A stretch of DNA of 64,000 nt. It comes from Erythrobacter sp. AP23 (lineage in GTDB: Bacteria > Pseudomonadota > Alphaproteobacteria > Sphingomonadales > Sphingomonadaceae). The position numbers were made by a program, and so were the translations under genes. The notes under the pieces are model-generated. The model made no database searches and was not told the origin of the DNA. It saw only the letters and a program-made list of their open reading frames with translations. Positions 1 to 64,000 of this stretch are shown piece by piece; position 1 is the stretch's first letter; each line of letters begins with the position of its first letter. The stretch spans positions 1 to 64,000 of the forward strand of contig NZ_LNBY01000004.1 in the NCBI RefSeq assembly GCF_001542855.1, in the 5' to 3' direction.

Positions 1-25
1 CCGCTCCAGCGCTTCCCAACCCTCG

Positions 26-820
26 CTATTTCGGCGGCATCCGGATCGCGCCATCCAGCCGGAACTGGTGGCCGTTGATGTAGCTGTTGCGCGCAATCTC
101 GCAGATCAGCGAGGCGAACTCTTCCGGATGGCCGAGGCGTTTGGGGAAGGGCACGCTGGCGTTGAGCTCGTCCCACATCTGCGGATTGCGATCCTTCATG
201 CCCAACATCAGCGGGGTGGCGAATATGCCGGGCATAACCGAGTTTACGCGGATGCCGATATCCATGAGGTCGCGTGCCATCGGCAGCACGAGGCCGTTCA
301 CGCCCGCCTTGCAGCTGCCGTAGATGACCTGGCCGATCTGCCCGTCCTGCGCCGCGACGCTGGCGGTGAGCGTGATGCAACCGCGTTCGCCATCCTCGTT
401 GAGCGGCTCGCTATTGGCCATGCCCAGCGCCGAATGGCTGGCGATGCGATAGGAGGAGACGAGGATGCCTTCCGCGCCGAAAGCGTAATCCTCGGTCGCG
501 AGCCGTTTGTAGCGCCCGTTTTCCTTGTCCCAGCCCAGCGTCTTGCCCCGGCGGCTGGTCATGGCGCAATGGACCGTGACGCGCTCCTGTCCGTGTGCCG
601 CGCGCGCCTTGTCGAAACCCCCGATCACCGATTGTTCGTCGGTGATGTCGACCCGCGCGAAAGTGCCGCCGATCGCTTTGGCATGCGCTTCGCCCGCCTC
701 TTCGTTGACGTCGAAGATCGTCACCTTGAGCCCTGCGTCCGCCAGCGCCTGTGCGCTCGCCTTGCCCAAACCCGATGCGCCGCCGGTTACGACCGCCGCC
801 ATGCCCTTCGTCAATTGCAC
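26..820 (-). CDS. SDR family oxidoreductase, 3-hydroxyacyl-CoA dehydrogenase type 2-like
   Basis: A complete 264-residue classical short-chain dehydrogenase, expected to be a soluble NAD(P)-dependent oxidoreductase. The cofactor motif TGGASGLG lies at residues 12-19. The catalytic triad is visible as Ser154 (TASVAAQDGQ), Tyr167 and Lys171 (YGSCK). The segment ASVAAQDGQIGQ and the later PGIFATPL resemble the 17-beta-HSD10 / 3-hydroxyacyl-CoA dehydrogenase type 2 branch, which works in beta-oxidation or isoleucine breakdown; the substrate here is inferred only from that likeness. The usual NNAG motif after beta-4 is replaced by HCAM near residue 84, an oddity that could weaken cofactor-loop packing. 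It is transcribed away from the plus-strand gene at 900. Family is certain, exact substrate is not. Confidence 0.85.
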   Translation of the reverse strand: MQLTKGMAAVVTGGASGLGKASAQALADAGLKVTIFDVNEEAGEAHAKAIGGTFARVDITDEQSVIGGFDKARAAHGQERVTVHCAMTSRRGKTLGWDKENGRYKRLATEDYAFGAEGILVSSYRIASHSALGMANSEPLNEDGERGCITLTASVAAQDGQIGQVIYGSCKAGVNGLVLPMARDLMDIGIRVNSVMPGIFATPLMLGMKDRNPQMWDELNASVPFPKRLGHPEEFASLICEIARNSYINGHQFRLDGAIRMPPK

Positions 821-899
821 GAAATGCTCTCCCTCTGTGTTTCTCGCCGCGGCGTGCTATCGCATGCTGTCGGGTATAGGAAGGGGAGCGGGAACCGCC

Positions 900-1463
900 A
901 TGACATCGCTGATTTTCGCCATGGTCGCCAGCTTCCTTGCCGCTACCGGCGCGCGCGACCAGTTGCTAGTTTCGCGGCTGGCAGGCGTGCTGGGCGGATC
1001 GCACGGATTGCTGGCGGTGGCGCTGGCCAGTTCGGCGGCGACGGCAGCGATTGCCGCTTGGTTCGGGGCGCAATTGTCGCAGACGATGTCCGAAAACGCA
1101 TCGACCATGTTCGTGGCTATCGCTTTGCTGCTGGCGGCGTTCGAATGCGCCTGGCCGAACCGCGAGAAGGCGCCGAAAGAGCCCACCCGCTCGCTCGGCG
1201 CGATCGCCATCGTGCTGTTTGCTCGCCAGCTGACCGATGCCTCGCGCTTTCTCGTGGCTGCGTTTGCGGTCGTGTTTGCGTCCTGGCCGTTGGCGGGCCT
1301 CGGTGGAGCGCTGGGGGGCGGCGCTGCCGTATTCGTCGGCTGGGCGATGGCGAACAGGCTGGAGGAACGGCTGCCGCTGCGTGCGATCAGGATCGGCCTT
1401 GCCGTGGTGCTTTTCATACTCGCAATGATCACGGGATTGAGCGCCCGCGGTATAATCGGATAA
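900..1463 (+). CDS. UPF0016 (GDT1/TMEM165)-like membrane protein
   Basis: A 187-residue, almost wholly hydrophobic protein with about six predicted membrane helices arranged as two similar halves. The ATG at 900 is chosen because a purine-rich AAGGGGAGCGGG lies just before it and the first helix begins at once; the reading frame stays open upstream to about 525 but that part looks like the antisense of the dehydrogenase gene. The overall build recalls UPF0016 proteins, cation/proton exchangers with two E-x-G-D-K/R-T/S motifs. Here the first motif is degraded to ATGARDQ and the second to TDASRF, so only the Asp and an Arg are kept. It may therefore be a diverged family member with altered ion binding. 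Family assignment is moderate. Confidence 0.55.
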   Translation: MTSLIFAMVASFLAATGARDQLLVSRLAGVLGGSHGLLAVALASSAATAAIAAWFGAQLSQTMSENASTMFVAIALLLAAFECAWPNREKAPKEPTRSLGAIAIVLFARQLTDASRFLVAAFAVVFASWPLAGLGGALGGGAAVFVGWAMANRLEERLPLRAIRIGLAVVLFILAMITGLSARGIIG

Positions 1464-1482
1464 GGCGATCACAACGACTACC

Positions 1483-1488
1483 TATAAT
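1483..1488 (+). promoter_or_regulatory. candidate -10 element upstream of dps
   Basis: A perfect TATAAT stands 67 bases before the dps start in an otherwise GC-rich region, and a second TATAAT sits at 1451-1456 inside the end of the previous gene. No convincing -35 is spaced correctly, so this is a weak call based on the hexamer alone. Confidence 0.3.
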
Positions 1489-1554
1489 CTAGAAACCCAA
1501 GCGTGAATTGGCCGTTGGTGAGGTGAGTATCCAATCCACGAAGGGGAACACTAC

Positions 1555-2016
1555 ATGGCCGAAGTCGGCGACAATTCGAAAGCAGGTCTCGTCAGCGCGC
1601 TAAATGGAGCGCTGGCGGATACGACCGCACTCTATTTCAAGACCAAGAATTTCCACTGGCACGTGGCGGGGCCGCGCTTTCGCGACCTCCACGTTCTGTT
1701 CGACGAGCAGGCCGCCCAACTTATCGGCACCGTCGACGATCTGGGCGAGCGCGTACGCAAGAACGACGAGTATACGCTCACCTCGATCGGCAGCGTGATG
1801 AAGCACACGCGCATCGACGACCAGGACGACGTCACCCTCACTGCCGATGCGATGGTCAGGGAATTGCGCGACGACAATCGGAAGCTGCACACGCGCCTCG
1901 GCGAAGTGAAGGAAGCGGCGGAAGAAGTCGGCGACAATGCCACCAGCGGTATCGTGGACGACTGGATCGACCAGACCGAGGAGCGCATCTGGTTCCTCAA
2001 CCAGACCAGCAAGTAA
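1555..2016 (+). CDS. dps: Dps-family DNA-binding ferritin-like protein
   Basis: A 153-residue Dps protein: a mini-ferritin that forms a hollow dodecamer, oxidises Fe(II) with hydrogen peroxide, stores the iron and protects DNA in starved or oxidatively stressed cells. The inter-subunit ferroxidase residues of E. coli Dps (His51, His63, Asp67, Asp78, Glu82) are all present at a constant offset of 17, as His34, His46, Asp50, Asp61 and Glu65. The four-helix bundle fills the whole length. There is no Lys/Arg-rich N-terminal tail, so DNA binding may be weak or use another surface. A strong AAGGGGAA lies 7 bases before the ATG. It is followed by a GC-rich hairpin and then the 6-phosphogluconolactonase gene, and is probably its own transcription unit. 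Confidence 0.95.
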   Translation: MAEVGDNSKAGLVSALNGALADTTALYFKTKNFHWHVAGPRFRDLHVLFDEQAAQLIGTVDDLGERVRKNDEYTLTSIGSVMKHTRIDDQDDVTLTADAMVRELRDDNRKLHTRLGEVKEAAEEVGDNATSGIVDDWIDQTEERIWFLNQTSK

Positions 2017-2043
2017 GCGCATAGCTATGCGAAAGCGCCTGCG

Positions 2044-2077
2044 GGCCGCCTTTCCCCTTGGGGACGGGCGGCCTTGG
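2044..2077 (+). terminator. GC-rich hairpin after dps
   Basis: GGCCGCC (2044-2050) pairs with GGCGGCC (2067-2073), with a second inner stem CCCC/GGGG closing a TT loop. The tail TTGGTGT is only weakly T-rich, so termination may be partial. It sits 27 bases past the dps stop and ends 19 bases before the next gene. Confidence 0.45.
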
Positions 2078-2091
2078 TGTATCAGGGACAC

Positions 2092-2712
2092 ATGGAAAAT
2101 GTGACGATCGTCGAGGGTTCCAGCGACGCCGCAATTGCGGACTGGCTGGCGGTGCAACTGGGCAAGGCGCTCGACGGCAGCGATGGTCCGGTCACGATTA
2201 CCGTGCCTGGCGGATCGACTCCGTTCCCGATCATGGACGCCTTGCTCGAGCACGATCTCGACTGGACGCGGCTGGTCGTGTGGCCGGGCGACGATCGCGT
2301 GGTGCCCGAGGATCACCGGGCCTCGAATACCGGCAAGCTGCGCGATCTGTTCGAACCGGCGGGCGCGGAAGTCGTCACTCTGAGCGAGATGGAAGCGGTG
2401 CCGCGTTTCGCGCTCGCCTGGCTGGGTATGGGCGCGGATGGTCATATCGCCTCGCTGTTTGCCAACATCGATCCGCAGGTCGACGAATCGCGCGCCATTC
2501 TGCGCCTGACGCCCGACCCGCTACCGCCCGAGGCGCCCTTCGATCGGATCAGCCTGACGCTGCCGTCGCTTCTGGCGAGCGATCGGATCATGTTCGTCAT
2601 CCGCGGCGAGGAAAAGCGCGCCGTGCTCGACCAGGCAATTGAGGGTGAACACGATCTGCCGGTTGCGCGGCTGCTTCGGGCAGCTACACAACCGGTGACA
2701 TGCTTCACCTGA
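2092..2712 (+). CDS. pgl: 6-phosphogluconolactonase
   Basis: A 206-residue enzyme of the glucosamine-6-phosphate isomerase/6-phosphogluconolactonase family. It hydrolyses 6-phosphogluconolactone in the second step of the oxidative pentose-phosphate or Entner-Doudoroff route in the cytosol. Family signatures are the phosphate-binding VPGGSTP near residue 37, the WPGDDR-VVP-DH motif near residue 63, and LGMGADGHIASLF near residue 108, which holds the catalytic His. The ATG at 2092 follows a CAGGGA; an in-frame TTG at 2074 is an alternative, but it lies in the hairpin tail. The 3' end overlaps the next gene by 13 bases in another frame, implying coupled translation. No zwf or edd lies nearby, so the gene is detached from its pathway partners. 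Confidence 0.9.
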   Translation: MENVTIVEGSSDAAIADWLAVQLGKALDGSDGPVTITVPGGSTPFPIMDALLEHDLDWTRLVVWPGDDRVVPEDHRASNTGKLRDLFEPAGAEVVTLSEMEAVPRFALAWLGMGADGHIASLFANIDPQVDESRAILRLTPDPLPPEAPFDRISLTLPSLLASDRIMFVIRGEEKRAVLDQAIEGEHDLPVARLLRAATQPVTCFT

Positions 2713-3170
2713 TCCCTGCGCCGCTGTATCGGCTGGCCCTCAAGGTCGCTCACACCCTGCGCCACTGCTGGCGGCGAACCACCGGAAGGACCGGGACGGG
2801 CGTGAGCGTGATCGCGCGCGATCTCGACGGAAAGCTGCTGCTTGTACGGCACAGCTATGGCCCGTCGGGGTGGTATTTCCCCGGTGGCGGCGTGGGGCGA
2901 AAGGAGTCGCCCGATCAGGCCGCCCGGCGAGAGCTGCAGGAGGAAACCGGCTGCGCAATCCAGCGAATGGCGATTGTTGGTGTTATCGAGGAGAAGATCT
3001 CGGGAGCTCCCCATACCGCGCATATTTTCGAAGGAGTGGTCGATGCGATGCCCAGGGCCGATGGCCGCGAGGTGATCGAGGCGCGGTTTTTCCCGATACA
3101 CTCGCTGCCCGAACCGCTTGGCCCGCGCACGAGGGCACGGCTGGAATTGTGGCAGTCGGGTAAGAGCTAG
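2700..3170 (+). CDS. Nudix hydrolase
   Basis: A 156-residue Nudix protein, expected to cleave a nucleoside diphosphate linked to another group with the help of Mg2+. The full box G-x5-E-x7-REL-x-EE-x-G runs from Gly63 to Cys85 (REL at 77-79, EE at 81-82). A short basic N-terminal helix of about 30 residues precedes the fold. The start lies inside the end of pgl (13-base overlap), so the two are likely translated together. Its stop codon TAG shares the tetramer CTAG with the stop of the convergent dinB gene. The substrate cannot be named from sequence; the WYFPGGG segment resembles NDP-sugar or housecleaning types. Confidence 0.88.
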   Translation: MLHLIPAPLYRLALKVAHTLRHCWRRTTGRTGTGVSVIARDLDGKLLLVRHSYGPSGWYFPGGGVGRKESPDQAARRELQEETGCAIQRMAIVGVIEEKISGAPHTAHIFEGVVDAMPRADGREVIEARFFPIHSLPEPLGPRTRARLELWQSGKS

Positions 3171-4297
3171 AGCAGGGAAAGCTGCGCGTCGGGGCGCTTC
3201 GCTTCCTCGTCGCCATCGCGTTCCAGTTTCGACAATGTCAGTCCCATCAGTCTGATCGGCATCGGCAGCGGCAATACCTCTTCCAGCAGCGCGCGGCCGA
3301 CAGCGGCGAATTCCTGCTTGTCGGCGATCGGCCGGTCGAGCGTCCTGGCGCGGCTGAAGATCTGGAAATCGGTGTATTTCATCTTCAGCGTCACGGTGCG
3401 GCCCCTGGCTTCTGCGCGCTCGATATAACCCCACACGATGTCGATGATGTCCTCCATCGTCTCGCGCAGTTCGCTGCCCGTCGACAGGTCGCGACTGAAA
3501 GTCCGCTCGCCGCCGACCGACTTGCGGATGCGGCTCGATCGCACGGGCCTCAGATCGATCCCCCGCGCGGCGCGATAGAGGTAGTCGGCAAAGCTGCCGA
3601 AATGCGCACGCAACCATTCGATGTCCTTGGCCGCCAGGTCTCCCCCGGTTTCGATGCCCAGCTTCGCCATCTTTTCCGCACCCTTGGGGCCGACGCCGTG
3701 GAACCGTCGGATCGGCAGGTCCGCCACGAAACGCGCGCCTTCGCCCGGGCGGATAACGCACAGCCCGTCGGGCTTGTTCTGGTCGCTCGCGATTTTGGCG
3801 AGGAATTTGTTGTAGCTCACCCCCGCACTTGCGGAGAGCTTCGTCTTGGCGCGAATTTCCTGGCGGATCAGTTCGGCGATGCGCGTCGCGCTGCCGATAC
3901 CGAGCTTGTCCTCGGTCACGTCGAGATAGGCCTCGTCGAGACTGAGCGGTTCGACGAGATCGGTGTGGTGACGGAAGATCGCGCGGATTTGCTGCGAGAC
4001 TTCGCGATAGACTTCGAAGCGGCTCTTGCAGAAGACCAGGTCGGGGCACAGCCGCTTGGCCGTGACCGACGGCATGGCGCTGCGCACGCCGAACCTGCGT
4101 GCTTCATAGCTTGCGGCTGCGACCACGCCCCGCCCGCTCGATCCGCCCACCGCCACGGGCTTGCCGCGAAGCTGGGGATTGTCGCGCTGTTCGACGCTGG
4201 CGAAAAAGGCATCCATGTCGACGTGGATGATCTTGCGAAGGCCATCCGCTTCCGCAGCGGCCTCTCCCGCATCATCCGTGTCTTTCGCGTCACTCAT
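3167..4297 (-). CDS. dinB: DNA polymerase IV (Y-family translesion polymerase)
   Basis: A 376-residue Y-family polymerase that copies past damaged template bases. The palm motif I-HVDMDAFFASVEQ lies near residue 25 and the SLDEAYLDVT catalytic motif near residue 120, giving the Asp and Asp-Glu metal ligands. SYNKFLAKIASDQNKPDG in the palm, the helix-hairpin-helix thumb (FHGVGPKGAEKMAKLGI) and a little-finger domain follow in the usual order. The ATG at 4297 (MSDAKDT) is preferred: an upstream ATG at 4348 would add a 17-residue stretch with no family counterpart and overlap the divergent exporter. The C-terminus (AQLSLL) resembles the short QLxLF-type clamp-binding peptide found at the end of this family. 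The stop shares CTAG with the Nudix gene. Confidence 0.93.
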   Translation of the reverse strand: MSDAKDTDDAGEAAAEADGLRKIIHVDMDAFFASVEQRDNPQLRGKPVAVGGSSGRGVVAAASYEARRFGVRSAMPSVTAKRLCPDLVFCKSRFEVYREVSQQIRAIFRHHTDLVEPLSLDEAYLDVTEDKLGIGSATRIAELIRQEIRAKTKLSASAGVSYNKFLAKIASDQNKPDGLCVIRPGEGARFVADLPIRRFHGVGPKGAEKMAKLGIETGGDLAAKDIEWLRAHFGSFADYLYRAARGIDLRPVRSSRIRKSVGGERTFSRDLSTGSELRETMEDIIDIVWGYIERAEARGRTVTLKMKYTDFQIFSRARTLDRPIADKQEFAAVGRALLEEVLPLPMPIRLMGLTLSKLERDGDEEAKRPDAQLSLL

Positions 4298-4364
4298 TGC
4301 GACCCCAAGATAGGCGCACGGGTTGCAAAGCGGAACCTTGTGGCGCACCTGCCATTTCGTGCAG

Positions 4365-5630
4365 ATGCGAACCGATCAGCTAGCAAGCGGCGAACGCCCG
4401 TTACCCGACCGGGCCAAACGCCCGATGATCGGCGAGCGCGAACTGATCTGGATGATGGCCCTGCTGATGGCCTGCAATGCCTTCGGCATCGACGCCATCC
4501 TGCCCGCGCTCGACGAACTTGCCGGAAGCCTCGGCGCCGAGGGCAACGACCGGCAGTTCGTGGTGGGTGTCTACCTGCTCGCGGCGGGCGTCGGGACGCT
4601 GATCCCCGGGTCCTTTGCCGACCGATTCGGCAGGCGACCGGTGCTCTTCTCGGCACTCGGGGCATACATCCTGTTGTCGGTGGCCTGTGCCGCCGTCACT
4701 AGCTTTACGCAGCTGATCGTATTGCGCGCGCTGCAGGGCTTTTTCGCGGCGGGCATCATCGCCTTGCCACCGGCGATCATCCGCGACCGCGTGGGCGGCG
4801 ACAAGATGGCCCGGATGATGAGCCTGATCTTCGTGATCTTCCTGCTCGTCCCCGCAGTGGCACCGAGCATAGGGCAAGGAGTCCTGCTGTTGTTCGGCGA
4901 CTGGCGCTGGATCTTCGTCGCCATGGCGCTGCTCGGCGTGGTGATGACGGTCTGGGTCTATGTGCGCCTGCCCGAGACGCTGCACGACGATGATCGCCAG
5001 GAGATCAACATTTCGGTCATCGCCATGAACATGCGCAGCGCGGTCACGCTTCGCTCCACCATCGGCTACACGCTGGCCAGCGCGCTGGTTTTCGGCGGAT
5101 TGTTCGGCTTCATCAATTCGTCGCAGCAGCTGATCGGCGAGGCTTTCGGCGCGGGCGACATGTTCCCGCTGCTCTTCGCCTTCTGCGCAGGATGCATGGC
5201 GCTCGCCAACTGGTCGAACAGCCGCATCGTAGAGCGCTTCGGCGCGCGCCGCGTCAGCCACACCGCGCTGTTCCTGTTCATCGCCATCGCCGCGCTGCAG
5301 CTATGGTTCGCCAGCCAGCCCGACGAAACCTTGTGGACCTTCATCCCGTTGATGGCGGCCAATATGAGCCTGCTGGGCTTTATCGGTGCCAATTTCGGCT
5401 CGATCGCGATGCAACCCTTCCGCCATATCGCGGGGGCCGCCTCGAGCGCGCAGAGCTTCCTGCGCATGACTACCGGCGCGCTGCTGGGTGCGGCTGTGGG
5501 CTACGCCTATGACGGAACTGCCCGCCCGCTGGCCCTGGCATTGCTGGTGACCGCGACGATGAGCCTGATCTTCGTGCTCTATTCCGAGCGCGGCTCACTG
5601 TTCGGCCCGCCGGAACCGGATCTGGACTAG
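4365..5630 (+). CDS. MFS multidrug exporter, Bcr/CflA-like
   Basis: A 421-residue inner-membrane protein with about twelve hydrophobic helices. Between helices 2 and 3 it has the major-facilitator motif A in the form GSFADRFGRRPV, and a second copy-like loop in the C-terminal half (NSRIVERFGARRV). The length, the opening ELIWMMALLMACNAFGIDAILPAL and the Arg-rich helix 4 fit the Bcr/CflA drug:proton antiporter branch, which expels drugs or metabolites; the substrate is unknown. The ATG at 4365 is used; a TTG at 4323 and an ATG at 4425 are in frame. It is divergent from dinB with about 67 bases between starts, and its stop overlaps that of the convergent carboxylase gene at CTAG. Confidence 0.85.
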   Translation: MRTDQLASGERPLPDRAKRPMIGERELIWMMALLMACNAFGIDAILPALDELAGSLGAEGNDRQFVVGVYLLAAGVGTLIPGSFADRFGRRPVLFSALGAYILLSVACAAVTSFTQLIVLRALQGFFAAGIIALPPAIIRDRVGGDKMARMMSLIFVIFLLVPAVAPSIGQGVLLLFGDWRWIFVAMALLGVVMTVWVYVRLPETLHDDDRQEINISVIAMNMRSAVTLRSTIGYTLASALVFGGLFGFINSSQQLIGEAFGAGDMFPLLFAFCAGCMALANWSNSRIVERFGARRVSHTALFLFIAIAALQLWFASQPDETLWTFIPLMAANMSLLGFIGANFGSIAMQPFRHIAGAASSAQSFLRMTTGALLGAAVGYAYDGTARPLALALLVTATMSLIFVLYSERGSLFGPPEPDLD

Positions 5631-7177
5631 GCCTCGGCGCGCAGCGTGCGCCAGGCGAGGTCGGCGAATTCGCACAGCAGGGGCCGTGTGTCGCGCGGGT
5701 CGATGATGTCTTCCACGTTGAAGCGTTCGGCGCTGCGGAAGGGCGAGGTGACCTTGTCCAGCCGGTCGCGGATCGCGGACAGCTCGGCCTCCGGGTCCTC
5801 GGCGGCCTCGAGTTCGGATTTATAGGCGACCTCGAGCCCGCCCGCGATGGGAAGCGAACCCCAGTCGCCCGAAGGCCAGCAATAGCGATACTGGAAGGTC
5901 TCGGCATTGCTCATCGCGCTGCCCGCGATACCGTAGGCGCGGCGCAGCACCACCGATGCCAGCGGCACCGTCGCCTTGTAGATCGCGTTCATCGCCTGCA
6001 CGCCGTAGCGGATGGTGCCCGCCATCTCCGCCTCGCGCCCGATCATGAAGCCGGGGTTGTCGACCAGATGGACGATCGGCAGGCGGAACTGGTCGGCAAG
6101 CTTGACGAAGCGTTCGACCTTTTCGCTAGTCTTGGCCTCCCACGACCCGCCAAGATAGCTAGGGTCGCTCGCCAGGACCGCCACCGGCCAGCCATCCAAT
6201 CGGGCGAGCGCGGTGATGCAGGCGCGGCCCCACATGCGGCCGATTTCGAACACCGTGCCCTGGTCGAAAACCATCTCCATACAGCGGCGCATCGAATAGA
6301 CCTGCTTTTCCTCGCGCGGGACGAGCGAGAGCAGCGCTTCCTCGCGACGGTGGACCGGATCGGTACAGTTGGAGCGGCGCGCGAGCTGACCGACATGCTC
6401 GGGCATGAATGACAGGAAATGCCGCGCGCGGGCGAAAGCCTCGGCCTCGCTGGCGACTTCGTCGTCGACCACGCCGTTGCGCGTGTGGATGCCGCTCCCG
6501 CCCAGGTCTTCCTTGGCTTGGCTGTGGTCGTCGGAGCCCTTGTAGCTTTCGCCCAGTCCATCGACCACGGCGGGTCCGGCGGCGAAGATCTGGCTAAGGC
6601 CCTTGACCATGATCGAATAATGGCTGGCGACCGTGCGGGCTGCACCAAGGCCTGCCGTAGGGCCGAGTGCGAGCGCGACGACCGGCACCGTATCGAGGTT
6701 CTTCACCACGTCCGACCACCCCGGCACGGCAGGGATATAGGTCGCGCCGATCTGTTCGAGCGTCTTCACGCTGCCGCCGCCGCCCGTGCCGTCGATCATG
6801 CGGATGAGCGGGAGTTTCAGCTCATGCGCCATCTTTTCGGCCTGCACCATCTTGCGGCTGATCCCCGCATCGGCCGCGCCGCCGCGAATGGTGAAATCGT
6901 CCGCCGTCGCGACGACGGGGCGGCCATTGACCAGTGCCTTGCCGAACAGGAACGGGGCGGGGAGGACGCCGGTGAGATTGCCGTCTTCGTCATAGGAGCC
7001 GCGCCCGGCGATCTTGCCGATCTCGCGGAACGAGCCGTCATCGACAAGCGCTGCAAGCCGGGCGCGCGCATCCATTTTTCCGCGAGCATGCTGGCGGGCA
7101 ACCTTCTCCTCGCCACCCATTTGTTCGGCCAACGCTTCGCGGTGGCGCAGTTCTTCGAGTTCTCTTTCCCAGCCCAT
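5627..7177 (-). CDS. acyl-CoA carboxylase, carboxyltransferase (beta) subunit
   Basis: A 516-residue carboxyltransferase of the propionyl/methylcrotonyl/acyl-CoA carboxylase type, with two crotonase-like halves. It moves the carboxyl group from carboxybiotin to an acyl-CoA. The N-terminal half has RMIDGTGGGG and the oxyanion region GPTAGLGAARTVASHYSIM; the C-terminal half has VDNPGFMIGREAE and RRAYGIAGSAM, all typical. The partner biotin-carrying subunit is encoded just upstream on the same strand, separated by a palindromic repeat. Which acyl-CoA is used cannot be read from the sequence; odd-chain, branched-chain or acetyl-CoA substrates are all possible. Its stop shares CTAG with the convergent exporter. 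Confidence 0.9.
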   Translation of the reverse strand: MGWERELEELRHREALAEQMGGEEKVARQHARGKMDARARLAALVDDGSFREIGKIAGRGSYDEDGNLTGVLPAPFLFGKALVNGRPVVATADDFTIRGGAADAGISRKMVQAEKMAHELKLPLIRMIDGTGGGGSVKTLEQIGATYIPAVPGWSDVVKNLDTVPVVALALGPTAGLGAARTVASHYSIMVKGLSQIFAAGPAVVDGLGESYKGSDDHSQAKEDLGGSGIHTRNGVVDDEVASEAEAFARARHFLSFMPEHVGQLARRSNCTDPVHRREEALLSLVPREEKQVYSMRRCMEMVFDQGTVFEIGRMWGRACITALARLDGWPVAVLASDPSYLGGSWEAKTSEKVERFVKLADQFRLPIVHLVDNPGFMIGREAEMAGTIRYGVQAMNAIYKATVPLASVVLRRAYGIAGSAMSNAETFQYRYCWPSGDWGSLPIAGGLEVAYKSELEAAEDPEAELSAIRDRLDKVTSPFRSAERFNVEDIIDPRDTRPLLCEFADLAWRTLRAEA

Positions 7178-7193
7178 GCGCGACCAATAACCA

Positions 7194-7298
7194 AGCCGTC
7201 GTCCCAGCGAAAGCTGGGTCCGCTATCAGACTCGCACCTGTGAGGGACCGATCCCGGCTTTGCCCTTCGGTCAGCTCGCGCTTTCGCTGGGATGACGG

Positions 7299-7300
<2 letters not shown>
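7194..7300. repeat. 107-base palindromic intergenic repeat (REP-like)
   Basis: Two 21-base inverted arms (7194-7214 and 7280-7300) match at 20 positions; the shared core of each arm reads CCCAGCGAAAGC. The left arm also forms its own perfect 6-bp hairpin, CCCAGC-GAAA-GCTGGG (7203-7218), closed by a GNRA tetraloop. The element fills the gap between the two carboxylase genes and reaches into the stop codon of the alpha subunit (7299-7301). Its form is that of a mobile palindromic unit or REP-like element. I see no second copy in this window. Confidence 0.75.
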
Positions 7301-9170
<1,870 letters not shown>

Positions 9171-9206
9171 GGATGCGCGCTAGCCGTAGCGTCGTCGCGC
9201 ATCAAG

Positions 9207-10148
9207 CTACCAGCCCGCAACGGGACGGAAATCGTGACGCGACCAGATGATTGGCTCGGCCGGGCCGTCGGGTCGGTTCCAGAGCGCTTCGAAGAAGGCG
9301 GCGGTCATATGGCCAAGTTTCTCCAACCCGTTCACCCGCGTGCGCGTGTCCCATGCAAGCTGCCCGCGGGTGAGCACCTTGCGCCCTATCGCCCCATAGA
9401 TCCGCGCCGCCGCGAGCACCGCCCAGCGCTGACGAAATCGCAGCCGTTTAGCGCCCAGCTTGGCCGCCGCCTCGTGCTTCTCCATCAGCGCAATCAGGCG
9501 CGGCATCAGGCTGGCGAGCTTGAAGCGGTTTTCGGGCAGCGCGTGTTCGCCCTGTTCCCAGCCCATCTCGTCGAGCCAGGTCTTGGGCAGGTAACAACGT
9601 CCCGCCTCGGCATCCTCCACGATATCGCGTGCGATATTGGCAATCTGGAAGGCCAGCCCCAGGTCGCAAGCCCGGTCGAGCGTTTCACCATCGTCGGGAT
9701 GTACGCCCATGATCCGCGCCATCATGATGCCGACCGCGCCCGCGACGTGGTAGCAATAACGCAGCATGTCCTTTTCGGTCTTCGGGCTCCAGCGCGTGGC
9801 GTCGAGCGCGAAGCCGGCGATGACGTCGTTCGCCTCGTCGAGCGTCAGCCCGCATTCGTCGGCGACGAGCCCGAAGGCGTCGAAGGCCGCATCGGCGGTC
9901 GGTTGTTCCTCGAAGGCGCGCTTGGTCAGGACGCGCAGCGCCTGCACCCGGTCCTCGGCATCCTTGGGCGTGCCCTGGTCGCCCAGCGGCCCGCCCTTAT
10001 CTTGATTGTCGGCGATGTCGTCGCAGCGGCGGCACCAGGCATAGAGCAACCAGCTGCGTTCACGCGTCGGCTTGTCGAACAGCTTCGACGCGGCGGCGAA
10101 GCTGTGCGAGCCTTGCTCGATCGATTCGAGCGATTTATCGACCAGCAT
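9207..10148 (-). CDS. crtB: 15-cis-phytoene synthase
   Basis: A 313-residue head-to-head prenyl synthase that joins two geranylgeranyl diphosphates into phytoene, the entry step of carotenoid synthesis at the inner membrane. The first aspartate-rich motif lies in WCRRCDDIADN (residues 38-48) and the second in QIANIARDIVEDAEAGRCYLP, about residues 170-190; both bind the diphosphates through Mg2+. SWLLYAWCRR and the RCYLP segment separate it from squalene synthases, though hopanoid-pathway HpnC/D are the main alternative; the crtI and crtY neighbours settle the role. It follows the LOG-like gene by 77 bases and precedes the carboxylase alpha subunit. No crtE or crtZ is in the window, so precursor supply and ring hydroxylation are encoded elsewhere. 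Confidence 0.93.
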   Translation of the reverse strand: MLVDKSLESIEQGSHSFAAASKLFDKPTRERSWLLYAWCRRCDDIADNQDKGGPLGDQGTPKDAEDRVQALRVLTKRAFEEQPTADAAFDAFGLVADECGLTLDEANDVIAGFALDATRWSPKTEKDMLRYCYHVAGAVGIMMARIMGVHPDDGETLDRACDLGLAFQIANIARDIVEDAEAGRCYLPKTWLDEMGWEQGEHALPENRFKLASLMPRLIALMEKHEAAAKLGAKRLRFRQRWAVLAAARIYGAIGRKVLTRGQLAWDTRTRVNGLEKLGHMTAAFFEALWNRPDGPAEPIIWSRHDFRPVAGW

Positions 10149-10225
10149 CGCCCGGTCCCGGCCGCCGCCGGCCTTGGCCGGGGTGGGCCGCAGGTAACGC
10201 GACGGGACGAGGGGACGGGGTCTGT

Positions 10226-10819
10226 TCAGAGGTCGTCGGCCTTCATCTTGAAGATCGGCGTGTGCGGCTCATAGGCTGCCATCCGGTCCAGCAGGCCGTC
10301 GAGCGTGGCATCGTGGACCAGAATGTTCTGGTGCACGGGCCGCACGAAGCCGACTTCCGCCATCTTGCGATTGAAGGCGATGAGCTCGTCGTAGAAGCCG
10401 AAGGCGTTGAGCAGGCCGACCGGGCTGTCGTGATAGCCCAGCTGTGCCCAGCTCATCGCTTCCCACAGTTCGTCCATCGTCCCGACTCCGCCGGGGATGG
10501 TGATGAAGCCATCGGACAGGTCGGTGAAGCGCTGCTTGCGCTCGTGCATGCCGCCGACGGTGTAAAGCTGGGTACAGTCGTGATTGGCGACCTCGCTGTT
10601 GGCGAGCGCATCTGGGATCACGCCGATCACCTCTCCGCCTGCTTCCAGTGCGCCGCGCGCGGTTGCGCCCATCAGACCGAGCCGGCCGCCGCCATAGACG
10701 ACACCGATCCCGCGCTGGGCAAGGTCACGGCCCACGTCGTAGGCCAGCTGAATATAACGCGGATCGTCGGGCGAGGCCGAGCCGCAATAGATAGCAAGAC
10801 GTTTCATGCCGCGGCTCAT
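10226..10819 (-). CDS. LOG-family phosphoribohydrolase (TIGR00730) inside the crt operon
   Basis: A 197-residue Rossmann-like protein of the Lonely Guy (LOG) family, enzymes that release a base from nucleoside 5'-monophosphates; plant and some bacterial members activate cytokinins. The motif PGGVGTMDE (residues 109-117) and the catalytic Arg in MHERK (91-95) are intact, as is the phosphate-binding VYGGGRLGLMG. The ATG overlaps the crtI stop as ATGA, so translation is coupled to crtI; an in-frame ATG at 10807 is the alternative start. Its place between crtI and crtB suggests co-expression with pigment synthesis, but no known step of the pathway needs this activity. The true substrate is unknown. 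Confidence 0.88.
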   Translation of the reverse strand: MSRGMKRLAIYCGSASPDDPRYIQLAYDVGRDLAQRGIGVVYGGGRLGLMGATARGALEAGGEVIGVIPDALANSEVANHDCTQLYTVGGMHERKQRFTDLSDGFITIPGGVGTMDELWEAMSWAQLGYHDSPVGLLNAFGFYDELIAFNRKMAEVGFVRPVHQNILVHDATLDGLLDRMAAYEPHTPIFKMKADDL

Positions 10820-12366
10820 ACCGCGAGATCCTCCAGCATCAAGCCGGCAGTCGCTTTCGCGCTGCCCACCACACCGGGAATCCCGGCGCCGGGATGCGTT
10901 CCCGCGCCAACGAGGTAGAAATTGTCCAGCACGTCGTCGCGATTGTGGCCGCGGAACCAGGCGCTCTGCGTGAGCACCGGTTCCAGGCTGAAGGCGCTGC
11001 CCATGTGGGCATTGAGGTCCATCGCGAAATCGCGCGGGGCGTAGTGGAACTTGGTCACAATCCGCGAATGGATATCGGGAATCAGGCGACGTTCGAGTTC
11101 GTCCAGGATACGCTTCTCGAGCAGCGGACCGATTTCTTCCCAGTCGACTGCCAGCTTGCCCATGTGGGCCACGGGTACGAGCGCGTAGAAAGTGCTCATG
11201 CCTTCGGGCGCCATGCTGTCGTCGCTCACGCTGGGGTGGTGCAGGTAGATCGAGAAATCCTGCGGCAGCACGCCGTGGTCGTAGATGTCTTCGAGCAGGC
11301 CTTTATATCGCGGCCCGAACAGGATCATGTGGTGCGGGATTCCCGGCCAGCTGCCCTCGATCCCGAAATGGACCACGAACAGGCTCGGGCTGAAGCTCTT
11401 GCGCGACAGCCTCCGGGCATAGTCCGCGCCGCGCTTGGATCCGGCCAGCAAATCCTTGTAGCTGTGCATGATATCGGCATTGCTGGCGATGGCGTCGAAC
11501 CGCTCGCGCCAGCCCGAGTGCGTTTCCACTTCGGTGACGTGTTTGCCCAGCGTATGGAGGTGAACGACCGGATCGTGCAGCCGCACGGTGCCGCCGATCC
11601 GTTCGAAATGCCTGACCATGCCCGCAATCAGCCGGTTGGTGCCGCCCTTGGCCCACCATACGCCGCCGTCCTTTTCCAGCTTGTGGATCAGCGCGTAGAT
11701 ACTGCTGGTCTTCATGGGATTGCCGCCGACCAGCAGCGTATGGAAGCTCAGTGCCTCGCGCAGCTTCTCGTTTTCGACATAACTCGAAACCATCGAATAA
11801 ACGCTGCGCCAGGCCTGCTGCTTGGCTAGCGCCGGCGCCGCCTTGAGCATCGACTTGAAATCGAGGAACGGCTTATGGCCGAGCTTTACGTAGCCTTCTT
11901 CGTAAACGGCTTCGGAATATTCGAGGAAGCGCTGGTAACCGGCGACGTCTGCGGGATTGAGCTGCGCGATTTCGCGGAATAGCTGCTCTTCGTCGTTCGA
12001 ATAGTCGAACTGCGTACCGTCGGGCCAGTGCAGGCGGTAGAAGGGCATCACCGGCATCAGTTCGACGTCTTCGGCGAGATCGTGGCCCGACAGTGCCCAC
12101 AGTTCCTTCAGACAGTCGGGGTCGGTGATCACGGTGGGACCGGCGTCGAAAGTGAAGCCGTCCCGTTCCCAGAAATAGGCGCGCCCACCCGGCTTGTCGC
12201 GCGCTTCGACGACAGTCGTCTGGATACCCGCCGATTGCAGGCGAATGGCCAGTGCCAATCCGCCGAACCCGGCGCCGATCACGCAGGCGGTCTTGCCGCT
12301 GGGGATCGGCCCCACGGCCTCGCCCGCATCGGCGGGCCTGGCGGGAGTAGTCGTTTCGGCGTTCAT
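10816..12366 (-). CDS. crtI: phytoene desaturase
   Basis: A 516-residue FAD-dependent CrtI-type desaturase that turns phytoene into lycopene (or neurosporene) in successive dehydrogenations at the membrane. The N-terminal dinucleotide motif GAGFGGLALA starts at residue 31 and is followed by VEARDKPGGRA. The C-terminal bacterial-type signature NFYLVGAGTHPGAGIPGVV is present. The ATG overlaps the crtY stop as ATGA and the TGA overlaps the LOG start as ATGA, so three genes are chained. A roughly 25-residue Pro/Ala-rich leader precedes the FAD fold. The step number cannot be read from sequence; with CrtY downstream in the pathway, lycopene is the expected product. Confidence 0.95.
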   Translation of the reverse strand: MNAETTTPARPADAGEAVGPIPSGKTACVIGAGFGGLALAIRLQSAGIQTTVVEARDKPGGRAYFWERDGFTFDAGPTVITDPDCLKELWALSGHDLAEDVELMPVMPFYRLHWPDGTQFDYSNDEEQLFREIAQLNPADVAGYQRFLEYSEAVYEEGYVKLGHKPFLDFKSMLKAAPALAKQQAWRSVYSMVSSYVENEKLREALSFHTLLVGGNPMKTSSIYALIHKLEKDGGVWWAKGGTNRLIAGMVRHFERIGGTVRLHDPVVHLHTLGKHVTEVETHSGWRERFDAIASNADIMHSYKDLLAGSKRGADYARRLSRKSFSPSLFVVHFGIEGSWPGIPHHMILFGPRYKGLLEDIYDHGVLPQDFSIYLHHPSVSDDSMAPEGMSTFYALVPVAHMGKLAVDWEEIGPLLEKRILDELERRLIPDIHSRIVTKFHYAPRDFAMDLNAHMGSAFSLEPVLTQSAWFRGHNRDDVLDNFYLVGAGTHPGAGIPGVVGSAKATAGLMLEDLAV

Positions 12367-13550
12367 GGCGATCTTTCATGGACGAGCGGGCTGCCCTTGC
12401 CAAGCAGCGCGCGGATGGCTGAGGGTATAGCTACGGGCGGCTTGCCGGTCAGGATGCGCAGCTTGTCGGCGCGTGTCGGGTGCCCGGCATAGAAACGTTC
12501 GACCAAGGGTTCGCGCAGGCGGTAGAAGCGTTGGAAGACACGATAGCGCTTATCGGGTTTCGCGGCGTCGAACAGCATCCGCCCGAGCGCGCGATAGAAC
12601 CGCGTCCTGCGCCAGTGCCGGTGCGCGCGTCGTTCGAACAGTTCGGCCAGCCGCTCGCCGGGAAGCTGTGCCTTGCGCGCCAGTACCAGCGCATTGGCGA
12701 CGGCGAAGGGCAGCGTGTAACTCGTCAGCGGGTGGACGAAGCCCCCCCGGGCGCCGGCCCGCACAACGCCTGGCGCACCGAGTTCGCGGCGGAAGGCGGC
12801 AAAATCGCCGCCGGTGATGACGGGAAGCACGCCGGTTTCTCCGCCGATGGTCTCGCCCGACCAGCCCATGTCGTCGCAATAGCGATCGATCCGTCCCGCC
12901 AGCACCGCGCGATCGAGCACAGGACTGTCGGCGTAATAGGTATCTTCGACAAACAGCTCGTCGGCGGCGAGCGGAAGCGTGTAGACGAAACGGTAGCCGT
13001 CATGTTGCGTGACCCGGGCGTCCATGACGATCGGGCGCGCGACGTCATGCGGCGCGCTGGTGCGCAAGTGCCGGCCCATGAAGACTTGCCAGCCGCCACG
13101 CAAATGGGGCGAGGCGCTGAAGTCGCGACAGTCGACCACCACCTTTGCCGTGATGCGCTCGCCGCTATCGAGCACCACGCAATCGGGACGCAGATCGGCC
13201 ACGCGCGAGCCCGTCCGGATGGCCGCCTGCGGCAATGCACGCCGCAAGGTCGCATCGAAATCCGCGCTGGCCAGCGACCGATAGGCCGCCGACAGCGTGC
13301 GCGTATAGCCGGGGAAGAGCACATCGTAGCCCGGGGCCCATTCGGCCTTTGGGAACGCCGCGAGAAGATCGGCACCGGCCTCGTCTACGTCGCAGGTGAA
13401 CCAGCTCCAGCGGTGGTTGCCGCCATAGCTCTCACCCGCTTCGAACAATGCGATGGACAAGTCGGGATGCGCGCGGTGCACGGCCAGCGCCGCCAGCCCG
13501 CCGGCCAACCCGCCTCCGACGATGGCCATATCGATGGTGCGCCCGCTCAT
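12363..13550 (-). CDS. crtY: lycopene beta-cyclase
   Basis: A 395-residue CrtY-type flavoprotein that closes the beta-rings of lycopene to give beta-carotene. It begins with the FAD motif IVGGGLAGGLAAL (residues 10-22) and contains GGNHRWSWF near residue 42, both typical of proteobacterial CrtY. It is the first gene of the crtY-crtI-LOG-crtB series and is divergent from the mipA-like gene at 13666, with a shared 115-base intergenic region where I find no clear promoter. The ATGA overlap with crtI supports coupled translation. The expected output of the cluster is beta-carotene, a precursor for zeaxanthin-type pigments made by enzymes not seen here. Confidence 0.93.
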   Translation of the reverse strand: MSGRTIDMAIVGGGLAGGLAALAVHRAHPDLSIALFEAGESYGGNHRWSWFTCDVDEAGADLLAAFPKAEWAPGYDVLFPGYTRTLSAAYRSLASADFDATLRRALPQAAIRTGSRVADLRPDCVVLDSGERITAKVVVDCRDFSASPHLRGGWQVFMGRHLRTSAPHDVARPIVMDARVTQHDGYRFVYTLPLAADELFVEDTYYADSPVLDRAVLAGRIDRYCDDMGWSGETIGGETGVLPVITGGDFAAFRRELGAPGVVRAGARGGFVHPLTSYTLPFAVANALVLARKAQLPGERLAELFERRAHRHWRRTRFYRALGRMLFDAAKPDKRYRVFQRFYRLREPLVERFYAGHPTRADKLRILTGKPPVAIPSAIRALLGKGSPLVHERSP

Positions 13551-13665
13551 TGGCAGCAGGGCTTAGGGCCGAAGCGTGATCGCGGCAATCGCTTTGCTGA
13601 GCATGACGGGAACGTGGCGGTATGGCAGGAGTTGGATAGCAAACAGGAAAATCGAGGGAATCTGC

Positions 13666-14505
13666 ATGAAATCGATCGTTGCCGCCTCCGGCCTTGCACT
13701 GCTTCTGAGCGGCGCGCCCGCTCTCGCCCAGGATGTCGAAAGCCTGCCGACGGATGAAGAAACGGTGTTCGACGATAATTGGATCTCGATCGGTCTGGGT
13801 GCGATCTATTCACCGAGTTACAACGGTTCGGACGATTACGTCTTTTCCCCGGTACCCATCGTTCAGGGCCAGCTCGGCACGGTTGGCATTTCGCCGCGAC
13901 CGGCCGGGGTCGCGCTCGATTTCGTCAACGACGATAGCGAGGGCGCGACTATATCCGGCGGGATTTCGGCGCGGCTCAATCGCAATCGAGCGGTCCAGAT
14001 CGAAGATCCGGTGGTTCTCACCTATGGCGAGCTCGACACGGCATTCGAAGTCGGCCCCACCATCGGTATCAGCTTTCCGGGCGTGCTCAACCAGTTCGAC
14101 AGCCTCAGCGTGAATGTCGACGCGTTGTGGGATGTCGCCGGAGCCCATGACGGGGTCATCGTCAGCCCCAGCGTGACCTATTTCACGCCGCTGAGCCGCG
14201 GTATGGCGATCTCGCTGTCGGTCGGCGGCGATTACGTCGACGACGATTATGCCGACTATTACTATTCGGTTCCCGCAGGCGGGCCGCTGGCACCCTTCCG
14301 GGCCGATGGCGGCTGGGAAAGCGTCGGCGTAAACCTGCTAACCGGCATCGATCTCGACGGGGACCTCGCCAATGGCGGCCTCGCGCTCATCGTGTTGGGC
14401 GGCTATTCCCGGATGCTCGGCGATGCCAAGCGCACGCCCTTCACGTCGGTTCGCGGCGATGCCGACCAGTGGTTGGGGGCCCTGGGGATCGGCTACACCT
14501 TCTAG
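13666..14505 (+). CDS. MipA/OmpV family outer-membrane protein
   Basis: A 279-residue exported protein. The start at 13666 is set by GAGGGA seven bases upstream and by an immediate signal peptide (about 23 residues, cleavage after ALA in APALAQD). The mature part has alternating polar and hydrophobic strands and ends in aromatic GIGYTF, the C-terminal Phe typical of beta-barrels inserted by BAM. The IGLGAIYSPSYNGSDDYVFSP stretch near the N-terminus matches the MltA-interacting protein/OmpV pattern, as does the final RGDADQWLGALGIGYTF. These proteins are linked to the murein synthesis scaffold, outer-membrane transport or drug response; which one applies here is unknown. An in-frame ATG at 13576 would put 30 extra residues before the signal and is rejected. 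Confidence 0.85.
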   Translation: MKSIVAASGLALLLSGAPALAQDVESLPTDEETVFDDNWISIGLGAIYSPSYNGSDDYVFSPVPIVQGQLGTVGISPRPAGVALDFVNDDSEGATISGGISARLNRNRAVQIEDPVVLTYGELDTAFEVGPTIGISFPGVLNQFDSLSVNVDALWDVAGAHDGVIVSPSVTYFTPLSRGMAISLSVGGDYVDDDYADYYYSVPAGGPLAPFRADGGWESVGVNLLTGIDLDGDLANGGLALIVLGGYSRMLGDAKRTPFTSVRGDADQWLGALGIGYTF

Positions 14506-14626
14506 CCCCCACTCCAGTCGAACGTACCGCTCGTCGATTTCTGTCGCACCGTCGTCGGACGATGCGCTTGCCCTGCTGTCCGCGCATGTGTTCTAAGCCG
14601 GCAACACAGGTCCCAGGGGAAATGCC

Positions 14627-16450
14627 ATGAAAATCGTCCGCCATGCGCTCGCCTCGAGCGCTGCTCTTGCTCTTGTCATCACCGCCAATCCGGCGCTTGC
14701 TCGCGATCGTCACGAAGACTCGGAAGCTGCCGCCGAACTGAGCGAGCACGACCGGCTCTTTGCGCTCTTCGCCGATGCCGACGAACGCGGGCTCGAGCTG
14801 AATCCGCTCGGTCGGCTGTTTCGCGGCGACGACAGGAACGCCGATCGGCTGGGTGACTTTCTGACCGACTCGTCGTTCTACGCCAGTCGCCTGAACACGC
14901 AGCTCAACCTCGCCAAGCTGGAGTTGATCGACCGCAGCAAGCTGAGCGAGACCGATCAGCTCGCCTACGACGTGTTCAAGTACAACCAGGAGTCCGCATT
15001 GCGCGGGCAGACCGATGAAATCCGCGCGCTTACCGAAGTGCGCCCGGTCAACCATTTCTCCGGCTTTCACACTTTCTATCCGAACTTCGCCAGCGGCGAT
15101 GCGGCGGCGCAGTTCAAGACGCTGGAGAATTACGAAGACAACCTCTCGCGGCACGATGACTATATCGAGATTTCCGGCCGCGCGATCGAGAGATTCCGCG
15201 AAGGCATGGAAAGCGGCGTCCTCGAGACCAGGCTGACTATCGGAAACGTCGTCAAGCAGCTGGACACCATGCTGGCGATCCCGATCGCGGAATCGCAATA
15301 TATGAAGCCGGTGACAAACTTCCCCGAGGACTTTTCGGAGGAAGACAAGGCGCGCCTGACCGCGGCCTACGAAGCCAAGACCGCGGAAATCTACGCTGCG
15401 GATGAACGCATGCGCGACTTCCTGCGCGACGAGTACCTGCCCGTCGCACGCGAAAGCGTTGGCCTCAGCGACATGAGGGGCGGCGAAAAGCTCTATGCAC
15501 AGATGATCGAGAGCACCACCACGCTGCCGCTGACGGCGGACTATCTGCATGATCTGGGCCTGGCCGAGGTAGCGAGGATCAAGAACGACCTCGAGGAAAT
15601 CAAGGCAGAGGTGGGCTTCACCGGCACGCTCACCGAGTTTTTCGATTTCGTGCGTACCGATGAGCAGTTCAAGCCGGAGAGCCGCGAGGCGCTGACGCAA
15701 ACCTATTACGATATCGGCGAAGAGGTCGACGCAAAGATCGGCGAGTACTTCTCGCTGGTTCCCAAGACCCCGCTCGAGATCAAGCCCTATGACGAATCGA
15801 TCGAGCAGTTTTCGGCGGGCGGGTCCTACCAGTCGGGCGCACCCGATGGGTCGCGTCCGGGAACCTTCTATTTCAACGCCTACGACCTGCCGAGCCGCCT
15901 GACGACCGGTAACGTCACGCTCTACCTGCACGAAGGCGCGCCGGGACATCACTTCCAGATCAGCCTCGCGCGGGAAAACGATGATCTTCCCGCCTTCATG
16001 CGCTTCGGCGGCAACACCGCCTATGTCGAAGGCTGGGCACTCTATTCGGAAACGCTGGGCTACGAGATGGGCTTCTTCGACGATCCGTGGAACCGCTATG
16101 GCACGCTGCAGGACGAGCAGCTGCGCGCGATGCGCCTGGTCGTCGACACGGGTCTTCATGCGAAAGGCTGGAGCCGCCAACAGGCGATCGATTTCATGCT
16201 GGAAAACAGCGGCATGACCGAAACCGAAGTCGTGGCCGAGGTCGAGCGTTACATCGCCATCCCAAGCCAGGCACTCGCCTACAAGGTCGGCGCGCTGAAG
16301 ATTCAGGAGCTGCGCAAAAAGGCGGAAGAGCAATTGGGCGACGATTTCGACATTCGCGAATTCCATGCCCAGGTGCTTGATACCGGCGCACTGCCGATGC
16401 CGGTGCTGGAGTCCAAGATCGACCGCTGGATCGCCTCCAAGGCCATCTAG
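14627..16450 (+). CDS. DUF885 family exported metallopeptidase-like protein
   Basis: A 607-residue protein with a 25-residue signal peptide ending in NPALARD. The DUF885 hallmark HEGAPGHH lies at residues 435-442, a zinc-binding HExxH-like arrangement, with the downstream helix YVEGWALYSE supplying the probable third ligand. DUF885 proteins are helical, M2/M32-like presumed peptidases of the periplasm; few have been tested. The family's usual length of about 580-610 is kept and no segment is missing. A GGGGAA precedes the ATG. It follows the MipA-like gene after 121 bases in which I see no gene or clear terminator, and could be co-transcribed with it. Confidence 0.88.
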   Translation: MKIVRHALASSAALALVITANPALARDRHEDSEAAAELSEHDRLFALFADADERGLELNPLGRLFRGDDRNADRLGDFLTDSSFYASRLNTQLNLAKLELIDRSKLSETDQLAYDVFKYNQESALRGQTDEIRALTEVRPVNHFSGFHTFYPNFASGDAAAQFKTLENYEDNLSRHDDYIEISGRAIERFREGMESGVLETRLTIGNVVKQLDTMLAIPIAESQYMKPVTNFPEDFSEEDKARLTAAYEAKTAEIYAADERMRDFLRDEYLPVARESVGLSDMRGGEKLYAQMIESTTTLPLTADYLHDLGLAEVARIKNDLEEIKAEVGFTGTLTEFFDFVRTDEQFKPESREALTQTYYDIGEEVDAKIGEYFSLVPKTPLEIKPYDESIEQFSAGGSYQSGAPDGSRPGTFYFNAYDLPSRLTTGNVTLYLHEGAPGHHFQISLARENDDLPAFMRFGGNTAYVEGWALYSETLGYEMGFFDDPWNRYGTLQDEQLRAMRLVVDTGLHAKGWSRQQAIDFMLENSGMTETEVVAEVERYIAIPSQALAYKVGALKIQELRKKAEEQLGDDFDIREFHAQVLDTGALPMPVLESKIDRWIASKAI

Positions 16451-16554
16451 AACCTGGCGCGGGCGGGGATTGCCGCCTGGCTGAACTGGCGACAGTCTGG
16501 TCGCCGCGCTAACCCTGCGAGCATGTATTCTCGCGATCGAGGGGACGGGCGGCG

Positions 16555-17718
16555 ATGGACTGGCTGCGCCAGGCGGACTGGCTGACGCGCGAGCGGGTAC
16601 GCGGCTACGCCTTGCTGCTGGCGCTCGCCGGCCTCGGATTGCTGGTCAATTCGTACCTCAAGGCCATGGGGCCGGCGGGAACCGATTTCCTGGCCTTTTG
16701 GGGCGCGGGCCATGTAACCGCAGCGGGCGATCCGAAGGCGGCCTACGACTTGGCGGTTCAGCAAGGCGTCCAGACCGGAACGGGAAGCGAGGGATGGTTC
16801 GCCTTCGTCAATCCGCCGCCCTTCCTGTTCGTCCTCGCGCCCTTTGGATCGCTACCCTTCCCACTGGCCTGGATTGCCTGGGTGGCGATTACGTGGGGTC
16901 TATGGGCCTGGGTGAGCATTCGTGCTTTCCCAAGGTTGTGGCCGCTTGTGGTGGCCTATCCCGGCGCTCTGATCGCGGCGGGCCATGCGCAGACCGGGCT
17001 GCTGACCGGCGCCCTGCTGGTATTGGCGGCGCACGAGTTGGGCAAGCGACCGGCGCTTTCAGGTGCGGCCATCGGTGTTCTGGTAATCAAACCGCATCTG
17101 GCAGTGCTCGCGCCCTTCTGGCTGGCGACAGGCGGAAAATGGCGCGCTTTCCTTGCGGCCGGCATCGCTGCCATCGGACTGCTTGCCCTGTCGTGGCTTG
17201 CCTTCGGCGGGGAGACACTGGCCGCGTATTCCACCAGCTGGCGTGCGAGCGAAGCGCTGATGGAGGGGATCAATCCCGACTTCCTGCTGCGAATGACGAC
17301 GTTTTATGCGCAGGCGCGCCTGTGGGCGGGAGACGGCGTGGCAGTGGCGTTGGCGGTCATCTCCGGGTTCGCAGCACTCGCGGTAGCCATGCTCGCTTGG
17401 CGGCGCTTCGGTTACGATGCGCGGGCGACGGGGGCAGCAGTATTGGCAGCTACCGCGCTCGCTTCGCCCTATCTGTTCAATTACGATCTGCCCTTCCTGA
17501 TATTCCCGACGCTGTGGCTGGTCGCACAGGGGCTCGAGCACGGTTTCCGGCCCTATGAAAAGCTCGGCCTCGTCCTGCTCTATCTCGCGCCCTACGCCAC
17601 CCGCGCATTGGCCTTTCCGCTCGGGATCAACCTGATGCCGCTCGCTGCGCTGGCGCTGCTGGCGCTGGTCTGGACGCGTGGCGGGGTTCGCAAGGCGGGA
17701 ACCTCCCCGTCGACCTAG
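16555..17718 (+). CDS. membrane glycosyltransferase, GT87 / DUF2029 type
   Basis: A 387-residue integral membrane protein with about nine to ten hydrophobic helices. It has an early acidic motif in GTDFLAFWGAGHV (near residue 45) and FVNPPPFLFVLAPF after the first long loop, both typical of GT-C fold, polyprenyl-phosphate-dependent mannosyltransferases of the GT87/DUF2029 group. The Asp of GTDF corresponds to the presumed catalytic acidic residue of such enzymes. GIKPHL-like VLVIKPHLAVLAPF is also characteristic. It likely adds a sugar to an envelope glycolipid or glycan on the outer face of the inner membrane; the acceptor is unknown. GAGGGGACGGG precedes the ATG. The next plus-strand gene is a 49-codon ORF. 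Confidence 0.8.
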   Translation: MDWLRQADWLTRERVRGYALLLALAGLGLLVNSYLKAMGPAGTDFLAFWGAGHVTAAGDPKAAYDLAVQQGVQTGTGSEGWFAFVNPPPFLFVLAPFGSLPFPLAWIAWVAITWGLWAWVSIRAFPRLWPLVVAYPGALIAAGHAQTGLLTGALLVLAAHELGKRPALSGAAIGVLVIKPHLAVLAPFWLATGGKWRAFLAAGIAAIGLLALSWLAFGGETLAAYSTSWRASEALMEGINPDFLLRMTTFYAQARLWAGDGVAVALAVISGFAALAVAMLAWRRFGYDARATGAAVLAATALASPYLFNYDLPFLIFPTLWLVAQGLEHGFRPYEKLGLVLLYLAPYATRALAFPLGINLMPLAALALLALVWTRGGVRKAGTSPST

Positions 17719-17765
17719 TGTTTTTACTGATCAGGACGGAGGGCAGAATTTCATGGAGGTATACC

Positions 17766-17915
17766 ATGTCGAGTTTGTCCTTCCACAGCAGCCGCCCCGA
17801 TGGCTGGGTGCAGCCGAAGCCCTATAGCGACAGTTCGCTGCGCTATCGGACACACGGCAAGATTCAGCCGATGGAACAGCCGAGCTTCCTGGCACGTCTG
17901 TTCGGGTTGCGCTGA
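17766..17915 (+). CDS. 49-residue uncharacterised protein
   Basis: A small gene supported by a strong GGAGG seven bases before its ATG and by a rho-independent terminator that begins 20 bases after its stop. The product is Ser/Arg-rich with WVQPKPYSDSSLRY in the middle and a hydrophobic-basic C-terminal helix, SFLARLFGLR, that could lie on a membrane surface. There is no signal peptide and no transmembrane span. I do not recognise the family. It sits between the GT87-type gene and the convergent alanine symporter, and the dedicated terminator shows the unit ends here. Confidence 0.65.
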   Translation: MSSLSFHSSRPDGWVQPKPYSDSSLRYRTHGKIQPMEQPSFLARLFGLR

Positions 17916-17934
17916 GGGTTCAGTCGTACCAAGG

Positions 17935-17973
17935 AAAAGGGCCGGCGGTCGGATAGACCCCCGGCCCTTTTTT
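17935..17973. terminator. bidirectional rho-independent terminator
   Basis: GGGCCGG (17939-17945) pairs with CCGGCCC (17961-17967); an inner GGTC/GACC stem extends it past one C-C mismatch, loop GGATA. It is followed by six T and preceded by four A, so it can serve both the 49-codon gene and the convergent symporter gene. Confidence 0.88.
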
Positions 17974-17997
17974 GTTAGCCCATCAAGGCACTCGGGC

Positions 17998-19521
17998 TCA
18001 GTACTCCTCGGGTTCTTCCGGCGTATCGGCGGTGTGGGTCGGGCCGGCGTCCTTCTGACCTTGCGCCAGCTTGAAGACCACTCCGCTCAGCAGTGCCAGC
18101 GCGAGCAGGTTGGGCAGTGCCATCGCGGCGTTGGAAATGTCGCCCAGGCGCCAGACCAGTTCGCTCGGCTGCGCCGCGCCGATGAAGATCACCACGCACC
18201 ACAGCACGCGCCAAGCCATGTGCAGCTTCTTTTCGCCTGCACGGGTCGAACCCTTCAACCGGTCGTAAATGAAGGTGATCGCGCGTTCGCCGTAATAACT
18301 CCACGTCAGCAGGGTGGTAAAGACGAACAGAATCAGCGCGACCGAAGCGACCAGCGTACCGATGGGGATCGCGGCGATTTCGATCGGGAAGGCTGCGGCA
18401 AAGGCGCCGCTGGTCATTTCGAAGCCGACCCTGTCCGATTGCCAGGCATGGGCCACAGCTTCGCCGCCGGCGGTGAAATCGCCGCGCACGGTCAGGATCA
18501 CCAACGCGGTCATGGTGCAGATCACGATAGTATCGATGAAGGTGCCGAGCATGGCCATGCGGCCCTGCGTTTCCGGATCGTTGGTCTGCGCCACCGCGTG
18601 CGCGATCGCGGTCGAACCCTGGCCCGCCTCGTTCGAGAACAGGCCGCGCGCGACACCGGCACGGATCGCCAGGATGATGGCCGCGCCGACGAAGCCGCCG
18701 CTGGCCGCCTGCGGATTGAACGCGCCATGGAAGATCAGCCCGAAGGTTTCGCCCAGATCGCCGAAATTCAGGATCAGCGCGATCACCGCCATCACGATAT
18801 AGGTGGCGGCCATGAAAGGCACGATCCTCTCGGCCACGCTACCGATCGACTTGATGCCGCCGATGATGACGATGAAAACGAGGAAGGCGACGATCAGGCC
18901 CCCAAGCCACTCTTCGATGCCGAACAGTTCGTTGAGGCCGTCGGCTACCGCATTCGCCTGGATCGAATTGCCCGTCACCAGCGCCGAGAACAGCGTGCCG
19001 ATACAGAAGACGATGGCGAGCCAGGTCCATTTCTTGCCCAGGCCCATCATGATGTAGGTCATCGGGCCGCCGCGCAAAACGCCGTCGCTGGTGCGTTCGC
19101 GGTAGCGGATGGCGAGCGAGCCTTCGGCAAAGGCCAGCGCCATGCCGAACAGTGCGGTGACCCACATCCAGAAGATGGCTCCCGGGCCGCCCAGCGCGAT
19201 CGCGGTGGCGACACCGGCGAGATTGCCGGTGCCGACCTGCCCCGAAAGCGCTGTGGAAAGCGCCGCGAAAGGCGAGATTTCGCCTTCGCCCTGGCTCTTG
19301 CGACCCGCGAACAGACCCTTGAACGCGCTGCCGAGCTTGATGATCGGGTAGAATTTGAGACCGACCATGATCCACAGGCCGATGCCCAAGAGGATGATGG
19401 TCATGGGTGGGAAGGGGAGCACTTCGACCCCGTTCCATGTCCCGCCCCAGATGAAATCGGATAGGTTGGTGACCGGCTCGATCAGCCGCTCGCCCAGACT
19501 TGGTGCCTGGCTTGTTGCCAT
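17998..19521 (-). CDS. alanine/sodium symporter (AGCS family)
   Basis: A 507-residue secondary transporter that takes up alanine, and perhaps glycine, with Na+ across the inner membrane. About ten to eleven hydrophobic helices are visible, and the family stretch SGQVGTGNLAGVATAIALGG near residue 95 is intact, as is NEAGQGSTAIAHAVAQT, both AGCS signatures. The ATG at 19521 (MATSQAP) is chosen over an in-frame ATG at 19539 because the AGGGGA between them is well placed as its ribosome-binding site. The C-terminus is acidic. It ends at the bidirectional terminator it shares with the 49-codon gene. Confidence 0.93.
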   Translation of the reverse strand: MATSQAPSLGERLIEPVTNLSDFIWGGTWNGVEVLPFPPMTIILLGIGLWIMVGLKFYPIIKLGSAFKGLFAGRKSQGEGEISPFAALSTALSGQVGTGNLAGVATAIALGGPGAIFWMWVTALFGMALAFAEGSLAIRYRERTSDGVLRGGPMTYIMMGLGKKWTWLAIVFCIGTLFSALVTGNSIQANAVADGLNELFGIEEWLGGLIVAFLVFIVIIGGIKSIGSVAERIVPFMAATYIVMAVIALILNFGDLGETFGLIFHGAFNPQAASGGFVGAAIILAIRAGVARGLFSNEAGQGSTAIAHAVAQTNDPETQGRMAMLGTFIDTIVICTMTALVILTVRGDFTAGGEAVAHAWQSDRVGFEMTSGAFAAAFPIEIAAIPIGTLVASVALILFVFTTLLTWSYYGERAITFIYDRLKGSTRAGEKKLHMAWRVLWCVVIFIGAAQPSELVWRLGDISNAAMALPNLLALALLSGVVFKLAQGQKDAGPTHTADTPEEPEEY

Positions 19522-19693
19522 TGCAAAAATTCCCCTCATGCGTCCCTGAACTGGAAAGCGCGCAGGCTAGTCGCGCTTTGGGCGCTTGCAAAGGGGCGTT
19601 TCGGGCGAGTCCCCGGCTTGCCTTTTGCTGCATGCGAGAGTAGACGCACCGCCGTCTTCCGACATTGGGACCCGATAAAAGCCCCTCCCGGAC

Positions 19694-19722
19694 TTGAACC
19701 GGGGCGGCGAGAGACCCTACCT
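19694..19722 (+). promoter_or_regulatory. candidate promoter for secE-nusG
   Basis: TTGAAC (19694-19699) and CTACCT (19717-19722) are separated by 17 bases, a fair match to the alphaproteobacterial housekeeping pattern. It lies 51 bases before the secE start. The rest of the 19522-19773 intergenic stretch shows only a tRNA-T-arm-like palindrome overlapping this site, and no gene. Confidence 0.4.
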
Positions 19723-19773
19723 GAAAGGGACGTGGCGGAAGGCGGCACGATTTTTACGCGAGAGACGTGAGCG

Positions 19774-19977
19774 ATGGCAGACGACAAGAAGACCAGCCCG
19801 GCGGAGTTCCTCCGGCAGGTGCAGACCGAAGGACGCAAGGTCGTATGGCCGACGCGCGAGGAAACGGTGCGCACGGCGATCTTTGTGTTCATCATGATGG
19901 TCATCCTCTCGCTTTTTTTCCTCGGCATCGATTCGCTGTTCAGCGCCGTGGTGCGCTGGCTGCTGACGCTGGCCTGA
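19774..19977 (+). CDS. secE: preprotein translocase subunit SecE
   Basis: A 67-residue SecE of the short, single-span type. It clamps SecY in the SecYEG channel of the inner membrane. The amphipathic surface helix SPAEFLRQVQTEGRKVVWPT, which carries the conserved Trp-Pro hinge, is followed by one membrane helix, residues 35-62. The length is typical for alphaproteobacteria, which lack the two extra N-terminal spans of the E. coli protein. It is 44 bases upstream of nusG, the usual pairing. The ribosome-binding site is weak. Confidence 0.95.
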   Translation: MADDKKTSPAEFLRQVQTEGRKVVWPTREETVRTAIFVFIMMVILSLFFLGIDSLFSAVVRWLLTLA

Positions 19978-20021
19978 TCCTTCCGGGCCGAAGCCGCATT
20001 TCGACAGGGTAACGAGAACAC

Positions 20022-20558
20022 ATGGCACGCTGGTACATCATCCACGCCTATTCCGGATTCGAGAACAAGGTTCGCGATTCGATCATCGCCGAGGCCGAGC
20101 GCCTCGGCCTGTCCGAGGGCGTCGAAGAGGTCGAGGTCCCGACCGAAACCGTTACCGAGGTCAAGCGCGGCAAGAAGGTCCAGGTCGAGCGCAAGTTCAT
20201 GCCCGGCTACGTGCTGGCCAAGCTGAACATGACCGACGACGTCTACCACCTCGTCAAGAATACCCCGAAGGTGACCGGCTTCCTCGGCACCAACAACAAG
20301 CCGCAGCCGATCTCCGAGAAGGAAGCGGCGCGCTATTTCGGCGGTGTGGAAGAGGCCCGTGCGGCGCCCAAGAAGGAAATCAGCGTCGACTACGAGATCG
20401 GCGACCAGGTCAAGGTGCTCGACGGCCCCTTCGCCAGCTTCAATGGCCTCGTCGAGGAACTCGATTTCGACAAGCAGAAGGTCAAGGTTTCCGTCTCGAT
20501 CTTCGGCCGCGCGACGCCGGTCGAACTCGATTTCGAACAGGTCGAACTGGTCAAGTAA
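20022..20558 (+). CDS. nusG: transcription termination/antitermination protein NusG
   Basis: A 178-residue NusG that binds RNA polymerase, raises elongation rate, aids Rho and links transcription to the ribosome. The N-terminal NGN domain opens with WYIIHAYSGFENKV and contains the polymerase-contact region FMPGYVLAKL. The C-terminal KOW domain (from about residue 125) has GDQVKVLDGPFASFNGLVEE. It is followed by a GC-rich hairpin rather than by rplK: the ribosomal genes resume only 2.9 kb later. Confidence 0.97.
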   Translation: MARWYIIHAYSGFENKVRDSIIAEAERLGLSEGVEEVEVPTETVTEVKRGKKVQVERKFMPGYVLAKLNMTDDVYHLVKNTPKVTGFLGTNNKPQPISEKEAARYFGGVEEARAAPKKEISVDYEIGDQVKVLDGPFASFNGLVEELDFDKQKVKVSVSIFGRATPVELDFEQVELVK

Positions 20559-20585
20559 CCGACGGAAATCGTACCTTTTCGGAAA

Positions 20586-20616
20586 GCCCCGCTCGGAGCG
20601 GTCCGGGCGGGGCCTC
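20586..20616 (+). terminator. hairpin terminator after nusG
   Basis: GCCCCGC (20586-20592) pairs with GCGGGGC (20607-20613) around a 14-base loop. The following sequence is CTCGCATTTC, a poor T tract, so it may need Rho help. It separates nusG from the convergent protease gene. Confidence 0.55.
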
Positions 20617-20672
20617 GCATTTCATACGACGCGGTCTTGTGGACTACGCCCCGCGCAATTCACTCGCAGGGC

Positions 20673-21707
20673 TCAGCTACAGGCGCTCGGTCGGTCCGCC
20701 TTGATTCGAGATGCAATCGTGGTCGTGCGCAGTTGGATCAGAGATCTGTTGCACTTCCTGAGTTGAAAGCGCACCTTGCGGTCCTTGAAGTCGAGCGACA
20801 CCCGGCGAAAGTTCTCCATCAGGTCGGTGCCCAGCAGCAGCGACGGCTGGTCTGCCAGTCCGAAGACCTCGAACGGGGGAATGTCGGCAAAGGCGATTGG
20901 AACATTGCGCAATAGGACGGGGCCCAGCTTCAGTTCCCTGACCACTAGGAAGTCGAGCTCTAGTTCTTTGCCGGTAACCCCATAAACCTTGATCTTGCGA
21001 AGGTCGCTCGTGCGTCTGAGGGCCAGCTTGTCGCGCAGAGCAACGTTGCCGATGGTGATTTCGGAGCCGGTATCCACCACCGCATCGACCTTTTCCTTGC
21101 CCGCCGTCACTTCGGTCAGGATCAATTGGCCTCGCTGCAGCCGGCCCTTCACGATGATCATTCCGTCCATCAGCGGGGCCGGAGTAAAACCATCGTCGAC
21201 GCTGATGTGACGTTCATCGAAATCGATCAGCAAACGCTGTTCGACCAGCGCGTCGAGGCCAATCATGCCATCACCGCCCAAGTCGCGCTCGTCGAGCACG
21301 GGCAATTCGAGTTCGGTGGTTGCCGTGGGGCCGAGCATGATCTCGTCGACAAACACGCGATCGACCACCTTGCTTTCGGTAACGCCGTGCAACATCGCCG
21401 GCGTACCCGGTGGCATGGCAAGTTCGCCAGCCAGTCTTGCACCGACGACCGATGTGTCCGCTCCGCTGTCGACGACGAACTTGTGCGGGCCGGTGCCATT
21501 GACCATGACATCCACTGTCATGCGGCTACGCAGTTTCCGCGCGCCGATCTCCTCACCTCCTATGGCGAGGTTTTCATCGAACTCCGCCGGCGATATCTCG
21601 GGAATTCGCAAACCGGAGTCTCCCGAAACGGGGGCCTCCTGCGCGGAGGCGACGGTCGCGGTGCACAAGAGTGCAGCAAGAGCGGTCGAGATCACTTCTT
21701 TGATCAC
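20673..21707 (-). CDS. exported protein with two retropepsin-like aspartic protease domains
   Basis: A 344-residue protein with a signal peptide of about 22 residues (VASAQ). It carries two tandem copies of a retropepsin-like half. The first has the active-site triad Asp80-Ser-Gly (VVDSGADTS) and the flap-and-loop end GMIGLDAL at 147-154. The second has Asp212-Thr-Gly (VVDTGSEIT) and LLGTDLM at 291-297. Most bacterial retropepsin-like proteins carry one such half and must dimerise; here both aspartates lie in one chain, as in pepsin. It is likely periplasmic. A Cys/Arg-rich tail follows the second domain. It is convergent to nusG and tandem with the histidine kinase gene upstream on its own strand. 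Substrate unknown. Confidence 0.82.
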   Translation of the reverse strand: MIKEVISTALAALLCTATVASAQEAPVSGDSGLRIPEISPAEFDENLAIGGEEIGARKLRSRMTVDVMVNGTGPHKFVVDSGADTSVVGARLAGELAMPPGTPAMLHGVTESKVVDRVFVDEIMLGPTATTELELPVLDERDLGGDGMIGLDALVEQRLLIDFDERHISVDDGFTPAPLMDGMIIVKGRLQRGQLILTEVTAGKEKVDAVVDTGSEITIGNVALRDKLALRRTSDLRKIKVYGVTGKELELDFLVVRELKLGPVLLRNVPIAFADIPPFEVFGLADQPSLLLGTDLMENFRRVSLDFKDRKVRFQLRKCNRSLIQLRTTTIASRIKADRPSACS

Positions 21708-21910
21708 AATACAATAACGTACACTAATGGTCGGCCTTCGTCATCGCCAGTCGACCAACGGCGGCCGGCGCTCGACGGGCGAGCCATGCTGCGGCAAGCG
21801 CTCCGCGGAATGAGCCTTGCCAGTGTCGGGTGCGATCGACGACTTTGGCCAAGTCCGTTCGGCACCACCACGCCGGTATCGGACGCTAGATCGCCCAGGG
21901 CCTGTCGTGG

Positions 21911-23137
21911 CTATTTCAACCCGAAATTCTCATCGACCAAGCGGGCCGCGAGCGTTGCGGTATCGGTATCCTCGGGATTGGCCAGCACGGCAGAGGCCGG
22001 TGCCTTGAGGCGATATTCGAGCACGCCGTCGTCGATTGAGCGCGTCGCTTCACCGCGCAGCACCTGGGGCACGATGCGGGTGAGCAGCTTCGTGCCGAAA
22101 CCACCTTCTCCTGCCGGCGTGTCGCTTGCCGTCTCGCCAGTCGGGTGAGTTTCGCGCCATACGAGAACGAACCGCTGGTCTTCATCGGCTCCCTCGACAC
22201 CCCAGCTGATGGTGACCTGGGAAGCCGCATCCTGCGAGAGAGAGTATTTTTGCGCATTGGTGGCGAGTTCGTGAACGGCGAGCGAGATCTGCTGCGCAGC
22301 TTCGCTGACAATCTGGGTCGGCGGCCCATCCAGATTGACCCGTTTGCCGTATGTCAGCAGTACGGGATCGAGCTGCTGGCGCATAATGGTCGCCAGGTCG
22401 CCGGAAAGATGATCGTCGCCACGCACGACGGTCGATGTGGCCATTGCCAGCGAGTGAATGCGTCCGAGCAAGGCTTCGATGAAATCCTCGGTCCGCTCGT
22501 GGCCCCGCGCCGTCTGCCGGGTGAGCGAGGTTACGACCGACAGCAGGTTGGCACTGCGGTGCACCGCTTCGCGAGTTTGCACGGCAAGCCTGGTATTGGC
22601 CTCGTGCAACTCCTCGGTCCGCTCCGCCACCAAGTCTTCGAGTTTCGCCAGTGTCGCCTCATGCGCTGCCGCTTCGGCCTGCAAATCGGCCACAAGACTC
22701 TTCAGCTTGGCAAGAGTGTCCTGATGCGCGTCGGCTTCAGCCTGTAGCTTGCTGTTCGCTTCCGATAGCTGTGCCGGAGACGGCAGGGCAACCAGCGTCG
22801 GGATCAGTCGGAACAGGACCACGGCGGTCGCCGCCGAAACGAGACCGGTCGCCAGCTTCAACATGCCAACCCACGGATAGATGGGATACCAAAGCGTGAC
22901 GATGCCCATCAGGTGGGTAAGGCCGCACAGCAGAATAAAACTGGAGAACAGCACCACCAGGCCGGAAAAGGGAATGTCCTGGCGCTTTCGCAGCACCGTC
23001 AGCAGCGCAAGCGGAATGGCCGTGTAGGAAAGGAAGATGATCAGATCGCTGCCAGCCCACAGCGTGACCAGCCACGGTTGCCAGAGCAGGCACATCCCAT
23101 GTGGCATGTATTGCCAGATATCGACGAAACTCTGCAT
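21911..23137 (-). CDS. histidine kinase with ETR1-like ethylene/copper-binding membrane domain (HWE family)
   Basis: A 408-residue sensor kinase. The start at 23137 is fixed by AAGGAG six bases before the ATG. Residues 18-113 form three membrane helices. They carry every residue that matters for Cu(I) and ethylene binding in plant ETR1: Asp25, Tyr32, Pro36, Cys65 and His69 appear as Asp31, Tyr38, Pro42, Cys71 and His75, a constant offset of 6. A coiled coil (123-185) contains a nearly exact 21-residue duplication. The kinase part has the phospho-acceptor in EAVHRSANLL (His193), the N-box HELATNAQKY, the WRE motif (327-329) that marks HWE kinases, and GGFGTKLL. No response regulator is adjacent. 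The ligand, ethylene or another small molecule, is inferred from the family. Confidence 0.88.
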   Translation of the reverse strand: MQSFVDIWQYMPHGMCLLWQPWLVTLWAGSDLIIFLSYTAIPLALLTVLRKRQDIPFSGLVVLFSSFILLCGLTHLMGIVTLWYPIYPWVGMLKLATGLVSAATAVVLFRLIPTLVALPSPAQLSEANSKLQAEADAHQDTLAKLKSLVADLQAEAAAHEATLAKLEDLVAERTEELHEANTRLAVQTREAVHRSANLLSVVTSLTRQTARGHERTEDFIEALLGRIHSLAMATSTVVRGDDHLSGDLATIMRQQLDPVLLTYGKRVNLDGPPTQIVSEAAQQISLAVHELATNAQKYSLSQDAASQVTISWGVEGADEDQRFVLVWRETHPTGETASDTPAGEGGFGTKLLTRIVPQVLRGEATRSIDDGVLEYRLKAPASAVLANPEDTDTATLAARLVDENFGLK

Positions 23138-23292
23138 GTGCGCTCCTTCTGTGGCGCTCGGTCCTAGCACATCCGTTGCAAAGCGATAGGTGAACAGCGC
23201 TATTACCAGGTCACTGGGGAAAAGCCGCATGTACGAATATCATAGGGGGCGTTCTCGACATGCCGCGCATGCGGCTCGGCCCTAGCGAATCG

Positions 23293-23320
23293 CTTGCATT
23301 CGCGCGCGAAAACGCTATGT
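23293..23320 (+). promoter_or_regulatory. candidate promoter and leader for rplK-rplA
   Basis: CTTGCA (23293-23298) and CTATGT (23315-23320) are 16 bases apart, resembling sphingomonad housekeeping promoters. The gene-free stretch 23138-23443 holds this, a perfect 6-bp hairpin GTCTGA-TCCG-TCAGAC at 23361-23376 in the presumed rplK leader, and the AAAGGAGG before rplK. I could not recognise an L1-binding site like that of E. coli. Confidence 0.45.
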
Positions 23321-23360
23321 GCGCGCCTTCCCAAGTCATCCTCGGGAACCCGTGCGGGAG

Positions 23361-23376
23361 GTCTGATCCGTCAGAC
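23361..23376 (+). promoter_or_regulatory. hairpin in the rplK leader
   Basis: GTCTGA and TCAGAC form a perfect stem around TCCG, about 40 bases after the candidate promoter and 68 bases before rplK. It could be a leader structure for control of the L11/L1 genes; no T tract follows, so it is not a classical terminator. Confidence 0.35.
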
Positions 23377-23443
23377 CGCTTGACCGCTTACCATGAGCCC
23401 CGGTTCGAAAGTGCCGTGGCGAAAGTGAGAAAGGAGGCCAATC

Positions 23444-23875
23444 ATGGCCAAGAAGATCGACGGCTATATCAAGCTGCAGGTGCCTGCCGGCACCGCCAAC
23501 CCCTCGCCGCCCATCGGCCCTGCGCTAGGTCAGCGCGGCGTGAACATCATGGAATTCTGCAAGGCCTTCAATGCCGCCACCGGCGACATGGAAAAGGGCA
23601 TGCCGATTCCGACCACCATCACGGTCTATGCCGACCGTTCCTTCACCTTCGTGACCAAGACCCCGCCGGCCAGCTTCCTCATCAAGAAGGCTGCTAAACT
23701 GAAGTCGGGTTCGAAGGAGCCGGGCAAGGTTTCGGCCGGTAGCATCAAGCGTTCGGCTCTGGCGGAAATCGCCGAGCAGAAGATGAAGGACCTGAACGCG
23801 AACGACATCGAACAGGCCACCAAGATCATCGAAGGCAGCGCGCGTTCGATGGGCCTCGACGTGGTGGAGGGCTAA
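23444..23875 (+). CDS. rplK: 50S ribosomal protein L11
   Basis: A 143-residue L11, which binds 23S rRNA at the GTPase-associated centre and works with elongation factors and RelA. The N-terminal domain has the proline-rich [20 protein letters not shown] hinge region and the C-terminal domain holds the RNA-binding [14 protein letters not shown] segment. Its length equals the family norm. A strong AAAGGAGG lies seven bases before the ATG. rplA follows after four bases. The usual upstream partner nusG is separated by two unrelated minus-strand genes. Confidence 0.98.
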
Positions 23876-23879
23876 GATA

Positions 23880-24572
23880 ATGGCTAAGCAGACCAAGAAG
23901 CAGCAGGCTGTCGCCAAGCTCGACAGCGAAAAGCTCTACAGTGTGGACGAAGCCATCGCCACGCTGCGCGAGCACAAGGCGAAGTTCGACGAGACCGTCG
24001 AAGTCGCGATGAACCTCGGCGTCGACCCGCGCCACGCCGACCAGATGGTCCGCGGCATGGTTTCGCTCCCGAGCGGCACCGGCAAGGACGTCAAGGTCGC
24101 CGTGTTCGCCAAGGGCGACAATGCCGAGAAGGCCAAGGCCGCCGGCGCCGACAAGGTCGGTGCGGAAGACCTCATGGAAGACATGCAGAACGGCAATCTC
24201 GACTATGACCGCGTTATCGCCACGCCGGACATGATGGGCGTCGTCGGCCGTCTCGGTAAGGTCCTGGGTCCCAAGGGCCTGATGCCGAACCCGAAGCTCG
24301 GCACCGTGACCCCGAACGTGGAACAGGCCGTTAAGGACGCCAAGGGCGGCCAGGTCGAATTCCGCGTCGAGAAGCAGGGCATCATCCACTCGGGCATCGG
24401 CAAGCTCTCGTTCAAGGACGAGGACCTGAAGGCCAATTTCAAGGCCATGACCGATGCTATCGTCAAGGCGAAGCCGTCGGGTGCCAAGGGCAAGTATGTC
24501 CGCAAGGTCACGCTGACCTCGTCGATGGGCCCGGGCCTCAAAGTCGACCTGGCCGAAGTCGAAGGCGCCTGA
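23880..24572 (+). CDS. rplA: 50S ribosomal protein L1
   Basis: A 230-residue L1, part of the mobile L1 stalk that moves deacylated tRNA from the E site; in many bacteria it also represses its own operon. The two-domain fold is marked by [20 protein letters not shown] near the N-terminus and by the signature [16 protein letters not shown] in the second domain. It is immediately downstream of rplK and is followed by a strong terminator. rplJ, rplL and rpoB do not follow here, so the classical operon is broken after L1. Confidence 0.98.
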
Positions 24573-24634
24573 TCGCGGGGGTCCTTGCCGCGCCTCGGCG
24601 TGGCTAGGTTTTCCTGCTCTGGAATGAAAATGCG

Positions 24635-24672
24635 AAAGGGCCGGTGGGTGCAGACCCGCCGGCCCTTTTCCT
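24635..24672 (+). terminator. strong rho-independent terminator after rplA
   Basis: AAAGGGCCGG (24635-24644) pairs with CCGGCCCTTT (24659-24668); the stem continues through a T-G wobble and GGGT/ACCC to a GCAG loop, and TTTTCC follows. It closes the rplK-rplA unit. Confidence 0.92.
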
Positions 24673-24733
24673 TGCCCGGCGGAAAGATCAGCCCCGCAAT
24701 GCGTTGAAAGGGCAAAGAACGCAGGAGTATTCC

Positions 24734-24913
24734 ATGGAAGCCATTCTCCCGATTGCCACGGTTGTCGGTCCGTTCATCCTACTGGCCGTGATCGTCTACG
24801 CGTGGGCGCGCAATCGCAAGACCAGTGACAGGCTCGACCGGAAGGCGGAACGCGGTGCGCGCGAGCTGCGCCGCGACCTCGAAGAAGAGCAGGAGCGCAA
24901 GGTCGATCTCTAG
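24734..24913 (+). CDS. 59-residue single-span membrane protein
   Basis: A small gene with CAGGAG seven bases before its ATG. The product has one hydrophobic helix, residues 3-22 ([20 protein letters not shown]), then a highly charged, probably coiled-coil tail rich in Arg and Glu ([20 protein letters not shown]). An N-out/C-in topology is likely. The layout recalls small phage-shock-like or septal scaffold peptides but I cannot name a family. It lies after the rplA terminator, so it needs its own promoter, and its stop shares CTAG with the convergent GNAT gene. Confidence 0.65.
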
Positions 24914-25833
24914 CGCAAGAGCCGCCTGATCGGGCCCTCGGCCCCCGTTCGCTGCGCGATCCGTTTTGCAGAGGCGATCGCGTAGTCGAAACCCTTTAGA
25001 CTGGCGAGCAGGGCGCGATTGGCCAAGGTCGGGCGGAGCATCACGAAGCTGGCGCACCGCACGCTGGCCGAACCGAACAACGCCTTATGCGCGCCCTCGC
25101 CTTCGGTGAAATCGAAATAGCGGAACCGGTCCTCAGCGAAGAGAACCTCCAGCGCCGCCATCTGTAGTACCGTACCCGGCGACAGGCTGGCATGCTCGGG
25201 GTCGAAGCCGAGGTAGGCATAGACCAGAGTGTCCCGCACGACCGGCAAGTAGAGATAGGCTACCGGCGTGCCTTCGAGGAACAGGAGGAAGGCGCGCACC
25301 TGGTCATTTCCGGCAAGGGCGCGTCTTTCCGCGCGCTCCGCATCATTGTCGGGAAGCCCGGCATCGAGCAGGCGCGCCTGGTATGTCTTGCGCGAAAGCG
25401 GCAGGGCGAGCTGCGAGAAGGTATCGATCTCTTCGGGCGTGCGGTAGGCGCGCAGGTCGAGCGCGCCCCCGCTTGCTTTCTCCAATCTACGGCGCTTGCG
25501 CCGCAGGGTCGAGCGTGTCTTGCCCGAAAAGCGCGCGAGGTATTCCTCAAAGGTTCCCGCCATGTCGATGTAAGAGCGCGCATACTCCTCGCGCGCGCCG
25601 ACGAGGAAGCCGGGCATGGCTTCGCGCAGGCGGGTTTCGGCGACAGGTGGCGCAGACAGTACGCGTAATCCCTCGACATTGTTCAGAACGGGCACCGGTG
25701 GGATACGCTTGGATAGGATGTCTTGGAGTGAGAACGCCAACGTGGCGACCTCGCGCTCGATCGTCAGCAGGCGGCGCGATCCGACCGTGAACGGGATGCG
25801 ATGTGAACTCGCTGGCATGAGGCCGTCTTTCAC
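24910..25833 (-). CDS. GNAT acyltransferase, BcsL/CelD-like
   Basis: A 307-residue cytosolic protein of the GNAT/FemAB-like superfamily (the CelD/BcsL group, PF13480). These proteins are often encoded with exopolysaccharide or cell-surface glycan genes and presumed to acylate a sugar or amino group. Helpful features are the basic FSGKTRSTLRRKRRRLEKA helix, the acceptor strand AFLLFLEGTPVAYLYLPV and the LSPGTVLQMAALEVLF acyl-CoA-loop-like segment, followed by FRYFDFTEGEGAHKALFG. Its ATG overlaps the stop of the polysaccharide deacetylase as ATGA, tying the two in one operon. The exact acyl donor and acceptor are not readable. Confidence 0.75.
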   Translation of the reverse strand: MKDGLMPASSHRIPFTVGSRRLLTIEREVATLAFSLQDILSKRIPPVPVLNNVEGLRVLSAPPVAETRLREAMPGFLVGAREEYARSYIDMAGTFEEYLARFSGKTRSTLRRKRRRLEKASGGALDLRAYRTPEEIDTFSQLALPLSRKTYQARLLDAGLPDNDAERAERRALAGNDQVRAFLLFLEGTPVAYLYLPVVRDTLVYAYLGFDPEHASLSPGTVLQMAALEVLFAEDRFRYFDFTEGEGAHKALFGSASVRCASFVMLRPTLANRALLASLKGFDYAIASAKRIAQRTGAEGPIRRLLR

Positions 25834-26798
25834 GAGGCCCCGTAGAGCGCGTTCGAGACCAGCTGTTCGGCAACCCGCGCAGCGGTGCGGATTTCGTTCC
25901 GCGGCATGGTCGCAGCTCCGGTCTCGTCGCCGATCCGGGGCGGGCGGCTGCCGAAGGTGGCGCTGTGTGCGCCTTGCGTCGCCGCGACGCTCCCACAGAA
26001 GCGGGTGAAGCGGTCGCGCACGATCGAATTGATCCGCGTTCGGTCGCGGCTCATCAGTTCGAAGCTGTGGCTAACGATATTGAGCATCGCCGAACCCTCG
26101 CGCACGCTAAAGCGCAGCGCGGCTGCCAATTCCCAAGACGACAGCGCCGTGATCTGTGCATGCCGCTGGCCGCGATGGCTGCGAATCGAACCGACCGGCA
26201 CTTCGATCGTGCCCTCGTGACGGACGACCTCCCTGTCTTCGGCGGAAAGAGAGATGCAGCACTCGGAGCCGGCAATGCCGGGCACATGGCTGCTGTCGTA
26301 GCGGATCCCGAGACGTGCCAGTGCGCGCAGCGTGGCATCGTCGGCACCGTAATTGCCCGCGCGAAACGCCGTGGGAGAAGGGGCCCCTGCGCGCATCAGT
26401 TGGTCTCGGGCGAAGGCAAGCAGTTCGACCTGCTCTTCCTCGGTGAACGCGTGCATGTTGCGCCCGGTGCGGCCGGACAAGGGATTGGCATCGCCGGCCA
26501 GCTCGAGCCATTCGGGATGCAGGTGCAACTGTACCTCGTGTCCGCGCTCGAGGATCGGCTCGACCACTTCGGCTACCGCGCGTGTCCCCCAAATCAGTGC
26601 CGGCATGGGATCGACGAAGAAAACCCCCTTGATCCCGTGTGCGTCCATCACCGCCATCTGGTGGAGGATGCCCACATCGCCATCGGGCGTTCGACATGTA
26701 ATCGAATGCTCGAATACCTCCTCGCGTGCGCCGACGCCGAGGCGTGCCGCGAGCCCGGCAGAATACTCGGTATCGATGGTGATATAGACCGCCGTCAT
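25830..26798 (-). CDS. polysaccharide deacetylase family protein
   Basis: A 322-residue NodB-like carbohydrate esterase without a signal peptide. The N-terminal ITIDTEYS strand carries the catalytic-base region (Asp8-Thr-Glu), followed by the metal-binding loop in HLHPEWLELAG (His-x-His), and FRAGNYGADDATLRAL with the family Arg and Asn, then the YDSSHVPG strand. Related proteins remove N- or O-acetyl groups from exopolysaccharide or lipid-linked sugars. It leads the two-gene operon with the GNAT protein through an ATGA overlap, which suggests deacetylation followed by re-acylation of a glycan; that order is inference. Confidence 0.8.
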   Translation of the reverse strand: MTAVYITIDTEYSAGLAARLGVGAREEVFEHSITCRTPDGDVGILHQMAVMDAHGIKGVFFVDPMPALIWGTRAVAEVVEPILERGHEVQLHLHPEWLELAGDANPLSGRTGRNMHAFTEEEQVELLAFARDQLMRAGAPSPTAFRAGNYGADDATLRALARLGIRYDSSHVPGIAGSECCISLSAEDREVVRHEGTIEVPVGSIRSHRGQRHAQITALSSWELAAALRFSVREGSAMLNIVSHSFELMSRDRTRINSIVRDRFTRFCGSVAATQGAHSATFGSRPPRIGDETGAATMPRNEIRTAARVAEQLVSNALYGAS

Positions 26799-26850
26799 GC
26801 CCCGGACCCTAACATGCGAGGGTTAACGGAGCGATGACCATCCCGACCGG

Positions 26851-27609
26851 TCAGATTCCGCCGGGCGTGAAGTCGAAACCGGCGGTCGCCAGCCCGTCGC
26901 ACAGGCTGTCGACGCAGCTCCTCAGTTCCCCCTCGCTGGTCGAACGGACGACGAAATTGGCACCGACCCGGCCATCGCGAAAGAAGGGGTAACTGCCGAG
27001 CTGACATTCCTGGTGCGCCTGCTCCACCTGTCGCAGGATGTCGGCGACCTCGCTTTCGGGGGTCCAGCATCCGACCGTTTCCGACAGCAGAGGAGCCCCT
27101 CCCTCGAGCGTCCCGGTGAGCGCATCGAGCATGCCGGCGGTGATATGCGGCACCCCCGCCATCAGGTGGATATTGCCCAGCTTGATCCCCGGAGCCCCCG
27201 ACATGTGGTTGGGTATCAGTTCCGCGCCCTCGGGCACGCGCGCCATGCGCAGCCGCGATTCGTTGAGCCCACCGGGCTTGTCGGAATAGTATTTCTCTAG
27301 GAGTGCCCGAGCCTGGGGGTGGATCACGACCGGGACGCCCAGCGCCTCGGCCACCGCGTCGACGGTGATGTCGTCATGCGTCGGCCCGATGCCGCCGGTG
27401 GTGAACAGGTAATCGTAGGCTTCGCGCAATGCATTCACTGCCTCGACGATGCGTTCGATCACATCGGGGACCACGCGCACTTCGGACAGGCGGATTCCTT
27501 GAACCTGCAGCCAACTGGCGACTTGGGCGATGTTCTTGTCGTGCGTGCGCCCGGACAGAATCTCGTCGCCGATCACGACAAGTCCCGCAGTATAGATGCG
27601 TTCAGTCAT
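26851..27609 (-). CDS. CinA-like competence/damage-inducible protein (molybdopterin-binding fold)
   Basis: A 252-residue protein with the MoCF/MogA fold alone: VVIGDEILSGRTHDKN at residues 11-26 and TTGGIGPTHDD at 70-80 are the family signatures. CinA-type enzymes include ADP-ribose and NAD-related pyrophosphatases. The separate nicotinamide-nucleotide amidase domain of full-length CinA is absent, so this is the short COG1058-only form, with about 80 extra C-terminal residues of a domain I do not recognise. It is minus-strand, between the deacetylase operon and a monooxygenase gene, with about 50 bases on either side. Confidence 0.85.
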   Translation of the reverse strand: MTERIYTAGLVVIGDEILSGRTHDKNIAQVASWLQVQGIRLSEVRVVPDVIERIVEAVNALREAYDYLFTTGGIGPTHDDITVDAVAEALGVPVVIHPQARALLEKYYSDKPGGLNESRLRMARVPEGAELIPNHMSGAPGIKLGNIHLMAGVPHITAGMLDALTGTLEGGAPLLSETVGCWTPESEVADILRQVEQAHQECQLGSYPFFRDGRVGANFVVRSTSEGELRSCVDSLCDGLATAGFDFTPGGI

Positions 27610-27642
27610 GACGGATTGCGTAACGCGGGTTGCGCGCGAATG

Positions 27643-29151
27643 CTACTCCGCCGCTTCGAGTTGTTCGTCGGCGCGGCGCGTGTTGGCCCCGTGGCGACGA
27701 AACTGCAGCAGGCCATCGTCGACCGGGTCGTCCTTCATGCGCTTGCGATCAACGACGTATTCCTGGTTGAGCCGCCAGGGATACTCGACCGCATTCTTGG
27801 GCATGATCGATTTGGCGCGCTGAATGTAGCCGGAGGAGAAGTCGAAGATATCGTCCTCCTCGATCTGCGCTTCCGCCTGAGACGTCAGCACCGGCTCGGC
27901 GACATCGACACCCCTACGGCGGGTCTCGTTGAGCACGCGGCAGATATAATCCGAATTGATATCCGCGCGCAGAGTCCAGCTGGCGTTGAGATAGCCGAAC
28001 ACCACAGCCAGGTTCGGCACGTTCGAGAACATGCAGCCCTTGTAGTAGAAGTGTTCGGACAGATCGATCGGCTGGCCTTCCTTCGACAGCGCGATCTTGC
28101 CCGCCACCGCGAGCTTGAGGCCGGTAGCGGTAATCACGATGTCGGCAGGAAGGAAACGATCGTCGGTCAAACGCACGCCGCCCTTCTCGAAGGCCTTGAT
28201 ATGGCCGGTGACCACATCGGCCTTGCCGCTCTTGATCGCATCGAACAGATCGTCGTCGGGCACCAGGCACAGCCGCTGCTCCCACGGATTATAGGGCGGG
28301 GTGAAGGGCGCAAGATCATAGTCCTCGCCCATCGATTTGCGGATACGCTTGTGCAGGTCCGCAGCCATCTTCTCCGGCTTCGTGCGTGCGCGTTTGAAGC
28401 CGTAATCCTGTAGCTTGATATTCTTCCACCGGGTGATCCGGTAGGCCAGCTTTTCGGGCAGGATCTTGCGCAGGAAATTGGCCAGGGCATCCTTGGCCGG
28501 GCGACTGAACATCCATGTAGGTGTGCGCTGGAGCATGGTGACCTTGGCGGCCTTCTCACTCATCGAGGGCACGATGGTGACTGCGGTCGCGCCCGAGCCG
28601 ATCACGACCACGTTCTTGTCCGCATAATCAAGGTCTTCGGGCCAGAATTGCGGGTGGATTACCTGGCCCTCGAACTCGCCCAGCTCGAAACCTGGATCGT
28701 AGGGCTCGTCGTAATCGTAATAGCCCGAGCCGAGATAGAGCCAGTTGGCGGTCAGGTGCTTCTTCTCGCCCTGCTCGGTCTCGAGCGTCACGTGCCAACG
28801 CGCCTCGCTTTCGCGCCAGTCGGCGGCCAGCACCTTGTGGCTGAAGCGGATGTGCTTGCGGATGTCGCGCTCGTCGACGATCTGGTCGAGATATTCGAGA
28901 ATCGCGGGACCATCGGCGATCGATTTCTCGTGCTTCCACGGTTCGAAGTCGAAGCCGAGCGTATGCATGTCGCTGTCCGACCGGATGCCGGGATAACGGA
29001 ACAGGTCCCAGGTCCCGCCGAGGTTCTCGCGGCGCTCCACGATGACGAAGTCGTGATCCGGCGCCTTCTCCTTCATATGCGCCGCCATGCCGATGCCGGA
29101 AATTCCCGCACCCACGATCATCACATCGAAATCGGTCGCCGTATTGTTCAT
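27643..29151 (-). CDS. flavin-containing Baeyer-Villiger monooxygenase, EthA-like
   Basis: A 502-residue FAD- and NADPH-dependent monooxygenase that inserts oxygen into ketones or oxidises sulphur compounds. The FAD motif VGAGISGIG lies at 13-21 and the NADPH motif VIGSGATAV near 184-192. The Baeyer-Villiger fingerprint F-x-G-x3-H-x3-W-P is present at 160-171 (FEGQVIHPQFWP). GGTWDLFRYPGIRSDSDM is close to the EthA/type I group. No obvious signal peptide. The physiological substrate is unknown. It is divergent from the LacI regulator, with 185 bases between them. Confidence 0.9.
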   Translation of the reverse strand: MNNTATDFDVMIVGAGISGIGMAAHMKEKAPDHDFVIVERRENLGGTWDLFRYPGIRSDSDMHTLGFDFEPWKHEKSIADGPAILEYLDQIVDERDIRKHIRFSHKVLAADWRESEARWHVTLETEQGEKKHLTANWLYLGSGYYDYDEPYDPGFELGEFEGQVIHPQFWPEDLDYADKNVVVIGSGATAVTIVPSMSEKAAKVTMLQRTPTWMFSRPAKDALANFLRKILPEKLAYRITRWKNIKLQDYGFKRARTKPEKMAADLHKRIRKSMGEDYDLAPFTPPYNPWEQRLCLVPDDDLFDAIKSGKADVVTGHIKAFEKGGVRLTDDRFLPADIVITATGLKLAVAGKIALSKEGQPIDLSEHFYYKGCMFSNVPNLAVVFGYLNASWTLRADINSDYICRVLNETRRRGVDVAEPVLTSQAEAQIEEDDIFDFSSGYIQRAKSIMPKNAVEYPWRLNQEYVVDRKRMKDDPVDDGLLQFRRHGANTRRADEQLEAAE

Positions 29152-29336
29152 CTGTCTCTCCCAAGTGAAGAGAACCTAACGCAGCTTGCGTGCCAGCGCC
29201 AGCCTCGGTTGCAGTGCGCAACCTAATTTATCCGGTAGGCGCACTTGAGAGAGCCCCCCATCCGGCATTCGGGCTTGGGTCTCGCTTTCGGTAAAAGCCT
29301 GCGTTAGTGCGGCTGCACAGGGAGTGCGTTTGAAGG

Positions 29337-30365
29337 ATGCCTAACAGCGAGAAGCCCAGGCCGCGTCGTGTTACGTCGATCGACGTTGCCGAGCGAGCCG
29401 GAGTGAGCCAATCGACCGTCAGTCGTGCTCTGGCGGGATCGGAAACGATAACCGAAGCGACCCGTCGCCGCGTCGAAATGGCGGCGGAGGAGCTGGGTTA
29501 CCACGTCAACACGCGCGCAGCGGGCCTGCGGCGGGGCGAGACCGGAACGATCGCCATCGTCGTCATCGGTCGCGAAGGGCAGGGGCCGGCGGCGATCAAC
29601 CCGTTCTATTACAGCCTGCTGGGCAGCACCTGCGCCGCTGCCGCCGAGCGGGGGTACGAGGCGCTGGTGTCGTTTCAGGCCAAGCCCGATGAGTTGTTCG
29701 GTCACTATGTCGCGCGGCGCCAGGCCGATGGCGTGGTGGTGATCGGCACCGCGACCAACGAGGGGGCGTGGGACTATTTCCGCAAATGTGCCGAGGAATC
29801 CAGCGGCATGGCGTTCTGGGGTTCGCCTTTCGACGATAGCGTCTGGGTGCGGTCGGACAATCGCGACGGCGGGCGCATTGCCGTTGAGCGGCTCGTGCGG
29901 AGTGGCGCGAAACGAGTTGTGTTCGTCGGTGATACCGCCTCGTCACAGCATCAGTTCCGCGAGCGTTACGAAGGTTACCGTAGCGCGATGGAGGCAGCGG
30001 GCCTGAAGCCCGTCGATGCTCTGGTGAGCGATGGCGAGGATCGCGTTTCGCAGGGCCGCAATGCGATTGCCCGCCTGGTCGAGGACGGTGCCAGTTTCGA
30101 CGGCCTTTTCTTCGCCTGCGATGCGATGGCACTCGGCGCTTTGGAGGAACTCGCGGCGCGCGACATTGCCGTCCCGGACGATGTCGGCGTGATCGGCTTC
30201 GACGGGCTCGGTTCGGGAGAATTCAGTTCTCCGCCGCTGACGACGGTCGAACCCGACTTTGCGCTGGCGGGCTCGCTGCTTGTCGATACTGCGCTCGCTT
30301 CCGAAGACGAGCGGCCGGAGCGGCGCGTCGCCGTCCATCTCGTCGAACGCGCCAGCGTGCGTTGA
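29337..30365 (+). CDS. LacI-family transcriptional regulator
   Basis: A 342-residue repressor/activator. The N-terminal helix-turn-helix SIDVAERAGVSQSTVSRAL (residues 14-32) and hinge helix are typical, followed by a periplasmic-binding-protein-like effector domain with IGTATNEGAWDYF and VIGFDGLGSGEFSSPPLTTV. It ends four bases into an alternative start of the next gene, so it is very likely co-transcribed with the amidohydrolase. Sphingomonad LacI proteins often control sugar or glycoside uptake; no such genes are adjacent, and the divergent monooxygenase is the other possible target. Operators were not identified in the 185-base intergenic region. Confidence 0.92.
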   Translation: MPNSEKPRPRRVTSIDVAERAGVSQSTVSRALAGSETITEATRRRVEMAAEELGYHVNTRAAGLRRGETGTIAIVVIGREGQGPAAINPFYYSLLGSTCAAAAERGYEALVSFQAKPDELFGHYVARRQADGVVVIGTATNEGAWDYFRKCAEESSGMAFWGSPFDDSVWVRSDNRDGGRIAVERLVRSGAKRVVFVGDTASSQHQFRERYEGYRSAMEAAGLKPVDALVSDGEDRVSQGRNAIARLVEDGASFDGLFFACDAMALGALEELAARDIAVPDDVGVIGFDGLGSGEFSSPPLTTVEPDFALAGSLLVDTALASEDERPERRVAVHLVERASVR

Positions 30366-30394
30366 CCGTACCGATTCCCATTCCGGAGAAACCC

Positions 30395-33718
<3,324 letters not shown>

Positions 33719-33726
33719 AGTGGGGG

Positions 33727-33760
33727 GAGGGGCGCGGAGAACACTTCCCCGCGCGTCCTC
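33727..33760. terminator. imperfect hairpin between convergent genes
   Basis: GAGGGGCGCGG (33727-33737) pairs with CCGCGCGTCCTC (33749-33760) with one bulged base. There is no T tract on either strand. It may end the amidohydrolase and receptor transcripts with Rho help. Confidence 0.3.
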
Positions 33761-33784
33761 TCCGCATCACTTGCGCCATTGCCG

Positions 33785-35128
33785 TCAGGCTGCGCGGATT
33801 TGCTGGAGGAAGGCGTCGACGCGGCTCTTGAGTGCACCGGCCTGATCTTCGAGTTCGCTGGCCGAGTTGAGCACCTGGCTCGCTGCCGTGCCGGTGGCGA
33901 GACTGGTCTCGCGGAATTGCTCGATATGCGCGGAAACCTCGTCGGTCGACCGCGCGGCGAGGTCGATGCTCCGCGCAAGGTCCTGTCCGGCGACCGATTG
34001 CTGGTCGACCGCGCTGGCGATCGAGACCGAGGTCGACTCCAGCTCCTTGATCTGGCCCGCGATCGAGCGCAGCGCGCCGACGCTGGCACCGGTTGAGTCC
34101 TGCATTGCGCGGATCTGCTCGGCGACCTCTTCGGTTGCCCGGCTGGTCTGCGCGGCCAGCTCTTTCACCTCGCTGGCGACCACGGCAAAGCCGCGCCCTG
34201 CCTCGCCACCGCGTGCGGCCTCTATCGAGGCGTTGAGCGCGAGGAGATTTGTGCGCTGGGCGATCGATTGGATCAACTCGACGATCTGACCGACCTGCTC
34301 GGCGGACGACGCGAGTGCGGAAATCGTCTCGTCGGCACCGCTCGCCGTATCGGTCGCCTTGCGGGCGAGTTCCGCCGAATGGGCCGCCTGGCGGCTGATC
34401 TCCCCGATCGACATGGCGAATTCGTCGGATGCAGCTGCTGCCGCAGTTGCGCCGCTATTCGCCTGCTCCATCGAAGCCGTTACCAGGCTGGACTGGCTCG
34501 AGGCCTGTTCGGCCGTAGACGCCATTCCGGATGCGGTGGCGTTGAGTTGGGTCGCAGCCGCGGCAACCCCGCTTACCACATCGCCTACTCCGGTCTCGAA
34601 ATCGCGCGCCATGCGCATCAGCTCGGCCTCGCGTTCCTCGGCCGCGCGCTTGCGCCCGGCAAATAGCTCGTCGAGCTTGTGGCCCGAGCGGAGAAAGACC
34701 GCGAAGGTCCGGGCGAGATCGCCGATCTCATCCGGCCGATGGGTATTCGATACCTCGATATCGCGTTCGCCCCGCGCGAGACGGGACATGTCCTCGTTGA
34801 TCTTCAGATAGGGCTCGATGATATGCTTGAGCACGAAGCGCAGGCTCGAAATACCGCCCAGCAGCGCTATGCCGAGGATGACCAGCGTGAGCACTTGCGC
34901 GATCGGGGCAAAGGACGGGATGAAGAAACCGATCTGCGCGATCAGGGTGACAAGAGCGAGCCCGCCGAGCGAGAATATCGACGCAATCTTCGCTTTGGAG
35001 GCGAGCGATTGCTTCATGAACCATTTGTTCAGTCCGGTAAGTTGCGGACCGTTCTCGGCTTTCATGACCTCGACTTCCGCGATTTCGCGGACCAATTCGT
35101 CGGCCATGATCGAACTGTGTGCGTTCAT
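33785..35128 (-). CDS. methyl-accepting chemotaxis protein without a periplasmic sensor
   Basis: A 447-residue chemoreceptor. An N-terminal cytoplasmic stretch of about 45 residues is followed by two membrane helices (about 49-70 and 75-97) with only a few residues between them, so there is no periplasmic ligand domain. A HAMP domain (about 97-150) and the coiled-coil signalling domain follow, with the hairpin tip [24 protein letters not shown] sequence that contacts CheA and CheW. It may sense membrane or cytoplasmic state, such as energy or redox. The C-terminus (IRAA) lacks a CheR-tethering pentapeptide. The start is the ATG at 35128; a TTG at 35134 is alternative. It is the last gene of the che cluster. 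Confidence 0.92.
33861..34440. repeat. receptor signalling-domain repeat, copy A
   Basis: This part of the first receptor gene matches 35261-35840 of the second at a constant offset of 1400 bases with no insertions or deletions in the places I aligned. The encoded signalling halves differ at only a handful of residues. Confidence 0.85.
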
Positions 35129-35184
35129 CCCCAAGCACCCCCTTAAGGTTGTGGCAACCGTAAGGGCGATTGCTTGAGATCGCG

Positions 35185-36993
35185 TTAAGCCGCGCGCACG
35201 TGCAGCAGGAATTGCGCGACCTGCGATTTGAGCGTGCTGGCCTGCGCCTCGAGCTCCGTCGAGGAGTTGAGCACCTGGCTGGCGGCTGCTCCGGTGGCCA
35301 GGCTGGTTTCGCGAACCTGTACGATATTGGCCGAGACCTCGTCGGTCGACCGCGCGGCAAGGTCGATGCTGCGTGCAAGATCCTGCCCGGCGACCGACTG
35401 CTGGTCGACAGCGCTGGCGATGGAGGTGGCAGTCGATTCGAGTTCCTTGATCTGGTCCGCGATCGAACGCAGCGCGCCGACGCTGGCACCGGTCGAATCC
35501 TGCATCGCGCGAATCTGCTCGGCGACCTCCTCGGTCGCGCGGCTGGTCTGCGCGGCCAGTTCCTTGACCTCGCTGGCAACCACCGCGAAGCCGCGTCCGG
35601 CTTCGCCGCCACGGGCCGCCTCGATCGAGGCGTTGAGCGCAAGCAGGTTGGTACGCTGCGCGATCGACTGGATGAGCTCGACGATCTGCCCCACCTGTTC
35701 CGCCGAAACGGCAAGTGCCGAAATTGTCTCGTCGGCGCCGCTTGCGGCATCCGTCGCCTTTCGTGCCAACTGCGCCGAATGAGACGCCTGGCGGCTGATC
35801 TCGCCGATCGACATGGCAAATTCGTCCGAAGCGGCGGCGGCGGCGGTCACGCCGTTCGAGGCCTGGCCCATGGCGGCAGTCACGCTGGATGTCTGGGTCG
35901 AAGCCTGTTCGGCGGCCGCGGCCATCGAGCCTGCGGTCGTCTTGAGCTGCGCGGACGCCGAAGCCACGCCATTGACCACTTCCCCGACTGTCGTCTCGAA
36001 GCGCTGAGCGAAACGGACCATTTCCTGACCGCGTTCCCGTCGCAGCGCCTCGCGTTCCTGCGCAACGTTTTCGAACTGACGGGCGGCCTGCAGAAAGACC
36101 TCGAGCGCACGGGCGAGATCGCCGATTTCATCGTGCCGGCGGGTCGCCGGGATGTGAACGTCCTTGTCGCCCTCGGCCAGCCGCGTTGCCACCGCGGTCA
36201 TGCGCTTGAGCGTCGATGACACATCGCGTCCGAGATATCGCGCTGTCATCCACGCAACCGCGATTCCCACGCCTGCAACACCGAAAAAGGCGACGAAGAG
36301 CCACATGATCATGGTTTGCGAGGCGGCATCTGAAGTCTTGCCGATCCGCTCGATCTCCTCCCGGGTCGCCACGGCCGTTTCTACGAAGCTGCGCCCTTCG
36401 ACATAGACGCTGTCCGAAAAGTCCTGCCACTGCGCTTGAGTGCCGCGGGCGCGTTGGGCCTCGGTCACACGCATTCTAATTCGCGACAGCTTGCTGTTGA
36501 GGTCCTCGATCCTGGGCAACACGCTAGGCGCGACGCCGACAACCTCGTCTTCCAGCCGGCTGAGGTCCCGGTCGGTATCCGCGAAGGCTTCGAGGGCCGA
36601 AGTCAGATCGTTCGGATCGCCCGTCACTGCGTAGCGCTGAACGAACAGGCGTCCGCCATCGATATCGGCGACCATTCGCTCGGCCGTCACCGCAGCGGTG
36701 GAGATGGCCATGCGTTCCGAACGCGCTTCGAGCGCGAAATAGCCTCCGACAAGTGTACCCAAGAGGCTGAGCACCACAACGGCGATACTGGCAAGCGAGA
36801 TTGCATTCAGCTTCTCACCGACCGACTTGTTGTCCAGCCAGCCCTTGAGCCCTCCCGGGGCCTCACTCTCGGCGGGGTCGGCTTCGATTGGATCGGTAAG
36901 GAACGGCTCCTCGGGCGCCTCCACCGTATGGTCGGGGGGCGAGGCTTCGTGTTCGGCAACCATGCCGTTGACCATATCCTGGAGCGCGCTCAT
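35185..36993 (-). CDS. methyl-accepting chemotaxis protein with periplasmic helical sensor
   Basis: A 602-residue receptor. A long acidic N-terminal cytoplasmic tail (about 1-65, with EAPEEP and [10 protein letters not shown]) precedes the first membrane helix at 67-88. The periplasmic domain (89-228) is predicted all-helical, of four-helix-bundle or CHASE3-like kind (residues such as [11 protein letters not shown] resemble CHASE3). The second helix at 229-249 leads to HAMP (250-305) and the signalling domain, nearly identical to that of the neighbouring receptor. Its ATG overlaps the stop of the GGDEF/EAL gene as ATGA. Ligand unknown. Confidence 0.92.
35261..35840. repeat. receptor signalling-domain repeat, copy B
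   Basis: The second copy of the direct repeat described at 33861-34440. The two genes diverge fully outside this part, in the membrane and sensor regions, which points to gene duplication with sensor exchange or to recent gene conversion. Confidence 0.85.
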
Positions 36994-38561
36994 GCGACTT
37001 GGCTATCCTCGTTTGCTTCTTCTGATGACAAGCCGATGGGCTTGCCGAGATGTTGGGCGATTTCTTCGGCCGGCATTGCCTTGAAATACAGCCAGCCCTG
37101 GATCTGGTCGCAACCGGCAGCGCGGACCATGGCGGCCTGCTCCTCCGTTTCGACGCCTTCTGCGGTCACAGCCATTTTCATGGCGCGCGCCACCGTGATG
37201 CTGGACAGCATCATGGCGCGGCTGCCGTCGTCTTCGCTCGCCTGGACCACAAGGCTGCGGTCGAGCTTGAGCTTTTCGAAGCGGAATTGCCGCAGGAAGC
37301 CGATGGAAGCGTAACCGGTGCCGAAATCGTCGAGCGAAATCCTGACCCCGAAACCGCGGATCACCGCGAGGCTGCGCTCCGCTACCAGCGGATCGAGTAC
37401 CAAGCAGGTTTCGGTGATTTCGAGCTCGAGTCGCTCGGGGTCGAATTGCGTTTCCTCTAGAATGTGGCCCAGCTGGATTGGGAATTCGGGGTTGCGCAAT
37501 TGCGCCGCCGAAATGTTGACCGACAGCGTGATGCCGTCCCAATCGAGGGCGTCGCAGCAAGCCTGGCGCAGCACCCACAAGCCGATCGAATTGATCAGCC
37601 CGCTCTCTTCCGCAACGGGAATGAAGATGTTCGGGCCGACCTGCTTGCCGTCCGGACGATCCCAGCGCAGCAGGCATTCCACCGCGACGATCATGCGCGT
37701 GTTGCTGTCCACCAGTGGCTGGTAATTGAGCCGGAATTCGTCCTTGGCGAGCGCATTGCGCAAATCGTCGTCCATTTCCTTGAGCTGCTCGCGGCTCTTG
37801 TCGAACGTCTTGCTGAACCAAGTACAGCGCATCTTGCCGCCGCGCTTGGAGGCATACATCGCAATGTCTGCGCGGCGCAGCAGCTCGGAGGAACTGACAT
37901 CGTCCTGCGCAGCCCGGCGAGCGAGGCCGATGCTTGCCCCCAGCGTGAGGCGCCGGTCTTCGACGTGAACGGGTTTGGCAAGCCGTTCGATGATGCGCCG
38001 GCAGAGCCCTTCCAGCAGCGTGCCGGCAACCGGCCCCCCGATCATCATTGCATACTCGTCGCCCCCCAGCCGATACACTTTGGCTTCGCCATCGCTGACC
38101 TGCTTGAAAATGTCAGCGCATTCGCGAATAGCGACATCGCCGACGAAATGGCCGTAGTGATCGTTGATCAGCTTGAAACCGTCGAGGTCGATCATCGCCA
38201 ATGCCACTTCGTGGCCCTGCCGGTATTCGTGACGGATGTCGAAATGGAGAGCGCGGCGATTGGGCAGCAGTGTCAGGCTGTCGCTGCGCGAGAGTTGTTC
38301 GATGCGGCGCAAATGGCGGACGGTCAGATGGGCGCAGATCGCCGCCGCCATGCTGAACAGGATGGCGCCGATGACGAGGATCGTGGAAGACGTCGCGAAG
38401 TCGAGGAAGCGATTGGCAACGGCGATCGACCAGGTCAGGATGAAACTCCCGCCTAGCGCAGCCATCGGCCCGAAGAGGATGGTCCGCGTGCTGCCGCTTT
38501 CGTGAGACGTATACGTACCCACAGTCATTTTCGACACACGCCCCTCTTTGCGACCCTTCAT
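36990..38561 (-). CDS. GGDEF/EAL cyclic-di-GMP protein
   Basis: A 523-residue inner-membrane protein with two hydrophobic helices (about 30-50 and 60-80), a GGDEF domain (about 90-250) and an EAL domain (about 260-515). The diguanylate cyclase site is GGDEY at 166-170, an accepted variant; no RxxD inhibitory site precedes it. The EAL loop is ECL (295-297), but the other catalytic residues are kept: Asn349, Glu381, Asp411-Asp412, Lys432, Glu468 and Gln488, so phosphodiesterase activity is likely. It sits between cheR and the two receptors and overlaps the second receptor by ATGA, which links c-di-GMP to this chemosensory system. An in-frame ATG at 38528 is a possible shorter start. Confidence 0.92.
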
Positions 38562-38634
38562 GTCGGACTAGAGCGCATTCGCTAAAGAAGCGTAAATCGG
38601 CGGTTTACCTTGTCCCGCAGCTGCCAAGGGCGAT

Positions 38635-39498
38635 TCAGCAGGCTGCAGCCCGCAATCGCTGTTCGGCGCGCGAAACATTACCCATGATCGGAGAGTAGAG
38701 CGAGGATCCGAACTCGGAAGGTTTGAACTTGTCGGTCTGCCCAACCACCGTCTCGCCGGCACCCAGCATGAGCCACCCGTCGGCAGCGATCCCGCTGGCC
38801 AGCCTGTCGAAGGCTTTAGCCCTCGTCTCCGGGTCGAAATAGAGCAGTACGTTGCGACACATGACCAGGTCGAACCGGCCCGGCGCGGGCGGATAGTCGA
38901 GAATGTTGTGCTGCTGGAAGCGGATCATGGCACGAATCCTGTCCGCCGCCTGCCAGTGTCCCTCGTCCTCGGTGAAGAAGTTCAGCATCTGCGCGACGCT
39001 GATCCCACGCTGAATTTCGAACTGGGTATAGCGTCCGTTGCGTGCGGTCTCGATCGCCTTGTTCGACACGTCGGTGCCAAGGATTTCGATTCGCCAGTCC
39101 TTCCACCGATTGGGTTGTTCGGCAAAGATCATTGCGAGGCTGAGTGCTTCCTGGCCGGTCGAACAGCCGGCCGACCAGATCCTCAGCCGCTTCGTGCTTT
39201 CGCGCTTGCGTGCGAGATCGGGCAAGACCTGGTTCGACAGAGCCGAGAAATAGGAATGATCGCGAAAGAAATAGGTTTCGTTATTGAGCAGCGCTTCGAC
39301 CACCCGCGTGGCGAGGCGATGCTCACTGGGGCGCTCGAGCATGCAGGCGAGCTGATCGACGTTCTCGATACCGAATTCGCGGAAGAGGCCGGACAGTGCG
39401 CCGGAGACACGCCAGCGACGGCCTTCGGTAAGTTGCTGCCCCGTACGCTGCGCAAGAAGGTCACCGATGATGCGGTGCGACGCGTCATCTACCGCCAT
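38635..39498 (-). CDS. cheR: chemotaxis methyltransferase CheR
   Basis: A 287-residue SAM-dependent methyltransferase that methylates glutamates of chemoreceptors. The N-terminal helical domain (ETYFFRDHSYF near residue 77) is followed by the SAM-binding domain with WSAGCSTGQEALSLAM near 110 and DLVMCRNVLLYFDPETRAKAF near 200, all CheR signatures. The ATG at 39498 is used; the frame continues upstream into cheB, with which it overlaps by ten bases, so coupling is expected. No pentapeptide-tethered receptor was found here. Confidence 0.95.
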   Translation of the reverse strand: MAVDDASHRIIGDLLAQRTGQQLTEGRRWRVSGALSGLFREFGIENVDQLACMLERPSEHRLATRVVEALLNNETYFFRDHSYFSALSNQVLPDLARKRESTKRLRIWSAGCSTGQEALSLAMIFAEQPNRWKDWRIEILGTDVSNKAIETARNGRYTQFEIQRGISVAQMLNFFTEDEGHWQAADRIRAMIRFQQHNILDYPPAPGRFDLVMCRNVLLYFDPETRAKAFDRLASGIAADGWLMLGAGETVVGQTDKFKPSEFGSSLYSPIMGNVSRAEQRLRAAAC

Positions 39499-40586
39499 GC
39501 GGCGGCTCCTGCGCTTGCAAGGAGGCGGTCCGCCAGTTCGGCCGGTGGCAGAACGGCCGCAGCCAGCCCAAGCTCGGTAACGGCACGCGGCATCCCCCAT
39601 ACCGCGCAGGTCTCGGCATTCTGCGCGTATATCGTGCCGCCCGCCGACACCACCGACTGGGCTCCGTCGGTACCATCGCGCCCCATGCCCGACAGCAGCA
39701 CGCCGGCGACGTGCCCGTCATACGCCTCGGCAAGAGTTTCGAACATCGGGTCGACTGAAGGCGTACATCCGCTTTTTACCGGATGATAGGCCAGTCCGAG
39801 GACATGGTGTCCGCCCGATTTGCGCACCACCATGTGGCCATGCCCCGGCGCGATATAAATCTTGCCGCGCTCGATCTGAATGCCATCGTCGGCAAGGACC
39901 GCTTCGCGGCCCGCAGCCATCTCCATTTGCTGTGCGAAAACGGGGATGAAACTGGCAGGCAGATGTTGCGTGATCAGGATCGGCAGGTCGAAATTCTTCG
40001 GCACCTGACGCAGGAATAGATTAAGCGCGTGAATCCCGCCGGTCGACGCGCCGATGGCGACGAGCTGCGGCGGCTTGCCAATGCGATCGGCGGCGGTTTT
40101 CGCCACCGCGAGGCCTGCGGCATCGTCCGCCGTGTCACCCCTGAGCGCACGGATCTTGCCAAGAAGGGTGGAGCGATAGTCGTCGTTGAAGCCGCCCGGG
40201 CGCGGCTTGAGCATGGTGTCGGCGGCCCCCAGCGACAGCGCAGTGACCGTCGCCTCTGCTCCATCGGCGGTCAGCGAGGAAATAACCAACACCTGCGTAT
40301 CGGGCGCCGATTGCATGATTTTGGGCAAGGCCGCCAAACCGCCCATGCCCGGCATCTCGAGGTCGAGAAGCATGACATCGGGCGTGGCCGTGGCGAGTTC
40401 GGCAAGGCCGCATTCCGCCGAATTGGCGGTCGCGACGATCCGCATATCGGGTTCCTGCTCGATCATGCGCGAGAAAACGGTGCGCACGGTCAGTGAATCG
40501 TCGACGATCATCACCCGCACGGGATCGCTGCATGGTCGGGTATCAGCGCCCGAGACTAAGGCATCGGAACGGAGGAGTGCGCCCAT
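39489..40586 (-). CDS. cheB: chemotaxis methylesterase/response regulator CheB
   Basis: A 365-residue two-domain protein. The receiver domain (about 22-140) has Asp29-Asp30 and phospho-acceptor Asp75 (LLDLEMPG). After a linker, the methylesterase domain (about 172-360) carries the catalytic triad Ser181 (GASTGG), His208 (TQHLP) and Asp304 (SGMGRDG). It removes receptor methyl groups when phosphorylated by CheA. The stop overlaps cheR by ten bases, and cheY precedes it by 11. Confidence 0.96.
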   Translation of the reverse strand: MGALLRSDALVSGADTRPCSDPVRVMIVDDSLTVRTVFSRMIEQEPDMRIVATANSAECGLAELATATPDVMLLDLEMPGMGGLAALPKIMQSAPDTQVLVISSLTADGAEATVTALSLGAADTMLKPRPGGFNDDYRSTLLGKIRALRGDTADDAAGLAVAKTAADRIGKPPQLVAIGASTGGIHALNLFLRQVPKNFDLPILITQHLPASFIPVFAQQMEMAAGREAVLADDGIQIERGKIYIAPGHGHMVVRKSGGHHVLGLAYHPVKSGCTPSVDPMFETLAEAYDGHVAGVLLSGMGRDGTDGAQSVVSAGGTIYAQNAETCAVWGMPRAVTELGLAAAVLPPAELADRLLASAGAAAWR

Positions 40587-40597
40587 ATCACGCCTCC

Positions 40598-40963
40598 TCA
40601 GGCCATGCCGACAAGCTGGAGCTTGATCTGCAAGGTTTCGTGATCGAACGGCTTCATGACGTATTCGTCCGCACCCGCGCTAATCGCCTCGCGAATGTGC
40701 GCGACGTCGTTTTCGGTGGTGCAGAACACGACCTTAGGCTTGTCGCCGCCATCGCGCTGGCGCAGCTGCGTGATGAACTCGATCCCCGTCATGACCGGCA
40801 TGTTCCAGTCGAGCAGGATAACGTCGGGCATGTCTTCGGCGCATTTTTCAAGGCCTTCGCGGCCATTCTCGGCTTCCTCGACACTGAAGCCGAGCGTTTC
40901 GAGAATGTGGCGCGAAACCTTCCGGATGACGCGCGAATCATCGACGATAAGGCAGGATTTCAT
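40598..40963 (-). CDS. cheY: response regulator CheY
   Basis: A 121-residue single-domain receiver. Asp8-Asp9, phospho-acceptor Asp52 (LLDWNMPVMTG), the CTTEN switch threonine region and Lys in MKPF are in place. It carries phosphoryl groups from CheA to the output, a motor or another effector. It lies 56 bases after cheW and 11 bases before cheB on the minus strand. Confidence 0.95.
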   Translation of the reverse strand: MKSCLIVDDSRVIRKVSRHILETLGFSVEEAENGREGLEKCAEDMPDVILLDWNMPVMTGIEFITQLRQRDGGDKPKVVFCTTENDVAHIREAISAGADEYVMKPFDHETLQIKLQLVGMA

Positions 40964-41019
40964 TGCAATGACCTCTGGTGTTTTCGAGTATCGTCTATCG
41001 GCGTTAGGTAACTAATCGC

Positions 41020-41454
41020 TTAAGCTGCCCGTGCGATGGGCCCCGATACCAACGCTTCGACATCGATGATGAGAGTGGGGCCGCCGTCCGTTTCCACCAT
41101 TCCACGCGCGGCGGTCTGCCATCCGGCGCCGAAACCGCCGGGAACGGCGATCGGTTCGCTTCGGGCCTCGCCGACATCGTAGGCTGCATCTACCAGCAAG
41201 GCATAGGGATGGCCGTCGACCTGCACCACGGCAGCGCGCTGGCCGCGTACATCCTGCCGGCTATCGAAACCAAGGGCGACCTGACAGTCGATCACGGTCA
41301 GCGCCTGGCTGCGCAGAGCGGTGAGGCCGAGGATGAACGGGGCTACACCGGGTATGGGCGTGATCTCGTCGATTTCGATGACCGACTGAACTTCGGCCGC
41401 GGGAATTGCGGCACGACGCCCGGCGATCAGGCACATGAGAAGAAGTTCGTTCAT
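41020..41454 (-). CDS. cheW: chemotaxis coupling protein CheW
   Basis: A 144-residue CheW that joins receptors to CheA in the signalling array. The fold begins MNELLLMCLIAGRRAAIPA and contains the family stretch PFILGLTALRSQALTVIDC near residue 40. The ATG overlaps the cheA stop as ATGA, a tight coupling that keeps the two in proportion. No unusual extension. Confidence 0.93.
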   Translation of the reverse strand: MNELLLMCLIAGRRAAIPAAEVQSVIEIDEITPIPGVAPFILGLTALRSQALTVIDCQVALGFDSRQDVRGQRAAVVQVDGHPYALLVDAAYDVGEARSEPIAVPGGFGAGWQTAARGMVETDGGPTLIIDVEALVSGPIARAA

Positions 41455-43838
41455 GCTGTCTTCCCCATGCGGGCTTGCTTGAGCGCGTCGAGCAGCCCCT
41501 CTCGATCGTAACGATAAATGCTGTCGTTCCCGCTTCCATCCGCTTCGGGATCGGAGCGCAGGCGTATGACATGACGAGCACGGGCAGCGAGGGGCGTCTC
41601 GCTCTCGACGAGTTCGATCGCCACGTCGGTTTCTTCATCCTTGTCGGTCGACACCTTGTAGCCGGCCGCCGCGACCAGCGGCTCGAGGATCGTGCGCGCC
41701 CAATCGCTATCGGAGGGCAGGCGGCAGGAAACCGGCCGGGCGTGCGCGTTCGGCTTGCGGTGGTTGGCGAACAGCGCGTGCCCGTCGATCACCGGGACCG
41801 GCTGACCGCCGATCAGTGCGACGCCTTCGACGTGGGGATCGGCGCTCGACGGAACGATCTCGCCGTCCATTTCGGCGGCGTCGAGGACTTCGCGCACGGC
41901 ATAGACGACCTCGCAATCGCCATCGGAGAGGCGCAGCAAGCGGCATTTCTCTTCGGGCAGCTCGCCATATTCGAGCCCGACGAGCGAGAATATCTCGCCG
42001 TCGATCACAGCCTGAGTGCGTGTGCCCTCGATGTCGATGGCGTCGCGGGCGATCGTATCGATCCGGCGGACCAGGTCCAGTCGGACTGCGCGGCGGCGAC
42101 CATCGAGGCCGGTGAAGAGCATGATCGGATGCGTCTTGCGTTCTTCGACCGTATCTTCTTCGACAACCCGCGTGGCGCTGCGCATTTCGTTCGCGAGGTG
42201 GTGCTTCTGCGCGATGCTCGGCAGGTCGAGCAGCATCATGGGGCGTCCATCGTCGAGCAGGGTGGTGCCGGCATAGAAGCCGGTTTCCATGATCGCCGGC
42301 GCGATGGGTTTGACGACGACATCCTCGTGGTCGAAGACCCGGTCCACCGCGAGCGCGAATACATCGTTCGAGGCGAGGCGGACCAGGACCAGTGTCTTGC
42401 TTTCCCAGACGACTTCGGCGTTCGTTTCGGTGCCCAGTATCTCGCCCAGAGCAAGGCACGGCACGCGCATGCCGCGGAATGTCACGAGACGACGCTCGCC
42501 GGCTTGAGCGAATTCGACATGGTCGCTCGAACCGAAAACGATTTCCTCGACATAGCTGCGCGGAATTGCATAGCGCTGGCCGCCGCTACCCACAGTCAGC
42601 GCGGCGATAATGCTGAGCGTGAGCGGTAGCTTGAGATGAAAGCTGGTGCCTTCCCCGGGCTTGCTGGTCACATCGATCGATCCGCCGACGCGTTCGATAT
42701 TGGCGCGCACCACATCCATGCCGACGCCGCGTCCGGAAACCGCGCTGACCGCATCGGCGGTCGAAAGGCCCGGTTCGAAGATAAGGTAGAGCCTGCGGCG
42801 CTCCGACATTTCGTCGATTTCCGACTGGCTGTAGATGCCCGCTGCAACCGCCTTGACCGCGAGCCGAGCCGTGTCGATGCCTCGCCCGTCGTCGCTGATC
42901 ACCAGGGTGATCTGGTTGCCTGCCTGCCGCGCCGCGAATTTGAGCAAGCCGGTCTCGTGTTTGTCCGCCTTGATCCTCTCGCCGGGACCCTCGAGGCCGT
43001 GGTCGAGGGCGTTGCGGATGATATGTGTCAGCGGGTCGCGGACCATCTCGACCATTTCGCGATCGAGTTCGACCTCGCCGCCTTCGAATTCGACCGTGAC
43101 CTGTTTGCCGAGCTCGTTCGAAAGGTCGCGAACGAGGCGCGGTAGCGAGCTGAACAGATGTTCGAGCCGCTGCATGCGCATACGCGTGATGGCACTACGG
43201 ACATCGGCGAGGATGGTGCTCAGGCGATCGAAGGGGCCGTCGATGGTGGGCTGTTCCCCGGCCTCGCGCAGTCGCCGCGCCAGGTCGTTGCGGGCAAGAA
43301 CCATGTCGGACACGCCCTTCATGACCTCGTCGAGCAGTTCGGTCGGGAGGCGGATCGAGCGCTGGACGCCGGGATTGCGCGCCGCCTTTTGAGCCGGGGC
43401 GTCCTCGGCGCTGGCATCCAGCGTCGGGGCAGCTTGTGCGGCGGGTGCGGAGACAGTCGCAACTTCGGCCTCACCCGGCTGCAGGGCGGCGATCAACTCG
43501 TCGTCGCCACCGTCGGAAAGTTCCTCGCCGGCTTCGATCGAATCGGTCATTTCGCTGATACGGTCGATAATCGCGAGAACGGCGGAAACCAGCGCGGCAT
43601 CGGGCTCGCGGCGACCGGCGCGGCAATCGGCCAGCGCGTCTTCCGCTGCGTGGCTGAGTTTTTCCAGACGCGGGAAATCGAAGAAACCGCAATTGCCCTT
43701 CACGGTATGGACGAAACGAAAAATGGTATCGAGCCGCGCCTTGTCCGTCGGATCGGCTTCCCAGGCGACGATCTCGCCGCCGCTCGCTTCCAGCATTTCC
43801 CGGGTTTCCGCGACGAAATCCGCCAGCAGGTCATCCAT
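41451..43838 (-). CDS. cheA: chemotaxis histidine kinase CheA with two CheW-like domains and a degenerate receiver
   Basis: A 795-residue CheA. The ATG at 43838 has GAGGGG nine bases upstream; a start at 43880 would add 14 residues. The Hpt domain carries the phospho-acceptor His44 (RFVHTVKGN). A short linker replaces P2. The dimerisation helices lie about 170-235, the ATPase domain about 240-410 (NALDHGLEG, DDGRGID, GRGVGMDVV), and a CheW-like domain about 415-560. A second CheW-like module follows at about 570-690, then a receiver-like domain at about 700-790. The latter keeps the pattern of a CheA terminal receiver (AAAGYKVST, YDREGLLDAL) but has no paired acidic residues and no phospho-acceptor Asp. 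It is the first gene of the cluster. Confidence 0.93.
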   Translation of the reverse strand: MDDLLADFVAETREMLEASGGEIVAWEADPTDKARLDTIFRFVHTVKGNCGFFDFPRLEKLSHAAEDALADCRAGRREPDAALVSAVLAIIDRISEMTDSIEAGEELSDGGDDELIAALQPGEAEVATVSAPAAQAAPTLDASAEDAPAQKAARNPGVQRSIRLPTELLDEVMKGVSDMVLARNDLARRLREAGEQPTIDGPFDRLSTILADVRSAITRMRMQRLEHLFSSLPRLVRDLSNELGKQVTVEFEGGEVELDREMVEMVRDPLTHIIRNALDHGLEGPGERIKADKHETGLLKFAARQAGNQITLVISDDGRGIDTARLAVKAVAAGIYSQSEIDEMSERRRLYLIFEPGLSTADAVSAVSGRGVGMDVVRANIERVGGSIDVTSKPGEGTSFHLKLPLTLSIIAALTVGSGGQRYAIPRSYVEEIVFGSSDHVEFAQAGERRLVTFRGMRVPCLALGEILGTETNAEVVWESKTLVLVRLASNDVFALAVDRVFDHEDVVVKPIAPAIMETGFYAGTTLLDDGRPMMLLDLPSIAQKHHLANEMRSATRVVEEDTVEERKTHPIMLFTGLDGRRRAVRLDLVRRIDTIARDAIDIEGTRTQAVIDGEIFSLVGLEYGELPEEKCRLLRLSDGDCEVVYAVREVLDAAEMDGEIVPSSADPHVEGVALIGGQPVPVIDGHALFANHRKPNAHARPVSCRLPSDSDWARTILEPLVAAAGYKVSTDKDEETDVAIELVESETPLAARARHVIRLRSDPEADGSGNDSIYRYDREGLLDALKQARMGKTA

Positions 43839-43889
43839 GATACAAGGCCCCTCGTACGATCGCGAAAGGCTATGGACCAAGATGGTTAA

Positions 43890-45254
43890 CTATTGGTTTG
43901 GCCAGGGGCGAGCATCTTCCGGCCCCGCACGCAGGACTTTCCAGACAACGAAAGCGGCCAAAATCCCGCCCGCGAGGTTGGCGACGAGTTCTGCCGCATA
44001 GATTGCGTCCGGCCCCCAGTCCGGGCGCAGGATCCAGCCGAAGGGGAGCATCACGAGAAACACGCGCGCCGCGCTCTGGCCAAGGGCGAAGCTGGCCTTG
44101 TCGACCGCATTGAGCGCGCCGTTGGCGAGGATCAGCAGGCCAAAACCCGTATAACCCCAGACCGAAATCTCGAGATACCGTGTGAACTGCTCGATGACCG
44201 CGGGATCTTCGGTAAAAAAGCGCGCGAACCATCCCCCGGTCGCATAGAGCAGGACCGCCGTGCCAAGGCCGTATCCGATGCAGAACAAGCCCGACCACCA
44301 CATTGCCCGGCGCGACCGGTCGGCCCGGCGCGCGCCCCAGTTTTGGCCGACGATCGCCCCGATCGAACCGGACAGCGCGAGTAGCGGCACGACAGCGAAG
44401 CTCTGAAGCCTTCCTGCCGCGCCGAACCCGGCCACCGCAGCCTCGCCTTGGCTGGCGAGCAAGGCGGTCAGCACCGAAAGGCCTATCGGGTTGATCGCAT
44501 TGGAAAAGGCGGCGGGGCCGGCGACCGACAGGATCGCCTTGCTCGATGCGCCGACATCGCATTCGCGGATCGCCGCGGGATGGATCTGCAGTTGCGCGCC
44601 CTTGATCAGCCACAGCGCGACGAGGATCGCGATGAAGAAACCCGCGATCGTCGCATAGGCCGCGCCCGCTACGCCGAAACCGCCGAAACCGAAGGCGCCG
44701 GTGATCAGGATCGGATCGAGCACCCAATTGGCAAGGGAATAGGTGATCGAAACGTAACTGGTCTTCCGTGCCTCTCCCTGTCCGCGCAGCACGCCGTTGA
44801 GCCCCATTTGCAACAGCATGACGGGAAGGCCTAGCGCATAGGGGCGCATGTACTCGCCGATCAGCGGGAGCAGTTGCTCGGATGCTTGCATCAGCCGGAA
44901 CAGCGGGTCGAGCAGGACGTAGAGTGCCAGCCCCATGACGACGCCCGTTCCCAGCGCGAAGACCGCACCGAAATTCGCTCGCCGCTCCGCACGTGCGACA
45001 TCGCCTTCGCCCAGCGCGCGGGCAATGACCGAATTGATTCCGACCATGACGCCGACGCCCAGGCTGGATAGTGCAATCGTAATCGGGAATATGAAGCTGA
45101 CCGCGGCCAACTCCTTTGCCCCTAGCTGACCGATGAAATAGGCATCGATCAGACCGACCGACATGATCGCCGCGACGCCGAACACCATGGGCATGGTCTG
45201 GCCGAGGAGATGGCCGCGAATGCTGCCGCGGGTGAGTTTTGCCATCTCGCTCAT
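43890..45254 (-). CDS. MATE-family efflux transporter
   Basis: A 454-residue exporter with about twelve hydrophobic helices in two similar halves, the MATE (NorM/DinF-like) pattern: an opening GQTMPMVFGVAAIMSVGLIDAYFIGQLG and a matching second half FSNAINPIGLSVLTALLA. MATE proteins expel drugs or cationic compounds in exchange for Na+ or H+. The ATG at 45254 (MSEMAKL) is used; 45245 is an alternative. Substrate unknown. It lies upstream of cheA on the same strand but is not obviously part of the chemotaxis operon, and it is divergent from the aldolase gene. Confidence 0.88.
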   Translation of the reverse strand: MSEMAKLTRGSIRGHLLGQTMPMVFGVAAIMSVGLIDAYFIGQLGAKELAAVSFIFPITIALSSLGVGVMVGINSVIARALGEGDVARAERRANFGAVFALGTGVVMGLALYVLLDPLFRLMQASEQLLPLIGEYMRPYALGLPVMLLQMGLNGVLRGQGEARKTSYVSITYSLANWVLDPILITGAFGFGGFGVAGAAYATIAGFFIAILVALWLIKGAQLQIHPAAIRECDVGASSKAILSVAGPAAFSNAINPIGLSVLTALLASQGEAAVAGFGAAGRLQSFAVVPLLALSGSIGAIVGQNWGARRADRSRRAMWWSGLFCIGYGLGTAVLLYATGGWFARFFTEDPAVIEQFTRYLEISVWGYTGFGLLILANGALNAVDKASFALGQSAARVFLVMLPFGWILRPDWGPDAIYAAELVANLAGGILAAFVVWKVLRAGPEDARPWPNQ

Positions 45255-45376
45255 CGGACGGGGCGTTAGCGGGCGACGACAAGCTTGCCTAGCATGAAGT
45301 CCTGCCTGCTTGCGGACCACGGCGTCCTCATGCGATACAGGTCTCGAAACAAAACCCCTTACGGAGAGACGACGCC

Positions 45377-46144
45377 ATGGCCACACAGATGAAGTCCCGC
45401 GATTTCGAATGCAGCGATGCCGAGTGGCAGGCGCGGCAGGACCTGGCGGCATGCTATCGCATTTTCGAGCATCTCGGCTGGGGCGAAAGCATCTACAACC
45501 ACATCTCGGTTGCCGTGCCCGGCGAGGACGACACCTTCCTCATCAACCCATTCGGCCTGCTCTATGACGAAGTGACAGCTTCGAACCTGGTCAAGATCGA
45601 TGTCGAGGGCAACAATGTCGGCCCGTCGCAATATATGGTCAACAAGGCCGGCTTCACCCAGCATGCCTACTTCCACAAGCACCTGGGCGAACGCGCCAAT
45701 GCGATCTGTCATGTGCACACCACTGCCACCATGGCGGTATGCAGTCACAAGGACGGGCTGGTGCCGACCAATTTCTACGCCTGCAATTTCCAGAACCAGA
45801 TCGGCTATCACGATTTCGAAGGCGTCACGGTTCGCCCGGAAGAGGGCGAGCGGCTGGTCGAGAACCTTGGCGATCACTCGATCCTGATGCTGCGCAATCA
45901 CGGGCCGGTGGTGATGGACAAGACCATCCCCGGCATGTTCGTGAAGATGTGGGCGCTGCAGCGCGCCTGCGAGATCCAGATCGCCACGCTTAGCCAAGGC
46001 GCGGCTAATGTCGTCCCGCAGGAGGTGGTCGACGTGCACCAGCGCGACCTGTCGGTGATGCAGTCGCAGGGCGGGGCCGGCGTGTTCGATTTCGAAGCGT
46101 GGAAACGCCGCGTGTCGAAGATCGACGACAGCTGGAAGTACTGA
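45377..46144 (+). CDS. class II aldolase/adducin family protein
   Basis: A 255-residue zinc-dependent aldolase-like protein. The zinc ligands are His-x-His in HVHTTATMAV near 112-114 and His in RNHGPVV near 175. The fold matches fuculose-phosphate aldolase, ribulose-5-phosphate epimerase and adducin head domains. Adducin-type members of this length, with a C-terminal helix FDFEAWKRRVSKIDDSWKY, are common in sphingomonads and mostly untested; some act on aromatic or sugar acids. Followed after 25 bases by the 2Fe-2S subunit gene. The substrate cannot be inferred. Confidence 0.85.
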   Translation: MATQMKSRDFECSDAEWQARQDLAACYRIFEHLGWGESIYNHISVAVPGEDDTFLINPFGLLYDEVTASNLVKIDVEGNNVGPSQYMVNKAGFTQHAYFHKHLGERANAICHVHTTATMAVCSHKDGLVPTNFYACNFQNQIGYHDFEGVTVRPEEGERLVENLGDHSILMLRNHGPVVMDKTIPGMFVKMWALQRACEIQIATLSQGAANVVPQEVVDVHQRDLSVMQSQGGAGVFDFEAWKRRVSKIDDSWKY

Positions 46145-46169
46145 GCTCTAGCGCCAAGGCGCCCGCTGC

Positions 46170-46712
46170 ATGACCAGCATGACCGTCAACGGGAAGCCGG
46201 TGCGCTTCCTGATGGACCCCGACACGCCGCTGCTGTGGGCACTGCGTGATGCGGCCAATCTGACGGGCACGAAATACGGCTGCGGCGAGGGCGATTGCGG
46301 GGCCTGCATGGTCCATGTCGATGGCGAGGCGCTGCGATCCTGCCTGATCACCATCGCCGAGGCCGAGGGCCGGTTCATTACGACGATCGAGGGGCTGAGC
46401 CGCGACCGGTCGCATCCGGTGCAGCAGGCAATGGTCGCAGAGCAGGCGATCCAGTGCGGCTATTGCACGCCGGGGATCGTCATGGCTGCCAGCGCCCTGC
46501 TGTCCAAGACCGCGGCGCCTTCCGACGAGGAAATCAAGGCCGCGATCCCGAACCTGTGCCGCTGCGGCGTCTATCCGCGTCTGGTCCGTGCGATGCAGCG
46601 GGCAGCCCGTGTGGCGCGCCGCAGCGAGACGATCAGCGCTGCGCCGGCACCCGGAATAAGCGCCGGGGACGCCGCGCGGGAAGTTCCCGCAATCAGCGCC
46701 CCCGACGATTAG
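46170..46712 (+). CDS. orphan 2Fe-2S small subunit, isoquinoline oxidoreductase/aldehyde oxidase-like
   Basis: A 180-residue protein with the two [2Fe-2S] clusters of xanthine-oxidase-family small subunits. The plant-type cluster has CGEGDCGAC and a later Cys in LRSC; the second has CGYC and CRCG (residues about 38-75 and 99-134). Such subunits pass electrons from a molybdenum-cofactor large subunit. No large-subunit gene lies on either side here, so it is an orphan in this window. It also has an unusual Ala/Pro-rich C-terminal tail (about 35 residues) ending SAPDD. Its partner could be encoded elsewhere. Convergent to the TonB receptor, with three bases between stops. Confidence 0.85.
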   Translation: MTSMTVNGKPVRFLMDPDTPLLWALRDAANLTGTKYGCGEGDCGACMVHVDGEALRSCLITIAEAEGRFITTIEGLSRDRSHPVQQAMVAEQAIQCGYCTPGIVMAASALLSKTAAPSDEEIKAAIPNLCRCGVYPRLVRAMQRAARVARRSETISAAPAPGISAGDAAREVPAISAPDD

Positions 46713-46715
46713 CGG

Positions 46716-48833
46716 CTAGATTTCGAACCGCACACCGATCCGCGCGCTGAAGGGTTCGGCGGGCTGGATGTTGTTGTTGCCGTGCGCGCTCGGATAGTAG
46801 GTCTCGTCGAACAGGTTTTCGATGTTGAGCTGCACGCTGAGCCGCTCGCTGACCGTGTAATAGGCCGCCGCATCGACACGCCAGTAGCTCGGCAGTTCGA
46901 CCGTGTTCGAGAAACTCGCGAACTGGTCCGACTGGTGGATCACGCCAAGGCCGAAGCCCAGCGCTTCGGTCACGTCGAAGCGGTTCCAGGCAGCGATCTG
47001 GTGCTTGGGCGTCTGCTGCAGGCGCTGACCGGCGGGGCCGAAGCGGCTGGCCGTACGCAATTCGCCGTCGAGATAGGTATAGCCGACGTTGGCCTTCCAG
47101 AAGTCGGTGATCTCGCCGACTGCACCGATCTCGAAGCCCTCGACGCGGCTCTCACCCGTCAGCGTGGTATTGCCGAGGCTGTCGGTGAAGGGCGTCCTGC
47201 TGCGATCGAGACGGAAGATCGCCGCCGTCACCAGCACCTTGTCGAGCGGTGCCCACTTGAGACCGAGTTCGTAATTGGTGAACTTTTCCGGTTCGAACTG
47301 GGCCGAGGTCGGGCTGAGCAGAAGGAACTGGTCGCCTGCCTGTGGCAGGAAGCTCTCCGCATAGGAGGCGTAGATCGACAAGTCCGCGTTCGGCTTGACG
47401 ATCAGGCCGAGGCGCGGGCTGACCTTCTCGTCCACGCGGTCGCCTCTGATGCCGGTGTTCAGATTGACGGTCTCGAGATCGAAGCGATCCCAGCGCAGGC
47501 CGCCGACCAGTTCGATGTGATCGCCGATCTGGAGCTGCTCCTGGATGTAGAAGCTGAGCGTCTCGAGCTGCGAGTCGCGCGCACGCGCGCCGATGTTGAG
47601 CGCGAAGGGCGGCACGAAGATCGTATCGGCCAGCGGCGTTTCGTTCGGATCCAGCCCATTCGGGTCCGGCGCGCGGGTGAAGCTGACCGTGTCGCGACCG
47701 TTGAGGGTGTCCTGGCGGCTGGCCTCGAAGCCGAGCAGCAGGGTCGATTCGATCGTGTCGCTTCCGGTCTGCCAGACGAGGTTCCCCTGGCCGATCCAGT
47801 TTTCGCGATCGGTGTAGTCGCGATAGCCGCCGAGGAAGACGGTGTTCTCTACCGTATCGACGCCGGTCGGCAGGATGTTGGCATAGACCTTGTCGTAATC
47901 GGCATATTGCACTGTGGCATTGGCAGTCAGACCGCTGCCGAAGTCATGCTCGACACGAACGCGGCCGATATGTACCTGCGCTTCGGCCTCGTTGAAATCG
48001 CGATCGCCGAAGAAGGTGTCGTCGAAGCCGCGCAGCGGGCCGGTGCCGCCATCCGAGGGCACGCCACGATCGGTGACGCGCTTGTCGTCGTCATAGCTGT
48101 ATGTGGCGATCAGCGTGGTCTGCGGACCCAACTGCGTGGTCAGCGTGGGCGAAATGCCGATGAACCGGCCTTCGTAAAAGTCGCGATGGCTGTCGAACTC
48201 TTCATAGGTTCCGTTGACGCGCAGCGCTAAGCTGTCGGACAGCGGCTGGTTGACGTCACCGAGCAGCGCGAAGGCGCCGAAGCTGTCGACCGAGGCCTCG
48301 CCCGAAATCGCCTGACCGGCAAGATCGGCGCGCTTGGACACGCGGTTGATCGCGCCGCCGCCCGCACCGCGACCGAAGATCAGCGCATTGGCGCCCTTGA
48401 GCACTTCGACGCGCTCGATGTTGTAGAGCGAGCGGTAGTATTGCGCATCGTCGCGCAGGCCGTCGATATAGAAGTCGGCGGTGGTTTCCTGGCCGCGAAT
48501 GAAAACCTCGTCGCGGTGACCTTCGCCGGTTTCCATGCTGATGCCCGGGACATATCGCAGCGCTTCGTTCAGCTGGCGGATCGACTGATCCTCGAGCTGG
48601 TCTTCGGTGATGAAGCTGACGCCCTGCGGAACGTCGATCAGCGGGGTCGGTGTCTTGGTCGCGGTGGAGCCGTCCTCATTGTCGTAGCCCGTGCCGCGAT
48701 CGCCGGTAACCACGATGTCGGTCGGCAGATAGTCGCGTTCGGGCTGCACGCTCTCATCGGCGTGGGCGGGGGTGGCGGCGAAGACGAAGGCGGCACCAGC
48801 GAGGAGCGCGGCGCGCGAAGAACGATCCCTCAT
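46716..48833 (-). CDS. TonB-dependent siderophore receptor
   Basis: A 705-residue outer-membrane receptor for ferric siderophores. A signal peptide (about 25 residues, ATPAHAD) precedes the plug: DVPQGVSFITEDQLEDQSI near 67-85 and GLRDDAQYYRSLYNIERVEV are typical of the siderophore (TIGR01783) class. The C-terminal barrel ends in GVRFEI with an Phe two from the end. No TonB-box-like segment is certain; PTDIVVTG after the signal is the best candidate. The start is taken at 48833, since an upstream ATG at 48932 would place 33 residues ahead of the signal. Two Fur-like boxes lie upstream, which fits iron control. Confidence 0.92.
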   Translation of the reverse strand: MRDRSSRAALLAGAAFVFAATPAHADESVQPERDYLPTDIVVTGDRGTGYDNEDGSTATKTPTPLIDVPQGVSFITEDQLEDQSIRQLNEALRYVPGISMETGEGHRDEVFIRGQETTADFYIDGLRDDAQYYRSLYNIERVEVLKGANALIFGRGAGGGAINRVSKRADLAGQAISGEASVDSFGAFALLGDVNQPLSDSLALRVNGTYEEFDSHRDFYEGRFIGISPTLTTQLGPQTTLIATYSYDDDKRVTDRGVPSDGGTGPLRGFDDTFFGDRDFNEAEAQVHIGRVRVEHDFGSGLTANATVQYADYDKVYANILPTGVDTVENTVFLGGYRDYTDRENWIGQGNLVWQTGSDTIESTLLLGFEASRQDTLNGRDTVSFTRAPDPNGLDPNETPLADTIFVPPFALNIGARARDSQLETLSFYIQEQLQIGDHIELVGGLRWDRFDLETVNLNTGIRGDRVDEKVSPRLGLIVKPNADLSIYASYAESFLPQAGDQFLLLSPTSAQFEPEKFTNYELGLKWAPLDKVLVTAAIFRLDRSRTPFTDSLGNTTLTGESRVEGFEIGAVGEITDFWKANVGYTYLDGELRTASRFGPAGQRLQQTPKHQIAAWNRFDVTEALGFGLGVIHQSDQFASFSNTVELPSYWRVDAAAYYTVSERLSVQLNIENLFDETYYPSAHGNNNIQPAEPFSARIGVRFEI

Positions 48834-48850
48834 GGAAGACTTTCTTATGT

Positions 48851-48899
48851 TGTGAGTGATTCTCAATCGATGCAGGCCTGCTATTGAGAGCCATTCGCA
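48851..48899 (-). promoter_or_regulatory. two candidate Fur boxes before the siderophore receptor
   Basis: The first (48851-48867) has the inverted repeat TGAG-TGATT-CTCA. The second (48881-48899) reads on the minus strand as TGCGAATGGCTCTCAATAG, resembling alphaproteobacterial Fur-type iron-responsive boxes. Both lie within 70 bases of the receptor start. This is a pattern match by eye. Confidence 0.4.
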
Positions 48900-48995
48900 C
48901 TTGCAAGTCTTGTCTGCATGAAAAAATCGCAAGCGTGACTTTCACTGATCGCAACACTCGCTTAGTCGTCGCCCGACACGGAGGAGATTAGGCTC

Positions 48996-49340
48996 ATGAA
49001 AGCGACCATCTGGCACAACCCCAAATGCGGCACGTCACGCAAGACGCTCGCGATTCTCGAAAACCTTTCGAAGGTGGATGTGACGATAGTCGAATATCTC
49101 AAAGATCCGCCAAGCGCGGAAAAGCTCGCCCAGCTCTATACCGATGCGGGGATCACGCCACAGCAGGGCCTGCGCATGCGCGGGACCGATGCCGGGGAGC
49201 GTGGCCTCCCTGACGCAGATGACGCGACCGTGCTCGCCGCAATGGCGGCAGAACCGATCCTGATCGAACGCCCGCTGGTGGAAACCGAAAAGGGCGTTCG
49301 CCTGTGTCGCCCGCAGGATCGCGTTTTGGAAATCATCTAG
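48996..49340 (+). CDS. arsC: ArsC-family arsenate reductase (glutaredoxin type)
   Basis: A 114-residue thioredoxin-fold protein. The catalytic Cys11 lies in HNPKCGTSRKT, the ArsC signature, and the downstream ERPLVETEKGVRLCRP segment matches the arsenate-binding Arg region. It should reduce arsenate to arsenite with glutathione and glutaredoxin, or act as a Spx/YffB-like relative. No ars operon genes adjoin, so the arsenate role is by family only. Four bases separate its stop from the convergent MFS gene. Confidence 0.85.
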   Translation: MKATIWHNPKCGTSRKTLAILENLSKVDVTIVEYLKDPPSAEKLAQLYTDAGITPQQGLRMRGTDAGERGLPDADDATVLAAMAAEPILIERPLVETEKGVRLCRPQDRVLEII

Positions 49341-49344
49341 GGCG

Positions 49345-50691
49345 TCAGCGCCTGTCTCGCGTCAGCATGCTGTCGGCCTGGAGCGCGCTCCACCCATATG
49401 CGAAAACGACTGCGCAAAGCGCGACGATCAGACCGAAGCCCAGCCAGTCCGAGACGTTGTACAGCAAGACGCCGAGCGCAGGGGCATAGATGAAACTCGC
49501 CCCTGCGACCGAGGCTGTGACGCCGCCCGCTTGGCCCTGCTCGGCGCGCGTGACCGCCAGCGATGTGCCCGACGTATTGCCGGGGCGAAACAGGCCGAAT
49601 CCCAGCGAGGCGATCGAATAGCCGAGCGCGATCGTGTGCAGGTTCTGCCCCAGGCCCAACACAATCGTGCCGAGGGCCGCAATCGCAATGCCCCATAGCG
49701 ATGCCGCGCGCGGGCCGAGATCGAGCCGCGGGATTAGCCCCCATTGGGCGAGCAGGGTGGCAATGGCGCCGGACATGAGGACGAGGCCGACCGGGCCTGC
49801 CCCGGCAGTCGGATCGCCGCGCAATCCGAGCCGGTCGAGCACGAGGAAGCCGGCAATTCCGAGAATCATTGCCTGGGCGTGCCCGCCGATCAGGCCCGAT
49901 ACGACCCATGGGCGCAGCCGCGGTTCGAACCAGCGCAATTTTGCCGGGGCGCTCTCGTCCTCTTCCTGCTCGTCCTTCGAAACCTCGGCGGTAGGACTGC
50001 CGGAATAGGGCGCGTCAAAGGCGCTGCCCCTGGCCGGGAATTGCGGCTCGTCATTGGGTAGCCGCAGACGCAGGGCGACCAGGGTGGCCGTCCCGATCAG
50101 CGCAAAGATCAGGAAGGGGCCGGCAAGACCGAAGAACGGAAGCACCATCAGCGGGGCGAGCGCAGGGCCGATGACCGTCCCCAGGCCGAAGCTGGACGCG
50201 ATCAGCGAGAGGGCCTGCGTACGTTCCGATCGCGGGGTACGGCTGGCGACATAGGCCTGAACCGCGGGCGGAGCGGCGCTGCCGAAGCCGCCGTAGAGGC
50301 TTCTTGCCGTAGCGAAGAGCAGCAAGGCCCAGAATGCCGCGAGGAAGCCGGCGAGGCCCAGCCACAGTATGATTCCGCACAGCAGGAAACTGGCGATGAA
50401 ACCGAGCATGCCGAGGGCCATCATCGCCTTGCGCCCGCGCCTGTCCGAGCGCTGTGCCCAGATCGGTGCGCAGATCACCCAAAGCAGAGCCGACCAGCTA
50501 TAGGCGAGGCTGATCCAAACGTCCTCGACCCCCAGCGACGTTCCGATCGATGGCATTACCGACTGCATCGCGGTGTTCCCCGCAGCAGTGGTCAGCATCA
50601 CCGCGAAGAGCAGCGCCATGCGCGCACGCGGGATGGCTCTCGGTCCTTCTCGTGGCGGCGCTGCAGAGCTGGTAGGGTCGACATCGGCCAT
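49345..50691 (-). CDS. MFS transporter
   Basis: A 448-residue exporter with about twelve hydrophobic helices. The loop between helices 2 and 3 reads IWAQRSDRRGRKAMM, a motif-A variant, and GSAAPPAVQAYVASRTPRSERTQAL follows, typical of the TetA-like drug exporter branch. A central cytoplasmic loop is acidic (SKDEQEEDESAPAK). The start at 50691 (MADVDPTSS) gives a normal-length protein; an upstream continuation to 51072 is opposite the methyltransferase gene and is rejected. Substrate unknown. Confidence 0.85.
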   Translation of the reverse strand: MADVDPTSSAAPPREGPRAIPRARMALLFAVMLTTAAGNTAMQSVMPSIGTSLGVEDVWISLAYSWSALLWVICAPIWAQRSDRRGRKAMMALGMLGFIASFLLCGIILWLGLAGFLAAFWALLLFATARSLYGGFGSAAPPAVQAYVASRTPRSERTQALSLIASSFGLGTVIGPALAPLMVLPFFGLAGPFLIFALIGTATLVALRLRLPNDEPQFPARGSAFDAPYSGSPTAEVSKDEQEEDESAPAKLRWFEPRLRPWVVSGLIGGHAQAMILGIAGFLVLDRLGLRGDPTAGAGPVGLVLMSGAIATLLAQWGLIPRLDLGPRAASLWGIAIAALGTIVLGLGQNLHTIALGYSIASLGFGLFRPGNTSGTSLAVTRAEQGQAGGVTASVAGASFIYAPALGVLLYNVSDWLGFGLIVALCAVVFAYGWSALQADSMLTRDRR

Positions 50692-50759
50692 CGCACCGGC
50701 GGTAGGCCGGTGCCCGTCAGCTTGCAATGGCGCAGCGGGCCTGCCAGACCGGCGGGCCA

Positions 50760-50789
50760 ATGAAACAACCACAGGGTTTGCGATTTTGA
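50760..50789 (+). CDS. candidate 9-residue leader ORF before the methyltransferase
   Basis: ATG at 50760 opens MKQPQGLRF and stops at TGA 50787-50789. That TGA overlaps a TTG (50786-50788) that is the only plausible nearby start of the next gene, giving TTGA, the same geometry as the ATGA couplings elsewhere. If translated, it may bring ribosomes to the weak TTG. Confidence 0.3.
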   Translation: MKQPQGLRF

Positions 50790-51421
50790 CCGGACAACAG
50801 GGCCTTGGTGTCATCGAGCGCACAAGCTTGCGCAAACGCGCGGCACGCTTTTTCGGCCAATGGGGCGTGTTCTTTCGCGGATTTCTCGAAGAGCCTCGCA
50901 TGGTCGGCTCGATCATCCCCTCCTCGCGATTCACCATCCGCAAGATGCTGGCGCCGGTCGACTGGGAGCAGTGCGAAGTCTTCGTCGAATACGGGCCGGG
51001 CGTGGGTACCTTCTGCCAGCCCGTACTCGATCGGATGCGGCGCGATGCAACGCTGATCGTGATCGATACCAATCCGCTCTACATCGACTATCTGCGCAAG
51101 CACTTCCGCGACAGCCGGTTCCATGCGGTCCACGGCTCGGCGGCGGATGTCGTCGAGATCGTCAAGGCGCACGGCCACGACCATGCGGATTACGTCTTGT
51201 CGGGGCTGCCATTTTCGACGCTGCCCGAAGGGGTCGGCCCGGCGATTGCCAAGGCGACTCACGAAGTGATCCGCCCGGGCGGAGCATTTCTCGTCTACCA
51301 GTTCTCAGCCAAGGCGCGCGACCTCATGGCGAAGCACTTCCGCCGGATCGATCGCGGATTCGAGCCGTGGAACGTGCTCCCCTGCCAGCTTTTCTGGGGC
51401 TGGAAGGATCGTCGGGGCTAG
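50786..51421 (+). CDS. class I SAM methyltransferase, phospholipid N-methyltransferase-like
   Basis: A roughly 211-residue Rossmann methyltransferase. The SAM loop is VEYGPGVGTFCQPVL near residue 70, the acidic tip VIDTNPLYIDYL comes next, and SGLPFSTLPEG carries the catalytic-region motif. The pattern, with a basic N-terminal helix (TSLRKRAARFFGQW) and FLEEPRMVGSIIPSS, matches PmtA-like enzymes that methylate phosphatidylethanolamine; KsgA-like RNA methyltransferases are the alternative. No ATG exists at the proper place: the first in-frame candidate is the TTG at 50786, just after a tiny leader ORF. Divergent from the MFS gene; its stop shares CTAG with the next minus-strand gene. Confidence 0.82.
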   Translation: MTGQQGLGVIERTSLRKRAARFFGQWGVFFRGFLEEPRMVGSIIPSSRFTIRKMLAPVDWEQCEVFVEYGPGVGTFCQPVLDRMRRDATLIVIDTNPLYIDYLRKHFRDSRFHAVHGSAADVVEIVKAHGHDHADYVLSGLPFSTLPEGVGPAIAKATHEVIRPGGAFLVYQFSAKARDLMAKHFRRIDRGFEPWNVLPCQLFWGWKDRRG

Positions 51422-52242
51422 TTGTTGGTCGGCGGAAGCGGTGCGGCCTTCAACCTGTTGAATTGGGTGTGCGCCGCGGCGAGAACGCAGGCAGTCACCA
51501 CGATCATCGCCGCGCTGAGCAGCCCCGAAATGACTGCTTCGCCGAGCAATGCCGCCTGTTCACCCGCAAGGGCGAAGATCAGCCCCAGGACCAGCGAGAT
51601 GACCGTCGACAGCACGATGAACGCGACGATCAAGAGCAGGTAGAAGAAGAACAGCCTTAGGCTGTTGCCGGCGGTCAACGACCATGACCTTTGCAACGCC
51701 TTGATGGGATTGAGTTCGCCCTCGATCGCGATTACCGGCGCCGCGAGTGAGAGCTTTGTCACGATGTAGCAGACCACCACGAATGCGATCACTGCCCCGA
51801 GTACTGCCAGCGCGCGCAATCCCGTAACGGCGCCGAGGCCAACGAGCAGGGTTACGGCAATCGCGATCAGGGCCGTTTGCAGCAGTTGAGCGCCGACATA
51901 TGACGGGACCGATTTCGCGCCCGTCGACAAGGCCTCGCCCACGGTCGGATTGGCCCTTCGCCGTACCAGCGCCAGCATGGCCAGGAGCCCTGCGCCCTGT
52001 ATCAGAGCAAGGATGAGGAATACCCACCAGTAGCTGGCGTAAAGATCGTTTATCGCGGCCATCATGGCATCGAAATTGCCGCTCGCCTGCGCATCTTCCA
52101 GATTTCCCATTTCGGGAAGCGCGATGGCAATCCCGGCGTTGGGCAAGAAGATGAACACACCGGCTATGACCGCCAGCAGTCCCAGATTGCGCGACATAAG
52201 CCCGGTTGTATCCTTCCAGGCGGTGTCGAGATCGAATTTCAT
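51418..52242 (-). CDS. multi-pass membrane protein of unknown function
   Basis: A 274-residue protein with about six hydrophobic helices. The opening [31 protein letters not shown] and the later [22 protein letters not shown] segment resemble the DUF-type or YciC-like membrane proteins related to the membrane domain of some glycerophosphodiester phosphodiesterases. It may shape or transport lipids, but I cannot name its function. The C-terminus is short and proline-rich. It is divergent from lipB by 59 bases and convergent with the methyltransferase at CTAG. Confidence 0.7.
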
Positions 52243-52301
52243 TCAGTGGTACTCCCGTTTGCCCCTTGATAAGCGCTTCGCCAGTCGCCACGCAATCGCG
52301 C

Positions 52302-52973
52302 ATGTCGCCCCATGTTCCCGAAACGATCGAGTGGCGCGCCGAGCAGAGCCGGATCGGCTATCGCGATGCGCTGAACGAAATGACAGACCGCAATCGCGCG
52401 ATCGCCGAAGGGAAGGCGCGCGAAATGGTCTGGTTGCTGGAACACCCACCTGTTTATACCGCCGGCACCAGCGCCGACGCGGCTGAATTGCTCGATCCTC
52501 GCTTCGAGGTGGTGGAGGCTGGGCGTGGCGGGCGCTACACCTATCACGGGCCGGGCCAGCGCGTCGGCTATGTGATGCTCGATCTCAAGGAACGCGGCCG
52601 CGATGTACGCTGTTTCGTCCATTCGCTCGAGGGGTGGGTCATCGCGACCCTCGCCGATATCGGCGTCGAAAGCTGGCGGAGCGAGGGGCGGATCGGGATC
52701 TGGACGCGCGATATCGACGGAGGGGAAGCGAAGATCGGAGCGATCGGCGTGCGCGTGCGGCGCTGGGTAACGATGCACGGCTTTTCGGTGAACCTGGCCC
52801 CCGATCTGGCGCATTTCGCGGGAATCGTGCCGTGTGGAATCGAGGAATTCGGCGTTACCAGCCTCGCGCGGCTCGGAATCGATCTTGCACCCGCCGCATT
52901 CGATGAGGCATTGCAGGCCCGCTTCGGCGATTTCCTCGGGGCGCTTGAAGGAAAGGGCTGCGCACTGCCATGA
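52302..52973 (+). CDS. lipB: octanoyltransferase
   Basis: A 223-residue LipB that moves octanoyl groups from acyl carrier protein to lipoyl domains, the first step of lipoate synthesis. The catalytic Lys144 lies in [12 protein letters not shown] and Cys178 in [12 protein letters not shown], with the substrate-loop motif [11 protein letters not shown] and [12 protein letters not shown] upstream. The ATG at 52302 gives the family length; an earlier frame extension is opposite the divergent gene. The stop overlaps the ATG of a lipoprotein gene as ATGA. lipA is not in the window. Confidence 0.94.
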
Positions 52974-53284
52974 TGTCTAGACCCACCGCTGTGCTCCTCG
53001 CAGGAGCTTTGCTGCTCTCGGCCTGCGGAGGCGACAGGCCTGCCGAGGAGTCCGCTGCAGAGGCCGAGCGCGGCGCCAAGGGTGAGGTCATCGGCGGCAC
53101 GATCAGCGATGAAATGATCCCGCTCGACCGGTTGCGGTCGCAGTCGCCACCGGTGCGCCAAGAGCAATCATCGTCATCCGCTGCGCCGACGAGCAGCGAG
53201 CAGATTTCACCCGAGCCGGAGCCCGAGAGCCTTTCCCTCTCCGATACAGAGGATGGGGCGGGCGAGGAACCCGCCGCGGATTAG
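52970..53284 (+). CDS. small lipoprotein, unknown function
   Basis: A 104-residue exported lipoprotein, coupled to lipB by ATGA (an in-frame ATG at 52973 is alternative). The signal ends in the lipobox LLLSAC, so Cys19 is the lipid anchor. The rest is low-complexity, Ser/Pro/Glu-rich and probably disordered ([22 protein letters not shown]). No domain is recognised. Its stop overlaps that of the convergent CitE-like gene in TTAG. Confidence 0.72.
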
Positions 53285-54159
53285 TCTTCGCCGATCAGGC
53301 GCTTGGCGCGTTCGAGTTCGGCCCGGTCGACGAGCCGGTCGCCTATGGCCAGCGATGTCGCGCCGGGATTGGTGGCGAAGGCCGAGACGATCTTGAGCGC
53401 TTCGGAAACTTCGCTTTCGAGAGGAGCGAAGGCGGCATTGATCCCGGCGAGCTGCGAGGGATGAATGGCGAACATTCCCGTAAAGCCGTCGGCACGCGCG
53501 GTCTCGGCAATGCGGACCCCGGCGTCGGTATCGCGGATATCGCGAAAGGGGTGTTCGATTGCGCCGATCCCGCGGGCATGCGCGATGAGCAGCACTTGCG
53601 CGCGGACATAGGCCAAGGCGTCGCTCCAGCGCCCCGCCGGACCGCGCAAGCGCCGTGCGCCGAAGGTGTGGGCCAGGCTCACCGCATCCCACGTAAGCGC
53701 GGCGACGCGGGGATGGAGCTCGTCCGCCAACCGCCCGATCGCGAGCGCGCTGGCCGGGGTGGATCCCAGTTCGGGTAAGATGCAGGTGATGTTGGCCGCG
53801 ATGCCGTGGCGGTCCTCGATCTCGTAAAGTACCGAGGCAAGTTGGCGAATGTCCTCCGATCCACGGCAATGCGACAGAACCACGCCATGCGGGGTACCTT
53901 CCATTGCGGCATCGAGATCTTCGCGCCAGTCGGCGGAATCCATCGCGCTGATCCGAACCCAACGTTCGAATTTGCGCGCAGCGACGACCTGTTCACGGTG
54001 CGATCGCAACCAGTTTGTCGCCTCGGTCCGCGCCTTTGCCCGGTGCGCGGGCGGCATTGCGCGCGCGAGATCCAGCACCACGGCATCGGCGCCCGACCCG
54101 GCTATCGAGTCGAGCGCCTTGTCGTTATCCGGCGGGACCAGGATCCACGAGCGCATCAT
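53281..54159 (-). CDS. divergent HpcH/HpaI (CitE-like) lyase family protein
   Basis: A 292-residue TIM-barrel protein of the citrate-lyase-beta/HpcH family, which cleaves or forms acyl-CoA esters. It has the opening RSWILVPPDNDKALDSIAGSGADAVVLDL and VRISAMDS, matching the family Arg. But two metal-binding parts are changed: the usual LEDAV after VVLDL is LARAM, and the GAEDL acidic strand is WDAVSL. It may thus have lost or altered catalysis. Likely single gene between a lipoprotein and an ene-reductase. Alternatives are a pseudo-enzyme or a protein with a shifted ligand set. Confidence 0.75.
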   Translation of the reverse strand: MMRSWILVPPDNDKALDSIAGSGADAVVLDLARAMPPAHRAKARTEATNWLRSHREQVVAARKFERWVRISAMDSADWREDLDAAMEGTPHGVVLSHCRGSEDIRQLASVLYEIEDRHGIAANITCILPELGSTPASALAIGRLADELHPRVAALTWDAVSLAHTFGARRLRGPAGRWSDALAYVRAQVLLIAHARGIGAIEHPFRDIRDTDAGVRIAETARADGFTGMFAIHPSQLAGINAAFAPLESEVSEALKIVSAFATNPGATSLAIGDRLVDRAELERAKRLIGED

Positions 54160-54187
54160 CGTCTCCAGTCGAATGCCGCAGGGCGAA

Positions 54188-55300
54188 TCACTCGGCCGCA
54201 GCGGGTTCTTGTTCGGTCAGCGTCGGGTAATCGATATAACCCTCCGGACCTTGACCATACCAGCTATGCGGTACGTTTACATTGGGTGCGATTTCGGCGC
54301 CGAAGCGGAATCGCCGGGGCAGGTCTGGATTGGAGATGAAATCGCGGCCCCAACTGACCGCGTCGGTCCGACCGGCCTCGATATCCGACACGGCCTGTTC
54401 GGGTGAGTAATCGCTGTTGAGGATGAGAGCGCCTGAATAGACCTGCCGGATGAGTGGGCTCTGCTTGGGCACCTCGGTGCTGCCGAAGGTTCCGTCGGGT
54501 CCCGGCTCGCGCAGTTCGAGGAAGGCCACGCCAAGCTCTTCGATCACCTTTGCCGCCGCGCCGAAGGTGACCGCCGGGTTGCTGTCGTCGCAGCCCTGCG
54601 TTTCGCCATTGGGCGAAAGGCGCACTCCGACGCGATTGGCCCCCCAGACGTCGATCAATGCGGTCAGGACCTCGCGCAGGAAGCGCGTCCGATTCTCCGG
54701 GCTACCGCCATACTCGTCCGTGCGAAGATTGGTGCTGTCGCGCAGAAACTGGTCGACGAGATAGCCATTGGCGCCATGAAGCTGGACGCCGTCGAAGCCG
54801 GCCTTTTTCGCGTTCTCGGCGGCGTGGCGATAGTCTTCGACGATCCGCTTGATGTCCTCGGTACTCGCCTCGCGTGCCTGTTCGTAATCCTTGCGACCTT
54901 CGAAAGTGTGCGCATGGCCGGGCGCGGTTGTCGCGCTGGCCGAGACCGGCGGTTTGCCGCCCAGGAACAGCGGGTGGACCAGGCGGCCCATATGCCACAG
55001 CTGAAGGACGATCAGCCCGCCTTCCTCGTGGACGGCATCGGTCACCTGCTTCCAGCCTTCGACCTGTTCCTCGCTCCAGATACCCGGGGCGGCGGGCCAG
55101 CCGAGTCCTTCCACGCTGATGCCGGTGGCTTCGGAAATGATCAGCCCTGCGCTTGCCCGCTGGCGATAGTAAGTCGCCATCATCTCGTTCGGCACCGATC
55201 CGGGCTGGGTCGAGCGACCGCGCGTAAGTGGCGCCATGAAGACGCGGTTCTTGGCTTCGAGGGCACCCATGGTGAGCGGCTGGAACAGGGTATCGTGCAT
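54188..55300 (-). CDS. Old Yellow Enzyme-family ene-reductase, NemA-like
   Basis: A 370-residue FMN-dependent alkene reductase that reduces activated C=C bonds, nitro compounds or maleimides with NAD(P)H. Motifs: FMAPLTRGRS near residue 24 (FMN cradle), QLWHMGRLVHP near 98, and the His-Gly-Asn pair in FDGVQLHGANGYLVDQFLRDSTN near 173. The ATG at 55300 (MHDTLFQ) has AAGGAA upstream. OYEs detoxify electrophiles. It is divergent from the EamA transporter. No regulator of the NemR type lies next to it. Confidence 0.92.
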   Translation of the reverse strand: MHDTLFQPLTMGALEAKNRVFMAPLTRGRSTQPGSVPNEMMATYYRQRASAGLIISEATGISVEGLGWPAAPGIWSEEQVEGWKQVTDAVHEEGGLIVLQLWHMGRLVHPLFLGGKPPVSASATTAPGHAHTFEGRKDYEQAREASTEDIKRIVEDYRHAAENAKKAGFDGVQLHGANGYLVDQFLRDSTNLRTDEYGGSPENRTRFLREVLTALIDVWGANRVGVRLSPNGETQGCDDSNPAVTFGAAAKVIEELGVAFLELREPGPDGTFGSTEVPKQSPLIRQVYSGALILNSDYSPEQAVSDIEAGRTDAVSWGRDFISNPDLPRRFRFGAEIAPNVNVPHSWYGQGPEGYIDYPTLTEQEPAAAE

Positions 55301-55354
55301 GCGGGACAATTCCTTTTTGCTGGCGCGGCTTGGCCAGTGAGCTAGGTGCGGGCC

Positions 55355-56263
55355 ATGGGCAGCGCAACCGCCACGCCGGACAAGAATGGCTTTCAGCCCG
55401 GTGCATGGCACTTTGCTGCGCTGATCGCCGGGAACGTCGCCCTGGCGCTGGGGCCGTGGCTCGTTCGCCTGGCCGATACCGGACCGGTCGCGGCCGCATT
55501 CTGGCGCCTGCTGCTACCGGTGCCGATCCTGGCCTTGCTCGCTTGGCGGGCACGCTCGGCGGCGCCGTTGGACCGGAAACTCGCGTTGCTGTGCGTGTTT
55601 GCCGGCGGGTTCTTTGCCCTCGATCTTGCCAGCTGGCATGTCGGGATCGAGCGGACACGCCTCGCCAATGCAGTTCTGTTCGGCAATTCGGGAGGCGTAA
55701 TCCTGATGGTCTGGGGGCTTGTCGCAGCGCGCCGCGCACCTACGGGACAAGAGGCTGGGGGCGTGCTGGCGGCCCTGGCTGGTGCTGCGATTCTGCTTGG
55801 CCGTAGCCTTGAGATATCGGCAGCGACATTCGTCGGAGATCTGTTCTGTCTTGCCGCAGGGGTGTTCTATGCTTGCTACCTTCTGCCCGCCCAGCGCGCA
55901 CGGACCGTACTCGGGCCGTGGATGGTCTTGCTGCTGGTGAGCCTATCGGCCTCGCCGCTGCTTTTCGGTATCGCGGTGGCGGCCGGCGAGCCCGTGCTGC
56001 CCGGTGCGGCGGGATGGACGCCGGTGCTGGTCCTCGCATTGAGCAGCCAGATCGTCGGACAGGGCCTGCTCGTCTTCTCCTTGCGCCACTTTTCGCCGCT
56101 TATCATCGGCATGGCGCTGCTGACGCAGCCCGCGATAGCGGCTCTTGTGGGCTGGTTCGCATTCGATGAGCTGCTGGTGCCGCTCGATGTGCTCGGCATG
56201 GTGCTTGTAGGTACGGCGCTGGTTCTGGCGCGAACACGCGGCAGGCTGGGGCGGGTTCGCTAG
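55355..56263 (+). CDS. EamA/DMT-family transporter
   Basis: A 302-residue protein with ten hydrophobic helices in two five-helix EamA repeats, the drug/metabolite transporter pattern. The first half has WRLLLPVPILALL and the strongly conserved FFALDLASWHVGIERTRLANA region, typical of a subgroup. It probably exports amino acids or metabolites; no specific substrate is inferred. ATG at 55355 chosen; a GTG at 55346 is in frame. Its stop is three bases from the convergent DUF2254 gene. Confidence 0.85.
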   Translation: MGSATATPDKNGFQPGAWHFAALIAGNVALALGPWLVRLADTGPVAAAFWRLLLPVPILALLAWRARSAAPLDRKLALLCVFAGGFFALDLASWHVGIERTRLANAVLFGNSGGVILMVWGLVAARRAPTGQEAGGVLAALAGAAILLGRSLEISAATFVGDLFCLAAGVFYACYLLPAQRARTVLGPWMVLLLVSLSASPLLFGIAVAAGEPVLPGAAGWTPVLVLALSSQIVGQGLLVFSLRHFSPLIIGMALLTQPAIAALVGWFAFDELLVPLDVLGMVLVGTALVLARTRGRLGRVR

Positions 56264-56266
56264 CGA

Positions 56267-57583
56267 TCACCAGAAGGCCTTGTTGAACTGGGCCACATGG
56301 GATTCGAAGCGCTCGAGATCGGGTCCGATGAGGACCAGTCTCGCCTGATCGGCCAGGCTCTCGGCCTGTTCCTTGAGCACGGCCTGCCGCCGGGCGTCGC
56401 GGATCGGTACGGCAGCATTGGCCAGCGTATCGAGCATGACCTCGGCTGCCGTCGGCGAACTTGCAACTGCACTGCGAATCGCGCCGAAGCCGCGGCTTAC
56501 GTAATGATCGAAATTGTCGGGCAGGGGGATCACCGGGCAATCGTCGGCATCTTTGCCGCAAATGTCCTTGCGCAGGTCGCGCCGCCCGATCTCCGCCGTT
56601 GCCGCTCCGAGCCAGTGTAGCGCGGTAATGGCGGTGAAGGGATCGTTGATCCCGGGCGACAGCGCGCGCAAGCCGATCTCCACCAGTTCGTCGATCAGGA
56701 ATTGCGGGTCTTGTTCGGGCGTGCGGGTGGAGCCGAGCGTAAAGCAATCGCGTGTCCTGCCCTCTATGCAGTCGGGAGTGCATCCATCGATATCCATCAA
56801 GGGCATGTCGCGGTGAACGAAATCGCCTGTGCGAACGCGCAGCGAGAAAGTGCAGCCGCAATCGCGGGCGATGGCCTCAAGTTCCTCGAAGTCGATCAGC
56901 TGTACATACCCCGTCCCCCAGGCGGTGAGCGCCTCGCCACCGCGCGGTTCGATCGCGTCGCCGAATTCGTCCTCGACCGGATAGGTTTCCCGAATGATGC
57001 GAAGCAGCCGTTCGCCGATGCCCTCCAGCACCTTGTTGATGCGAATGCTGGACGGAATGTGGTTGAGGAAGAATACCAGTACCGCAACGCACAGGCCCAT
57101 CAGCGCATAGGCGACAAGCAGCGAGAGTTGCGGTGTAAAGCCCGGGAGTGCCGTGGCCGCTGCATCGGTCGCAGCGGCAGGCGTTTCGTCCTCTGCCCGC
57201 ACCGCGCGCAATACGATCAGCGCGTAGACGAAGCTGCCGATAAAGGTCGCCAGACTCAACTGGTTGCCGCGGTCCTCCATGAAATTCGTCAGCAGGCGCG
57301 GCCCGTAATTCCCGCTGGCATAGGCGACCGCGGCAATGGTGATCGAGAATACGGTAGATGCCACCCCGATCATGCTGGCCGCCATCACGGTCAGCATGTC
57401 CGATGCACCCTTGGGTCGGGCCGGTACTAGCCAGTCGACGTCGTTCAGGAACTCGGCGAAGCCGGCACGGTCCAGCCCGACCATGCCGAAGGCCAGCACT
57501 GCTGCGATGATCGAGAACAGCGCCGGATAGAACCAGTAATTCGCGTTAAGCCGTGCCCAGAAAAAGCGTATGTCGGCGGTCAA
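56267..57583 (-). CDS. DUF2254 membrane protein
   Basis: A 438-residue protein of the DUF2254 group. Four hydrophobic segments lie in the first 190 residues (including FYPALFSIIAAVLAFGMVG and TVMAASMIGVASTVFSITIA), followed by a soluble C-terminal half carrying the family-typical RALSPGINDPFTAITAL. It also has a Cys-rich loop, DGCTPDCIEGRTRDCFTLG. The function is not known; a membrane-tethered regulatory or transport role is a guess. Nothing adjacent hints at a partner. 59 bases separate its start from the S9 peptidase stop on the same strand. Confidence 0.82.
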   Translation of the reverse strand: MTADIRFFWARLNANYWFYPALFSIIAAVLAFGMVGLDRAGFAEFLNDVDWLVPARPKGASDMLTVMAASMIGVASTVFSITIAAVAYASGNYGPRLLTNFMEDRGNQLSLATFIGSFVYALIVLRAVRAEDETPAAATDAAATALPGFTPQLSLLVAYALMGLCVAVLVFFLNHIPSSIRINKVLEGIGERLLRIIRETYPVEDEFGDAIEPRGGEALTAWGTGYVQLIDFEELEAIARDCGCTFSLRVRTGDFVHRDMPLMDIDGCTPDCIEGRTRDCFTLGSTRTPEQDPQFLIDELVEIGLRALSPGINDPFTAITALHWLGAATAEIGRRDLRKDICGKDADDCPVIPLPDNFDHYVSRGFGAIRSAVASSPTAAEVMLDTLANAAVPIRDARRQAVLKEQAESLADQARLVLIGPDLERFESHVAQFNKAFW

Positions 57584-57642
57584 GCGCGCATCCCCTGCCA
57601 GTTGCGGTCAGGGGATGAACGCGCGAATTGCGATTGGGTGCC

Positions 57643-59763
57643 TTACTCCGCTCCGCTACCGATCTCTCGGTTGAGATAGGCCAGCAACAGGGCGGCGCGT
57701 TTGGCGTCCTCCTCGTGGTCGGAACCGACCGAGTGCCCACCCTCGCGATACTCGTGATAATAGAAGGTCTGGCCCCAGGCTTCGTGCTTGGCCGCCGCCT
57801 TGCGCGCATGGCCGGGGTGCACCCGATCGTCGAGCGTCGAGAGATAATAGAAGGCGGCAGGCACATCGGGCGCGTCGCTCATATTCTGGTAGGGAGACCA
57901 GTCGCGCATGAAGGCCCAGTCTTCGGGCACATCCGGATTGCCATATTCGGCCATCCACGATGCGCCCGCGAGTAGCTTGTTGTAACGCCGCATGTCGATC
58001 AGCGGGCTGCCCGAAATGATCGCGCCGTAAAGGTCGGGCCGCTGGTTGGCGACTGCGCCCACGAGAACGCCGCCGTTCGAGCGACCCGAGGCGGCGATAT
58101 GCCCCGGATCGGCGAGACGGTTCGCGACCAGATCGTCGGCCACGGCATGGAAATCGTCGAAGCTGTTCTGACGCTTCTCGCGCAGCGCGTCCTCGTGCCA
58201 GCGAGGCCCGTATTCGCCGCCGCCACGGATGTTGGCGAGCACATAGGCATTGCCGCTCTCGACCCAGAAAAGGCCCAGCGGCCCGCTGCGATAGGGTTCG
58301 GCGGTGAGGTATTTGGGCGTCTGCGCCGCGCGGAAACCGCCATAGGCATGGATCAGCGTGGGAAGCGGACCTTCCGCGCCCTTCGGGCGGACGAGGTAAT
58401 AGGGAACTTTCGTGCCGTCCTTCGACGTCGCGAACTTCTGCTCGACCGCAAACTTGCTCGCATCGAATTGCGCAGGCTCGCTGGCGATCGCGACGGGCTC
58501 GCCGTCGCTCGGTACAGCCCACAGCGTCGGCGGGGTCAGCATGCTCTCGACCGTGACGAAGGCGGTGTCGCCCTTTCCGCTGGTTTCGGCGATCTGGATC
58601 GTGCTGTTGCTGGGCAGGTCCATGGTGCGCGCGGCCCAGCCATCGACCCCGGGCGCTAGCTCGATCAGCTTGCCCGAAACGTCGTCGAGCACTTTGACCC
58701 AGAGCTTGGTCTCGGAGGATGCCACCTCTTCGATCGCCTGCGATTCGCTCGGCTCGAAGATGACCGAGGGCGTGCTGCCACGGCCAGCCGCAATATCTTC
58801 GAGCGACCAGGCGACCAGCGAGCCGACGGGCGCGCTCCAGCCCGAGTCCGGTTCCTGAGCGGAATTCATCTTGGCGATGACGTACCCGTCGAGCACGGCT
58901 TCGAATTCGGCGTCCAGGGGCAGGGGCAGCTCGACCAGTGTGCCGTCATCACGGACGAGCTTGTATTCGCCGGTCCAGAAATCGGGCCCCCGGCGCACGA
59001 AGCGCCAACGCGTGTCGCCGTCGAGCACCGAAAAGCCGTTCATGCTGATATCGGTCTGCTCGCCTTCCGCGACGAGCTCGGCCGCGCTGAAATCGGTCCC
59101 GCGCCGCCACAGTTTGACGAGCCGCGGATAGCCGGAATCGGTCAGCGAACCCTCGCCCTCGTCGGTGCCCACGAAGAGCGTGTCCTCGTCGAACCAGGCT
59201 ACGTTCGACTTGGCCTCGGGAAGGGCGAAGCCATCCTCGACGAATTCGCCGGTGGTCACGTCGAACTCGCGCACGACGTCGGCATCGGTCCCGCCCGGGC
59301 TGAGCGATACGAGACAACGCCGGTATTCGGGCGCCAGGCAATTGGCGCCGTGCCAGATCCAGCTCTGGCCCTCATCACGGCCGAGCTGGTCGACATCGAT
59401 CAGCACACGCCACTCGGGGGCGCCGGCTTGGTAACTTTCGAGCGTCGCGATGCGCCACAGCCCGCGCGGATTGTCCGCATCGCGCCACAGGTTGGTTACG
59501 CGGTCGCCCATGATTGCATGGGGCATCGCAATCTGGCGCGTATCGTCGAGGATCTGTTTTGCCCAAGCCTTGGCCAGCGGATATTCGGGCTGGGCCGTCA
59601 GCACGGCTTCCGTATCGGCATTCCACTGATCGACCTTGGCCAGCGCACGCTCGCCCTGGATTTCTTCGAGCCAGATATAGGGGTCGTCCGCATCGGTCTC
59701 TTGCGCGACGAGCGGTGCGGCGGTGAAGCAAAGCGCGGCGGCCAGCGCCAAGCGTGCGACCAT
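57643..59763 (-). CDS. exported prolyl oligopeptidase-family (S9A) peptidase
   Basis: A 706-residue serine peptidase with a 20-residue signal peptide (APLVAQ). The N-terminal beta-propeller (DDPYIWLEEIQGERAL near 26) covers most of the first 430 residues. The C-terminal alpha/beta hydrolase carries the catalytic Ser in ASGRSNGGVLVG, Asp in DDRVHPGHA and His in REGGHSVGSD. It probably trims proline-containing peptides in the periplasm. It follows nadA by 25 bases on the same strand. Confidence 0.92.
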   Translation of the reverse strand: MVARLALAAALCFTAAPLVAQETDADDPYIWLEEIQGERALAKVDQWNADTEAVLTAQPEYPLAKAWAKQILDDTRQIAMPHAIMGDRVTNLWRDADNPRGLWRIATLESYQAGAPEWRVLIDVDQLGRDEGQSWIWHGANCLAPEYRRCLVSLSPGGTDADVVREFDVTTGEFVEDGFALPEAKSNVAWFDEDTLFVGTDEGEGSLTDSGYPRLVKLWRRGTDFSAAELVAEGEQTDISMNGFSVLDGDTRWRFVRRGPDFWTGEYKLVRDDGTLVELPLPLDAEFEAVLDGYVIAKMNSAQEPDSGWSAPVGSLVAWSLEDIAAGRGSTPSVIFEPSESQAIEEVASSETKLWVKVLDDVSGKLIELAPGVDGWAARTMDLPSNSTIQIAETSGKGDTAFVTVESMLTPPTLWAVPSDGEPVAIASEPAQFDASKFAVEQKFATSKDGTKVPYYLVRPKGAEGPLPTLIHAYGGFRAAQTPKYLTAEPYRSGPLGLFWVESGNAYVLANIRGGGEYGPRWHEDALREKRQNSFDDFHAVADDLVANRLADPGHIAASGRSNGGVLVGAVANQRPDLYGAIISGSPLIDMRRYNKLLAGASWMAEYGNPDVPEDWAFMRDWSPYQNMSDAPDVPAAFYYLSTLDDRVHPGHARKAAAKHEAWGQTFYYHEYREGGHSVGSDHEEDAKRAALLLAYLNREIGSGAE

Positions 59764-59788
59764 GGTGTTCTCTCCCTGAAGTGTTACC

Positions 59789-60775
59789 CTAGACCTTGCC
59801 CAGATCGCCCTTGCCGATCGTGCCGCTGGCCATTTCGAGCATGCGGTCGAGGCTCTGCTTGGCTTTCAGGCGTAGGCCCTCCTCGATCTCGATCCGCGGT
59901 TCGAGATCGCGCAGGCAGGCGTAGAGCTTTTCCATCGTGTTGAGCGCCATGTAGGGGCAGATGTTGCAGCTGCAGTTGCCGTCTGCGCCGGGTGCGCCGA
60001 TGAAATTCTTCTCGGGCAGGGCCTTTTCCATCTGGTGGATGATATGCGGTTCGGTCGCGACGATCAGCGTGTCGCCCTCGAAGGTCTGCGCGAACTGCAG
60101 GATACCGCTGGTCGAGCCGACGTAATCGGCATGGTCGACGATGGTCGGCGGGCATTCCGGGTGCGCGGCGATCGGCGCATCGGGATGCTGCGCCTTGAGC
60201 TTGAGCAGCTCGGTTTCGCTGAAGGCCTCGTGGACGATGCAAACGCCCGGCCACAGCAGCATCTCGCGATTGAATTTGCGGCTCATGTAGCCACCGAGGT
60301 GCCGGTCGGGACCGAAGATGATCTTCTGATCCTCGGGGATCTGGCTGATGATCGTCTCCGCACTCGACGAGGTGACGATGATATCGCTGAGCGCTTTCAC
60401 CTCGGTCGAGCAGTTGATGTAGGTCAGCGCGATGTGGTCGGGGTGCGCTTCGCGGAAGGCCTTGAATTTTTCCGGCGGGCAGCTGTCTTCGAGACTGCAT
60501 CCGGCGTCCATGTCGGGCAGGACGACGATCTTTTCGGGGCTGAGGATCTTGGCCGTGTCGGCCATGAATTTGACGCCGCAGAAGGCGATCACGTCGGCAT
60601 CGGTTTCGGCCGCCTTGCGCGACAGCTCGAGGCTGTCGCCGACGAAATCGGCGAGGTCCTGAATGTCGGCGGTCTGGTAGTAATGCGCCAGGATAATCGC
60701 GTTCTTCTCCTTGCGGAGGCGATCGATCTCAGCGAGCAAATCCTGTCCGGTCGGCAGGTCGGTCTGTGCGGTCAT
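59789..60775 (-). CDS. nadA: quinolinate synthase
   Basis: A 328-residue iron-sulphur enzyme that condenses iminoaspartate with dihydroxyacetone phosphate to quinolinate, for NAD synthesis. ILAHYYQTADIQDLADFVGDS at about 28-48, VIAFCGVKFMADTAK (Cys66), the later PECPPTIVDHAD and the C-terminal GNCSCNICPYMALN give the cluster-binding Cys set and active site. Length matches the family. nadB and nadC are absent. A GC-rich hairpin lies 8-50 bases before the ATG. Confidence 0.96.
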   Translation of the reverse strand: MTAQTDLPTGQDLLAEIDRLRKEKNAIILAHYYQTADIQDLADFVGDSLELSRKAAETDADVIAFCGVKFMADTAKILSPEKIVVLPDMDAGCSLEDSCPPEKFKAFREAHPDHIALTYINCSTEVKALSDIIVTSSSAETIISQIPEDQKIIFGPDRHLGGYMSRKFNREMLLWPGVCIVHEAFSETELLKLKAQHPDAPIAAHPECPPTIVDHADYVGSTSGILQFAQTFEGDTLIVATEPHIIHQMEKALPEKNFIGAPGADGNCSCNICPYMALNTMEKLYACLRDLEPRIEIEEGLRLKAKQSLDRMLEMASGTIGKGDLGKV

Positions 60776-60782
60776 TGTGTGT

Positions 60783-60825
60783 CCCGTCTGGTCCTGTTGG
60801 GGCCTCTATAGACCGAACGGACGGG
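60783..60825 (-). promoter_or_regulatory. hairpin just upstream of nadA
   Basis: CCCGTC and GGTC (60783-60793) pair with GACC and GACGGG (60811-60825) with an unpaired five-base asymmetry. It ends eight bases before the nadA start and could hide its ribosome-binding site, or be a weak terminator of the upstream gene. No known NAD-related riboswitch is recognised. Confidence 0.3.
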
Positions 60826-60844
60826 AAGGCGAGGGCGTTCCGTT

Positions 60845-61615
60845 CTAGAAACCCGGAGGCAGAAACGGATCGGGCGATCGCTCGCCTCCCGGCGTGCCTG
60901 CGACATGGCCCGCGACCCAGGTCTTGGCGTAGCCTGTCGCACCGATGACCTCACCCATGCCCATGGCCGCGATCGGGCCGATCAGCGCCCACCACCAGGC
61001 CGCGTGTACCGAGCCGCGGACGCGGCGATCCATCATCATGCCCGCCAGGATAAAGAGCGAGGCGACGCCGAAGATGATCGGGAATGCCCAGGGGATGAGG
61101 AACGGCAGCGGCAGCAGGCGCGCAATGCCGGGAATGCTGACGGTGACCATCGCGCCGAACATCAGCCGCTTGTGCCAGTCGGGGCGCTTGCGCAATCGCA
61201 GCGCGGCGACGGCAAGCGCGGCGAAGGCGGCCAGGTGAAACAGGTTGACCACGAGGAACTCGCTCTGCGCGAAAAACGGCGGTCCGCCGAGAATCCGCAG
61301 CGTGGCAAAGGTCAGCCACACGCCCATGATCAGCATGAGCGGAGTATAGACGACCGCGACCTGCCCTAGGCGCATGTGCAGCGCCGTGTTTCCCTTCGCT
61401 GCCAGCGTCGCCTGCAACGCGTAGAGGCCGATGAAGCCCATGAAGACGAATGCGTGCAGGTGGTAGACCAGCGGAACGTCGAAACTCGACCGCCCCGTCG
61501 CTGCATTGAGCGCGAAACCACCTACCGTCATCGCGGCGAGCAGCCAGGTCGCAATCAGGAAAAAGCGGTGTTCGCCCGCTGCCGTGCGTGGCGGTGTATC
61601 GGCAATGGTCGCCAT
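60845..61615 (-). CDS. multi-pass membrane protein of unknown function
   Basis: A 256-residue protein with about six to seven hydrophobic helices. Several histidines sit at helix ends: YHLHAFVFMGFIGLYALQ near residue 51, ALHMRLG near 80, FHLAAFAAL and a WHKRLMFG further on. This layout resembles DUF2306- or cytochrome b561-like haem-binding membrane proteins, but I do not see a clear pair of ligands that would prove it. The C-terminus is short and proline-rich. Located between nadA and the DUF4230 gene on the minus strand. Confidence 0.7.
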   Translation of the reverse strand: MATIADTPPRTAAGEHRFFLIATWLLAAMTVGGFALNAATGRSSFDVPLVYHLHAFVFMGFIGLYALQATLAAKGNTALHMRLGQVAVVYTPLMLIMGVWLTFATLRILGGPPFFAQSEFLVVNLFHLAAFAALAVAALRLRKRPDWHKRLMFGAMVTVSIPGIARLLPLPFLIPWAFPIIFGVASLFILAGMMMDRRVRGSVHAAWWWALIGPIAAMGMGEVIGATGYAKTWVAGHVAGTPGGERSPDPFLPPGF

Positions 61616-61695
61616 GGTCCCAAGTCCCCCCTCAAAGCCAAGCGACCATTGATTTCGTTTTGCAGAGGATAAAAATTCGCGGGAGCGTCGTCAAA

Positions 61696-62379
61696 TCAGC
61701 CGGCGGCTTCTCCGTCGAACCGCACGTCGACCGTGACGTCTCCATAGCCTGCTACCTGCAAAGGAATGGCAAGGTTCTGGCGGACTGCTTCCTTCGCTGC
61801 CTGCCGGGCGAGTGCGAGGACTTGGGGATTTTTCGCAAATTCGGCTGCCTTGCGCTCGGCCTGCTGCGAATTGTTGCGCGCCAGGTCCGCGCTCGCATCG
61901 CGGCTGACATACGTGCCCTCGGTAAACGTCTTCTGCGCTGCTTCGTCGAGGTTGGGCCGCGAAATGCGCAGTGGTGGCAGGGTTACGGTCAGTTCCTCGC
62001 CTTCCTCGTCCCAGGCGAAGCGGTCGCGATCCATGCTCGATAGGTCGAGCCGGTACTCGACCGTCGCGGGAATGATCGCCGCCTGTCGGCTCTCAAGCAG
62101 GTCGAGATTGAGCACGCCGCGCCGGTCGACGCTTTCCGCAACCACTTCGAACCGCGATGAGAAGACGGTGAGCGAATTCTGCTTCTCGAAGGCCAGCATC
62201 GCGCTGCCTACCGGATCGCCCTCTTCCTGATAAAAGAACGCGCGCCAGCCGAGCCATGCGACGGCGGCCAGCAGGACGATCACGATCAGCCACGGCACAG
62301 CCTGGATGCGCGCCAGCGGCTGCTCGCGCCGCACATCGGATTGGATGGTGGTTTCGCCGGTCTTCAGATCGTTTGCCAT
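61696..62379 (-). CDS. DUF4230 membrane-anchored protein
   Basis: A 227-residue protein with an N-terminal cytoplasmic tail, one membrane helix (VPWLIVIVLLAAVAWLGW, about 28-45) and an extracytoplasmic part. The pattern SLTVFSSRFEVVAES, then VIPATVEYRLDLSSMD-like and LPPLRISRPNLDE, matches DUF4230. Function unknown. Its ATG lies inside the end of the MBL hydrolase gene by 16 bases, so the pair is likely co-translated. Confidence 0.8.
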   Translation of the reverse strand: MANDLKTGETTIQSDVRREQPLARIQAVPWLIVIVLLAAVAWLGWRAFFYQEEGDPVGSAMLAFEKQNSLTVFSSRFEVVAESVDRRGVLNLDLLESRQAAIIPATVEYRLDLSSMDRDRFAWDEEGEELTVTLPPLRISRPNLDEAAQKTFTEGTYVSRDASADLARNNSQQAERKAAEFAKNPQVLALARQAAKEAVRQNLAIPLQVAGYGDVTVDVRFDGEAAG

Positions 62380-63236
62380 ACATCGCCAGAACGGGCGACG
62401 AGGCCGCGCTGTTCCAGATCGATGAGATGCGCGGTGACCGACATCTCGGCCGCCTTGTGCAATCTCGCATCGAGGCCCTTGTACATCTTGGGCACGAAAT
62501 CGCTGGCTTTATGTGGGCCATCGCTCAGGTGCCGCACGATCTGGTTTTCCCGCTGGCGCCGGTGACCGAGCATGCCGCGGACAAGCTGGCGCGGTTTGTC
62601 GACCGCTTCGCCATGCGCCGGGTAATAGACCCGGTCCTCGCGCGCATGGAGTTTCTCCAGGCTCTTCATGTAATCGCTCATGTCGCCATCGGGCGGGATC
62701 ACGACGCTGGTCGACCAGCCCATCACGTGGTCGCCGGTGAACAGCGCACCGCTCTCTTCCAAAGCGAAGCACAAATGATTGGAAACATGGCCCGGCGTGG
62801 CAATGGCGGTGAGCGTCCAGCCGGGGCCGGTCATCTGCTCGCCGTCTTCCATCACCCGATCCGGCTCATAGGTCGGGTCGAATGCCTCATCCGAACGCGG
62901 AAGGTCGCTTTCGATCACCAGCGGCGCGCAGCCCACGACCGGTGCGCCGGTCCGGGCGGACAGGGTCCTTGCCGCGGGCGAATGGTCGCGGTGCGTATGG
63001 GTGCACATGATCGCACAGACGTGTTCCTCGCCGATCGCGGCATCGAGTGCGAGCAGGTGCTCTTTCTCGTCCGGTCCGGGATCGATCACTGCGCAGCCAT
63101 CGCCGAGGCCGACGATGTAGGTCTGCGTGCCGGTATAGGTATAGGGCGACGGGTTCGGCGCGAGCACGCGCCGCACCAGCGGTTCAACTTGCATCGCCTT
63201 GCCGGTCGGCCACGGTTTGGGAGGAGGTCCAGCCAT
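62364..63236 (-). CDS. MBL-fold metallo-hydrolase (LACTB2-like)
   Basis: A roughly 290-residue metallo-beta-lactamase-fold protein. Metal ligands are visible in CTHTHRDHSPAA (HxHxDH), then TPGHVSNHLCFAL and FTGDHVMGW, with YPAHGEAV near the end. A C-terminal winged-helix-like part (DARLHKAAEMSVTAHLIDLEQRG) fits the LACTB2/glyoxalase II-like group of nucleases and thioesterases. The ATG at 63236 follows a GCAAGGGC; 63194 is an alternative. It is divergent from glpK. Substrate unknown. Confidence 0.85.
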   Translation of the reverse strand: MAGPPPKPWPTGKAMQVEPLVRRVLAPNPSPYTYTGTQTYIVGLGDGCAVIDPGPDEKEHLLALDAAIGEEHVCAIMCTHTHRDHSPAARTLSARTGAPVVGCAPLVIESDLPRSDEAFDPTYEPDRVMEDGEQMTGPGWTLTAIATPGHVSNHLCFALEESGALFTGDHVMGWSTSVVIPPDGDMSDYMKSLEKLHAREDRVYYPAHGEAVDKPRQLVRGMLGHRRQRENQIVRHLSDGPHKASDFVPKMYKGLDARLHKAAEMSVTAHLIDLEQRGLVARSGDVWQTI

Positions 63237-63298
63237 GCCCTTGCATATGGGGATAAGGCTGCGCCATGTCACGTCCCGCCGCTTGTCAGGGAGAAAGC

Positions 63299-64000
63299 AT
63301 GGCCGATCGTATCCTCGTCCTCGATGCCGGAACCACATCGACAAGAGCGATGATATTCGCTCCCGACGGCAAGATGGAGGCGGTGGCTCAGGCGGAGCTG
63401 ACGCAGCATTATCCCAGACCGGGCTGGGTCGAGCACGATGCTGCCGAGATCTGGGAGAAGACACTGTCCTGCGCGCGCGAGGTAGTCGGTGACGATACAG
63501 GACGGATCGCCGCTATCGGTATCACCAACCAGCGCGAAACGGTGGTCGCCTGGGATCGCAATTCGGGCGAGCTGCTGGCGCGCGCGATCGTCTGGCAGGA
63601 CCGGCGTACGGCGCAGTTCTGTGCGGGTATGAGAGACTACGGCCATGAGCCGGAAGTGCAGCGGCGCACGGGCCTGCTGCTCGATCCCTATTTTTCGGGT
63701 ACCAAGATGCGCTGGATGCTCGATCATGACGAAGCGGTGCGGGCGGCTGCCGACACGGGCACGCTCGCCTTCGGCACGATCGAGAGCTGGCTGGTCTACA
63801 AACTGTCGGGTGGGGCGCATCTGAGCGATGCAAGCAACGCCAGCCGCACCCTTTTGCTGGCACTCGATGGTGCGCAATTCGACGAGGATTTGTGCGAGCT
63901 GTTCGGCGTCCCGCGCGCAGCCTTGCCCGAGGTGGTCGATACGCATGGAGCGCTGGCGGAATGTGACCCGCAATGGCTCGGCAGCGCTATTCCAATCTGC
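63299..64000 (+). CDS. glpK: glycerol kinase, 5' part (runs off the window)
   Basis: The first 234 codons of an FGGY-family kinase that phosphorylates glycerol to glycerol-3-phosphate. CAGGGAG lies seven bases before the ATG at 63299. The phosphate loop is LDAGTTSTRAM (in E. coli GlpK, LDQGTTSSRA, so Gln is Ala here). TNQRETVVAWDR, AIVWQDRRTA, DPYFSGTKMRWMLD and GTIESWLVYKLSGG are characteristic GlpK blocks. The C-terminal half, with the second ATPase domain, is outside the window, so completeness and the FGGY signature cannot be judged. Confidence 0.88.
   Translation, partial: MADRILVLDAGTTSTRAMIFAPDGKMEAVAQAELTQHYPRPGWVEHDAAEIWEKTLSCAREVVGDDTGRIAAIGITNQRETVVAWDRNSGELLARAIVWQDRRTAQFCAGMRDYGHEPEVQRRTGLLLDPYFSGTKMRWMLDHDEAVRAAADTGTLAFGTIESWLVYKLSGGAHLSDASNASRTLLLALDGAQFDEDLCELFGVPRAALPEVVDTHGALAECDPQWLGSAIPIC

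What the first reader, a model, noticed from the sequence alone, without database searches (positions are those of the whole stretch)
21911..23137. HWE histidine kinase with a plant ETR1-type ethylene/copper-binding membrane domain
The three-helix N-terminus keeps Asp31, Tyr38, Pro42, Cys71 and His75, aligning with ETR1 Asp25, Tyr32, Pro36, Cys65 and His69 at one constant offset of 6. Cys65 and His69 hold Cu(I) in ETR1. The output is not an ETR1-like HisKA kinase but an HWE kinase (WRE motif, HELATNAQKY). No partner regulator lies next to it, and the gene sits within the secE-nusG/rplKA region. What a marine alphaproteobacterium would do with ethylene or a related signal is open.
Basis: partly seen in the sequence, partly recalled or inferred. 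Interest (0 to 1): 0.78.

Follow-up and report, generated by a model that had tools for sequence, protein, structure and literature searches.

The report
Ethylene-receptor-like bacterial sensor kinase
A bacterium of a largely marine group carries a membrane sensor whose front part matches the ethylene (plant-hormone) receptor and whose back part is a kinase class often used in bacterial stress signalling; the front part is known in many bacteria, and this pairing looks like a distinct variant whose signal and target are still untested.

Summary
Window 21911-23137, minus strand, encodes 408 aa: an ETR1_N ethylene-binding domain (EBD; Pfam E 2.7e-32), a coiled coil and an HWE histidine kinase (E 1.3e-15). 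The counterparts of ETR1 C65, H69, D25 and K91 are present (C71, H75, D31, K94). A profile from 50 non-HWE relatives finds it at 2.4e-44; 1000 shuffles reach at most 9.8 bits. The domain is not plant-specific: 30 of 298 genomes of the family and 28 of 385 of the class have it, and a 46-48% identical Azospirillum EBD (AzoEtr1) is published as ethylene-binding. The 20 HWE-type rows form one clade (support 100/100) with its own sensor signature. No regulator lies beside the gene; the genome has a phyR-nepR-ecfG stress locus, the usual target of HRxxN/HWE kinases. Best reading: a Cu(I)-dependent ethylene (or small-alkene) receptor gating an HWE kinase, probably feeding the general stress response. 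Ligand and target are inferred. The gene is dispensable: two relatives hold deleted copies in place. By-catch: marine Maribacter phages encode an ETR1_N protein.

The parts
21911..23137 (-). EBD-HWE sensor histidine kinase, 408 aa, with stop codon
22784..23071 (-). ETR1_N ethylene-binding domain (residues 23-118), three membrane helices
   Evidence: Pfam PF25487; helices 21-51, 58-83, 87-117 in a model of mean pLDDT 92.5
22913..22927 (-). C71-G-L-T-H75, counterpart of the Cu(I) ligand pair C65/H69 of ETR1
   Evidence: C in 67, H in 70 of 70 rows
23090..23104 (-). PHGMC, residues 12-16, motif conserved in bacterial EBDs
   Evidence: H13 in 66, C16 in 68 of 70 rows
22502..22777 (-). long helix (residues 121-212) leading from sensor to kinase, probably a coiled coil
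   Evidence: model, pLDDT about 61-87 along this stretch
22322..22570 (-). HWE_HK phosphoacceptor domain (residues 190-272), His193 in HRSAN
   Evidence: Pfam PF07536; motif
21971..22321 (-). HWE-type ATP-binding part (about residues 273-389) with HELATNAQKY and WRE
   Evidence: alignment to 5epv
20673..21707 (-). downstream neighbour with two VD(S/T)G motifs (aspartyl-protease-like by eye); probably unrelated
   Evidence: kept in L021 where the kinase is deleted; no match in L013 and L015, on the other side of the kinase in L012

Best explanation
A membrane two-component receptor. Each subunit holds Cu(I) between C71 and H75 in a three-helix membrane bundle (inferred by homology); ethylene, or another small alkene, binds the copper and changes the helix packing; the change passes through the coiled coil to the HWE kinase and alters autophosphorylation of His193 (inferred; direction unknown; PMC11819568 says ethylene inhibits the kinase of ETR1 and, by indirect evidence, of SynEtr1). 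With no partner gene nearby, the phosphoryl group most likely goes to the shared general-stress regulator PhyR, directly or through a single-domain regulator, which would release EcfG (inferred). In surface water the signal would report sunlight on dissolved organics, or algae (inferred). Shown: domains, residues, kinase motifs, conservation, PhyR system in the genome. Not shown: ligand, copper, phosphotransfer. The confidence is for the receptor part (copper-dependent ethylene or alkene input, HWE kinase output); PhyR as the target I hold at about 0.5 on top of that.
For: ETR1_N 2.7e-32 and HWE_HK 1.3e-15. The seven ETR1 binding residues (three of them from print, four recalled) are present in the window protein and in 20 of 20 clade rows. 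EBD 46.7-48.3% identical over 120 aa to Azospirillum proteins; one fetched copy (L082) is 525 aa, EBD+PAS+HisKA, with D35, C75, H79, K98 and a regulator match just downstream, which is the size, numbering and layout of AzoEtr1, whose first 130 residues bind ethylene saturably (PMC11819568, that section read). The EBD is the most constrained large part: dN/dS 0.055-0.193 against 0.153-0.314 in the kinase for four relatives. HRxxN as in the seven Sphingomonas Paks (PMC5898713 passages). On G000:C18: PhyR (L105:4210-5001), CHASE-HWE kinase, NepR, EcfG-like sigma factor. A Blastomonas plasmid relative lies beside two single-domain regulators (one over the Pfam cut-off, the other below it).
Against: No binding data. 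The clade is set off by a long branch (1.2 changes per column) and 20 clade-specific positions, which would also fit a changed ligand. The strict hub-regulator motif PFxFATG of SdrG/MrrA was not found in the genome (exact pattern only) nor in the regulator loci fetched. Paks are cytoplasmic; this is a membrane protein. Patchy and losable: 268 of 298 family genomes have no EBD match; L021 keeps only residues 1-20 and 343-406, L020 lacks residues 1-89. Clade member L049 has lost the phosphoacceptor His and the N-box. The full-length model is only moderate (pTM 0.52).
Confidence: 0.6

Rival explanations
1. The copper site is kept but the physiological ligand is something else: copper status itself, CO, NO or another small hydrocarbon; the protein is a membrane copper- or gas-sensing HWE kinase.
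For: 20 positions are held in at least 17 of 20 clade rows and by fewer than 10 of the other 50 rows, among them W22, W27, G29, F35, A40, P88, G98; long stem branch. A conserved His/Cys pair (H13, C16) of unknown role.
Against: The ETR1 binding residues are kept in 20 of 20 clade rows; the rows lacking one of D31, Y38, P42, C71, H75 (L072 partial, L073, L074, L079) are outside the clade.
Confidence: 0.22
2. Output goes to a private regulator, not to PhyR: a single-domain regulator elsewhere in the genome, as with AzoEtr1 and the Blastomonas plasmid, perhaps acting on motility or surface attachment.
For: Blastomonas plasmid: kinase beside two single-domain regulators. The genome has several orphan single-domain regulators and a chemotaxis-like cluster in the window with a CheY-like frame at 40598-40963. 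SynEtr1 and AzoEtr1 act on biofilm or phototaxis (PMC11819568 passages and introduction).
Against: No clear orthologue of the plasmid regulator P0004 in the genome: best match 34% identity, in a long reading frame (P0003 was not searched there). Among 28 other sequences only L090 had a match near an EBD-HWE gene, 3 kb away (this search would miss divergent regulators).
Confidence: 0.35
3. Decaying passenger with no present function.
For: Two deleted copies at the same site in relatives; 30 of 298 family genomes and 2 of the 5 same-genus genomes in the listing have the domain.
Against: dN/dS below 0.32 in EBD and kinase with dS of 0.7 or more; intact catalytic motifs; kept in two Cognatishimia at 50-51% identity.
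Confidence: 0.06

Closest known systems
AzoEtr1 of Azospirillum brasilense (PMC11819568: introduction, first results section, passages)
   Same: Three-helix EBD, D/C/H/K residues at one offset, PHGxC motif (seen in L082), histidine kinase output, alphaproteobacterium
   Different: PAS and a HisKA-type kinase (L082) and an overlapping single-domain regulator gene; soil and roots
SynEtr1 (slr1212) of Synechocystis (through passages of PMC11819568 and PMC7700396)
   Same: EBD, kinase output
   Different: GAF light-sensing domain, regulator slr1213; HisKA-type kinase (recalled)
Plant ETR1
   Same: EBD and its binding residues
   Different: GAF domain, HisKA-type kinase, output mainly through CTR1, no PHGxC at that place (all recalled)
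HWE/HRxxN kinases of the alphaproteobacterial general stress response (Paks; blue-light HWE kinase structures 5epv, 6ph4)
   Same: HWE phosphoacceptor and ATP-binding parts, HRxxN
   Different: Sensors are other domains (CHASE in the kinase of this genome's phyR locus; PAS, GAF, LOV elsewhere); Paks are cytoplasmic

Membership tests
Ethylene-binding domain proteins (ETR1_N, PF25487) | Profile match over the curated cut-off | tested here: met
   111.3 bits against 27
Ethylene-binding domain proteins (ETR1_N, PF25487) | Three membrane helices | tested here: met
   model helices 21-51, 58-83, 87-117, mean pLDDT 92.5; predicted, not observed
Ethylene-binding domain proteins (ETR1_N, PF25487) | Residues needed for ethylene binding in ETR1 | tested here: met
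   D31, C71, H75, K94 against published D25, C65, H69, K91; Y38, I41, P42, I68 against recalled Y32, I35, P36, I62
Ethylene-binding domain proteins (ETR1_N, PF25487) | Cu(I) and saturable ethylene binding | not testable with these tools
   needs bench work
Plant-type ethylene receptor (ETR1) | GAF domain and HisKA-type kinase (recalled definition) | tested here: not met
   only ETR1_N and HWE_HK are over their cut-offs
HWE histidine kinase (PF07536) | Profile match, HELATNA-type N-box, WxE | tested here: met
   58.3 bits against 22.8; motifs
PhyR-feeding general stress kinase (Pak type) | HRxxN motif | tested here: met
   HRSAN at 193-197
PhyR-feeding general stress kinase (Pak type) | PhyR-NepR-EcfG in the same genome | tested here: met
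PhyR-feeding general stress kinase (Pak type) | Cytoplasmic | tested here: not met
   three predicted membrane helices
PhyR-feeding general stress kinase (Pak type) | Phosphotransfer to PhyR or SdrG | not testable with these tools
   needs bench work

The most novel reading that the evidence does not exclude
A gas input to the general stress response: in Erythrobacteraceae an ethylene-receptor domain was joined once to an HWE kinase, so that ethylene from sunlit organic matter or algae sets the PhyR-NepR-EcfG programme. A plant-hormone sensor would then act as a bacterial daylight or algal-neighbour stress sensor.
Probability: 0.3. Interest if true: 0.72.

Novelty: new variant of a known kind. 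Interest (0 to 1): 0.5.

Why it matters
By PMC11819568 (introduction), direct ethylene binding to a defined microbial receptor had been shown only in Synechocystis and one fungus before Azospirillum. The Azospirillum-type protein has PAS and HisKA output. This clade offers a short receptor (about 380-410 aa) with no PAS or GAF domain, so ethylene control of a bacterial kinase could be measured directly. No solved structure of the ethylene-binding domain was found by sequence profile or by fold, and the model is confident, so these proteins may be useful structural targets. If the PhyR link is right, it would give the alphaproteobacterial general stress response a gas signal.

Tried and rejected
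Plant origin of the domain: not needed; it is spread through Alphaproteobacteria and occurs in cyanobacteria. Functional link to nusG-rplK: rejected; 10 other copies at 50% identity or more show neither gene in the stretch fetched (L014, L017, L018, L019, L087, L088, L090-L093; L014 has only about 200 bases on one side). Partner by neighbourhood: none in the window; the Blastomonas plasmid is the one clear case. Viral contigs with the window EBD: none. Fold search of the EBD in PDB: no match below E 2.5. The full-length model was not fold-searched (one search failed). Model coordinates were not at hand, so distances from H13/C16 to the copper site could not be measured. Wang 2006 and Lacey 2016 are not held; Carlew 2019, the survey most likely to list this architecture, was not looked up and is known only as a reference in PMC11819568. 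Searches for EBD with HWE in print: 0 papers; 2 papers; one opened for the word ethylene, nothing to the point; the other not opened; 9 listed, none opened; 42 papers, 8 listed; of those only PMC6682694 and PMC9603746 were opened, for passages. So I do not claim that it is unreported.

Full report
Observation. The gene lies on the minus strand, 23137 down to 21911, 408 aa, with AAGGAG five bases before the ATG. Pfam gives ETR1_N, residues 23-118, E 2.7e-32, and HWE_HK, residues 190-272, E 1.3e-15. NCBIfam gives only matches far below cut-off, the best to a subfamily model and to blue-light HWE-type kinases; the only PDB sequences below E 0.01 are the blue-light kinases 5epv and 6ph4, over the kinase part. 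A profile of the 50 A3 rows outside the HWE clade gives P0001 146.4 bits (2.4e-44); the best other window ORF in my list gets 4.0 bits and the best of 1000 shuffles 9.8.

Anatomy. The EBD model from 64 rows has mean pLDDT 92.5 and helices 21-51, 58-83 and 87-117, after a short helix 13-17. The full-length model (mean pLDDT 78.6, pTM 0.52) has a helix 121-212 running into the kinase. The kinase keeps His193 in HRSAN, HELATNAQKY and WRE.

Spread of the sensor. ETR1_N is in 30 of 298 genomes of the family sample and 28 of 385 of the class sample, the window's genome counted in both, and once in the window's genome. Of the five same-genus genomes visible in the listing, two have it. Of 67 EBD proteins scanned, 34 match HisKA, 28 HWE_HK and 8 HisKA_2. 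HWE_HK also matches HisKA_2-type proteins less well (2 of 2 looked at singly), so about 21 are HWE proper: the 19 of alignment A2 (19 of 19) and L076 and L077, which score over the HWE cut-off but whose EBD-like part shows no C-G-x-T-H-type motif.

Of the 30 family genomes, 10 carry the HWE type: G000 and the nine behind L041-L049 (L045 by motif only). The genome-contig scan gave 12 loci with relatives of P0001: Qipengyuania, Erythrobacter, Alteripontixanthobacter, two MAGs (one named Altererythrobacter) and two Cognatishimia (Paracoccaceae). That scan uses exact short patterns and finds close relatives only.

Conservation. A3 holds 63 loci that score at least 100 bits with my own profile, the window and six plasmid rows, so it leans towards good members. 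C71 is kept in 67, H75 in 70, D31, Y38, I41, P42 and K94 in 68, I68 in 67 of 70. H13 is kept in 66 and C16 in 68 of 70, in a motif PHGxC just before the first helix, cyanobacterial rows included. Its role is unknown; a periplasmic disulfide or a copper-entry site are guesses. On the A3 tree the 20 HWE rows are one side of a branch with support 100/100, in 100% of 200 bootstrap trees, stem length 1.2; only 123 columns were used, the bootstrap had not fully settled and many other forks are open. L076 and L077 fell below the score limit and are not in the tree; they may be a second, separate pairing.

Genome site. The gene lies between nusG and rplK, on the opposite strand, in the window and in L011, L012, L013, L015 and L089; one flank is seen in L010 and L016. 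At that site L020 (Erythrobacter sp. SD-21) has a copy without residues 1-89, and L021 (Q. mesophila) only residues 1-20 and 343-406. In 10 other copies neither gene is in the stretch fetched. So the site is inherited rather than functional, and the gene can be lost. Selection on the copies compared is purifying and strongest in the EBD: dN/dS 0.081, 0.055, 0.193, 0.159 for L010-L013, kinase 0.153, 0.214, 0.314, 0.269.

Partner. The nearest receiver domains on the contig are about 17 kb away, in a chemotaxis-like cluster. A tblastn of the two Blastomonas single-domain regulators against 29 sequences matched, besides their own record, L090 (3 kb from its EBD-HWE gene), and L082 and L085, just downstream of their HisKA-type or other EBD genes; divergent regulators would be missed. 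The Blastomonas plasmid pBSY18_2, from an algal phycosphere, has the kinase (51% identical) beside two annotated response regulators and near an integrase; one regulator passes the Pfam cut-off, the other only E 3.4e-4. The window's genome has 40 receiver-domain matches, eight further kinase stretches like this one, and a phyR locus: a single-domain regulator, PhyR (PhyR_sigma2 4e-23, PhyR_sigma-like 9.1e-21, receiver 1.9e-13), a CHASE-HWE kinase, NepR and an EcfG-like sigma factor. PMC5898713 (abstract and passages) says the seven Paks of Sphingomonas belong to HWE/HisKA_2, carry HRxxN and phosphorylate PhyR and SdrG in vitro; PMC5964349 (passages) reports several Caulobacter HWE kinases phosphorylating one hub regulator. 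This makes the stress system the likeliest output, by kinase class only. The strict motif of the hub regulator was not found.

Ligand. PMC11819568 (introduction and first results section read, other passages) reports saturable ethylene binding by AzoEtr1 1-130 in yeast, its loss in disrupted strains, and D35, C75, H79, K98. The Azospirillum copy fetched (L082) has those residues and an EBD 46.7% identical to the window's over 120 aa. PMC6682694 (passages) discusses ethylene made photochemically from dissolved organics in water as a signal for cyanobacteria. Ethylene is therefore the first candidate; the clade's own signature leaves room for another ligand.

Verdict. The sequence claim is right. 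The sensor is a known bacterial domain and the kinase a known class; the one-clade pairing, its spread and the missing partner make it a new variant of a known kind, with a mechanism that bench tests could settle.

Noticed in passing
L141:2932-3801 (+) and L142:1432-2301 (+): Marine Maribacter phages Molly_1 and Colly_1 encode a 289-aa 'hypothetical protein' with ETR1_N over cut-off (60.9 and 59.9 bits, E 1.5e-16 and 3e-16). The Cys-x3-His pair is kept (FCGIGH), while the places of D25 and P36 read N and S. No other Pfam domain; the gene lies directly before an N-acetylmuramoyl-L-alanine amidase gene. hhalign to A3: probability 97.8. The viral fold hit of the same length, TM 0.73, is probably this protein. 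Six GenBank phage records and two RefSeq copies match; a viral-contig scan found only Molly-like DNA again.
   Followed up: partly
L049:634-1911 (-): A clade member with the sensor residues intact but a kinase that has lost the phosphoacceptor His (Q) and the N-box, reminiscent of plant receptors with diverged kinases.
   Followed up: no
L076, L077: HWE kinases with a weak ETR1_N match (37.7 bits; 25.9, below cut-off) and no Cys-His motif of the usual kind; may sense something else.
   Followed up: no
window 23090-23104 (-) and A3 rows: PHGxC motif before the first helix, nearly invariant in alphaproteobacterial and cyanobacterial EBDs; role unknown.
   Followed up: partly
L021:6001-6257; L020:5980-6888: Two in-place deleted copies of the gene between nusG and rplK in relatives.
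   Followed up: partly
window 38635-43880 (-): Chemotaxis-like cluster by eye: CheA-like 41451-43880, CheY-like 40598-40963, CheB-like 39489-40586, CheR-like 38635-39600 (names recalled).
   Followed up: no
L081:312-4095: Blastomonas sp. RAC04 plasmid pBSY18_2 from an algal phycosphere carries an EBD-HWE kinase with two single-domain regulators near an integrase, perhaps a mobile version of the system.
   Followed up: partly
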